DNA from: a virus
Reading direction: 5' to 3' (one strand)
Virus record (IMG/VR): IMGVR_UViG_3300020022_000002
Span: 1-36,167 of that record
Length of the DNA stretch: 36,167 nt
The notes below the pieces were generated by a model. That model worked only from the letters and a program-made list of their open reading frames with translations. It searched no databases and was not told the DNA's origin. Shown here piece by piece: positions 1 to 36,167 of this stretch (its first letter is position 1; each line of letters opens with the position of its first letter). Both the position numbers and the translations under genes were made by a program.

Positions 1-86
1 AGAAATCGCCCGTCGATACGGGTTGCCAAGCCCGCGAGCACTCACCCCCCGGGCCGCCGGCCTGCCGCATCTGTCTGCCACGCCCC

Positions 87-103
87 CGCGCCCTGGTGGC
101 GCG
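87..103 (+). terminator. short hairpin before the terminase operon
   Basis: CGCGCC (87-92) pairs with GGCGCG (98-103) around the loop CTGGT. There is no clear T-run, so it may be an RNA processing or attenuation element rather than a full terminator. A hairpin with the same CTGGT loop occurs at 5627-5645. Apart from it, positions 1-122 hold nothing I recognise. Frames 2 and 3 stay open to the window edge, so the end of an upstream gene cannot be excluded. Confidence 0.3.
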
Positions 104-122
104 TCAGACCCTGGAGGTCGCC

Positions 123-551
123 ATGGGCACACGAGGACCCATCCCCAAGCGCTCCGAGGAGCGACGCCGTACCAACAAGCCGGCCGACGCCGAGCCTGTG
201 ACCGCACCGGCCGGCGCCGAGGTGCTGTGGCCCGAGCCCGAACCGGAGTGGCACGATCTCGCGAGCGAGTGGTACATGTCGCTGCAGGACTCCGGCCAGT
301 CCGTGTTCTACCAGCAGTCCGATGTGATGGTCGCCCGCTACCTCGCCGAGGCCATGTCTCGGAACCTGAACGCCTCGCGGTTCTCCGCGCAGTTGTTCGC
401 CGCGGTGATGGCAGGCATGACCGAGCTCCTGACGACCGAGGGCGCGCGGCGCCGGGTGAGGGTCGAGCTGGAGCGCGCGCCGGCCGCTCAGCAGGCCCCG
501 GTCGGCGTGACGGCCATCGCGGACTACCGCCGTGACCTCACCGGCGACTGA
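123..551 (+). CDS. terS: terminase small subunit
   Basis: A 142-residue protein whose N-terminus (GTRGPIPKRSEERRR, residues 2-16) is the basic start typical of small terminases of Streptomyces and related actinophages. The subunit recognises packaging-start DNA and feeds it to the large subunit. The start is chosen at ATG 123 because GGAGG lies at 113-117 with 5-nt spacing; an in-frame start at 96 has no ribosome-binding site. The middle (about 45-105) is predicted helical with a Trp-rich stretch (WPEPEPEWHDLASEWY). The gene overlaps the large terminase start by 20 nt, so the two are translationally coupled. The assignment rests on the N-terminal signature and position; no DNA-binding motif is obvious. 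Confidence 0.85.
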   Translation: MGTRGPIPKRSEERRRTNKPADAEPVTAPAGAEVLWPEPEPEWHDLASEWYMSLQDSGQSVFYQQSDVMVARYLAEAMSRNLNASRFSAQLFAAVMAGMTELLTTEGARRRVRVELERAPAAQQAPVGVTAIADYRRDLTGD

Positions 552-2271
552 CGGGCCACCCGGTCCTGTCGTCCCCTTCACGCTCGGTCCGACGTGGCAG
601 CGGGACGAGAACGGCCGGTTCGTCCTGCCGGAGTACACGCTGGGCTGGCATGCACTGTCGTGGACGGCTACGTATCTCCAGCACAGCGCGGGCAGGCCGT
701 GGCGGTACACCAACGAGCAGGCCCGGCTGACCCTGTGGTGGTATGCGGTCGACCCGGTGACCAATCAGTTCGTGTGGCGCGATGGCGTGCTTCAGCGCTT
801 GAAGGGCTGGGGCAAGGATCCGCTGGTCGCGACGTGGTCGGCGTTCGAGTTCGTCGGGCCGTGCCGACCGGGCGACGAGATCGCGGAGGAGGGCAACGAG
901 TGGGGTGTCCCGGAGGGGCAGCCGCTCGGTGTGCAGCATCCGCAGGCGTGGGTGCAGATTGCGGCGGTGTCGCAGGATCAGACCCGTAACACGATGACGC
1001 TCTTCCCCTCGCTCCTGACGAAGCGGGCGATCTCAGAGTTCAGCATCGACCTCGGCAAGGAGATCATCTACGCCGACAAGGGCCGGGCGCGCGTCGAGGC
1101 CGTGACGTCGTCCCCGCGGGCGCTGGAGGGCGGCCGTCCGACGTTCACGAGCCTGGGTGAGACGCACCACTGGCTGGAGTCGAACTCGGGGCACGAGATG
1201 GCCGCGGTCATCGAGCGCAACGCCACGAAGTCCGCCGACGGCTCCTCCCGCACCCTGGCGAACACCAACGCGTTCGAGCCCGGCGAGGACTCCGTGGCGG
1301 AGCGCACCCGGGACGCCTACGAGTCTGTTCAGGCCGGGCGCGTGGTCGACACGGGTCTGTTCTACGACACGCTGGAGGCCCCGGCGGAGGCGAAGCTGAC
1401 CGAGGCATGGCTGCAGCCGACACTGGAGGCGGTCCGCGGGGATTCGTCGTGGCTGAACATCGACCGGATCAAGAAGTCGATCCTGGATCCGCGCAACCCG
1501 CCGTCCAGGTCGCGCCGGTTCTGGTTCAACCAGGTCGTGGCCGCCGAGGACAGCTGGCTGGCCCGCTACGAGTGGGACGCCTGCGCGAGCCCGGCCCTCG
1601 AACTGGTCGACGGTGACCAGGTCGTCCTGTTCCTGGACTGCTCCAAGTCCAACGACGCCACCGGCCTGGTGGCGTGCCGGATGTCGGATGGCGCAGTGAT
1701 CACCCTCGGGGTGTGGCAGCGGCCGACGCAGCTGACGGCAGAGGACCTGTGGAACGTGCCGCGGGAGCAGGTCGACGGGGTGGTGGCGCACGCTTTCCGC
1801 GCCTATCGGGTGCTGGCGTTCTTCGCCGACCCGGGCTCGGGTGCGGATGACGACGGCGAGGCGTACTGGGATCCATTCCTGGAGCAGTGGTCGCAGGAGT
1901 ACGGCAAGAAGCTCTTGATCCATTCGGTGACGGTGGGTGCGAAGCGGCAGGCGGTGCGCTGGGACATGAGGGATCGGCACCGGCAGGAGCAGTTCACCGC
2001 GGCGGTGAAGTTCACCTACGAGGACATCCTGGAGCGCCGCCTGGTCCATGACGGCCACAAGGTGATGCGGCAGCACGTGATCAACGCGCATCGGCGCACG
2101 AACGCGTGGGGCATCACGATCGGCAAGGAGCATCGTGCCTCCTCCCGCAAGGTCGACCTGGCGGTATGCATGGTCGGCGCCCGGATGCTGCGCCGGCAGG
2201 TCCTCAACAGTCGCGAGTTCAGCAAGAAGTCGACGGTGCGCGGCAAGGGACGGGTGGTGGTGATGCGATGA
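532..2271 (+). CDS. terL: terminase large subunit
   Basis: A 579-residue DNA-packaging motor with an N-terminal ATPase and a C-terminal RNase H-like nuclease that cuts concatemers. The Walker A-like loop is GWGKDP (G92-K95). The Walker B-like segment is FTSLGETHHW, with catalytic carboxylate E210; the usual Asp before Glu is Gly209, so this Walker B is degenerate. Nuclease acidic residues are visible at D369 (VVLFLDCSKSNDATG), in FFADPGSG, and at D542 (KVDLAVCMVGAR). Length and order match actinophage TerL. The GTG start at 532 overlaps the small subunit, and the stop overlaps the portal ATG (ATGA). Confidence 0.95.
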   Translation: MTSPATDGPPGPVVPFTLGPTWQRDENGRFVLPEYTLGWHALSWTATYLQHSAGRPWRYTNEQARLTLWWYAVDPVTNQFVWRDGVLQRLKGWGKDPLVATWSAFEFVGPCRPGDEIAEEGNEWGVPEGQPLGVQHPQAWVQIAAVSQDQTRNTMTLFPSLLTKRAISEFSIDLGKEIIYADKGRARVEAVTSSPRALEGGRPTFTSLGETHHWLESNSGHEMAAVIERNATKSADGSSRTLANTNAFEPGEDSVAERTRDAYESVQAGRVVDTGLFYDTLEAPAEAKLTEAWLQPTLEAVRGDSSWLNIDRIKKSILDPRNPPSRSRRFWFNQVVAAEDSWLARYEWDACASPALELVDGDQVVLFLDCSKSNDATGLVACRMSDGAVITLGVWQRPTQLTAEDLWNVPREQVDGVVAHAFRAYRVLAFFADPGSGADDDGEAYWDPFLEQWSQEYGKKLLIHSVTVGAKRQAVRWDMRDRHRQEQFTAAVKFTYEDILERRLVHDGHKVMRQHVINAHRRTNAWGITIGKEHRASSRKVDLAVCMVGARMLRRQVLNSREFSKKSTVRGKGRVVVMR

Positions 2272-3725
2272 CGACTGCCTATGACCCTCAGGCTCCGGAG
2301 CTTCTGGAGTTGCTGACGCTGTCGGACGATGAGATCGCGCTGGTCAATGTCCTTCGGCAGCAGCTCTTGTCGGAGCGCTGGCACCTGGAGTTGAAGGACG
2401 CCTATTTCAACGGCGAGCAGCTGGTCCGCGACTTGGGCATCAGTATCCCGCCGCAGCTCAAAGGTCTGCATACGGTGATCGGGTGGCCGCGTATCGGGGT
2501 GGAGGCGCTGGAGCAGCGGCTGGATCTGGATGCGTTCCGGTGGGCGGACGGCTCGGACGGGGATGATCTGCTGGCGGTGACGGCGGCGAATGATCTGCTG
2601 GACGAGTCGTCGTTGGCGCACACGGATGCGCTGGTGTACGGGCGTTCGCTGATCACGGTGGGGTCGGGTGACTGCGGGGGCGAGGACTGTCCGCCGCTGG
2701 TGTCGATCGAGTCGCCGTTGGACATGGCGGTGCTGTGGGATGCCAGGTCGCGGACGGTTTTGGCGGCGCTGCGGGAGTGCCGTCCTGATCTGCTGGCGCC
2801 GGAGCTGGTGGACGACCGGATGATCGTGCTGTACCTGCCGGACCAGACGGTGCAGGCGGTGCCGTCGGAGTCAGGTTCCGGCTGGGTGGTTGTGGACCGC
2901 GACCAGCACAACCTTGGGGTTGTGCCGGTGGTTCGGATGAGCAACCGGCAGCGTGCGGGTGACCGTCTGGGGCGCTCGGAGATCACCCGGGATGTCATGT
3001 CGATCACGGATGCGGCGTGCCGCCGGATCATGGGCATCGAGGTCGCGGCGGAGTTTTTCGGAGCACCGCAGCGCTACATCCTGGGTGCGTCGGAGGAGGC
3101 GTTCCAGGACGCGGAGGGCAACGCCAAGTCGGCGTGGGAGACGTACATCGGGCGGATGCTGGCGCTGGAGCGCGACGAGGACGGCAACGTCCCGGAGGTC
3201 GGCTCATTCGCGGCGCACGACCCGACCGGCCAGACGAAGATCATCGACTTGTACGCCCGGATCATGGCGACCCAGCTCGGGGTGCCGCCGCACATGCTGG
3301 GCTACACCTCGGACAACCCGGCCTCCGCCGATGCGATCCGCTCCACCGAGGGCATGCTGATCAAGAAGGCGGAGCGCAGGCAGCGCCGCTTCGGCGCGAA
3401 GTGGGTGCAGGCGATGCGCCTGGCCCTGTGGGTGCAGAACGGTGAGCCGCCAGACAAGCAGCGCGTCATCGAACCGATCTGGCGCAACGCCGCAACGCCG
3501 ACCGTCGCCGCCTCCACCGACGCTGCGACGAAGTTGGTCGTCGCCGGGATCCTGCCGGCGGAGTCGGACATCACGCTGCAGATGGTCGGGCTGACGCAGT
3601 CGCAGATCACGCAGGTCAAGGCGGACCGGCTGCGGCTGGTCGGGCAGCAGGCGCAGACGGACATCCTGGCGCGCCTGGGCGATATTGCGGCGATAGGCAA
3701 GCCTGATGTCGCAGCAGCTCACTGA
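2268..3725 (+). CDS. portal protein, SPP1 Gp6-like
   Basis: A 485-residue portal subunit. It forms the dodecameric ring at the capsid vertex through which DNA enters and to which the connector proteins attach. Recognition rests on the Gp6-like N-terminal pattern (LLTLSDDEIALVNVLRQQL, then YFNGEQLVRDLGISIPPQL), the central DYPGG-less but typical YIGRMLALERDEDG and LGVPPHMLGYTSDNPASADAI segments, and the position directly after TerL. The ATG at 2268 overlaps the TerL stop as ATGA. The 3' end overlaps the MuF gene by 20 nt. Nothing is truncated. Confidence 0.92.
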   Translation: MTTAYDPQAPELLELLTLSDDEIALVNVLRQQLLSERWHLELKDAYFNGEQLVRDLGISIPPQLKGLHTVIGWPRIGVEALEQRLDLDAFRWADGSDGDDLLAVTAANDLLDESSLAHTDALVYGRSLITVGSGDCGGEDCPPLVSIESPLDMAVLWDARSRTVLAALRECRPDLLAPELVDDRMIVLYLPDQTVQAVPSESGSGWVVVDRDQHNLGVVPVVRMSNRQRAGDRLGRSEITRDVMSITDAACRRIMGIEVAAEFFGAPQRYILGASEEAFQDAEGNAKSAWETYIGRMLALERDEDGNVPEVGSFAAHDPTGQTKIIDLYARIMATQLGVPPHMLGYTSDNPASADAIRSTEGMLIKKAERRQRRFGAKWVQAMRLALWVQNGEPPDKQRVIEPIWRNAATPTVAASTDAATKLVVAGILPAESDITLQMVGLTQSQITQVKADRLRLVGQQAQTDILARLGDIAAIGKPDVAAAH

Positions 3726-5607
3726 CGCGTCGGCGGCGGCCGTCCAGCAGCGGGCGGCGCAGGCCGGGCTGACGAAGCTCCTGGCCCGGGATATGCAGTC
3801 GCTGCGGAAGCTGATCGTGCCGGCCCGGATGCAGCAGACGGTGCCGCAGTGGATCCTCGCCGTGCGGGCCCTGGTGGGCCAGTACAGCAAGGCGTCGGGG
3901 TCGCTGGCCGCGAACTACTACGACGCGGAGCGCGCGGCGGCCCGGGTGACCGGCCGGTTCACGGTGCCGCTACCGGATCCGCCGCCCGACGAGCAGGTGG
4001 AGGCGTCGCTGCGGTGGGCCACGAAGGACATCTGGCCGCGGAACCCGGACGATCCGAAGACCACGGCAGTGCAGAAGCTGCCGCTGGAGCAGCGCCTGGA
4101 CGCGGCGGAGGTCAAGTCGGAGGCGGTCGCGCAGAAGCTGGTCGTCGACTCGGGCCGCGGCACGGTCCACAACGCGGTCCAGCGGGATAAGCAGGCGGTG
4201 GGGTATGCCCGCGCCGCAGCCCTGGGGGCTTGTGCCTTCTGCCGCCTCATGGCCACCCGCGGCATGGTGTTCAAGTCGGCCGAATCGGCAGGACGGAACG
4301 CCAATAGCCAGTTCAGCGGCAACGACAGCACCGTGAAGTTCCACGACAACTGCGTCCCGGCCGGGACGCTAGTCGATGGGCCTGCCGCTGAAGTTGGCTA
4401 CCGACGGTACTACGAGGGGGAAATGCTGGTCATTGGCACTGCCGCTGGCCATGAGCTTTCCATCACCCCGAATCACCCGGTACTGACGGACCGAGGCTGG
4501 GTTCCGGCTGGCCTGCTGAGCCCAGGTGATCACGTACTCAGCAGCCTCGATGCACAGGGGAGCTCTCTTCAGGTCCCAGATGAAGAGCATGTGCCATCCC
4601 GCATCGAGGATGTATGGGGTGCGCTGAGCGTGCTCGGTCTTGTAGGCGTGCCAGTTGCCCCCGAGGACTTCCACGGCGACGGGGCCGACGGCGAAGTCCA
4701 TGTTGTACGAGCCGACGGCCTTCTGTGGCGTCACTCGGATGCCTGGGCCCTGGAGGTACTTGCCGAACTGGAACTCTCGCTCGCTTGCGTGCGCGAGAGT
4801 CTGTTCACGCTGCTGGGCTCGTCGGAAGAGCTCGCTGGCCGGGGCCTTGCGACCGCGAACGGCATCGTGCGCGGCCTCTGTGAGTTGGAGTCGCTCCTCC
4901 TCGCTGAGCTGGGCAAGCCGGTTGGTCTGAGCGTCGCTGCGCCCGCGTATTGGCGCCTCGGCTTCGACGAGTACGCGGCGGATCACGCCGCGTGCGATCT
5001 CGAAGCGAGCGGCGAGAGCGAGTTCGCTCTCACCTTGAAGGTAGGCAGCGACGATTTCAGCGGAGGGGAGATCGGCCTTCTGGCTGCGGGCGCTGATCCC
5101 CCGTTTGCTCAGCTCCCTGCACAGCACCGAGGTGCTGACGCCGCATTCGGCGTAGACCTCAGCGCCGTTCTTGCCTGCCAGATAGAGCGCGACCGCCCGG
5201 TCGAGCTTGGCGGTGGTGGTGCGGTAGGGGCGCGTCGGTTCGATCCCCCGGTCCCTTACGGCTCGGTGGATGGTCCCGGCGCTTATGCCGAGTTGGGCCG
5301 AGACCTGGGCGAACGTCTTGCCGGTCGCGTACAGCGCGACCGCATCGTCGAGGTCCGCCGGGTTGATTTTGTTGGCGATGTCTACAACCTCCAGACGGCT
5401 CAAGGCTGGTACCGAGCCGATGGGGTAATTGTATCAAATTGCCACTGCCAATTGATCCCGGTCTTCAAGGGTCAGAAGTTCAACCTGTCCCCGCAGGCCG
5501 CAGAGTGGGCCCGCATCTACGAGGAGTACGCCGCCCCGCACTCCGGTGACCAGCTGAACCGCTTCCGGCAGGCCCTGGATGCGCACGGGCACACGCCCGT
5601 CCTCTGA
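3706..5607 (+). CDS. MuF-like capsid protein precursor containing an intein
   Basis: A 633-residue open frame. Residues 1-215 and 579-633 are a MuF-like minor head protein, typically a few copies beside the portal. Residues 216-578 are an intein. Extein evidence is the CAFC pair (C176, C179) and the motif FHDN-CHCQLIPVFKG, which is complete only after the intein is removed (H213, D, N, C579, H580, C581). This is the conserved Cys/His cluster of actinophage MuF proteins and probably binds metal. The spliced product would be 270 residues. The frame is uninterrupted, so the precursor is made as one chain. It starts 20 nt inside the portal gene. The middle 1 kb also encodes a gene on the opposite strand. 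Confidence 0.9.
   Translation: MSQQLTDASAAAVQQRAAQAGLTKLLARDMQSLRKLIVPARMQQTVPQWILAVRALVGQYSKASGSLAANYYDAERAAARVTGRFTVPLPDPPPDEQVEASLRWATKDIWPRNPDDPKTTAVQKLPLEQRLDAAEVKSEAVAQKLVVDSGRGTVHNAVQRDKQAVGYARAAALGACAFCRLMATRGMVFKSAESAGRNANSQFSGNDSTVKFHDNCVPAGTLVDGPAAEVGYRRYYEGEMLVIGTAAGHELSITPNHPVLTDRGWVPAGLLSPGDHVLSSLDAQGSSLQVPDEEHVPSRIEDVWGALSVLGLVGVPVAPEDFHGDGADGEVHVVRADGLLWRHSDAWALEVLAELELSLACVRESLFTLLGSSEELAGRGLATANGIVRGLCELESLLLAELGKPVGLSVAAPAYWRLGFDEYAADHAACDLEASGESEFALTLKVGSDDFSGGEIGLLAAGADPPFAQLPAQHRGADAAFGVDLSAVLACQIERDRPVELGGGGAVGARRFDPPVPYGSVDGPGAYAELGRDLGERLAGRVQRDRIVEVRRVDFVGDVYNLQTAQGWYRADGVIVSNCHCQLIPVFKGQKFNLSPQAAEWARIYEEYAAPHSGDQLNRFRQALDAHGHTPVL
4369..5403 (-). CDS. putative homing endonuclease nested antisense in the intein
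   Basis: A 344-residue protein read from a TTG at 5403; no ATG or GTG is available between the upstream in-frame stop and this TTG. Three tandem helix-turn-helix-like units lie at about 18-54, 67-103 and 113-152 (each: AVALY..GK..AEV....GVS...I.R.L..RGI). A nuclease core follows, YNMDFAVGPVAVEVLGGNWH, with D236, E245 and W251-H252, then YILDAGWHMLFIWD (D267, D277). This order of acidic residues plus WH matches Vsr/DUF559-type PD-(D/E)XK folds, including the EDxHD homing nucleases. The C-terminal part (QYRVIRGDGKLMASG) overlaps splicing blocks A and B on the other strand. The gene covers 1035 of the intein's 1089 nt, with codons exactly opposite sense codons. DNA-cleaving activity is inferred, not shown. 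Confidence 0.75.
   Translation of the reverse strand: MSRLEVVDIANKINPADLDDAVALYATGKTFAQVSAQLGISAGTIHRAVRDRGIEPTRPYRTTTAKLDRAVALYLAGKNGAEVYAECGVSTSVLCRELSKRGISARSQKADLPSAEIVAAYLQGESELALAARFEIARGVIRRVLVEAEAPIRGRSDAQTNRLAQLSEEERLQLTEAAHDAVRGRKAPASELFRRAQQREQTLAHASEREFQFGKYLQGPGIRVTPQKAVGSYNMDFAVGPVAVEVLGGNWHAYKTEHAQRTPYILDAGWHMLFIWDLKRAPLCIEAAEYVITWAQQASRNPASVRQYRVIRGDGKLMASGSANDQHFPLVVPSVANFSGRPID
5428..5433 (-). promoter_or_regulatory. candidate extended -10 for the antisense nuclease
   Basis: Read on the minus strand, the sequence is TGATACAAT, an extended -10 (TGnTATAAT) with one mismatch. It sits in a rare A/T-rich island at the intein C-terminal junction, about 25 nt before the TTG start of the antisense gene. 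No good -35 is present, which extended -10 promoters do not need. No Shine-Dalgarno precedes the TTG. A GGAGG lies slightly inside the frame, 8 nt before an ATC codon, so the true start is uncertain. Confidence 0.35.
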
Positions 5608-5626
5608 CTTTCCGACCCCTTTTCCC

Positions 5627-5651
5627 GGTCGCCCTGGTGGCGGCCTTTCCC
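5627..5651 (+). terminator. hairpin with T-rich tail between MuF and scaffold genes
   Basis: GGTCGCC (5627-5633) pairs with GGCGGCC (5639-5645) around the loop CTGGT, with one G-T wobble, followed by TTTCCCGTTT. It lies in one of the few real gaps of the late operon (5608-5681). It could terminate partially or set mRNA ends to tune the amount of scaffold and capsid transcript. Confidence 0.45.
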
Positions 5652-5681
5652 GTTTCTGAGCCCCTGGAGGGCCGCTTCGCC

Positions 5682-6338
5682 ATGCCCGAGAACACCGAGA
5701 CCGAGACGCAGCAGACCGAGGCCGAGGAAACCACCACCGAGGTGGAGGAGACGACCGAGGAGCAGGGCGCGGAGGTCACCGAGTCCGCCGACGAGGCCCA
5801 GGAGGCCGAGGAGAAGGCAGAGAAGCCGTTCGACCGTGCACAGGCCGAGGCGAAGATCCGCAAGGCCAACTCGGAGGCCAAGGGCCTCCGGGAACGGCTC
5901 AAGCGGCTCGAACCACTCGCTGCCGAGCTGCAGCGCATCAAGGACGCCGAGAAGTCCGACACGGAGCGCCTGAACGACCAGCTCACGGCCGCGAACGAGC
6001 GCATCACCAAGACCCGCACGGCCCTGGTCAAGTCCCAGGTCCAGGGGCTCGCGGCGGCCACGTTCGCGGACCCGGAGGACGCCGTCGCCGCCCTGGATCT
6101 CGACACGTACATCGACGACGAGGGCGACATCGACGAGGCCGCGATCACCGCGGACCTCGCGGACCTCCTCGAACGAAAGCCGCACTGGGCCCGGCCCCAG
6201 CAGACGCAGCCCCAGGAGGGCGCGCGGCGGCCCGCACCGGATCGCACTCAGGCGTCCGGCGCCAACAGGACCCGAAAGCTCGACCCGGCCGACGAACTGG
6301 CCGGGTTCATCACGTCGCGGCTCACCAAGAGCCGCTGA
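5682..6338 (+). CDS. capsid scaffolding protein
   Basis: A 218-residue, very acidic protein placed directly before the major capsid gene. The first 50 residues are almost all Glu/Thr/Gln/Ala. A helical, coiled-coil-like section follows (about 55-125, EKPFDRAQAEAKIRKAN, LKRLEPLAAELQRIKD), and a Pro/Arg-rich tail leads to FITSRLTKSR. This composition is typical of phage scaffolds (DUF4355-like), which guide shell assembly and are then lost or degraded. The start at ATG 5682 is preceded by CTGGAGG at 5664-5670; the spacing is slightly long. No protease domain is seen. Confidence 0.85.
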   Translation: MPENTETETQQTEAEETTTEVEETTEEQGAEVTESADEAQEAEEKAEKPFDRAQAEAKIRKANSEAKGLRERLKRLEPLAAELQRIKDAEKSDTERLNDQLTAANERITKTRTALVKSQVQGLAAATFADPEDAVAALDLDTYIDDEGDIDEAAITADLADLLERKPHWARPQQTQPQEGARRPAPDRTQASGANRTRKLDPADELAGFITSRLTKSR

Positions 6339-6350
6339 AGGTAGGAACCA

Positions 6351-7310
6351 GTGACGACCACGACCGACCCCCTGATCCTTTCCGATGTCAACGATGCGCT
6401 CCTTCCGCGCACCCTGACGGGCCCGATCTTCGAGAAGGCCGTCGAGCAGTCGGCGGTGATGACGCTGGCGCAGCGGGCGCCGCTGGCGATCGACGCGACC
6501 ACCAGCGTCCCGATCCCGATGGACGTCCCGACGGCGGACTGGGTGGGTTCGGCGCAGGCCAAGCCGCTGTCGTCCAGCGGCGTCGGCGTGAAGAGCATGA
6601 CCGCGAAGAAGCTGGCGGTGCTGATCCCGGTCTCCGAGGAGGTCGCGATGACCAACGCGGGCGGCCTGTGGACCCAGCTCCAGCGTGACCTGCCGACCGC
6701 GTTCGCGCGCGCGTTCGACATGGCGGCGATCCACGGCAGGACCATGAAGGGCGCCACCGGGCCGTTCGGCGACTACCTGGCGCTGACCACCAACGCCGTC
6801 GCCCTGGGCACCGCCACGCAGGGGACCGGCGGGATCTGGAAGGACTTCGTCACCGGCATGGCGGAGGTCATCGACGACGACTGGGACTACACCGGCACCG
6901 TCGCGGACTACCGCCTCAAGCCGTCGCTGCTGCTGGCCACGGACACCACGGGCCGGCCGATCCTGGTCGACACCACTCAGCCGGGTACCCAGATGGCGGC
7001 TGCGGGGTCGCTGATCGGGGAGCCGCTGGCGTACTCGCGCAGCGTGTCGGGCAAGCAGCGGCGCCAGTCGGCCAGCTCCGACTCGGGGCTTCGTGCGATC
7101 GGCGGGGACTGGAGCCAGGCGGCGTACGGCGTGGGTATGGACATTACGGTCCGTATCAGCAAGGAAGCGACATATGTGGACGAGAACGGCGGCGTCCACT
7201 CCGCGTTCCAGGAGAACCTGGTGCTGCTCCTCGCCGAGGCCTACTACGGCTACGTGCAGGGCGATCCGCAGGCGTTCGTCAAGTACACCGGCACCCCCAG
7301 CGGGACCTGA
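6351..7310 (+). CDS. major capsid protein, HK97 fold
   Basis: A 319-residue shell subunit. Features of actinophage HK97-fold capsid proteins include the N-arm (LPRTLTGPIFEKAVEQSAVM), VPIPMDVPTADWVGSAQAKPLSS, then KKLAVLIPVSEEVAMTNAG (the E-loop/P-domain segment), RAFDMAAIHG, and a C-terminal half ending in GYVQGDPQAFVKYTG. The GTG start at 6351 follows GGTAGG. There is no N-terminal delta domain; the separate scaffold gene upstream supplies that role. The stop overlaps the glycosyltransferase ATG (TGATG), so the two are coupled, which makes the capsid protein a natural candidate target of that enzyme (inference). Confidence 0.92.
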   Translation: MTTTTDPLILSDVNDALLPRTLTGPIFEKAVEQSAVMTLAQRAPLAIDATTSVPIPMDVPTADWVGSAQAKPLSSSGVGVKSMTAKKLAVLIPVSEEVAMTNAGGLWTQLQRDLPTAFARAFDMAAIHGRTMKGATGPFGDYLALTTNAVALGTATQGTGGIWKDFVTGMAEVIDDDWDYTGTVADYRLKPSLLLATDTTGRPILVDTTQPGTQMAAAGSLIGEPLAYSRSVSGKQRRQSASSDSGLRAIGGDWSQAAYGVGMDITVRISKEATYVDENGGVHSAFQENLVLLLAEAYYGYVQGDPQAFVKYTGTPSGT

Positions 7311-8347
7311 TGGCGGCCGTCCCAACTTCCGCGCCGGGCGGGACGGCCAAGCCGCTGCGGATCGTCGCCCGCGTCCATTTGATGCCACCGGAGCACAACG
7401 CCGGGGCGGAGCACATGCTGATGTCGATGCTGCGCCCCCTGGTGGAGCGCGGCCACGACGTCCAGGTGTGGCTGTCGCGGTACGGCAAGGCCGTGGAGCC
7501 CTACCGGTACCGGGGCGTGCAGGTGTTTCCGCTGCCGTCGCGCCTGGACTTCTCGGCCGCAGTGCGCCGGGCGGATGTGCTGCTGTCGCATCTGGAGTGC
7601 GTGCCCTCCACGGCCGCGCTGGCCCGCGGGTTCGGCAAGCCCCTGGTGGTGCTCTGCCACAACACGCACCGGCCCACGTTCCGCGACATCGCCTCCGGCG
7701 ACACCGCCCTGGCGGTGTACAACTCGCTGTGGATGGAGCGCGAGGCGGAACTCTTCTACGCCGAGTATCCGAAGGGCGTGCGCCCGGCCGGCACCCTGGT
7801 GGTGCGGCCCCCGGTGTTCGCCGAGGACTACGCGCTGAAGAAGCCGACGGGCACGTGCGTGACCCTGGTCAACTGCTATACGGAGAAGGGCGGCCACACG
7901 CTGCGGCGTCTGGCCGAACGCATGCCGGATGTGCAGTTCCTCGGGGTGCGGGGCGCCTATGGCGAGCAGGTCCTGCCGGATCTGCCGAACCTGGAGCTCT
8001 TGGACCACGTTCCGGGCGATCAGATGCGGGAGCGCGTCTATGCCCGGACCAGGGTGCTGCTGATGCCGTCGTCCTACGAGTCGTGGGGCCGGGTCGGTAT
8101 CGAGGCTTTTGCGTCGGGCATCCCGGTGGTGGCCAACCCGACGCCGGGCCTGTCGGAGTCCCTGGCGGATGCCGGGATTTTCGTGGAGCGCGAGGACATC
8201 GCGGGCCACGAACTGGTGCTGCGCAAACTCCTGACCGACCCGGCCGAGTACAAGCTGGCGTCCAAGCGCGCCCGGGCCCGGTCCGCGGAGCTCGACCCGA
8301 CCGCGGAACTCACCCAGTGGTGCGCGGCCGTGGAGGCCCTGGCCTGA
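7310..8347 (+). CDS. GT4-like glycosyltransferase inside the head operon
   Basis: A 345-residue GT-B-fold enzyme. The N-terminal half (residues 17-110) has the acceptor-domain pattern LMPPEHNAGAEHMLMSMLRPLVERGHDVQVW. The C-terminal half carries the donor-sugar signature E257-x7-E265 (YESWGRVGIEAFASGIPVVA), typical of retaining GT4 enzymes that use nucleotide sugars. There is no signal peptide or membrane segment, so it acts in the cytoplasm. The start overlaps the capsid stop and a good ribosome site follows for the connector gene, so it is made with structural proteins. Virion glycosylation is known in some actinophages. Decoration of the capsid or tail is therefore plausible, but the substrate is not shown by the sequence. 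Composition matches its neighbours. Confidence 0.85.
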   Translation: MAAVPTSAPGGTAKPLRIVARVHLMPPEHNAGAEHMLMSMLRPLVERGHDVQVWLSRYGKAVEPYRYRGVQVFPLPSRLDFSAAVRRADVLLSHLECVPSTAALARGFGKPLVVLCHNTHRPTFRDIASGDTALAVYNSLWMEREAELFYAEYPKGVRPAGTLVVRPPVFAEDYALKKPTGTCVTLVNCYTEKGGHTLRRLAERMPDVQFLGVRGAYGEQVLPDLPNLELLDHVPGDQMRERVYARTRVLLMPSSYESWGRVGIEAFASGIPVVANPTPGLSESLADAGIFVEREDIAGHELVLRKLLTDPAEYKLASKRARARSAELDPTAELTQWCAAVEALA

Positions 8348-8356
8348 GGAGGCGTC

Positions 8357-8767
8357 ATGACGTTCACGACCCCGACGGCCGAGCAGCTCGGCCTGCTTCT
8401 GGCGCTGGACACGATCGACGGCAACCGGGCCGACATGCTCATCGAGCAGGCCGTCAACCTGGCGCTGAGCGTGGTCCGACCACTGCCCGACGAGGCCACG
8501 CCGGTGATCCTGGCGATCGCCGGGCGGGCCTACACCAACCCCACGTCGGCGTCGTACCAGACGGTGGGCCCGATGTCGGTGCAGACCACCCAGCCGGGCG
8601 GCCTGTACCTGTCCAAGTCCGACAAGGTCACCCTCAAGTCCATGGCGGGCCGCGGCGGGGCGTTCACCGTGGATCCGACACCGGCGACCGCCGACCCGTG
8701 GGCGTCGTACCCGATCGGGGACTTCGATCCGCTGCTGGAATGGGAGCCGGGCTGGGGGCCTGTCTGA
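8357..8767 (+). CDS. head-tail connector (adaptor) protein
   Basis: A 136-residue protein that by position binds beneath the portal. The sequence starts TAEQLGLLLALDTIDGNRADMLIEQAVNLALSVV, a helical opening typical of gp6/gp15-type adaptors. It ends Pro/Trp-rich (DPWASYPIGDFDPLLEWEPGWGPV), as many actinophage adaptors do. GAGGAGG precedes the ATG at 8357. The stop overlaps the next ATG (TGATGA at 8765-8769). The assignment is by synteny and general pattern. Confidence 0.75.
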   Translation: MTFTTPTAEQLGLLLALDTIDGNRADMLIEQAVNLALSVVRPLPDEATPVILAIAGRAYTNPTSASYQTVGPMSVQTTQPGGLYLSKSDKVTLKSMAGRGGAFTVDPTPATADPWASYPIGDFDPLLEWEPGWGPV

Positions 8768-9129
8768 TGACGTGGCTGATGCCGTTCGGCGAGACCGTGG
8801 TCCTGCTGCGGGCCGTCGGCACTCCGACTCGTGACGCGCTGGGCATCCCGGTGCCGTCGCCGGCCGAGGAGATCCCGGTCGATCAGTGCGTGGTGACGCC
8901 CCGCGAGGAGCTGCCTGCCCCTGGTGGGCCTCAGCAGCAGGCGCGGGACACCACGATCAGGGGCTGGACGGTTTACGCCCCGCCCGGCACGCAGGTGCTG
9001 ACGACGGACCGGGTGCAGATCCGCGGCGTGGTCTGCGAGATCACGGGTGAGCCTGCGGACTGGGGCCAGTCGCCGTTCACGGGCCTGCGCGGGGCGGTGC
9101 AGTTCGCCGCGGACAGGATCAGCGGCTAG
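8767..9129 (+). CDS. head closure (stopper) protein
   Basis: A 120-residue mostly beta-strand protein (MTWLMPFGETVVLLRA, TVYAPPGTQVLTTDRVQIRGVVCEITGEP, SPFTGLRGAVQFAADRISG). The pattern Y-PPGT-V-DRV-IRG--YEV-G-P-W-SP-TG---G is common in the head closure proteins that follow the adaptor in actinophages. They seal the portal channel after packaging. The 3' end overlaps by 11 nt the end of a gene on the opposite strand (9119-9430). Confidence 0.75.
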   Translation: MTWLMPFGETVVLLRAVGTPTRDALGIPVPSPAEEIPVDQCVVTPREELPAPGGPQQQARDTTIRGWTVYAPPGTQVLTTDRVQIRGVVCEITGEPADWGQSPFTGLRGAVQFAADRISG

Positions 9130-9430
9130 TGAGCGCCGCGTCGATGGCGTCGCGGACTGCTTCGAAGGCGCCCTGGTGGTGCCGGTTGAAGGTGACGGTC
9201 TGCTCGTCCTTGACAGCCTTCCGGCGACGCATGCCCCCGCCCTGGACGACGACGCGCAGGTGCCCCCAGGCGAAGACCGTCCACTTCTTGTAGTCGACGG
9301 CCGTGATGGTGCCGAGCGGGATGCGGGTGGTGCCTCCGCCGACGGTTCCAGCGGCGATGAGGCCCTTGCGGGTGATGGTGACGGTCTGGCCGTCGAAGTC
9401 GATCTGGCCGTTGTGCCCCTTGGCGTACAT
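9119..9430 (-). CDS. DUF4429-like protein, reverse-strand insert in head-tail module
   Basis: A 103-residue protein with the DUF4429 pattern: GQIDFDGQTVTITRKGLIAAGTVG, then RIPLGTITAVDYKKW, then KDEQTVTFNRHHQGAFEAVRDAID. DUF4429 is a small PH-like fold found in many actinobacterial proteins, often with short C-terminal SHOCT helices; its role is unknown. The ATG at 9430 is preceded by GGGGGGAAG. It is the only leftward gene within the 24-kb late operon apart from the intein gene, and it converges on the stopper gene. This layout fits an independently expressed moron. No promoter is convincing. It may be expressed in the lysogen (inference). Confidence 0.8.
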   Translation of the reverse strand: MYAKGHNGQIDFDGQTVTITRKGLIAAGTVGGGTTRIPLGTITAVDYKKWTVFAWGHLRVVVQGGGMRRRKAVKDEQTVTFNRHHQGAFEAVRDAIDAALTSR

Positions 9431-9460
9431 GGCTTCCCCCCGATGGCTTCTGAGGAGGCG

Positions 9461-9799
9461 ATGGTAGTGGCCGCGAGCTTCAAAATGTCCAAGTCCGGTG
9501 TGGGTCAGCTCCTTCGGTCGGCGGAGATGCAGGCGGCGATGCTGCAACGCGCCGAGAAGATCAAGGGCGTCGCGGAGTCCACGTCCCCGGTGGGCGCGGC
9601 GGGCGACCCGCACCCGGGCGAGTACAAGGCGGCGTGGGGTACGACGTCGACGCGGCGCGGCGGTGTCCGCAACGACCGGGCGACGGCGACGGTGTTCAAC
9701 ACCGCCGGCCATGCCCGGTTCGTGGAGTACGGCAACGAGCACTACGACGGCCATCACACGCTGCTGCGTGCCGCCCAGGTCGGTGGCCGCGATGGCTGA
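9461..9799 (+). CDS. HK97 gp10-like head-tail protein
   Basis: A 112-residue protein with helical MSKSGVGQLLRSAEMQAAMLQRAEKIKGVAE and the end HARFVEYGNEHYDGHHTLLRAA. The arrangement helix, SP-GEYK, YGN---HHTLLRA is the typical shape of HK97 gp10/tail-completion proteins in actinophages. The ATG at 9461 is chosen because GAGGAGG lies at 9452-9458; ATG 9443 is in frame but lacks a site. It overlaps the next gene by 8 nt. Confidence 0.75.
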   Translation: MVVAASFKMSKSGVGQLLRSAEMQAAMLQRAEKIKGVAESTSPVGAAGDPHPGEYKAAWGTTSTRRGGVRNDRATATVFNTAGHARFVEYGNEHYDGHHTLLRAAQVGGRDG

Positions 9800-10184
9800 C
9801 TGGCCCAACGCCGAGGCGGTCCTGGTGGCCGCGCTCGGCTCGCTCCTGGCCGGCGCTCTGGTGACGACGGAGCTCGACAACGACCTGCTGCAGAACCTGC
9901 CGGTGGTGCAGGTGCAGCGGGTGGGCGGCGACGACGACGGCTTCCGTCTGGACCGGCCGCTGGTTGACGTCGACGTCTATGCGGCCAGCCGCTTGGAAGC
10001 CGCCGCATTGTCGGAGCAGATCCGCACCTATGTGCTGCGGGTTCTGCGCGGCTCCGTCATCGCCGGGGCCGCCATCGGCCGCACCGGCACCGTGTCCGCC
10101 CCCACACCCCGCCCCTACGAGGACACGGGTCTGCGCCGCTGCGGCGCGACCTACGAGATCTACCTGCACCCGGTCTCCAGCTGA
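9792..10184 (+). CDS. tail terminator protein
   Basis: A 130-residue protein: MADWPNAEAVLVAALGSLL, LPVVQVQRVGGDDDGFRLDRPLVDVDVYA, AALSEQIRTYVLRVLRG, ending GLRRCGATYEIYLHPVSS. The alternation of LP-V-V-RVGG, D-P-VDV-VYA and Y----LR-C-ATY-I--H is the usual tail terminator (gpU-like) pattern in siphophages. The protein caps the tail tube where it joins the head. The start overlaps the gp10-like gene. A hairpin and T-run follow its stop. Confidence 0.8.
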   Translation: MADWPNAEAVLVAALGSLLAGALVTTELDNDLLQNLPVVQVQRVGGDDDGFRLDRPLVDVDVYAASRLEAAALSEQIRTYVLRVLRGSVIAGAAIGRTGTVSAPTPRPYEDTGLRRCGATYEIYLHPVSS

Positions 10185-10214
10185 CCGGCAGGGCCCGCGC
10201 CGGACCCCGTTCCC

Positions 10215-10235
10215 GACCCCGTCGTGGGGTCTTTT
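10215..10235 (+). terminator. hairpin plus T-run before the major tail gene
   Basis: GACCCC (10215-10220) pairs with GGGGTC (10226-10231), followed by TTTT (10232-10235). It is short but has the layout of an intrinsic terminator, and lies in the gap between tail terminator and major tail genes. Because the next gene must be highly expressed, it more likely sets an mRNA end or partial stop. Confidence 0.5.
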
Positions 10236-10254
10236 GCATGTCTGGAGATATCAC

Positions 10255-10842
10255 ATGGTGCACATTGACCGCGATTCGGACCTGACTGAGGTCGGCGCGA
10301 ACGGCGCCGCCTGGGTGGCGGCGGCGGGTTCTTCGGCCCCGGCGACCCCGACGACGCAGCCGGCCACGCCGTGGCTGCCGATCGGTGCGATCTCGGACGA
10401 CGGCCTGGTACAGGGGTTCTCCGAGGACTCGCAGCAGTTCACGCCGTGGGGTCTGACGTCGCCGTTCCGGACGCAGATCACGAAGTCGCTGCGGACGTTC
10501 AAGTTCACGGCGTGGGAGACGACCCGCACGGCCGTGCAGTCGCTGCAGTACCGGCTGCCGTTGGCGTCCCTGACGCCGGCTTCGGGCACGGTGACGTTCG
10601 CGGAGACGGCGTCGCCGACGCCGGACCGCAGGGCGTTCTACCTGCTGATCATCGACGGTGACAGCATCTCGCGGTCGCTGTACGTGCCGCAGGGCGAGAT
10701 CACGGACCGCTCGGACGTGACCCACAAGCAGGACGCCATGGCCGGGTTCGAGTGGACCATCACCGCGTACCCGGATGCTGCGGGCAACACGGTCTACCAC
10801 GTGGACGCGATCCCGGCGACGCCCGCCTACACCGGCTCCTGA
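10255..10842 (+). CDS. major tail tube protein
   Basis: A 195-residue protein with the tail-tube pattern of actinophages: GANGAAWVAAAGS with small residues near the start, PWLPIGAISDDGLVQGFSEDSQQFTPWG, FKFTAWETTRTAVQSL, FYLLIIDGDSISRSLYVPQGEI, and a final FEWTITAYPD. It polymerises around the tape measure to form the tail tube. The ATG at 10255 has TGGAGA upstream. It lies between two hairpins (10215-10235 and 10859-10900), so its message may be released as a separate abundant unit. Confidence 0.88.
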   Translation: MVHIDRDSDLTEVGANGAAWVAAAGSSAPATPTTQPATPWLPIGAISDDGLVQGFSEDSQQFTPWGLTSPFRTQITKSLRTFKFTAWETTRTAVQSLQYRLPLASLTPASGTVTFAETASPTPDRRAFYLLIIDGDSISRSLYVPQGEITDRSDVTHKQDAMAGFEWTITAYPDAAGNTVYHVDAIPATPAYTGS

Positions 10843-10858
10843 GGGAGCCCCTTCATCT

Positions 10859-10900
10859 GGTGGGCGGCGCGATTCCTGGCGCGGGCCCGCGCCGCCCACC
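10859..10900 (+). terminator. long perfect hairpin after the major tail gene
   Basis: Thirteen bases at 10859-10871 (GGTGGGCGGCGCG) pair perfectly with 10888-10900, with a 16-nt loop, followed by TGCTTTCTCC. This is the strongest hairpin in the late operon. It lies in the 103-nt gap before the tail chaperones, where phages often need a sharp drop in transcript level. Confidence 0.6.
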
Positions 10901-10945
10901 TGCTTTCTCCTGTGCCCGCGCCCGACTTGAGAGGCCCACGCCACC

Positions 10946-11386
10946 ATGGCCACCACCCCCCGTAAGCGCACTGCCGCACCTGTCCGTTCCCCGCGTGCGA
11001 CCCCGGCGCGTGCGACGCGTGCCTCCCGTGAGGTCGAGCCCGAGCCGGTCGAGGAGGTGTCGGCCGCAGGGGCGCAGGAGATCGAGGCGCAGGCCGACGA
11101 CGCTGGCGTCTTCTATGTCACCGCGGCGCTGTGCGGCGAGCCGGTCCGTGTGATCCCGCCGTCCGGGTGGCGCCTGTCGTGGAACCGGATGATGCTGAAC
11201 GGCCAGCTGGACACCCTGCTGGAGATCGTCCTGCACCCCGAGGACCTGGCTTTCGTCATCGACGAACTCGACCCGAAGGGTGAGGAGCTGAACCAGTTCC
11301 TGAACGACGCCGGGTCCCTGGCTGGAGAGCCGATGGGAAAGTCCAATGGACGCAGGGCGTCCTCGCGCAGTACCCGGAAGAGGTAG
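10946..11386 (+). CDS. tail assembly chaperone, short form (gpG-like)
   Basis: A 146-residue protein. A basic then Glu-rich disordered N-terminus (1-50) precedes a folded part: VFYVTAALCGEPVRVIPPSGWRLSWNRMMLNGQLDTLLEIVLHPEDLAFV. This is the standard small chaperone that binds the tape measure during tail assembly. It lies between the tail tube and tape measure genes. Near its 3' end, codons 130-132 sit on the slippery heptamer at 11335-11341, giving a longer -1 product. Reading straight through gives 14 more, Arg/Ser-rich residues and the stop at 11384-11386. Confidence 0.88.
   Translation: MATTPRKRTAAPVRSPRATPARATRASREVEPEPVEEVSAAGAQEIEAQADDAGVFYVTAALCGEPVRVIPPSGWRLSWNRMMLNGQLDTLLEIVLHPEDLAFVIDELDPKGEELNQFLNDAGSLAGEPMGKSNGRRASSRSTRKR
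11335..11341 (+). promoter_or_regulatory. -1 programmed frameshift site G_GGA_AAG
   Basis: The heptamer GGGAAAG is in the correct phase (G_GGA_AAG relative to the start at 10946) for tandem slippage to GGG-AAA. The zero frame ends 43 nt later; the -1 frame continues openly to 11775. This is the conserved gpG/gpGT arrangement of long-tailed phages. Confidence 0.9.
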
Positions 11387-11775
11387 AGGCCGACCTGGCC
11401 ACGTACTTTCCGGGCGTGGACGTCAACGACGTGCACCGGGGCCGGATGACGTGGCGCAAGGTGCGGGTCTTCATCGAGCGTCTGCCTGCGGAGTCGGCGA
11501 CGATGACGGCGATCCGCCGCGACAGTCCGCCTTCGTCTGCGGAGCAGGAGCAGCGTGATCCGGATGCGGGCCGCTGGTCGCAGTTGGAGATGCTCGTCGC
11601 CGCGCTAGTCGACGAGGTGCGCCGCAACAACTACTACCTGCTGCGGATCAACGGCAGCAAGACGGCGAAAGCGCCGCAGCCGGTGCCGCGTCCGGGCGTG
11701 AAGCCCGAGGGCCCGCGCCGGGCGGTGATCTCCAAGCAGGGTGCTGCCCGCCTCCTCGAACTCATCAAGGGATAG
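11341..11775 (+). CDS. tail assembly chaperone, frameshift extension (gpT part)
   Basis: This segment has no good start of its own. It is read after -1 slippage at 11335-11341 and continues V-Q-W-T-Q-G-V-L-A-Q-Y-P-E-E-V-E-A-D-L. Joined to the first 132 residues of the gene at 10946 it gives a 276-residue protein. The extension includes FPGVDVNDVHRGRMTWRKVRVFIERLP and a basic tail ending ISKQGAARLLELIKG, both usual in the longer chaperone form. The longer form is made in small amounts and recruits tail tube subunits to the tape measure. It ends 14 nt before the tape measure gene. Confidence 0.88.
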   Translation, partial: VQWTQGVLAQYPEEVEADLATYFPGVDVNDVHRGRMTWRKVRVFIERLPAESATMTAIRRDSPPSSAEQEQRDPDAGRWSQLEMLVAALVDEVRRNNYYLLRINGSKTAKAPQPVPRPGVKPEGPRRAVISKQGAARLLELIKG

Positions 11776-11789
11776 GGGGCTGCGGCACC

Positions 11790-14700
11790 ATGCCCATCAG
11801 CGTCGGTTCGGTCTCGGTCGATGTCATCCCGAACACGCAGGGCATCTACCAGCGGCTGAACGCGCCGCTGGTGCAGGCGGGTGACCGTGCCGGGCAGAAC
11901 GCCGGGCAGATCGCCGGTCAGCGCTTCGGCGCGGCGATGGCCGGGGCTGTGCCGAACTCGATCGGCGTGGAGATCGGCCGTCAGATCGGCACCGTCGTGG
12001 GCCAGCAGGTCGCTTCGGCGATCTCACGGTCCATCGTCGACGGGGTGCAGGGCGGAGGGCGCCAGTCGTCCGCCCCTGCCGTGCGTGCGGGTGATGACAC
12101 GGGTGGGGCGTTCGCGCGCGGCCTGAAGGCGCGCCTGGATGTGGCGTTCCGGTCCATGCCGAAGCTCAACGTCAACATTTCTGACACTGGCGTCGACGCC
12201 GAGCTGGCCCGCGTGCGGGCGCAGATGGAGACGCTGTCGAACAAGCGCATCGGCATCGACATCGACGTTGCGACGGCCGACGCGCAGATCGAGGCCATGG
12301 AGGCGGAACTCGTCCGCCTCGGCTCCTACCACCCCAACGTCGCCGTCCGCGCGGACACGGCTGCGGCGCTGGCCCAGTTGGCGGCGGTGCGTGAGGAGCT
12401 CGCGCGCGTGTCCGCGACGCCGGGACAGGTGCGTCTGGAGACCGACGGCTCGTTCGGCGCGAAGCTGCGCGCGCAGGTCGCCGCAGCCCAGGCGTCCCTG
12501 CCGGAGATCAACGTCACCGCGTCGACCGACGACGCCCAGGCCCGCGTGGCTGCGCTGCGGGCGCGGCTGGCGACGCTGTCCAACGCCCGCATCGGCATCG
12601 ACCTGGACGCGGCGACCGCCCTGGAGCGCATCGCCGCGATCCGTGCCGCCCTGACCGAGGTCGCGGGCAGCAACGCATCCATCGACGTGCGCGTCGACGC
12701 GGCGCGCGCGGAGGCCGAACTCGCCGCCGTCAGCGCCGAGGCCGACGCGCTGGGCGCCCAGGACCCGCGCGTCAACGTCCGCGTCGACACCGGCGACGCC
12801 CAGGGCAAACTCTTCGCCCTTGCGGTCGAGCTGGGTATCCTGGCGGCGATCCAGGTCGGGCCGGTCATCGCGGCCGGCCTGGGCGGGATCGTGGCGGCGG
12901 CGGGTGCGGCGGCGATCGGCATCGGCGCTCTGGTGGCGGTGGCGATCCCCGCGATCAGTTCGATCAAGAACGTGCTGCAGTTGCAGACGCAGGCGCAGCA
13001 GCAGTCGACGTCGGCGACCGGTGCGGGCGGGGCGGCGGCGTCGCAGGCGGCGCAGAAGGCGCTGCAGCTCGCCGGCGCGCAGCAGTCGCTGGCGGATGCG
13101 GAGCGCAACGGGGCCCGGCAGATCGCGCAGGCGCAGAAGCAGGTCACGGCTGCCGAGACCGACGTGGCGACCGCGAGGAAGGCCGCGGCGGATGCGGCGA
13201 CGCAGGCCGCGCAGCAGAACGCCCAGGCCGCTCAGCAGGTCGTCCAGGCGGAGAAGGACGTGGCGACGGCCCGGCAGGCCGCGGCAGACGCCGCCACCCA
13301 GGCCGCTCAGCAGAACCAGCAGGCCGCGGCGCAGGTCGCCTCCGCGCAACGGGACGTGGTGCGCGCCGAGCAGCAGGTGGGGTCCTCCGAGCGGGACCTG
13401 GCGGCGGCGCAGCGCACGGCGCAGCAGGCCCAGAAGGACCTCACCCAGGCGCGGGCGGATGCGACGCGGGCGCTGGAGGACGAGAACAACTCGCTGGCGG
13501 ACGCGCAGCTCTCGCAGCGGCAGGCCGTCCTGGACCTGCAGGACGCGACCGCGACGCTGGCCGCGGACAAGAAGGCCGGGTCGAAGGTCTCCGCGGAGCA
13601 GCTGGCGAAGGACCAGCTGGGCTACGACCAGGCCGCGCAGCATGTGAAGGAGCAGGGCGAGCAGGTCGACCGGCTCGCCGCCGACACGGCCGCGGCGAAC
13701 GCCGCCGGGGTCGACGGCAGCAAGACGGTGCTGTCCGCGCAGCAGTCTCTCGCCGATGCGCAGCAGGACGTCGTCGACAAGGCGACGGCGCTGGCCAATG
13801 CGCAGCAGGACCTGCTGGACAAGGAGTTGGCGGTCGCCCGGGCGGAGCAGGCGCAGGCGCAGCAGCGTGTCAAGGGTGCGCGGCAGGTCGCGGCGGCGCA
13901 GCAGGCGGTGCAGGACAAGATCACGGCGGTGGCTGCGGCTGAGCTGGCGCAGGCGCAGCAGCGCGTCAAGGGCGCCGAGCAGGTCGCGGCCGCCCAGCAG
14001 GGCATCGCCGCCGCGCAGCAGAAGGTCGCCGATGCGCAGGGCAATGTGACGCAGGCGCAGGAGCAGTCCGCGTCGGCGATCACGGCGGCTCAGCGCGGTA
14101 TCCAGTCCGCGAACCTGTCCACGGCCTCCTCGGCTGCGACGGCGGAGACCGCGCAGCAGAAGTACCAGGCGGCGCTGGACAAGCTGTCGCCGTCCGCGCG
14201 GACGTTGCTGACCTCGTTCGTGAACCTGAAGACGGGGTTCTTGGCGTGGTCGACATCGCTTCAGCCTGCCGTGCTGCCGTTGTTCTCCCGGGCGCTGGAC
14301 GGCCTGGGCGGGTCGCTGACGAAGTTCTCGCCGCTGGTGGTGGGGGCGGCCTCCGGAGTGGCGGCCCTGGAGGACAAGCTGGGGCGGGAGCTGAAGACCC
14401 CGTTCTGGAAGGGCTTCCTCGCGGACCTGACGACGGCCGTGCCGATCGCACTGGTCGGCCTGGGTGTCACGTTCGGGAACATCTTCAAGGGCCTGGCGGG
14501 GTTCGTCGACGCATTCCTGCCGCATATGACCGGCGTCTCCGCCGAGATGGAGAAGATCACCGGGAGGTTCGCCAAGTTCGGCTCCGGCCTGAAGGTCAAC
14601 CCGGCGTTCACGGCCTTCCTGGACTACGTCAAACAGAGCGGTCCGGGCCTGTCCGCCCTGTTCGCACAGCTGTTCACGACCCTGGGGCAGGTGTCGCAGG

Positions 14701-16907
14701 CCCTGGCGCCGATCGCCGGCCCGGTCCTGCGGATCGTCACGAGTCTGGCGCAGTTCGTCGGCTGGCTGGCGAAGGTCAACCCCGGCCTACTGCAGGGGAT
14801 CTACCTGGCCGCGCTGGCCTTCAAGGCCATGCAGCTCAGCATGGTCCTGGTCAACGCGGGGATCTGGGCGTACAACGCGGCCGTGGCGCTGGCGATGGTC
14901 TTCACGGACGGGTGGGCTGTCGCGATCCAGGCCACCGGCATCGTCCCCATCATCGAGGCGATCATCGTGGTGATCGCGCTGCTGGTCATCGGCGTGATCT
15001 ACGCCTACAACCACTTCACGTGGTTCCACGACATCGTCAGCGGCGCCATCCACGGCGTCGCCACTGTCGCCCTGTGGCTGTGGAACTCGGTGCTGAAGCC
15101 GAGCTTCGACGGCATCGTCATCGCGATCTCGGCGGTGGCGACGGCGGCGGTGTGGCTGTGGCAGAACGTGCTGGTCCCGGCGTTCAACGGGATCATGCTG
15201 GTCGCGAAGGTGCTCCTCGCGGTCATCACGGTGCTCGTCGTCGCGCCGATCCTGATCGCTTTCCACCTGCTGAGCGCCGTCGTGATGTCGATGTGGAAGA
15301 CGACGTTCGCCCCGGCGTTCGCCGCGATCGGCACCATCGCGACGTGGCTGTGGAAGAACGCGATCTCCCCCGCTTTCAACGGCATCGCGAACCTGGCGAA
15401 CTGGCTCTACAACAACGGCATCAAGCCCGGGTTCACGCTCATCCAGGTGGTCTTCCGGGCGGCGGCAACGGTCGGGTCGTGGCTGTACAACAACGCCTTG
15501 GCGCCCGCGTTCCGGGGCATCGCGACGGTCGCGGGCTGGCTCTACAACACCGGCATCAAGCCTGCGTTCAACGCGATCGCGACGGTCGCCAACTGGCTGT
15601 GGAAGAACGGCCTGAGCCCGGCGTTCAACGCGATCAAGACCGGGGTCTCCCTGGTCGGAACCGCCTTCCAGTCCGCCGTGACCTTCATCGGCCGGGTCTG
15701 GGGCGGCGTGGAGGACATCGCGAAGAAGCCCATCAACTTTGTGATCAACTCCGTGTATACGCACGGCATCAAGGCCGTGTGGGACGAGGTCGCGGGCTTC
15801 GTCGGCCTGGGCAAGCTGCCCAACGCCCCCAAGCTCCTGGAAGCCGGCGGCACCGTTGGCCCCGGCTGGGGCCCGGCCGCACCGATGAAGGTCAACCGGC
15901 CCACGGCAATCGTCGGGGAAGGCAACCCGAATCACCCCGAATATGTGATTCCCACCGACCCGAAGTACCGCGCCCGGGCCCGGGCTCTGCACCAGGCCGC
16001 GGGCAGCCAGCTGATGGCGGGCGGCGGCATCATCGGGTCGGCGGAGAGCCTGCTGGGCAGCGCGGCCAAGGGCCTCAAGTCCGTGGGCACCGCGGCGTGG
16101 AACGGCATCACCGACATGGGCGACATCTTCCTGCACCCCACCGCGATCTGGTCGAAGATCTCCGCACCGATCCGCGCACTGATCAACCAGGTCGGCAACT
16201 TCCCCTTCGACAAGCTCATCGGCCAGGTCCCGGTGAAGATGCTCAACGGCCTCGGCACCAAGATCGCCGACTTCGTCACCGGCGGCGGCGGCGGAACCAG
16301 CGCCAACGGCGGCATCGGCGGCGCCCTGCTGTGGGCGAAGTCGCAGGCCGGAAAGCCCTACCAGTGGGGCGGGGTCGGCAACCCGTCGTGGGACTGCTCC
16401 GGTTTCATGGGCGGCATCGAGTCCGTCATGCTGCACCAGAACCCGGACCGGCGCCTGTTCACGACCCAGGCGTTCCAGGGCTCCACCGCCCCGGCCGGGT
16501 GGACGCAGAACGCCGCCTCGGCGTTCCGCATCGGCGTGACCAACGCCGGGGTCGGCCACATGGCGGGCACCATCGGCGGCACCAACGTGGAGTCGCAGGG
16601 CACGTTCGGGGTGCTCGCGGGCCCGCGCGCCCGCGGCTGGAGCGACCCGCTGTTCACCGAGCACTACGGCTACACCGGCAAGTTCGACTCCGGGGGCTAC
16701 CTGCCCACCGGCCTGTCCACGGTCTACAACGGCACCGGCAAGCCCGAGCCGGTGCTCACCAACGAGCAGTGGGCTGCCATCGGCGGCGGCGGCAAGGGCG
16801 ACGGCCGTATGCCGCTGACCGTCAACTACATGGCGCCGACGCCGGAGAACCCGGAGAAGGCCGCCATGGAGATCAGCCGGCGCGTCAACAGGGCGGTGAG
16901 CATCTGA
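11790..16907 (+). CDS. tape measure protein with C-terminal NlpC/P60-like domain
   Basis: A 1705-residue protein that sets tail length. At roughly 0.15 nm per residue, the tail would be about 250 nm. Parts in order: N-terminal repeated units of about 50 residues (115-345, each with a LSNARIGIDLD-type strand); a hydrophobic stretch (about 350-390); a very Gln/Ala-rich coiled coil with internal duplications (about 396-791); hydrophobic segments (about 1010-1090); about eight Trp repeats, WLWKN.ISPAFNGI.T.A (about 1094-1285); and an NlpC/P60-like peptidase domain (about 1507-1631) with C1536 in WDCSGF and H1590 in GVGHMAG. The last domain probably cuts cell-wall peptide during DNA entry. It is the longest gene here. 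Confidence 0.93.
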   Translation: MPISVGSVSVDVIPNTQGIYQRLNAPLVQAGDRAGQNAGQIAGQRFGAAMAGAVPNSIGVEIGRQIGTVVGQQVASAISRSIVDGVQGGGRQSSAPAVRAGDDTGGAFARGLKARLDVAFRSMPKLNVNISDTGVDAELARVRAQMETLSNKRIGIDIDVATADAQIEAMEAELVRLGSYHPNVAVRADTAAALAQLAAVREELARVSATPGQVRLETDGSFGAKLRAQVAAAQASLPEINVTASTDDAQARVAALRARLATLSNARIGIDLDAATALERIAAIRAALTEVAGSNASIDVRVDAARAEAELAAVSAEADALGAQDPRVNVRVDTGDAQGKLFALAVELGILAAIQVGPVIAAGLGGIVAAAGAAAIGIGALVAVAIPAISSIKNVLQLQTQAQQQSTSATGAGGAAASQAAQKALQLAGAQQSLADAERNGARQIAQAQKQVTAAETDVATARKAAADAATQAAQQNAQAAQQVVQAEKDVATARQAAADAATQAAQQNQQAAAQVASAQRDVVRAEQQVGSSERDLAAAQRTAQQAQKDLTQARADATRALEDENNSLADAQLSQRQAVLDLQDATATLAADKKAGSKVSAEQLAKDQLGYDQAAQHVKEQGEQVDRLAADTAAANAAGVDGSKTVLSAQQSLADAQQDVVDKATALANAQQDLLDKELAVARAEQAQAQQRVKGARQVAAAQQAVQDKITAVAAAELAQAQQRVKGAEQVAAAQQGIAAAQQKVADAQGNVTQAQEQSASAITAAQRGIQSANLSTASSAATAETAQQKYQAALDKLSPSARTLLTSFVNLKTGFLAWSTSLQPAVLPLFSRALDGLGGSLTKFSPLVVGAASGVAALEDKLGRELKTPFWKGFLADLTTAVPIALVGLGVTFGNIFKGLAGFVDAFLPHMTGVSAEMEKITGRFAKFGSGLKVNPAFTAFLDYVKQSGPGLSALFAQLFTTLGQVSQALAPIAGPVLRIVTSLAQFVGWLAKVNPGLLQGIYLAALAFKAMQLSMVLVNAGIWAYNAAVALAMVFTDGWAVAIQATGIVPIIEAIIVVIALLVIGVIYAYNHFTWFHDIVSGAIHGVATVALWLWNSVLKPSFDGIVIAISAVATAAVWLWQNVLVPAFNGIMLVAKVLLAVITVLVVAPILIAFHLLSAVVMSMWKTTFAPAFAAIGTIATWLWKNAISPAFNGIANLANWLYNNGIKPGFTLIQVVFRAAATVGSWLYNNALAPAFRGIATVAGWLYNTGIKPAFNAIATVANWLWKNGLSPAFNAIKTGVSLVGTAFQSAVTFIGRVWGGVEDIAKKPINFVINSVYTHGIKAVWDEVAGFVGLGKLPNAPKLLEAGGTVGPGWGPAAPMKVNRPTAIVGEGNPNHPEYVIPTDPKYRARARALHQAAGSQLMAGGGIIGSAESLLGSAAKGLKSVGTAAWNGITDMGDIFLHPTAIWSKISAPIRALINQVGNFPFDKLIGQVPVKMLNGLGTKIADFVTGGGGGTSANGGIGGALLWAKSQAGKPYQWGGVGNPSWDCSGFMGGIESVMLHQNPDRRLFTTQAFQGSTAPAGWTQNAASAFRIGVTNAGVGHMAGTIGGTNVESQGTFGVLAGPRARGWSDPLFTEHYGYTGKFDSGGYLPTGLSTVYNGTGKPEPVLTNEQWAAIGGGGKGDGRMPLTVNYMAPTPENPEKAAMEISRRVNRAVSI

Positions 16908-17785
16908 TGCCCACAGCCCTCGGCACACCCCGCTCCGTGATCCTGGGCGGCCTGACCCTGGACGTCCTGGACGACAGCGGCGTCACCTGGATGACGACCG
17001 GCCTGGACGGGTGGCGCGCCTCACCCGCCACGACTCTGGCCGTCACGCAGCGCCCGGCCGCACCCGGCGGCTGGGCGTCCACCAATCCGCAGTTGACGCC
17101 GCGGCAGTTGGTGCTGGCTGTGCTGATCGGCGGCAACGACTCGCCGTCGACGACCGCGGCCTACGAGCAGCTGCTCGCGGCGGTGGGCACCGACCCGGTG
17201 GTGCTGCAGGTCACCGAGGACGGCACGACGCGGCAGGTCACGGTGTACCGCAACGGCGAGATCCTGCCGAGCGCCGACGGCGGCACGTGGACCACCTATT
17301 CGGTGCCGCTCATCGCACCCGATCCGCGCCGCTACACAGCCAACCCAGTCGACGTCAGCATCATGCTGCCGTTCGCGACGGGCGGCCTCACCTGGCCGGT
17401 GACGTGGCCCATCTCGTGGCCCGCCACCGTCGTCTCCGGGGACTCCGGCCTGCCCAACGCGGGCACCGCCGCAGCCGACCCGGTGATCACCCTGTGGGGT
17501 CCCACGACGGGCAGCACACCCCTGACCGGGGCGTCGCTCACCCTGACCGGGGCGGTCGAGCAGCAGATCGCCTACTTCGGCGACATCTCCCCCGGCGACT
17601 TCGTGGTCATCGACTGCGGCGCCCGCACCGTGCTCTACAACGGTCAGTCCACCCGGCGCGGCTTCCTGCAGCTCGACAACGGCTGGCCGCAGGTTCCGCC
17701 GGGCGGCTGCAACGCGGCGTTCCGCGCCCCCGCCTACCTGTCGACTGCGCGCGCTGAGATCTCGTACCGCTCCGCCTGGCTCTGA
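16907..17785 (+). CDS. distal tail protein (Dit-like)
   Basis: A 292-residue protein. The N-terminal half (LGGLTLDVLDDSGVTWMTTGLDGW, then TPRQLVLAVLIGGND, then VTVYRNGEILPSADGGTWTTYSVPLIAPDPRRY) is the siphovirus tail component pattern. The C-terminal half (DPVITLWGPTT.., FGDISPGDFVVIDCGARTVLYNG) is the galectin-like domain of Dit proteins. It forms the hub at the tube tip to which fibres attach. The ATG overlaps the tape measure stop (TGATG). Order after the tape measure gene supports it. Confidence 0.88.
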   Translation: MPTALGTPRSVILGGLTLDVLDDSGVTWMTTGLDGWRASPATTLAVTQRPAAPGGWASTNPQLTPRQLVLAVLIGGNDSPSTTAAYEQLLAAVGTDPVVLQVTEDGTTRQVTVYRNGEILPSADGGTWTTYSVPLIAPDPRRYTANPVDVSIMLPFATGGLTWPVTWPISWPATVVSGDSGLPNAGTAAADPVITLWGPTTGSTPLTGASLTLTGAVEQQIAYFGDISPGDFVVIDCGARTVLYNGQSTRRGFLQLDNGWPQVPPGGCNAAFRAPAYLSTARAEISYRSAWL

Positions 17786-17794
17786 GGAGGACCC

Positions 17795-19117
17795 TTGACC
17801 GGCTACGCGCTGCCCATCGGCACGCTCTCTTTTTCTGCCCAGCAGAACCGGCAGGCCTTCGCCGCCCTGTACGGGTCGGGCGCCTCCGGGCTGCAGGCCA
17901 TGGCCGGCGTGCGGCCCGGTCCGGGCCTGGACGTCACCATCCCGTCGGGGACGATCACTGTCACTGCCGGGGCTGCGATCGTGCAGTCCGCGGCGAGCAG
18001 CATCGGCGGGGCCTATCTGGCGTACCTGGATGCGTCGTGGACCCAGGCGATCACTGCCGCGGATGGCACGTTCGGGCGCAGTGACCTGGTGTATCTGCGG
18101 GTGCGGGACACGGACATGGACGGGTCCGGGTTCCGGGACTGCTCGCCGGTGTATGTGGCGGGGACGCCGTCGGCTTCTCCGGTGACGCCGTCGATTCCGG
18201 GCGGCACGTCGGGCGTCGTTCTGGCGGCGATCACGGTGCCGAAGTCGGGGACGGGCAGCCCCACGGCGAGCTATGCGACACGGCAGTACGCCATCACCAA
18301 CGGTGGCATCGGCGTGGGCAGCAATACGCCTGGCGCGTATGCGGGGCAGTACCGCGACGACGGCGGCAGTACGGGTCAACTGTGGCGCTACAACGGCACC
18401 ACGTGGAAGAGCGGCTTCTACCTGGCGCAGTCCGGGATCCTGGACTGGGGCGGCTCGGGCGGCACCTCGCCGATCAACATGCTGCTCGCCGCAACGTCCA
18501 GCGACGTCATCAACACCCGGGCCGGGGCGGACACCACGGGCCGGTTCCTGCAGTCCGCGGACGGCACCATGGCCTGGGGACCGGGCACCGCGTCGCGCGA
18601 CGTCACCCTGAACCGCACCGGCACCGGAGTCCTCAGCGTCGGCGGCAGCCTGGTGATGACCGGCGTCGGACAGTCCCTGACGGCGTACAAGACCGCGGAC
18701 ACGTCCCGGACCTCGACGGCGACGGCCACCGCGGATCCGCACCTGAGCATCGCGATCCCGTCGGCGGGCACGTGGGAGATATCGGGGGTCCTCAGCTACC
18801 TGGCGCTGGGGCCTGGCGGCGGCGACATGAAGTTCACGTTCACTTTCTCGGGCACCGTCACGGCGGCGTCCTCGTGGTGGGTGTCCGGTGGCGTGCTGCC
18901 GACCAGCATCAGCGCCGTAAATGCCGGGGTGATCCCCATCGGGACAACGACGCCGGTCGGCGGCGACACCACGATCCTGGTCGGCGCGCAGCCCGACGGC
19001 ACCCTCACGTGCACCACCTCCGGCACTCTGGCCGTGTCGTGGGCGCAGAACACGTCCACGGCCACCGCGACGACGCTGAAGGCCGGGTCGCGGATCCGCG
19101 CCACCCGGATCGCCTGA
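17795..19117 (+). CDS. minor tail protein, possible receptor-binding
   Basis: A 440-residue protein starting at TTG 17795, with GAGGAGG at 17784-17790. The first 190 residues (GYALPIGTLSFSAQQNRQAFAALYG, VTIPSGTITVTAGAAIVQSA, DLVYLRVRDTDMDGSGFRDCSPVYVAGTP) resemble the tail-docking domain of actinophage minor tail proteins. A middle section, GQLWRYNGTTWKSGF and LNRTGTGVLSVGGSL, looks like a short fibre or shaft. The Thr/Gly-rich C-terminus (about 310-440) looks like a jelly-roll or trimer tip. Receptor binding is inferred from place and composition. Confidence 0.75.
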   Translation: MTGYALPIGTLSFSAQQNRQAFAALYGSGASGLQAMAGVRPGPGLDVTIPSGTITVTAGAAIVQSAASSIGGAYLAYLDASWTQAITAADGTFGRSDLVYLRVRDTDMDGSGFRDCSPVYVAGTPSASPVTPSIPGGTSGVVLAAITVPKSGTGSPTASYATRQYAITNGGIGVGSNTPGAYAGQYRDDGGSTGQLWRYNGTTWKSGFYLAQSGILDWGGSGGTSPINMLLAATSSDVINTRAGADTTGRFLQSADGTMAWGPGTASRDVTLNRTGTGVLSVGGSLVMTGVGQSLTAYKTADTSRTSTATATADPHLSIAIPSAGTWEISGVLSYLALGPGGGDMKFTFTFSGTVTAASSWWVSGGVLPTSISAVNAGVIPIGTTTPVGGDTTILVGAQPDGTLTCTTSGTLAVSWAQNTSTATATTLKAGSRIRATRIA

Positions 19118-20193
19118 TGGCCGACGGCACCATCACGTGGTTCGCCTGCGATTTCGTGTCCGGGAGCATCATCACCGAGTTCCCGTCGCTGGCGCCGCAG
19201 GGCCCGATCTCGCGCCGCCTGGGTACCTACACGTCCACCGCGTTCAACCTGGACCTGTCGGGAGCCGCACCGGACTGGCGGGGCGCCAGCGAGTACGGGC
19301 GCGTCCTGGTGGTGGGCGTCGTGGGCGGCCTGCCGATCTGGGTCGGGTCGCTGACGCTCCGCAACGCCGGGTCGTCGCCGGTCGCCGGGGTCACCGCGTC
19401 GACGTTCGAGGGCTACCTGGACCGCCGCTACGCAGGCGACATGACCTACACGGCCACCGACCTGTCGCTGATCGCGGCGGGTCTGCTGGCACCGGTGCAG
19501 GCGACGATGAGCTGCCTGGACGTGAACGCCGTTGCGTGCGGCGTCGTGGACGACCGGACCTACGCCGACTCCGACGACAAGTCGGTCTGCGCCAACCTGA
19601 CCGAGCTCATGGGCGTGGACGGCGGCCCGGAGTGGACCGTGGACCCCGTCTGGAACAGCGACCGGTCCGGGTTCCGGCTGCTGGCGCGTATCGCCCCCAC
19701 GATCGGCACCGGCGCCCTGGTCCCCACCGCCGTGTTCGACTACCCGGGCTGTGTGACGTCCTACGAGGAGGCCGGTTCCTACGAGGACGGCAAGGGCGCC
19801 ACCGTCGTCAAGGCCACCGGCGCCGGTGAGGGCACGGACCGGGCGGTGTCCGCCACCTACACCTCCGGTCTGATCGCGGCCGGGTGGCCGGTGTACGAGT
19901 ACCGGTGGTCGCCCGGGTCGGACATCTCGGATACGGCCATCCTCGACTCCCACGCCCAGGCCGCGCTCGCGCTGATGGAGTCGGGTGCATCCACGTGGTC
20001 GCTGACCGCGCAGGTCTCCGAGGCCCCGCAGCTCGGTGTGGACTGGGCGCTGGGTGACGCGGTGCGCCTGGTGGTGGCGCCGGGCAGCTCACCGGGCCAT
20101 CCGGACGGCGTCGACGTGACCGAACGCGCGTGGTCGTGGTCGTGGGACACCTCGGCGCAGACCGTCAGTCCCGTGCTGGTAGAGGGGACCTGA
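19117..20193 (+). CDS. minor tail / tail tip protein, ReqiPepy6 gp37-like
   Basis: A 358-residue protein beginning WFACDFVSGSIITEFPSLAPQGPISRRLGTY, with a first domain ending in EGYLDRRYAGDMTYTATDLSLIAAGLL and a second in YEEAGSYEDGKGATVVKATGAGEG. This is the pattern of ReqiPepy6 gp37-type tail-associated proteins of Streptomyces and Rhodococcus phages, which probably form part of the baseplate hub. The ATG overlaps the previous stop as TGATG. Confidence 0.75.
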   Translation: MADGTITWFACDFVSGSIITEFPSLAPQGPISRRLGTYTSTAFNLDLSGAAPDWRGASEYGRVLVVGVVGGLPIWVGSLTLRNAGSSPVAGVTASTFEGYLDRRYAGDMTYTATDLSLIAAGLLAPVQATMSCLDVNAVACGVVDDRTYADSDDKSVCANLTELMGVDGGPEWTVDPVWNSDRSGFRLLARIAPTIGTGALVPTAVFDYPGCVTSYEEAGSYEDGKGATVVKATGAGEGTDRAVSATYTSGLIAAGWPVYEYRWSPGSDISDTAILDSHAQAALALMESGASTWSLTAQVSEAPQLGVDWALGDAVRLVVAPGSSPGHPDGVDVTERAWSWSWDTSAQTVSPVLVEGT

Positions 20194-20197
20194 CGCG

Positions 20198-21055
20198 ATG
20201 CCGAGCGGTAACAGCCAGCTCCCCGACGACGGCACGGACCTGGCCCGCTGGCGGCGCAGGACCGACACCAAGCTGCGGCAGCTGGAAGCGGCACGCCGCC
20301 TGCAGAACACAGCCATCGGCGCCGGCGGCCTGACCGTCCAGACCCCGGGACAGCCCGGGTCGATCAAGCTGGTGCCGCAGGGCGCCGTGGAGATCGTCCC
20401 ATACGGGAGCGGGTCGGCGTTCCCGCCCGCCGTCGAGTTCTCCTCCGGCGACCCCTCCGAGATCACACCGGGTGTGGTGCTGACGTATCTCGCCGACGGC
20501 GGCGGGTTCGCGATCCCGACGGTCCTGGTGATGACCCCGGACCTGGGCAACGGCGTCAGCCTGCTGAAGTTCCAGGGCTCCGTACCCGGTGAGGGCACGG
20601 CGGCGGCCGAGCTGGTGGTCGGCGGGGCGTCGCTGATCCTGGGCACGGGCGTGCTGTACCTGTCTCTGGAGGACGGCACCCAGCTCGCACTGTCCGGCGA
20701 CGGCGTGGAGTTCGCCACCGAGCAGTGGACCGCGCTGCCGCTGAGTAGCGGCTGGACGGCGACGGGCGGCACCTGGCTGCAGCCGGAATACCACCTCGAC
20801 TCGACGCTGACAGTGCAGCTCGTCGGCTCGATCACCCCGGGGACGCTCACCGCGGGCACTGTCATCGCGACCCTGCCGCCGGGCTACATCCCGCCGGGCG
20901 ACGCGGAGTACCGCGTCCCCGGCGGCTCGGCCACGGCGTACTGCGACCTGCTGGTCCACGGCACCGAGGCCGCATCCCCCGGCCAGATCACCATCACCAA
21001 CGTCGCCGGGACGATCACCAGGGTCTCGCTGTCGCAGGTCAGCTTCCCCCTCTAG
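20198..21055 (+). CDS. minor tail protein
   Basis: A 285-residue protein with a charged N-terminal helix (LPDDGTDLARWRRRTDTKLRQLEAARRLQNTAIGAGGLTVQ) that often anchors tail fibres, and a strand-rich body. The C-terminal part (GWTATGGTWLQPEYHLDSTLTVQLVGSITPGTLTAGTVIATLPPGYIPPG) resembles the capping domain of several Streptomyces phage minor tail proteins. It lies 4 nt after the previous gene, with GAGGGGACC upstream. A hairpin follows the stop. Confidence 0.75.
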   Translation: MPSGNSQLPDDGTDLARWRRRTDTKLRQLEAARRLQNTAIGAGGLTVQTPGQPGSIKLVPQGAVEIVPYGSGSAFPPAVEFSSGDPSEITPGVVLTYLADGGGFAIPTVLVMTPDLGNGVSLLKFQGSVPGEGTAAAELVVGGASLILGTGVLYLSLEDGTQLALSGDGVEFATEQWTALPLSSGWTATGGTWLQPEYHLDSTLTVQLVGSITPGTLTAGTVIATLPPGYIPPGDAEYRVPGGSATAYCDLLVHGTEAASPGQITITNVAGTITRVSLSQVSFPL

Positions 21056-21070
21056 CTGCATCCGCACTCC

Positions 21071-21098
21071 AGCCCCGGACCGTCCCGGCCGGGGCTTT
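21071..21098 (+). terminator. hairpin between tail and lysis genes
   Basis: AGCCCCGG (21071-21078) pairs with CCGGGGCT (21089-21096), loop of 10 nt, followed by TTC. The T-run is short. It separates the tail genes from the lysis genes and may reduce or process the read-through message. Confidence 0.5.
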
Positions 21099-21119
21099 CG
21101 CATGCCCACAGGAGTACGC

Positions 21120-22010
21120 ATGGCCCACACCGCGCCTCTGAAGTTCCGCCCCGGCGTCCGCCCCGCCGAGCCGGCCCGTCCGCACCTGCGGCTGGCCGAC
21201 TTCCTCACCGGCGAGCAGACCATCCCCAAGTCGCCGGCGTCGGTGGACTACGAGTCGGGGATCGACTTCCCGATGTACGGCAACGACGAGATCGGCGACT
21301 GCGGCCCGGCGGGCTGCGGCCACGTCGTCCAGTCCCTCACCACCTACGGCGAGGGCGCCACGGTCACCGTCACCGAGCAGGACGTCGTCGAGTTCTACTC
21401 GGGCATCTCGGGTTATGTGCCCGGCGACGAGTCGACGGACGTCGGCGTGAACCTGCAGGACATGCTGGAGTACTGGCTCAAGCACGGCCTGGCGGGGCAC
21501 GAGATCGTCGCGTTCGCGAAGGTCGACGTGTCCAACAACGCCGAGGTCCAGGCGGCGATCGACCTGTTCGACGTCGTGCTGACCGGCATCAGCCTGCCGC
21601 AGTCCGCGGAGGACCAGTTCAACGCCGGGCAGCCGTGGGACTACGTGCGCGGCTCGAAGATCCTCGGCGGGCACTGCGTGCCGTTCTTCGGCTACGACGC
21701 CACCTACCGGTACGGCGTGACGTGGGCGAAGGTCCAGGCGGCGACGCTGGCGTTCTGGCGCAAGCTCGTGTCCGAGGGATGGATCCTGGTCACCCGCGAG
21801 TGGGCCAACGCCAACGGCGTGACCCCGACCGGGCTCAGCCTCTACGACATGGGGCAGGCCTTCGCGCTGCTGTCCCGCCAGCCGAACCCGTTCCCGCAGG
21901 TACCGCCAACCCCTGCACCCACGCCGTCCCCCACCCCGACTCCGACCAGCCTCACCGTCGAGGACCTGGCCCGGGGCATGCGGGACTACCTGGCCTCGAA
22001 GGGCGTCTGA
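21120..22010 (+). CDS. C39-like cysteine peptidase, candidate lysin or virion hydrolase
   Basis: A 296-residue protein with a papain/C39-like core: Cys61 in IGDCGPAGCGH, His185 in GGHCVPFFGYD, and a downstream WILVTREWA strand. Cys in DCGPA and His followed by aliphatics and GYD is the C39-type dyad layout. A Pro/Thr linker (PPTPAPTPSPTPTPTS, about 261-276) leads to a short C-terminal helix. There is no signal peptide. The start at ATG 21120 follows GGAG at 21111. It lies between the tail genes and the DUF1906 gene, and its stop overlaps that start. In actinophages such domains occur in LysA-type lysins; the substrate here, peptide crosslinks of the wall, is inferred. Confidence 0.7.
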   Translation: MAHTAPLKFRPGVRPAEPARPHLRLADFLTGEQTIPKSPASVDYESGIDFPMYGNDEIGDCGPAGCGHVVQSLTTYGEGATVTVTEQDVVEFYSGISGYVPGDESTDVGVNLQDMLEYWLKHGLAGHEIVAFAKVDVSNNAEVQAAIDLFDVVLTGISLPQSAEDQFNAGQPWDYVRGSKILGGHCVPFFGYDATYRYGVTWAKVQAATLAFWRKLVSEGWILVTREWANANGVTPTGLSLYDMGQAFALLSRQPNPFPQVPPTPAPTPSPTPTPTSLTVEDLARGMRDYLASKGV

Positions 22011-22834
22011 TGGCCCCCGTCCTCGGCATCGACGTCGCCTGGGACCGCCCGACGGTCGCGCAGATCAAGGCCACCGGCGCGCACTGGGTGGCCAGGTACT
22101 TCTCGCCGGACGCCAGCAAGAACCTGACCGCCGCGGAGGTCGTGTCCTATCCGGCGGCCGGTCTCGGGATCGTCACCGTCTACGAGTCGACGGCCGGCCG
22201 GGCAACGGCGGGGCGCGCGGCGGGTGTCGCGGATGCGCAGTGGGCGGAGTCACAGCGCAAGGCGGTGGGCCTGCCCGCCACGCACATCCACCACTTCGCC
22301 GTCGACGAAGACACCTCGTGGGCGTCCGTAGCCGCGTACTTCGACGGTGTGATCTCCGTGATCGGCCTGGCGCGCACCGGCTGCTATGGCGGGCTGCACG
22401 TCATCGAGGGCGCGCACGGGCGCGGCATCCGCTACCTGTGGCAGACCGTCGCCTGGTCCGGCGGGGTGTGGGCGCCGTACGCCACGATCCGCCAGACCGG
22501 CGGCACCGTCCTGTCGGGGGGCGCCGACATCGACTACGCCGAGGCACCGGACTTCGGCCAGACCCCGCGACCGGCCGCACCCAGGCCGCCGGCCCCGAAG
22601 CCGACCCCAGTGCCGGTTCCGATCCCCGCAGAGGACACAGACATGATCATCGTCAGCGTCGACCAGAAGTCGTACCCGGGCGGCAAGGGCTGGCCCGGCG
22701 AGTTCCTCCTCACCGCCGCCGGACTGCGCCACATCACCACCCCCGCCGACGTCAAAGCCTTCCAGGCCGCCGGACTCAAGGGCCCGGTCACGATCAGCAA
22801 GGCCCAGTACGACTCCCTCACCGCCGGCCACTGA
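22010..22834 (+). CDS. DUF1906 glycoside-hydrolase-like protein, candidate endolysin
   Basis: A 274-residue protein. Residues 1-185 match the DUF1906 TIM-barrel-like hydrolases (GIDVAWDRPTVAQIKATGAHWVARYFSPDASKN, HHFAVDEDTSW, CYGGLHVIEGAHGRGIRYLWQTVAWSGG, DIDYAEAPDFG). Acidic residues in GIDVAW and FAVDED are the probable active-site pair. A Pro-rich linker (about 188-210) precedes a 63-residue C-terminal domain (SVDQKSYPGGKGWPGEFLL) of the type found on phage wall hydrolases and small phage proteins. That domain has its own ribosome site and ATG at 22643. With the upstream peptidase it probably forms the wall-breaking pair. Confidence 0.78.
   Translation: MAPVLGIDVAWDRPTVAQIKATGAHWVARYFSPDASKNLTAAEVVSYPAAGLGIVTVYESTAGRATAGRAAGVADAQWAESQRKAVGLPATHIHHFAVDEDTSWASVAAYFDGVISVIGLARTGCYGGLHVIEGAHGRGIRYLWQTVAWSGGVWAPYATIRQTGGTVLSGGADIDYAEAPDFGQTPRPAAPRPPAPKPTPVPVPIPAEDTDMIIVSVDQKSYPGGKGWPGEFLLTAAGLRHITTPADVKAFQAAGLKGPVTISKAQYDSLTAGH
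22643..22834 (+). CDS. internal-start C-terminal domain of the DUF1906 protein
   Basis: An in-frame ATG at codon 212 is preceded by AGAGGA (22630-22635) with 7-nt spacing, better than many real starts here. It follows exactly the end of the Pro-rich linker. The product would be a separate 63-residue domain (MIIVSVDQKSYPGG to QYDSLTAGH). Several known endolysins make a free wall-binding fragment this way that joins the full-length chain. Production here is predicted only. Confidence 0.55.
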   Translation: MIIVSVDQKSYPGGKGWPGEFLLTAAGLRHITTPADVKAFQAAGLKGPVTISKAQYDSLTAGH

Positions 22835-22858
22835 CCGGCCCCACGGAACGGATCCCTC

Positions 22859-23218
22859 ATGTCTCCTCGTCTCATCTTCGGCCGCGAACCGGCCCTGTGG
22901 CTGGGCCTGATAGCTGTCGCGGTGCAGTTCGTGTCCGCGTTCTGGGTCAACGTGTCCGCGGATCAGCAGGCGGTGGTCAACGCTGCGGCTGCGGCTGCGG
23001 TGGGCCTGCTCGTGGCCGTGTCCACGCACGACGGTGTGAGCGCGGCGGCGCTGGGCCTGGTACGGGCGGCGGGCGCGCTGGCGGTCGGCTTCGGCCTGCG
23101 CCTGGATGCGGAGCATCAGGCGGTGCTGATGGCGGCGGCCGAGGCGATCGCGGCGATGTGGACCCGCACCCAGGTCACGGCGAAGGTCACCCGCGACGGC
23201 GTGCGACTCGCGGCCTGA
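22859..23218 (+). CDS. small membrane protein, candidate holin
   Basis: A 119-residue protein with hydrophobic segments at about 12-30, 40-56 and 63-80, and a charged C-terminus (TRTQVTAKVTRDGVRLAA). The size, the Ala-rich helices and the place just after the hydrolases fit a holin-like protein that times release of the lysins. No family-specific motif is recognised; it could instead be an accessory membrane protein. Confidence 0.6.
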   Translation: MSPRLIFGREPALWLGLIAVAVQFVSAFWVNVSADQQAVVNAAAAAAVGLLVAVSTHDGVSAAALGLVRAAGALAVGFGLRLDAEHQAVLMAAAEAIAAMWTRTQVTAKVTRDGVRLAA

Positions 23219-23242
23219 TCGCGCACATGAAGGAGGGTGCCC

Positions 23243-23593
23243 GTGGGCGAGCTCTGGGCCCAGATACCGATCGCTCAGGGCGGCGCCGTTGCGATCCTCG
23301 CCATCGTGGTCCTGCTCGTGCTCATGGGGCGGATAGTGCCTCGGCGCACCCTGGACGACCTGCGGGCGGACCGCGACGCCCGGATTCGGGAGATCGCCGC
23401 CGAACGGGATACCTGGCGTGCCGCGCACGGGGTCTCGGAGGAGGCCCGCCACGACGCGCAGGGCCAGGTCCGGGAGCTCCTGGAGCTGTCCCGGACGGCC
23501 GGGCATGTCCTGACAGCTCTGCCGCAGCCCGCAGGGCGGGAGGTGACGGCCGGTGCCCCGGTGGGTCCATCAGCTGTTTCGCCTCCGCCGTGA
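23243..23593 (+). CDS. membrane-anchored coiled-coil protein in lysis region
   Basis: A 116-residue protein with one N-terminal membrane segment (about 11-29, GGAVAILAIVVLLVLMG) followed by a basic charged helix (RRTLDDLRADRDARIREIAAERDTWRAAH, about 34-62) and a Pro-rich tail. The GTG at 23243 is chosen because AAGGAGGG lies at 23230-23237. The layout fits a small lysis accessory or spanin-like inner-membrane protein, although Gram-positive hosts need no outer-membrane spanin. The function is unknown. Confidence 0.65.
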   Translation: MGELWAQIPIAQGGAVAILAIVVLLVLMGRIVPRRTLDDLRADRDARIREIAAERDTWRAAHGVSEEARHDAQGQVRELLELSRTAGHVLTALPQPAGREVTAGAPVGPSAVSPPP

Positions 23594-23792
23594 CTGCACC
23601 CTGCCGGAGCGCGACGTGACGCCGGGGCAGGAGGCCGCAGAGGCGGCCCTGGATCGCGCCCGGGCGGATCGGCAGGCGGGGCGTGAACGCGGGCCGGAGG
23701 TGTCTGCCGAGGCATCCCGGCTGAGGCATCTGCGGGAGCACAACCATTTCGCGGAGGCCATCGGCCAGCTCTATCGAGGGGGGAGGGCATGA
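23553..23792 (+). CDS. small charged protein of the lysis region
   Basis: A 79-residue protein, Arg/Glu-rich, with the C-terminal signature ASRLRHLREHNHFAEAIGQLYRGGRA. Such short proteins ending in LR-IRE-NHFAE are common beside holin genes in Streptomyces phages; the role is unknown. The GTG at 23553 has GGGAGG about 10 nt upstream. It overlaps the gene before by 41 nt and the gene after by 4 nt (ATGA). Confidence 0.6.
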   Translation: MPRWVHQLFRLRRDCTLPERDVTPGQEAAEAALDRARADRQAGRERGPEVSAEASRLRHLREHNHFAEAIGQLYRGGRA

Positions 23793-24163
23793 GCCCCAGC
23801 ACTTTGGCGTTCATCATGTCCGTGCAGGCCGACGAGGTTGTGATCACGTTCTTTGCGTCGATCGGCTTCATCGTGCTGTACACGGTGCTGGCGAAGTGGT
23901 GGCTGTCGCCGCTGGGCCGGAATCTGGTGGCGTTCGACAGTGCCTTGTCGTTGACGCTGCTGCCGTCGGTGGTGCATCACACGTTCGGTGTCAGTTCGGC
24001 GTTGAGCCCGGCTTTCGCCTGGTTCAACGTCGGGGCGTTCGCGGCGGTGCCGCTGGTTATCGTGTGGCGGGCGTGGATTCTGCTGCGGGTGCAGGTCGGC
24101 TGGCAGGACGATACGGAGCCTGCCCGCAAGCATGCCTCGGGCGGGGACGACGAGCCTGCCTGA
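23789..24163 (+). CDS. three-helix membrane protein, candidate holin
   Basis: A 124-residue protein with membrane segments at about 18-36, 49-66 and 80-100, and a polar tail (DDTEPARKHASGGDDEPA). The pattern FIVLYTVLAKWWLSPLGRNLVAFDSALSLTLLPSVVHH is typical of the actinophage putative holin family, which has three membrane spans near 120 residues. It is the last gene of the late operon. Which of this and the gene at 22859 is the true holin cannot be told from sequence. Confidence 0.7.
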   Translation: MSPSTLAFIMSVQADEVVITFFASIGFIVLYTVLAKWWLSPLGRNLVAFDSALSLTLLPSVVHHTFGVSSALSPAFAWFNVGAFAAVPLVIVWRAWILLRVQVGWQDDTEPARKHASGGDDEPA

Positions 24164-24440
24164 CCGATCCGCCGGAGTCCGGGTGGGCTCCTCGGACTTG
24201 AATTTCACTGCCGCCTTTTCCAGTGCCCGTGAAGTCGCGGGCCATCCTTGCTCTCCGTCGTCCTTCGGGACTGGCGGAGCTGGCTTGCCGGGATTCGTCG
24301 GGACCGTGTGAACGGACCCTTCCGCCCTTGTGGCGGTCGTGGCACCCGGAGGCCCCCGTCCGGCCCCTGCTTCGGCGGGGGCCGTTCTGCTGTTCAGGTC
24401 CACGTCCGTCCGCCGGAACAACCGCGCCCATATTCAGGTC

Positions 24441-24487
24441 GCCCCCGTCGTCGGCCCCCTTCGTGGGGTTGGCGGCGGGGGCTTCTT
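24441..24487 (+). terminator. terminator-like hairpin of the late operon
   Basis: GCCCCCG (24441-24447) pairs with CGGGGGC (24476-24482), with a further inner stem CCCC/GGGG, followed by TTCTT. This is the best terminator candidate after the lysis genes. A second one, 24362-24383, precedes it. Confidence 0.55.
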
Positions 24488-24638
24488 CGCGTTCCAAGGC
24501 ACTGGTGTCACCTTGAAGAGTGGTTGCATTCGCACTGGTAGTCGATCTTCTGACGACACTTCAGGGACAGGGACTGTCAGGAGTGGGTGTAGCGTTCTTC
24601 GTATCGACCTTCGATCGCAAGGTCGTATGAATGAGTTA

Positions 24639-24667
24639 GCCCCTGCACGGAAGCAACCGTCAGGGGC
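24639..24667 (+). promoter_or_regulatory. leader hairpin upstream of the antirepressor
   Basis: GCCCCTG (24639-24645) pairs with CAGGGGC (24661-24667). After one bulged C, ACGG (24647-24650) pairs with CCGT (24657-24660), with loop AAGCAA. It ends 7 nt before the GAAGGA ribosome site of the gene at 24691, so folding could control its translation or transcription. Confidence 0.45.
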
Positions 24668-24690
24668 GTGGCCCGAAGGAAGATCACTCC

Positions 24691-25485
24691 TTGAGCAGTA
24701 CCGACTCTAACCTGCCCGCTTCCGTGACGACTACCGGCAGCAGCCCCTTCGACCAGATCCGTCGCCAGAATGAGACCGGCGAGTACTGGTCCGCCCGGGA
24801 CCTCCAGCCCGTGATGTCCTACGACAAGTGGGAGAACTTCCTGCGCGTCGTCGAGCGCGCCATCCGCGCCGCAGAGAACACCGGCACCTACTCTGACCAG
24901 TCTTTTTCCCGGGTTCGGGAAGAAGTCACCGGCGGTGCTCCGCGCATCGACTACCACCTGTCGCGCCAGGCCGCCTACCTCGTCGCGATGAACGGCGACC
25001 CGAACAAGCCGAGCGTCGCCGCGGCGCAGGCCTACTTCGCGGCCCAGACCCGCAACGCCGAGATCCTGCAGATGCCGACGCATGCCGTCGCCCTCCGGGG
25101 CTGGGCTGCAGAGCTCGAAGCCAAGGAAGCCGCCGAGAAGAGGGCGGCCGAGCTGACCGCGGTGAACGAGGTGCTCGCGCCGAAGGCCGGTAAGTGGGAT
25201 GCGTTCATGAATGCCGACGGGCTGATCGGCATGACGGAGCTCGCGGACATCATCAAGACCAGCGTGCAGAAGATGACGACCTGGCTGGTCGAGCTGGACA
25301 TCTTCCGCAAGCAGACGTCCCAGCGCGGCGGATGCCGCAACATGCCGCGGATCACGTATCAGCGGTCCGGGCACTTCGAGGTGAAGATCGAGACCAACAA
25401 CGGCATCAACTTCCCGACCGCCTACGCGACCAGCGAGGGTGTCGACCTGATAGTCGACCACTGGGAGAACCGCTCCGCAGCTTGA
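24691..25485 (+). CDS. phage antirepressor with DinD-like N-terminus and KilAC C-terminus
   Basis: A 264-residue protein. Residues 20-130 match the DinD/DUF-type module (FDQIRRQNETGEYWSARDLQPVMSYDKWENFLRVVERAI, DYHLSRQAAYLVAMNGDPNKPSVAAAQAYFA.QTR). Residues about 135-250 match the KilAC antirepressor domain (LAPKAGKWDAFMNADGLIGMTELADIIKTS), a helix-turn-helix DNA-binding unit. Such proteins usually inactivate repressors or redirect phage genes. The TTG start at 24691 follows GAAGGA. It is a lone gene between a structured leader and a terminator-like hairpin (25498-25523), far from the immunity switch. DinD proteins are DNA-damage-linked in other bacteria, so an induction role is possible (inference). 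Confidence 0.85.
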   Translation: MSSTDSNLPASVTTTGSSPFDQIRRQNETGEYWSARDLQPVMSYDKWENFLRVVERAIRAAENTGTYSDQSFSRVREEVTGGAPRIDYHLSRQAAYLVAMNGDPNKPSVAAAQAYFAAQTRNAEILQMPTHAVALRGWAAELEAKEAAEKRAAELTAVNEVLAPKAGKWDAFMNADGLIGMTELADIIKTSVQKMTTWLVELDIFRKQTSQRGGCRNMPRITYQRSGHFEVKIETNNGINFPTAYATSEGVDLIVDHWENRSAA

Positions 25486-25497
25486 GTTCCCATCGTC

Positions 25498-25523
25498 CGG
25501 GCCGCTCTCCTGGGGGCGGCCCG
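25498..25523 (+). terminator. hairpin after the antirepressor gene
   Basis: CGGGCCGC (25498-25505) pairs with GCGGCCCG (25516-25523), loop 10 nt, followed by CTTCGTC. It lies between convergent genes (stop 25485, and stop 25538 on the other strand) and could end transcription in both directions. Confidence 0.5.
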
Positions 25524-25537
25524 CTTCGTCATGCCGG

Positions 25538-25753
25538 TCACGCCGCCTGCGCTTCCTCGTCCTCGCCTTCCCTTCCGCGCGCACCACCCAGCCGGACCGC
25601 CACATACTCGGCCACCAGCTCGTGATACCGGGCCATCCGCGCAGCCCGCTCCTCCACCGTGTCGCCCGTGGTGCGCATCAGGGCCGCTATCTCACGGTTG
25701 ATCGCAGCCAGGACGCGGGAGTTCGGGCCAGGAGTGGCTGGAGTGTGGTGCAC
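25538..25753 (-). CDS. small hypothetical protein
   Basis: A 71-residue protein: N-terminus HHTPATPGPNSRVLAAINREIAALMRTTGDTV, then EERAARMARYHELVAEYVAVRLGG, with an acidic tail. It is mainly helical. The reading frame has normal G/C-ending codons and conserved-looking hydrophobic spacing, so it is probably real. The GTG start at 25753 has no Shine-Dalgarno; the message may be leaderless. It is the first of the leftward pair with the HAD gene, 30 nt from that gene's stop. Function not recognised. Confidence 0.5.
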   Translation of the reverse strand: MHHTPATPGPNSRVLAAINREIAALMRTTGDTVEERAARMARYHELVAEYVAVRLGGARGREGEDEEAQAA

Positions 25754-25783
25754 ACGATCATTGTCCCAGGTGGCGCGGACACC

Positions 25784-26500
25784 TCAGGACGTCTGTACGC
25801 CCAGCCCGTCGCGGATCATCCCCACCAGCCGGTCCGTGCCGGTCAGGTCGGCCAGCACGGCCTCCGCGCCGGCCTCCCGCAGCTCGGCCATGCTGCTCTT
25901 GCCCGTCGCCACCCCGAGAGCCACAGCCCCAGCCTGGTGGGCGGCCTCAATGTCGGAGGGGGTGTCGCCGACGACCAGGGCCTCGCCGATGCCGTAGATC
26001 AGGCCGTCCGCCGTAGTGGCGCGCCCGTAGGCGGTCCGGACGAGGTCGGCGCGCACGTCGGAGTCCTCCGCGTAGGCGCCGATACCGAAGTCGATGCGCC
26101 GGTCCAGGCCAAACACCTGAAGCTTGATCTCCGCGACGCGGCGGACGTTGCCGGACACCACGGTCTGCCGCACCCCGTCCAGCTTCGCCATCGCATCCAG
26201 GACGCTGGCCGCACCGGGCAGGGCGTGCCCGCGCTCGCGGAGTTCACCGGCGCGCCGCACATAGCCCTCAGCCAGAGCGTCGGCGTAGTCCTCGAAGTGG
26301 TACTCGTCGGGGTCCAGGCCGTGCAGGCGGCACGACTCGGCGAGGATCGCCCGCTCCGTGCGCCCCGACACGTTCGGGTGATGCTCCTGACGATGCCCGG
26401 TGACCTTCAGGAACGCCTCCTCGGAGATGGAGCCACCCACCCCGCCCGACGCGATCAGGGTGTGGTCCACGTCCCACAGCACCAGCCGGTACCCCGCCAT
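25784..26500 (-). CDS. HAD-family hydrolase (phosphatase-like)
   Basis: A 238-residue protein. HAD motif I is LWDVDHTLI (nucleophile Asp in DxDxT form), the cap domain follows, motif II is VVSGN, and motif IV is VVGDTPSDIEAA (GDxxxD). This is the phosphoglycolate-phosphatase-like arrangement that hydrolyses small phosphate esters; the substrate is unknown. The ATG at 26500 is chosen because GGGAGGAG lies just before it; a longer frame to 26572 has no site. Such HAD genes are common on Streptomyces chromosomes and rare among phage core genes, so this is likely cargo. It runs divergently from the XRE-TPR regulator at 26624. Confidence 0.85.
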   Translation of the reverse strand: MAGYRLVLWDVDHTLIASGGVGGSISEEAFLKVTGHRQEHHPNVSGRTERAILAESCRLHGLDPDEYHFEDYADALAEGYVRRAGELRERGHALPGAASVLDAMAKLDGVRQTVVSGNVRRVAEIKLQVFGLDRRIDFGIGAYAEDSDVRADLVRTAYGRATTADGLIYGIGEALVVGDTPSDIEAAHQAGAVALGVATGKSSMAELREAGAEAVLADLTGTDRLVGMIRDGLGVQTS

Positions 26501-26574
26501 AGCCACTCCTCCCACCGCACGGACCCTCACCCTGTCACACGAATGCGCAGAAGGAGGACACTGCGTCACCAACC

Positions 26575-26597
26575 GCCCTACCCTGGCGACATAGGGC
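26575..26597 (+). promoter_or_regulatory. dyad in the divergent HAD / XRE-TPR gap
   Basis: GCCCTA (26575-26580) and TAGGGC (26592-26597) form a 6-bp dyad with an 11-nt spacer. TACCCT within it fits a -10 element. It is 27 nt before the GTG of the XRE-TPR gene, so it could be its operator or promoter. It shares CCCTA...GCGAC..TAGGG with the dyad at 29949-29966. Confidence 0.35.
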
Positions 26598-26623
26598 AGC
26601 CAGGACGGGGAACGGAGGCAGCC

Positions 26624-27817
26624 GTGGACCTACCCATCGGCGCCCGGGTGCGCCACTACCGCGGCACCCGCCAGCAGGCTGTCGTCGCCGGGCTGGCCGG
26701 GGTCTCGGCGGAGTACTACTCGCAGATCGAGCGTGGCCTGCGGATCCCCACCATCGCCGTGCTGCACCGCATCGCCCAGGAGCTCGGAGTGCCCGTCGCC
26801 GCCCTGCTCGCCGAAGGCGCCGCCGCCGCCACTACCGCCCCGGACACGGCCGCACCGTCCATCGCACAGGCCCTGATGGGCTACGGACCGCCGCGGTCCA
26901 CAGAACCGGCAGAACCGGGCGTACTGCGGGAGCGCGTCGAGGCAGCGTGGCGGTCCTGGCAGTCCTCCCCGACCCGCTTCTCGGACGCCGCCGACATCCT
27001 GCCGGACCTGATCGCCGACACCGAGCACGCGGTCCGGGCCCGGCGTGCCGGTGAGGACGGCGGGCCGCGGCGCGAGACGCTGCGGGTGTCCGCAGACCTC
27101 TACTTCCTCCTGCGCTCCTACCTGCGCCGCGCCGGGCGCACGGACCTCTCGATGATGGCCGCAGACCGGGCCATGCGCGCCGCCGAGGACGCGGATGACC
27201 CGCTGCGGATCGCCGCCGCCCAGTGGAACCTCGGCCACGTCCTGCTCGCGGCCGCGGACCCCGACGCGGCGGAGCACGTCGCCATGCTGGGCGTGGACCA
27301 GTTGAAGCCGCGGGTGAAGGCCGGGGATGAGGACTGTGCGGCGATGGCAGGCGCACTCCAGCTGGTGTCGGTGATCGCGTCATCGCGGCGCAAGGAGTGG
27401 TGGATCGCCCGGGACCGGCTGCAGAAAGTCGCAGCTCCGGCGGCGAAGCGCGCCGGGGAGGGCAACATCATGTGGACCGTGTTCGGGCCCACCAACGTTG
27501 CCCTGCACGCGGTCAGCATCGAAATGGAGGCCGGGGAAGCGGGCGAGGCGCTGCACGACGCCGACCAGATCGACACCTCCCAGTTGCCGTCGCTGGAGCG
27601 CACATTCACGTTCCTGCTTGAAGTCGCGCGCTGCCACGACCTGCGGCGCGAGGACCCGGCCGTGCTGCTGCACCTGCTGCAGGCCGAGACCCTGGCCCCG
27701 GAAGACCTCGCGCGGGCGCAGCCGGCCCGGGACATGGTCGTCGGGCTGATGCGCCGGGCGCGGGCCATGCAGGCCCGGCAGGCGGAGCAGCTGGCCGGGC
27801 GCATGGGCATGCTCTGA
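26624..27817 (+). CDS. XRE-family regulator with TPR-like C-terminus
   Basis: A 397-residue protein. The N-terminal helix-turn-helix (5-62: ARVRHYRGTRQQAVVAGLAGVSAEYYSQIERGLRIPTIAVLHRIAQELGV) is the Streptomyces XRE pattern. The rest is helical, TPR-like (AAQWNLGHVLLAAADPDAAEHVA, LERTFTFLLEVARCHDLRREDPAVLLHLLQAETLAPE), a sensor part typical of peptide- or ligand-responsive regulators. The GTG at 26624 follows ACGGAGG. This architecture is host-like rather than phage-like and may control the adjacent cargo genes. A strong inverted repeat follows its stop. Confidence 0.85.
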   Translation: MDLPIGARVRHYRGTRQQAVVAGLAGVSAEYYSQIERGLRIPTIAVLHRIAQELGVPVAALLAEGAAAATTAPDTAAPSIAQALMGYGPPRSTEPAEPGVLRERVEAAWRSWQSSPTRFSDAADILPDLIADTEHAVRARRAGEDGGPRRETLRVSADLYFLLRSYLRRAGRTDLSMMAADRAMRAAEDADDPLRIAAAQWNLGHVLLAAADPDAAEHVAMLGVDQLKPRVKAGDEDCAAMAGALQLVSVIASSRRKEWWIARDRLQKVAAPAAKRAGEGNIMWTVFGPTNVALHAVSIEMEAGEAGEALHDADQIDTSQLPSLERTFTFLLEVARCHDLRREDPAVLLHLLQAETLAPEDLARAQPARDMVVGLMRRARAMQARQAEQLAGRMGML

Positions 27818-27853
27818 CCCGTGCTCTCAGCACGGCCGTGCGCACAGCACGGG
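27818..27853 (+). terminator. inverted repeat after the XRE-TPR gene
   Basis: CCCGTGCT (27818-27825) pairs with AGCACGGG (27846-27853), enclosing the self-complementary CACGGCCGTG (27831-27840). No T-run follows. A smaller dyad, GTCGCT (27878-27883) with AGCGAC (27892-27897), lies upstream of the next gene and could be a regulator site. Confidence 0.4.
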
Positions 27854-27915
27854 TCGCCTTCACGGATCGTCCCTAACGTCGCTTTCAGGACAGCGACGAA
27901 AGGGCCACTGACGTG

Positions 27916-28368
27916 ATGACGGACGCTCCCCCGGGGCCGAGGCAGGCTGCCGCACCGACGCCGTGGTGGCTGATCCCGGCCGGCGCCGACTGGTCGGGCC
28001 CGGTCCTGCTGCTGCCGGTTGGTGTCGACTGGGACTGCGCCCGCACCCCGGCCGCACTCGGCATGCCGGTGCTGGACCGTCTCCTCGCCGAACCCTGCGA
28101 TGCCGCGATGCTGGGCCCGGTGCTGTGGGACCGGGAGGCGGACCTCCTGTACTGGCCGGTGCAGCGCGGCGCATCCGACCACTACCCGGCCGGTGTGGAC
28201 CTGTTACGGGCGGGGGCCTGGATCGGAGTACCCGGTTCCGACGGGGCGCTGTCGTCCCGCGCCGTATGGCTGCACCTGCCTGACCGTGCCCAGTGCACGC
28301 CGCCCGTGTGGCTTGCTGCTGCGCTCGATACCGCCCGCCCCGCACCAGTCCTGGGGAGCCTGCGATGA
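27916..28368 (+). CDS. hypothetical protein of the XRE-TPR cargo operon
   Basis: A 150-residue protein: WWLIPAGADWSGPVLLLPVGVDWDCARTPAALGMPVLDRLL, MLGPVLWDREADLLYWPVQRG, LRAGAWIGVPGSDG. The combination of strand, VGVDWDCARTP, then LYW-V and W--VPG resembles small Streptomyces proteins that also recall the start of prim-pol proteins, but no catalytic motif is clear. It has a GAAAGGG site and a GTG (27913) or ATG (27916) start. It contains a TTA leucine codon (28204-28206), rare in Streptomyces and dependent on the bldA tRNA. It overlaps the next gene by 4 nt. Function unknown. Confidence 0.6.
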   Translation: MTDAPPGPRQAAAPTPWWLIPAGADWSGPVLLLPVGVDWDCARTPAALGMPVLDRLLAEPCDAAMLGPVLWDREADLLYWPVQRGASDHYPAGVDLLRAGAWIGVPGSDGALSSRAVWLHLPDRAQCTPPVWLAAALDTARPAPVLGSLR

Positions 28369-28682
28369 GACCACACCCCGAGGCGCCACCGGTATCCGAA
28401 GAAGCCCGCGCCCAGGCTGCGGCCATCGCCGCGCACCTCGACACGCTGGCGTGGAAGCAGGGCCAGTGCGACTACTGCGTCGGCGCCCCCGAGGCGGAGG
28501 TGACTGACGCCGAGGGCGACATGGAGTCCGGGGCGGGCCACCGCGGCACGTTCTGCCGCCGCCACCTGCAGCTGACCCTGGCCATGAACGGGCATCAGGC
28601 GCAGGCGCTGGCCGCGACGGAGGCGTTCAACGCGCGCCTGGACGCGCACCGCACCCGTCGCGGTGCAGAGGCCGCGCGATGA
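28365..28682 (+). CDS. small Cys/His protein, hypothetical
   Basis: A 105-residue protein with QCDYC and, 36 residues later, FCRRH, a possible C-x2-C...C-x2-H zinc site. The rest is helical and Ala/Glu-rich. The ATGA overlap with both neighbours places it in the same operon as the genes at 27916 and 28679. It is not recognised as a known family. Confidence 0.6.
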   Translation: MRPHPEAPPVSEEARAQAAAIAAHLDTLAWKQGQCDYCVGAPEAEVTDAEGDMESGAGHRGTFCRRHLQLTLAMNGHQAQALAATEAFNARLDAHRTRRGAEAAR

Positions 28683-28879
28683 CGGCCGAACGCAACGAGG
28701 CCGCCCCGCCCGTCCGCACCCGCGTGTACCTGCCGTTGCCGGCCCCGCAGCCGGTGGAGGGCTGTTCGGATTGCGCCCGGCATCAGCGGGTCATCGACGC
28801 TGTGGACACGAATCCGACGGCGCTCGTGGATGCCCGGGTGCTGCTGGCTCGGCATCTCGTCGAGGAGCACGGGGCGTGA
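28679..28879 (+). CDS. small hypothetical protein with CxxC
   Basis: A 66-residue protein with GCSDCARH in the middle and the end LLARHLVEEHGA. Cys-x2-Cys plus two His (ARHL..EEH) recalls a small zinc-binding fold. It overlaps the previous gene as ATGA and is the last of this operon. It may work with the preceding Cys/His protein. The region 28880-28968 beyond it holds nothing recognised. Confidence 0.55.
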   Translation: MTAERNEAAPPVRTRVYLPLPAPQPVEGCSDCARHQRVIDAVDTNPTALVDARVLLARHLVEEHGA

Positions 28880-28968
28880 CGTGGGGGGCGCACGGGGGCG
28901 CACAGGGGGCGGTTGTTCCGCAACTAGTGCGCCGTATGGGTGCGCTGTGCAACAAGTCGTGTTCTTAC

Positions 28969-29310
28969 CTACCTGTGGCGAACAGTGGCGGGTGGATCAG
29001 GCGGTTCGCCACCCCCATCCGCCACCCCTGCGCCACCCTCATTGCGCCAGCCCGGACTGTGCCAGTCATCAGTGAGAAGCCAGGTCACCGGTACACGGAG
29101 GGCGTCGGCGAGGTCGAGGATGGCGTCGAGCGTGACGGTGCCGTAGCCGTTCTCCAGGGCGCTGATGCTGCGCCGGTCCAGGCCCTCGTCGCTGCAGAGC
29201 TGGCCGAGGCGCTGTTGCGAGAGTCCCTGGGAGCGTCGCAGACTTCGGAGTCGATCACCCACTTCGGCTCGGCGGCGGATTGTCGTCGGGCGTGTGGACT
29301 TGTAGGGCAT
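28969..29310 (-). CDS. XRE-family repressor-like protein
   Basis: A 113-residue protein with a helix-turn-helix at about 15-75: VGDRLRSLRRSQGLSQQRLGQLCSDEGLDRRSISALENGYGTVTLDAILDLADALRVP. The C-terminal 35 residues are Gly/Pro-rich. The ATG at 29310 (MPYKSTRPTT) is the best start; longer frames upstream cross the operator region. It points left, away from the integrase, with palindromes at 29344-29372 immediately upstream, so autoregulation is likely. It could govern the small gene at 29678 and the integrase. Confidence 0.75.
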   Translation of the reverse strand: MPYKSTRPTTIRRRAEVGDRLRSLRRSQGLSQQRLGQLCSDEGLDRRSISALENGYGTVTLDAILDLADALRVPVTWLLTDDWHSPGWRNEGGAGVADGGGEPPDPPATVRHR

Positions 29311-29343
29311 CCCAACAACGCTGCTGGGAGCAAGATCCAATGT

Positions 29344-29372
29344 CTGTACAGTTAAGTTCCCATTTTGGGAAC
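29344..29372. promoter_or_regulatory. tandem palindromes, candidate operators
   Basis: CTGTACAG (29344-29351) is a perfect 8-bp palindrome. GTTCCC (29356-29361) and GGGAAC (29367-29372) form a dyad with a 5-nt A/T spacer. Both are 30-60 nt upstream of the leftward XRE start at 29310, in an A/T-rich patch, as expected for repressor-binding sites. The rest of 29311-29677 holds no supported gene. Confidence 0.5.
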
Positions 29373-29546
29373 ATAGGCACAGGTGGTGCTCTTGAGCGAA
29401 GCCACCTTCGACGCTAGGTTCGCTCACATGTTCGAGTTGTAGCGCCACGGCAGACCCACCAGCCACCCGGGCGATTGAGGCCCCGACCCCTGCTTCCCGC
29501 CCCATGAGAGCGCCCCACCCCCACCCGTCACAGGCCGCCGGAAAAC

Positions 29547-29578
29547 CTGACAGCACAGTGGTTACACGTTCTACTGTC
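29547..29578 (+). promoter_or_regulatory. candidate promoter with overlapping dyad
   Basis: CTGACA (29547-29552) and TACTGT (29572-29577) resemble -35 and -10 boxes with a 19-nt spacer. GACAG (29549-29553) and CTGTC (29574-29578) also form a dyad. It contains CAGTG-G-TTACA-N5-TACTG, nearly repeated at 29923-29944. Confidence 0.35.
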
Positions 29579-29677
29579 AACCTGCATATGCCGCAGTCAC
29601 GTCCCCCAGACCCCGGGACGACGCCCACAGCGCCCGCCGACGCCACGCCCTCGTACCGTCCACCCCGGAGCACCGCC

Positions 29678-29908
29678 TTGAACAGCAGCCAGCGCGACGA
29701 ACGGTCCACGCCCCGCCACAGAGGCGAAGGCCGCCCCCGGTACTCCCACAGCGACCGACTCGCCACCGCCCAGGCAGACCTTGCCGCGGCCGAAGGCATC
29801 AACCTCGCCACCGCCACGCGCGCGGAGATGGCGCTGGCCTTCGAGCGCATCCGCGGCGCCCTCGCCGACGTCATCCGCATGGAACTGGAACATCATCCGG
29901 AGCCCTGA
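29678..29908 (+). CDS. small hypothetical protein before the integrase
   Basis: A 76-residue basic protein, with TTG start at 29678 preceded by CGGAG at 29666-29670. Sequence parts: SSQRDERSTPRHRGEGRPRYSHSDRLATAQADLAAAEGINLATATRAEMALAFERIRGALADVIRM. The N-terminus is disordered and positive; the C-terminal half is a helix. Its size, charge and place before a serine integrase suggest a helper such as a recombination directionality factor, but no family match is visible, so this is a guess. It could equally be an unrelated early gene. Confidence 0.5.
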   Translation: MNSSQRDERSTPRHRGEGRPRYSHSDRLATAQADLAAAEGINLATATRAEMALAFERIRGALADVIRMELEHHPEP

Positions 29909-30023
29909 GGGCCTCCGAGCAGCAGTGATTACAGACGCCTACTGGTACCCCTAAGCGACCATAGGGAGCCACAAAGTAACCAAAGCACTCATGTGGGGAC
30001 GCCACAGTCGCTACCGTCTCCCC
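29909..30023 (+). other. gap upstream of integrase: repeats, candidate attP
   Basis: This 115-bp gap holds CAGTG-A-TTACA-N6-TACTG (29923-29944), a near copy of the element at 29556-29576, and the dyad CCCTAAGCG-N4-TAGGG (29949-29966). Large serine integrases usually have attP next to their gene. The other side of this integrase is closed by a convergent gene, so attP most likely lies here. The crossover dinucleotide cannot be named without the bacterial site. Confidence 0.4.
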
Positions 30024-31556
30024 ATGAGCACCCTGGCTGACACCACCCCCGGCACCCAGGAACAGCCCCTACGCGCAGGCATCTACGGACGCGCCTCCCA
30101 GGACCGCTCGAAGCGCGGACGATCCGTCAGAGACCAGATCGCCGACTGCCGACGCGAATGCAGCACCCGCGGCTGGACCGTCGTCGACGAGTACATCGAC
30201 CTCGACCGCTCAGCATCCCGCCACGCCCGCAAAGTCCGCGAGGACTACACCCGCCTCGTCGCAGACATCCAGGCCGGGAAACTCGACATGCTCGTCTCCT
30301 GGGAGTCCTCCCGCGTCAGCCGCGACCTCGACGTGTACGTCAAACTCCGCAACCTGTGCACCGACACCGGAGTCCTGTGGTGCTACAACGGCACCATCTA
30401 CGACATGCGCAAAGGCGCCGACCGCACCACCACCGCCATCATGGCGATGATGGCCGAGGCCGAAGCCGACAGCATGCAGGAACGCAGCGCCCGAACCACC
30501 CGGCTGAGCGCCGGCCGCGGCACCCCGCACGGCAGGATCCCGTTCGGCTACGCCCGCAGATACGACCCCGACGACGGCCACCTCCTCGGCCAGGTCCCGC
30601 ACCCCGTGCACGCCGACGTGGTCCTGGACCTGTTCCAGCGCGCCGCGGACCGGGAGACGGTCAGATCCCTCACTGCCACGCTGTGCCAGCACGTCCCCAG
30701 GGCCAGTACGCGCGGGCTCACCTACCTGCTGCAGAACCGCACCTACATCGGACTGCGCTCGCACTTCGGCCAGCACGTGAAGGCCACATGGGAGCCGATC
30801 GTCCCCGAGGCCCTGTTCTGGCGAGTCCAGGAGATCATCGTCAACCCGGAGCGCCGCACCTCCCGCGACACCCGCGCCCTGCACCTGCTGTCCGGGATCG
30901 CCATGTGCGGCGTCTGCAAGGAGAACACTCCCCCCGATCAGCCGCTGCCCGGCCTGCGCCTGGTCCGCCCCGGTGCCCAGCCTCGCCGCGTGTCGCGGTA
31001 CTGCTGCAAGCCCGGCAGCCATGTCGCTACGGGGGCGGAACGCCTGGAGGCCTACGTCGAAGAGCACCTGATGGTGTGGTTCAAGTCCCCCGAAGCTGCG
31101 ACTGCGTTCGCGTCCAGGGACGACGGCGCCCTGGAGGAGGCGAGGGGGCGTGCGGCGCGGATCCGTGTGCAGTTGCAGGAAGCGCGGGCCATGGCGGCCG
31201 AATTCGACGACACCACCGGCATGCCCCTGCTGAGTATCGCGTCACTGGCGGACATGGAGCGCCGCCTGGCGCCGATGGCCGCACGGGCGGAGGAGGACTT
31301 GCGCCGCCTGGCTGCTGTCGGAGACCCGGTCCTGGACCAGCTGCTGGCGGATCCGGAGCGCGCCGAGGCAGTGTGGGAGCGGCTAGGCATGGAAAAGCGT
31401 CGCCATGCCGTGCGGAATCTGGTGAACGTGACCTTGCACAAGGCTGCGGCGCAGGGCATTCGCAGCTTGGACGAGTCGCGGGTGACGCTGACGTTCGTGA
31501 GCCAGCCGGGCTTCACGTCGCGGCCCACGATCCGCCGGCCGCCGGTGGAGGGCTAG
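30024..31556 (+). CDS. int: large serine integrase
   Basis: A 510-residue site-specific recombinase. The catalytic Ser25 is in AGIYGRASQDR, and the resolvase domain covers about 17-160 (with LVSWESSRVSRDLDVYV and the MMAEAEADSMQERSARTT helix). A recombinase domain follows (about 165-285, GTPHGRIPFGYARRYD, GLTYLLQNRTYIGL), then a zinc ribbon (C295, C298, C327, C328), a coiled coil (about 372-405), and a C-terminal DNA-binding tail. It integrates the phage into the host chromosome without host factors. The ATG at 30024 is preferred over one at 29991; neither has a clear ribosome site. The stop shares the tetranucleotide CTAG with the stop of the opposing gene. Confidence 0.93.
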   Translation: MSTLADTTPGTQEQPLRAGIYGRASQDRSKRGRSVRDQIADCRRECSTRGWTVVDEYIDLDRSASRHARKVREDYTRLVADIQAGKLDMLVSWESSRVSRDLDVYVKLRNLCTDTGVLWCYNGTIYDMRKGADRTTTAIMAMMAEAEADSMQERSARTTRLSAGRGTPHGRIPFGYARRYDPDDGHLLGQVPHPVHADVVLDLFQRAADRETVRSLTATLCQHVPRASTRGLTYLLQNRTYIGLRSHFGQHVKATWEPIVPEALFWRVQEIIVNPERRTSRDTRALHLLSGIAMCGVCKENTPPDQPLPGLRLVRPGAQPRRVSRYCCKPGSHVATGAERLEAYVEEHLMVWFKSPEAATAFASRDDGALEEARGRAARIRVQLQEARAMAAEFDDTTGMPLLSIASLADMERRLAPMAARAEEDLRRLAAVGDPVLDQLLADPERAEAVWERLGMEKRRHAVRNLVNVTLHKAAAQGIRSLDESRVTLTFVSQPGFTSRPTIRRPPVEG

Positions 31557-32209
31557 TTGCCGCTCTCGGCGGCCTGGTCCGGTTGGGCCGGTGGCCGGTG
31601 GTCGTCGAGGCGGATGAGCTTGGGGTCCGCCAGGGCGAGGAACATGCCGTCGACCTCCCCGGCGCGTTCGGCGAGGACGCCGTCCTTGAACTGGCTGATC
31701 ATGAGCCTGCCGCGTTCGTCTTCGCCTTCGCGGCGGACGGCTGCGATCTCGGCACTGGCGCGGGCCTCTGCGGCCCCGACTCCGTCGGCGAGCCTGCGCT
31801 CGTAGCGTTCTTCGCACTGCTGCTCGAAGGCGTGGGCGCGCATGGCCGCGTTGATCTCGGCCTGGTCGGCGCGCTCGCGTTCGGCCTGGACCCGGCGTTC
31901 GGCGTCGGTGCGTACTTCCTCGGCGAGTCGGCGGTCACGCTCACGCTCGGCGAGCTGGAGGGCGCGGCCGACCTGGGCCTGAGTGGCGGCCTCGTCGGTG
32001 TACAGGGTGGCGTGGCGCAGGCGTTCCTTCTCGAAACTGGTGTCGGTGATCCACTTTTTGACGAGGGACAGCGCATAGGTGGAGATGCCTGCGGCGAACA
32101 GGGCCTCGCCGATGGTGCGGGCGTCGTCGGTGGCGATGAGGATCACGAGGCCTGCGATGAGTCCGGCGAGGGCGGGTACCGCCGTGAACATCCAACGTTT
32201 GGCCTTCAT
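31553..32209 (-). CDS. membrane protein with long charged coiled coil
   Basis: A 218-residue protein. Hydrophobic segments at about 7-28 (MFTAVPALAGLIAGLVILIAT) and 36-50 are followed by a highly charged helix (about 75-165, AERERDRRLAEEVRTDAERRVQAERERADQAE) and a soluble tail. ATG 32209 follows GGGGGAG. It lies 14 nt after the repressor gene on the same strand, so the lysogen should express it. Membrane proteins in this place are often lysogenic-conversion or superinfection-exclusion factors; no family is recognised here. It ends back to back with the integrase (CTAG). Confidence 0.75.
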   Translation of the reverse strand: MKAKRWMFTAVPALAGLIAGLVILIATDDARTIGEALFAAGISTYALSLVKKWITDTSFEKERLRHATLYTDEAATQAQVGRALQLAERERDRRLAEEVRTDAERRVQAERERADQAEINAAMRAHAFEQQCEERYERRLADGVGAAEARASAEIAAVRREGEDERGRLMISQFKDGVLAERAGEVDGMFLALADPKLIRLDDHRPPAQPDQAAESGN

Positions 32210-32223
32210 TGCTCCCCCATCGG

Positions 32224-32694
32224 TCAGCCGTGAGCTTCCTCTCGCCCTTCTCGGTCGTCCTCGGCGGCTGTCTTTGGCTTTCTGCGAAGGGATTCGAGCA
32301 TCCATCGCACATCTGCCGGTTCGACTTGCCAGGAGGCTGCTACCTCGTCAGGAGTGAGTGGTCGTGAGCGTACTGACTCCTGTGGCCCTTGGTGAGCGCT
32401 TTGCTCCGGTGAGCTGTCAGTTTCGGCTAGAAGGTCGTCGATGGTGGTCCCCAGGACTCGCGCGAGGCGAACGAGGGGGCGGACGTCGGGCATGCGTTCG
32501 CCGGATAGGAGCCGGCTGAGCTGACCGTGGTCCATGCCTGCGTCTTTGGCCAGGCGCGTTCGGCCGCCGGTGCGCTTGCCGGGGCGGACGTCGTACTTGG
32601 GGGAGCCGTCCGGCTCTTTGACCTGGAGTGCCAGGGCCATGACCAGGCTGCCCAGCCGTTGAAGATCTGACGTGCTCACGTCGTCACCATCCAT
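32224..32694 (-). CDS. XRE-family phage repressor (CI-like)
   Basis: A 156-residue protein with a helix-turn-helix at about 44-92 (GGRTRLAKDAGMDHGQLSRLLSGERMPDVRPLVRLARVLGTTIDDLLAE). A second predicted helical part, LTPDEVAASWQVEPADVRWMLESLRRKP, may be a small DNA- or partner-binding unit. There is no LexA-like protease domain, so induction would need an antirepressor rather than RecA cleavage; two antirepressor genes are present (24691, 33418). ATG 32694 has no ribosome site and a -10 (TAGCAT) sits 7 nt before it, so the transcript is probably leaderless. Confidence 0.85.
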   Translation of the reverse strand: MDGDDVSTSDLQRLGSLVMALALQVKEPDGSPKYDVRPGKRTGGRTRLAKDAGMDHGQLSRLLSGERMPDVRPLVRLARVLGTTIDDLLAETDSSPEQSAHQGPQESVRSRPLTPDEVAASWQVEPADVRWMLESLRRKPKTAAEDDREGREEAHG

Positions 32695-32701
32695 ATTTGT
32701 G

Positions 32702-32707
32702 ATGCTA
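32702..32707 (-). promoter_or_regulatory. -10 element of the repressor, leaderless transcript
   Basis: On the minus strand, TAGCAT is followed by 7 nt and then the repressor ATG (32694), which places transcription start at the A of ATG. No -35 matches at the right distance (CCCCAC is found instead), so activation by a bound protein is possible, as at lambda PRM. Confidence 0.5.
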
Positions 32708-32737
32708 GCGATCCGACGCGCCCAGTGGGGTCGTATG

Positions 32738-32749
32738 TGTCAATTGACA
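32738..32749. promoter_or_regulatory. operator: 12-bp perfect palindrome
   Basis: TGTCAATTGACA is a perfect palindrome within a longer near-dyad (GTATG...CCATAC). Half-site TGTCA/TGACA recurs at 32852, 32859 and in the large dyad at 32882-32910. It lies between the divergent repressor and Cro-like genes. Confidence 0.65.
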
Positions 32750-32850
32750 ACCATACAGGTCAGGCCATTGCTAGACCCCTGCGAGCCCCCGCCCCACCTC
32801 CACCTTCACCCACTCTGCGCAATTCCCCGGCATCGGTTCCGCATCCTTGG

Positions 32851-32879
32851 GTGACAACTGACACCACATGGGGTAGGTT
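32851..32879 (+). promoter_or_regulatory. early rightward promoter
   Basis: GTGACA (32851-32856), 17-nt spacer, TAGGTT (32874-32879). The -35 overlaps two direct TGACA half-sites and the start site region overlaps the dyad at 32882-32910, so repressor bound there would block transcription of the early operon from 32930. Confidence 0.6.
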
Positions 32880-32881
32880 CA

Positions 32882-32910
32882 GTGTCAGTCAGCACGGTGC
32901 TGGCTGACAC
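32882..32910. promoter_or_regulatory. operator: 13-bp arm dyad
   Basis: GTGTCAGTCAGCA (32882-32894) and TGCTGGCTGACAC (32898-32910) are complementary except one pair, with a 3-nt centre. Immediately downstream of the early -10 and containing TGTCA/TGACA half-sites, it is a probable repressor or Cro site; as RNA it would also fold in the leader. Confidence 0.6.
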
Positions 32911-32929
32911 AGAAGCAAGGGGGTGACCC

Positions 32930-33148
32930 ATGACCAACACCTTTGACGTCGCCCGATTCAGGGCCCTCGCGGCAGACCTCGGCGACGACACGACTACGGC
33001 CATCGCCCGGCGGACCGGCATCGAACGCAGCCTGCTCTCCCGACTCCTGCGCGGCGAAAGGCAGCCCCGGCTCGACACAGCCGCCCGCGCCGCCGACGCC
33101 TACAACGTCTCCGTGGACGAGCTCATCAACCGAGGAGCAGCCGCATGA
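32930..33148 (+). CDS. Cro-like XRE protein
   Basis: A 72-residue protein that is almost all helix-turn-helix: FRALAADLGDDTTTAIARRTGIERSLLSRLLRGERQPRLDTAARAADAYNVSVDELI. It is the first gene rightward of the operator region, with AAGGGGG before ATG 32930. The position and size fit a Cro-type switch protein that shuts the opposing repressor gene. It shares a 4-nt ATGA overlap with the next gene. Confidence 0.8.
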   Translation: MTNTFDVARFRALAADLGDDTTTAIARRTGIERSLLSRLLRGERQPRLDTAARAADAYNVSVDELINRGAAA

Positions 33149-33339
33149 GCCCCGAACTGCGCCTGCAGATCCTCGGCGCGGAGTGCGTGGCCGGAATCCA
33201 CCGCCGCATGGCCACCGTGCCCCCGCCGAGCCCCGAGACGGTGGAGGAAATTCGCCACCTGTTCGCACCGGCGGTCCGCGCACTCGACGCCGAACTCGCG
33301 GCCCCGATCCGCCAGCGCGAAGACATCGCCGCCGCCTAG
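33145..33339 (+). CDS. small early hypothetical protein
   Basis: A 64-residue helical protein (SPELRLQILGAECVAGIHRRMATVPPPSPETVEEIRHLFAPAVRALDAELAAP). ATGA overlap with the Cro-like gene puts it in the same message. The pattern of a helix, PPPSPET and a second helix is seen in small Streptomyces phage early proteins, but no function is known to me. Confidence 0.6.
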   Translation: MSPELRLQILGAECVAGIHRRMATVPPPSPETVEEIRHLFAPAVRALDAELAAPIRQREDIAAA

Positions 33340-33349
33340 CACGCAAATC

Positions 33350-33383
33350 GGCCGTCGCCCGGGATGCACCCCGAGCAACGGCC
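33350..33383 (+). terminator. hairpin in the leader of the BRO gene
   Basis: GGCCGT (33350-33355) pairs with ACGGCC (33378-33383), and an inner CGGG/CCCG is possible. No T-run follows, so attenuation or mRNA processing is likelier than full termination. It separates the first two early genes from the BRO gene. Confidence 0.35.
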
Positions 33384-33417
33384 TCGAAGCAGCCCACCCG
33401 CACAACAAAGAGAAGGG

Positions 33418-34284
33418 ATGGGCACTCCTGTGGCCATCATTCCATCCGGCTCCCTTGAGCCGTTCACGTTCCCCGTCACCGGGCAGCAGGTCCGCACGAT
33501 CGGCGACCCCGAGAACCCGCTGTTCCACCACAGCGACATCTGCAAGATCCTTCAGCACACCAACCCGTCCGTCGCGATCCAGATGCTCGACGACGACGAG
33601 CGTGTCAAGGTCGACATCCGTAGCATTGCCGCAGGCCAGACCGCCCTAAGCGGTCTTAGGGCGCCTGCGACGGGCAACGCCGAGGCCTGGTTCGTCAACG
33701 AGTCCGGCCTCTACACCCTCGCGCTGCGGAGCGACGCAGCCGGCGCCAAGCCGTTCCGCCGCTGGATCACCCACGACGTCATCCCGGCCATCCGACGCAC
33801 GGGCTCCTACGCGCTCACTCCCCCCGCCCCGGCGCTGCCGGACATCACCACGGCGGCCGGCGTCCTGGCGCTGGCGGAGCAGTTCGCGGCCACGGCCCGC
33901 CAGTTGGTGGAGGCCGATGAGCGGCTGAAGGAGATGGAGCCGAAGGCCCTGGCCCACGACACGTTCCTGTCCGCGCAGGACGGCGACGTGCTGGTGCGGC
34001 AGGCCGCGAAGCTCCTGGGCTGGCAGGAGAGCCACCTGCGGCAGTTCCTCGTGGAGGAGCACCTGATCTACCGGCGTCAGGCGACGTGCGGCGCGAACCA
34101 GTGGGACTTCTACGCCGAGCACCGCAACCACTTCCACGCGGTGGAGAGCACCGTGGAGCACGGGTGGGGCCGCTGTGCGCACTACACGCTGTACGTGCGC
34201 CCGGCGGGTGTGCTGCTGGTGCAGAAGCGCATCGCGAAGCGCCAGGCGGAGATGGCCGCCGCGATCGAGGGCGGTGTCCGATGA
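33418..34284 (+). CDS. BRO-family phage antirepressor
   Basis: A 288-residue protein. The N-terminal BRO domain (about 5-120) shows PFTFPVTGQQVRTIGDPENPLFHHSDICKILQHTNPSVAIQML, ESGLYTLALRSDAAGAKPFRRWITHDVIPAIRRTGSY. The C-terminal part (about 150-280) is a KilAC-like domain (FLSAQDGDVLVRQAAKLLGWQESHLRQFLVEEHLIYRRQ, HYTLYVRPAGVLLVQKRIAK). Antirepressors of this type bind DNA or repressor and promote lytic growth. The start could be ATG 33418 or GTG 33430; GAAGGG (33412-33417) favours the GTG. The coding region contains a perfect 8-bp-arm hairpin at 33643-33662. Confidence 0.85.
   Translation: MGTPVAIIPSGSLEPFTFPVTGQQVRTIGDPENPLFHHSDICKILQHTNPSVAIQMLDDDERVKVDIRSIAAGQTALSGLRAPATGNAEAWFVNESGLYTLALRSDAAGAKPFRRWITHDVIPAIRRTGSYALTPPAPALPDITTAAGVLALAEQFAATARQLVEADERLKEMEPKALAHDTFLSAQDGDVLVRQAAKLLGWQESHLRQFLVEEHLIYRRQATCGANQWDFYAEHRNHFHAVESTVEHGWGRCAHYTLYVRPAGVLLVQKRIAKRQAEMAAAIEGGVR
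33643..33662. repeat. perfect inverted repeat inside the BRO gene
   Basis: GCCCTAAG (33643-33650) and CTTAGGGC (33655-33662) with centre CGGT. Its 18-nt core (33644-33661) matches 29949-29966 upstream of the integrase at 14 outer positions, differing only in the four central bases. It encodes the linker TALSGLRA after IAAGQ, where the protein is less constrained. Confidence 0.6.
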
Positions 34285-34712
34285 CGACGACCCTCCCGGA
34301 GGCGGCGCCCCTCCCGACCCGCACTCTCGCGGACGTGTTCCGTCGCGCGGCGCAGGTCATCACCCTGAACGGTCTGGCGAAGGGCGCGTTCGTGGCCCCG
34401 CCGGCGATCCCGGACGCGCAGCGGCAGTTGCACTGCACCGATGAGTGGCTGCGGCCGGTGGACATGGTCGGGGCGATCCGTATCGCCTGCGGCCAGTCGC
34501 CGACGACCAGCGGTGGCCTGCTGGCGATGCGGGCGGTGGAGTTCGCGTCGCTGCGGGTGCCGGGTCAGGCACCGTGGACGGACGACGCCCCGGACCACAT
34601 CGAGCACTTGGCGGACTGGACGGACCTGACCGCGGTGGACGCGGTGGATGTGGCCGTGAAGTTCCTGGACCTGGCCGGTATTGCCGCGGCGGAGAGCCGG
34701 GTGTCGCTGTGA
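34281..34712 (+). CDS. hypothetical protein, DUF6197-like
   Basis: A 143-residue protein: RTLADVFRRAAQVITLNGLAKGAFVAPPA, PVDMVGAIRIACGQSP, HIEHLADWTDLTAVDAVDVAVKFLDLAG. The order of a helix starting A-V-R-AA, GW/KG-F, GAIR-A, and W-D---A--V---L is that of the DUF6197 proteins common in Streptomyces phages and chromosomes. The role is unknown. ATGA overlap with the BRO gene. The match is by memory of the pattern, so moderate. Confidence 0.6.
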   Translation: MTTTLPEAAPLPTRTLADVFRRAAQVITLNGLAKGAFVAPPAIPDAQRQLHCTDEWLRPVDMVGAIRIACGQSPTTSGGLLAMRAVEFASLRVPGQAPWTDDAPDHIEHLADWTDLTAVDAVDVAVKFLDLAGIAAAESRVSL

Positions 34713-34996
34713 TGCCGGAACTGGTCCAGTCCCGCGCGGCCGAGCTTGGCCTGGTTGTGCGCCGTCCGGTGTCGCTGGATGAGGAGTCCCGCAACGAGGC
34801 CCGCGCGGTCGCCGCCGAGTTGCAGGGCAACCCCGAACTGGCGGCGTTCTACCGGCAGCGGAACGCGGAGTTGCAGCCGTCGCACTGCGAGTACGTGGCT
34901 GGCCTGGAGCGGGCGAACGAGCAGTTGACCGCCGAGGTTGAGGTGCTGCGTGTCGAGTTGGAGGACGCGCGTCGGTGGATTGAGAGGACCCAGTGA
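34712..34996 (+). CDS. small coiled-coil hypothetical protein
   Basis: A 94-residue protein: RAAELGLVVRRPVSLDEESRNEARAVAAELQGNPELAAFYRQRNAELQPSH, then the heptad-like ERANEQLTAEVEVLRVELEDARRWIER (coiled coil, about 65-92). Likely a small DNA- or protein-binding early factor, not recognised. The start is ATG 34712; GTG 34709 is also in frame. It overlaps the next gene by 4 nt. Confidence 0.6.
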   Translation: MPELVQSRAAELGLVVRRPVSLDEESRNEARAVAAELQGNPELAAFYRQRNAELQPSHCEYVAGLERANEQLTAEVEVLRVELEDARRWIERTQ

Positions 34997-35379
34997 GCCT
35001 GGACCTATGGAGCCCGGCTGCGGGCTCGGACGAGCAGACGTACTACCGCACCGAGGACGAGGCGGTCGGCTGCGGCTCGGTGTTCTACGGCCACGCGACG
35101 GCCGGTGTCCTGTCGTGCATCTCCAGCCAGCCGGGTCACGCCGACCTGCCTGGTGGGGGTGACTGCGGCGCGCTGGTCACCGGCTGGCACTTGTTCCGCT
35201 GGTCGCTGGCCGAGGCCGCCGAGTCCCGGGCCCTGCTGGTGGAGGCGTTCGGCAGCTGGGAGTGCCTGGCGTGTGGCCGTCCGTGTTACCGGCAGGGCCG
35301 TCGTGGCTGCTGCTCGGCGGCGTGCGAGCTGGCCGAGTACCCGGTGGACGACCGCGAGGACGCGGGGGCCGAGGCATGA
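34993..35379 (+). CDS. Cys-rich hypothetical protein
   Basis: A 128-residue protein with a C-terminal cluster CLACGRPCYRQGRRGCCSAACEL that looks like a zinc-binding unit of the type C-x2-C-x3-C...CC...C. The N-terminal half has LWSPAAGSDEQTYYRTEDEAVGCGSVFYGH and GWHLFRW. The GTG at 34993 overlaps the previous stop. The function is unknown; the cluster suggests nucleic-acid or protein binding. Confidence 0.6.
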   Translation: MSLDLWSPAAGSDEQTYYRTEDEAVGCGSVFYGHATAGVLSCISSQPGHADLPGGGDCGALVTGWHLFRWSLAEAAESRALLVEAFGSWECLACGRPCYRQGRRGCCSAACELAEYPVDDREDAGAEA

Positions 35380-35699
35380 ACGCCCCTCAGGAAGTGTTCG
35401 CGGCCTGGCTGAAGGCGGAGCGGAAGCGGGCGGGCATGTCTCAGGACAAGCTCGTCACCGCTCTCCAGCACGGCGGCCACAAGATCCGGCAGACGCAGAT
35501 CTCCCGGATCGAGCGCGGGGGACGCCCGTTGTCGCTGAACGAGGCGGGCATCATCGCCGCCGTCTTCGGCGCGACCCTCGGTGACATCTTTGGCGCGGCC
35601 ACCCCCGACGCTGAGATGCGGGCGCTGGCATCCCGCCGTACCGCTGTCCTGTACGAGTTGAAGGCCACGATCGCCGCAGAGCTGGCGGTGACGTCATGA
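35376..35699 (+). CDS. XRE-family DNA-binding protein
   Basis: A 107-residue protein with a helix-turn-helix at about 7-70 (FAAWLKAERKRAGMSQDKLVTALQHGGHKIRQTQISRIERGGRPLSLNEAGIIAAVFGATLGDIF). It is the fifth XRE-type protein in this 10-kb lysogeny and early region. It is in the early operon with ATGA overlaps on both sides, so it may be a later-acting regulator. Confidence 0.75.
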   Translation: MNAPQEVFAAWLKAERKRAGMSQDKLVTALQHGGHKIRQTQISRIERGGRPLSLNEAGIIAAVFGATLGDIFGAATPDAEMRALASRRTAVLYELKATIAAELAVTS

Positions 35700-36139
35700 G
35701 CGTGCCCCTTACCCCCAGGAACATCGCCCACGTCGATGCCGAGCTCGACTCGGATGGCGTGTTCGCGAAGCAGTACACGCAGTTGGTCGGCAAGAAGGTC
35801 GTGACGGTCGGTCTGCGGATCGGCGAGAAGCCCGGCCACGTCGTGGCGCTGTTCGGCGACACGGTAACGCGGGGCGATGACGGCACCGTCTCGGTGCGCC
35901 GGTCCGAGGAGATGACGGCCGAGCAGTGGAACTCGCTGGTGCCCGTCGGTACGCCGGTCGTGGCGTACCCGGGTGTTCGTCCTGACGACTTCCCCGGCGT
36001 GGACCTCACCCGTTTGGACACGGTGACGCGGTCCCGGGCCTGGGAGCTTGGCCACGGCCAGCCGGTGGTGTCCGTCGAGGGCTACGCGGGCGGCATCGCC
36101 CTGACGCACGTCGACGTGGCCACGGGCGGTGGCGTGTGA
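35696..36139 (+). CDS. hypothetical early protein
   Basis: A 147-residue protein: VFAKQYTQLVGKKVVTVGLRIGEKPGHVVALFGDTVTRG, WNSLVPVGTPVVAYPGVRPDDF, LDTVTRSRAWELGHGQPVVSVEGYAGGIALTHVDV. The segment GTPVVAYPG-R----L-T-TRS-AW-LGHG-PVV-V-GYAGGI is a pattern I know from several small actinophage proteins, usually annotated as hypothetical. Beta-rich. It ends as GTGTGA, with a new start overlapping it. Confidence 0.65.
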   Translation: MSVPLTPRNIAHVDAELDSDGVFAKQYTQLVGKKVVTVGLRIGEKPGHVVALFGDTVTRGDDGTVSVRRSEEMTAEQWNSLVPVGTPVVAYPGVRPDDFPGVDLTRLDTVTRSRAWELGHGQPVVSVEGYAGGIALTHVDVATGGGV

Positions 36140-36167
36140 CCGCCCCCGCGAAGCCTCCCCGCAAGCG
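36136..36167 (+). CDS. next early gene, partial (start only)
   Basis: GTG at 36136 overlaps the preceding TGA, and the frame remains open (MTAPAKPPRKR) to the end of the window. Only ten codons are visible, basic and Pro-rich, so no product can be named. It shows that the early operon continues. Confidence 0.35.
   Translation, partial: MTAPAKPPRK

Follow-up and report, generated by a model that had tools for sequence, protein, structure and literature searches.

What is a long open reading frame doing on the opposite strand of a phage intein, in register with the very codons that specify the splicing domain? To our knowledge, the nuclease of an intein is an in-frame domain of the intein itself. 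The locus considered here lies in IMG/VR record IMGVR_UViG_3300020022_000002, a 36-kb viral record with a GC content of about 66% and many long antisense ORFs, and the whole stretch that was analysed (36,167 nt) is referred to as the window. The initial annotation, made from the letters of this DNA, had proposed an intein whose homing-endonuclease-like gene is encoded antisense through its own splicing domain. That proposal is supported: homologous loci, codon-position tests, start and promoter signals, both predicted structures, and a transfer footprint agree, and we therefore regard the element as very probably a mobile intein with its homing endonuclease gene on the other strand instead of in frame.

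Two predicted products of one head-gene segment

The intein interrupts a head protein gene (Table 1) whose neighbours encode the large terminase, portal, scaffold, and major head protein. Within the phage collection, the closest intein-less MuF relatives of the window are found in Streptomyces phages, and these homologues run contiguously across the window's intein junction. Elsewhere in the window, a 731-aa protein (25622-27817, +) has a transcriptional-regulator C-terminal part, and an integrase (29991-31556, +) matches a serine-recombinase-like DNA invertase; because an integrase and a regulator are both present, the phage is probably temperate. The C-terminal half of a 1705-aa tape-measure-like protein (11790-16907, +) also matches an endolysin-labelled PHROG.

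Table 1 Features of the intein locus, in window coordinates
Feature	Position	Strand	Basis
VG15/MuF-like head protein precursor with intein, 633 aa	3706-5607	+	VG15, E 6.7e-45; phrog_193 head maturation, E 7e-40
N-extein	3706-4350	+	part of the 633-aa head precursor
C-extein	5440-5607	+	part of the 633-aa head precursor
Intein, 363 codons, C1 to terminal N, +1 residue Cys	4351-5439	+	blocks, Intein_splicing match, alignment
Block A, CVPAGT	4351-4368	+	sequence, alignment
Block B, TPNHPVL; antisense is QYRVIRG of the nuclease	4465-4485	+	sequence, alignments
Block F, GDVYNLQ; antisense is Shine-Dalgarno and start position of the nuclease gene	5374-5394	+	
Block G, end GVIVSN, before Cys +1	5425-5439	+	sequence, alignment
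Antisense ORF, 344 aa from TTG, multi-HTH Vsr/EDxHD-like nuclease	4369-5403	-	families and model
Three helix-turn-helix units, residues 15-51, 64-100, 114-147	4963-5361	-	AlphaFold model
Vsr-like nuclease core, residues 208-300	4504-4782	-	conserved residues, structure comparison
Catalytic-type residue D236	4698-4696	-	alignments
Catalytic-type residue E245	4671-4669	-	alignments
Family nuclease start-codon position (ATC in the window, ATG or GTG in most relatives)	5377-5379	-	
Antisense Shine-Dalgarno GGAGGT inside block F	5387-5392	-	sequence; family bias
Antisense extended -10-like TGATACAAT inside block G	5428-5436	-	window scored positive
Putative homing footprint, intein and flanks	4270-5538	.	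near-identical to a relative with divergent backbone

On the sense strand, the splicing blocks first reported at both ends of the insert (CVPAGT, TPNHPVL, GDVYNLQ, and VIVSN followed by C) are present in the sequence. The window's copy matches Intein_splicing at E 5.8e-4, below the curated cut-off, and the + product matches Intein_splicing at E 0.0027 and TIGR01445 at E 2.8e-4; among the relatives, Intein_splicing was matched in 43 of 47. In an alignment of 47 diverse inteins, C1, the block B His, and the terminal Asn are invariant and the +1 Cys is nearly so, which argues against a backwards nuclease insert that does not splice, with MuF working around an internal loop and the intein blocks surviving as relics. 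Non-splicing inserts do exist, as ShiLan shows (PMC11855218), and the penultimate intein residue is often Ser, not His, which would suit relics of this kind; however, the splicing segments are under sense-strand purifying selection and the predicted ends fold as a HINT domain, and we consider such an insert improbable. The model of the sense intein is confident near both ends (about residues 1-68 and 327-363), whereas confidence is low across most of 120-312; its top structural matches are RecA and RadA inteins, and the sense core is predicted to be disordered. By the testable parts of the definition the element in the window is an intein, and we infer that it splices itself.

Another reading of the insert would be an intron of group I or II that carries its homing gene in antisense, an arrangement on record for nuclear group I introns (PMC9548176), yet here the host gene has an uninterrupted frame with intein blocks in it. 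Rfam over 4001-5800 gave no intron family at E up to 1, its two sub-threshold matches to eukaryotic/viral families being chance; we reject an RNA intron on these grounds and attach next to no probability to it.

On the antisense strand of the intein, the 344-aa frame is open as described, covering 1035 of the 1089 bp (95%), and the exact codon register of the sense and antisense ORFs was found as stated in the initial annotation. Its product matches HTH_23 (E 2.4e-8) and HTH_58 (E 1.3e-6) and, through a restriction-endonuclease-like domain, MTES_1575 (E 5.8e-4) and DUF559 (E 0.03), the Vsr-like domain match of the window's nuclease falling below the Pfam cut-off; MTES_1575 was matched in 36 of 50 relatives, and HTH units dominate the family matches. 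The AlphaFold model of the antisense protein (50-member alignment, mean pLDDT 86) contains linking helices, an alpha-beta nuclease core, and the three HTH units that had been read from the sequence, a number that differs among relatives, most having one or two. Residues 1-8 and 320-344 are disordered in this model, the latter lying antisense to the block A region up to block B. When the core was compared by VIA-align, the leading matches were 3hrl (Z 9.2), Vsr 1cw0 (9.1), I-Bth0305I 3r3p (8.8), and 1vsr (8.7), with the next rows at Z 7.3 and below; Z values near 9 are moderate, and they agree with the sequence families in suggesting a Vsr/I-Bth0305I-like fold. Of the Vsr/DUF559-like core first described, the predicted fold and the catalytic-type residues stood, D236 and E245 being invariant in alignments of 18 and of 50 members and E210 nearly invariant, whereas the W251-H252 pair is only a majority feature of the nuclease alignments. 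It had been allowed that structure prediction might reveal no nuclease fold; the fold predicted is a Vsr/I-Bth0305I-like one.

A family of loci with an open opposite frame

At least 155 loci encoding this nuclease were collected, from about 115 lineages with GC contents of 34-72%. A tblastn search with the antisense protein matched 131 phage records, and profile-guided scans extended the set to 155, with one viral scan represented by 80 of 129 relatives and a genome-contig scan contributing four loci, so that prophages are thinly sampled. All phage loci taken from the tblastn records, with the exception of L016, match antisense and in register to a gene with intein blocks, and the host gene is nearly always a MuF-type head gene. 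In 152 of the 155 loci the opposite frame in register is free of stops (0 in 39,774 nuclease-matching codons), where the other two frames have 1,333 and 2,970 over the same codons; the initial annotation had required the + strand middle to stay stop-free. The three exceptions (L016, L133, and L150) are not in inteins, no intein being visible around the nuclease match in L133 and L150. Every intein-borne copy of the nuclease that we found is antisense, and none is the in-frame endonuclease of a canonical homing intein.

The N-exteins of 72 lineages matched Phage_Mu_F in 52, Phage_min_cap2 in eight, VG15 in four, and dCMP deaminase in one, and by this last match the element has entered a non-capsid gene at least once. 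The locus concerned (L009, Virus Rctr197k, KX853510.1, 616-1968) is annotated as a 'putative head morphogenesis protein', a label probably taken from its intein. More than one site is occupied within MuF genes, as seen in the same MuF gene of the closely related phages Snoke (L001) and KMB36 (L019). In existing annotations the intein is named in Snoke and, rarely, an unnamed opposite-strand ORF is given (Salmonella phage PK1); an antisense nuclease would explain why some genes annotated as 'intein-containing head protein' show no recognisable nuclease. L016, in Acinetobacter phage P1068 (2845-3738), is a free-standing nuclease gene beside an intact, intein-less MuF gene, with which it is convergent with a 6-bp overlap, and its opposite strand is full of stops; phages IME285 and BUCT629 have the same overlap annotation. 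Such a free-standing gene is a possible precursor state.

Spurious antisense ORFs are common in GC-rich DNA, and the antisense frame could in principle be a chance shadow of a sense-coding intein core: the window is itself GC-rich with many long antisense ORFs, and 39-44% of control genes from the same loci are open in register above 60% GC. Those controls, however, are never open in register below 50% GC; below 45% GC, none of 24 is open, and every 256 codons contain a mean of 13.4 antisense stops in register. The intein cores, by contrast, are open over the full GC range, down to 34%. The antisense strand also carries HTH and nuclease families and a confident fold where the sense core is predicted to be disordered, and in the core it is the antisense wobble position that varies in all 19 pairs compared (below). 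Low-GC loci, control genes, and the codon-position test together rule out a chance ORF, and we give this reading practically no weight.

In this register, the first position of each sense codon is paired with the third (wobble) position of an antisense codon. Between blocks B and F, sense position 1 is the most variable in every one of 19 independent pairs of relatives (1350, 557, and 934 differences at sense positions 1, 2, and 3). Position 3 is instead the most variable in 19 of 19 pairs both for N-exteins (1374/1136/2224 at positions 1/2/3) and for N-terminal splicing segments (230/127/385), and it is highest in 16 of 17 untied pairs for C-terminal splicing segments (102/51/159) and C-exteins (160/129/376). 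A Fisher test of core against N-extein codon positions gave p of about 1e-55. Because codon-position variation flips between regions, the core evolves as a nuclease and the ends as an intein. Direct comparison reads the same way, the sense motif DFHGDG..GEVEVV being the shadow of nuclease YNxDFAVG-VAVEV and the nuclease C-terminal QYRVIRG being the shadow of block B TPNHPVLT. From the residue ranges of the models, the DNA common to both folded products comes to about 4450-4554 and 5329-5379 of the window, and the two products thus seem to share little DNA, as their confident ranges barely overlap. The initial annotation had both proteins constrained codon by codon; this is only partly right, since constraint on the core is chiefly that of a nuclease and at the ends chiefly that of an intein, and a strict double constraint over the whole length was overstated. 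Selection compared on each strand across homologues, which had been proposed as a check, shows the antisense frame to be the more strongly constrained in the core. With the flip falling at the edges of the splicing segments, the locus is an unusually clean natural case of strand-partitioned selection in an overlapping gene.

Expression signals, transfer, and decay

Read on the opposite strand, the His codon of block F (CAT/CAC) becomes ATG/GTG, and the Asn/Asp-Leu-Gln codons that follow it can become GGAGGT. Codon choice in these residues is strongly biased: of 73 dereplicated inteins, 65 use CTC for the block F Leu, where host codon usage predicts 14.1 (z 16), and CAT encodes the His in 67 of 72 (expectation 31.5). 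An antisense Shine-Dalgarno is present in 63 of the 73, whereas synonymous simulations gave 13.2 +/- 3.1. The start test covered lineages with a His start at the usual place; at least 15 of 115 have none there. A sigma-70-type promoter (-35/-10 or extended -10) was found in blocks F-G of 41 of 78 inteins versus 8.8 +/- 2.5 expected, with exact TATAAT in 32 (6.2 expected) and exact TTGACA in 21 (3.4 expected), and was not recognisable in blocks F-G of about half of the 78. Six loci (L033, L053, L059, L061, L066, and L082) have a consensus-like TTGACA-N17-TATAAT antisense inside block F-G codons. These codon biases are hard to explain otherwise, which favours expression of the antisense gene. 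In the window the Shine-Dalgarno is perfect but the family start position reads ATC, as it does in L007, a near twin of the window's copy, even though this pair bears signs of a recent transfer; the TTG at 5403 is an unproven start of the window's nuclease ORF.

Break repair with co-conversion is expected to leave an element and short flanks near-identical. Compared with a 57-kb relative whose alignable backbone is 73-87% identical, the 1089-bp intein of the window has seven differences (99.4% identical) and is bordered by identical flanks of 81 bp on the left and 99 bp on the right, a footprint that fits homing, in which cleavage would have started the repair. Six of the seven differences are synonymous for the nuclease and six alter the sense protein, so that, small as these numbers are, the nuclease seems to have been under selection around the transfer despite its ATC. 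A similar disparity is seen between Snoke and Salmonella phage inteins, the N-exteins differing by 31-35% in DNA and the inteins by about 4%.

In the homing cycle, nucleases decay after fixation. L134, L135, and L057 have a premature in-frame stop in the nuclease and an intact sense intein, and look like decayed nucleases in intact inteins. Homologues with a conserved sense strand and antisense stops had been named as evidence against the antisense gene; the few copies of this kind we read as decay. Their survival is as expected for a selfish gene, and with the homing footprint, presence/absence at a conserved site, and the invariant D236 and E245 it speaks against a nuclease-like protein with a non-homing role, such as a regulator using its HTH units; the prominence of those units among the family matches lends that role some appeal, and we hold it to be very unlikely. 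Distances among splicing segments, nucleases, and exteins, when compared by a Mantel analysis, do not tell a single origin from multiple ones.

Proposed mechanism and relation to known systems

Under the antisense-endonuclease reading, the host strand would be read as a single precursor comprising the MuF N-extein, the N-terminal splicing segment, the middle, the C-terminal splicing segment, and the C-extein. The middle, of about 200-270 residues, would only mirror the antisense nuclease gene and probably form a disordered linker, and the HINT domain would excise itself to leave a working head protein. The opposite strand would be transcribed independently from a promoter in block F-G DNA, and the nuclease translated from the Shine-Dalgarno and start embedded in block F. 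The resulting multi-HTH Vsr/EDxHD-type endonuclease would then cut intein-less MuF alleles, and the break would be repaired by copying in the entire element together with short co-conversion tracts. Free-standing relatives located next to MuF genes make it plausible that the arrangement arose when a free-standing nuclease gene was inserted backwards into a mini-intein.

More broadly, these loci likely represent a widespread class of phage intein in which splicing and homing are encoded on opposite strands, blocks F-G double as promoter, ribosome-binding site, and start, the middle is a disordered shadow, and free-standing MuF-side relatives are possible precursors; the class would extend over phages that infect actinobacteria, proteobacteria, and other hosts and to at least one non-capsid gene (dCMP deaminase). 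A single DNA stretch would thereby serve two proteins as well as regulatory signals, and a separate antisense gene would let the nuclease be expressed, fold, and decay independently of the essential host protein. An insertion in reverse orientation, with TTA, CTA, and TCA avoided so that the frame stays open, would offer a testable route for the invasion of inteins by homing genes, and the family would supply a new group of Vsr-like homing enzymes whose target is probably the conserved MuF site.

We found no antisense endonuclease in an intein in the open-access literature. The free-standing relative in P1068 belongs to the same nuclease family and adjoins a MuF gene, but it is not intein-borne and its opposite strand is not open. 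ShiLan, an out-of-frame, same-strand HNH insert in phage methylases that does not splice, likewise hides a homing nuclease in a phage insert that is open in the host frame and yields a poorly folded host-frame product (PMC11855218); it differs in its strand, its HNH nuclease, its lack of a splicing domain, and its lack of a detectable ribosome-binding site (PMC11855218), whereas the window has an opposite-strand, Vsr-like nuclease within a splicing domain. The antisense homing genes known from nuclear group I introns, Didymium I-DsqI and others, also lie opposite the host gene strand with a proposed promoter of their own, but they involve RNA splicing, a His-Cys box nuclease, and eukaryotic rDNA, and their host strand need not stay open, so that there is no double protein coding (PMC9548176).

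With I-Bth0305I and the Vsr endonuclease the window's nuclease shares its predicted catalytic-core fold and, as is known for the EDxHD family, the joining of the nuclease to separate DNA-binding modules (PMC3943268). Unlike I-Bth0305I, which resides in a group I intron of a Bacillus phage, the nuclease here is intein-borne and antisense and carries N-terminal strings of one to three HTH units. Canonical homing inteins of the PI-SceI and PI-PfuI type, with in-frame LAGLIDADG or HNH nucleases, likewise have HINT blocks A, B, F, and G, a nuclease gene between blocks B and F, and homing-like transfer to a conserved protein site, but here the nuclease, Vsr-like in its predicted fold, has a separate gene on the opposite strand with start and promoter signals belonging to that gene, and the middle, read in frame, is predicted to be a disordered shadow. 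Thus, we regard the element as a new architectural variant of homing inteins, whose function is strongly indicated by the patterns of selection and transfer.
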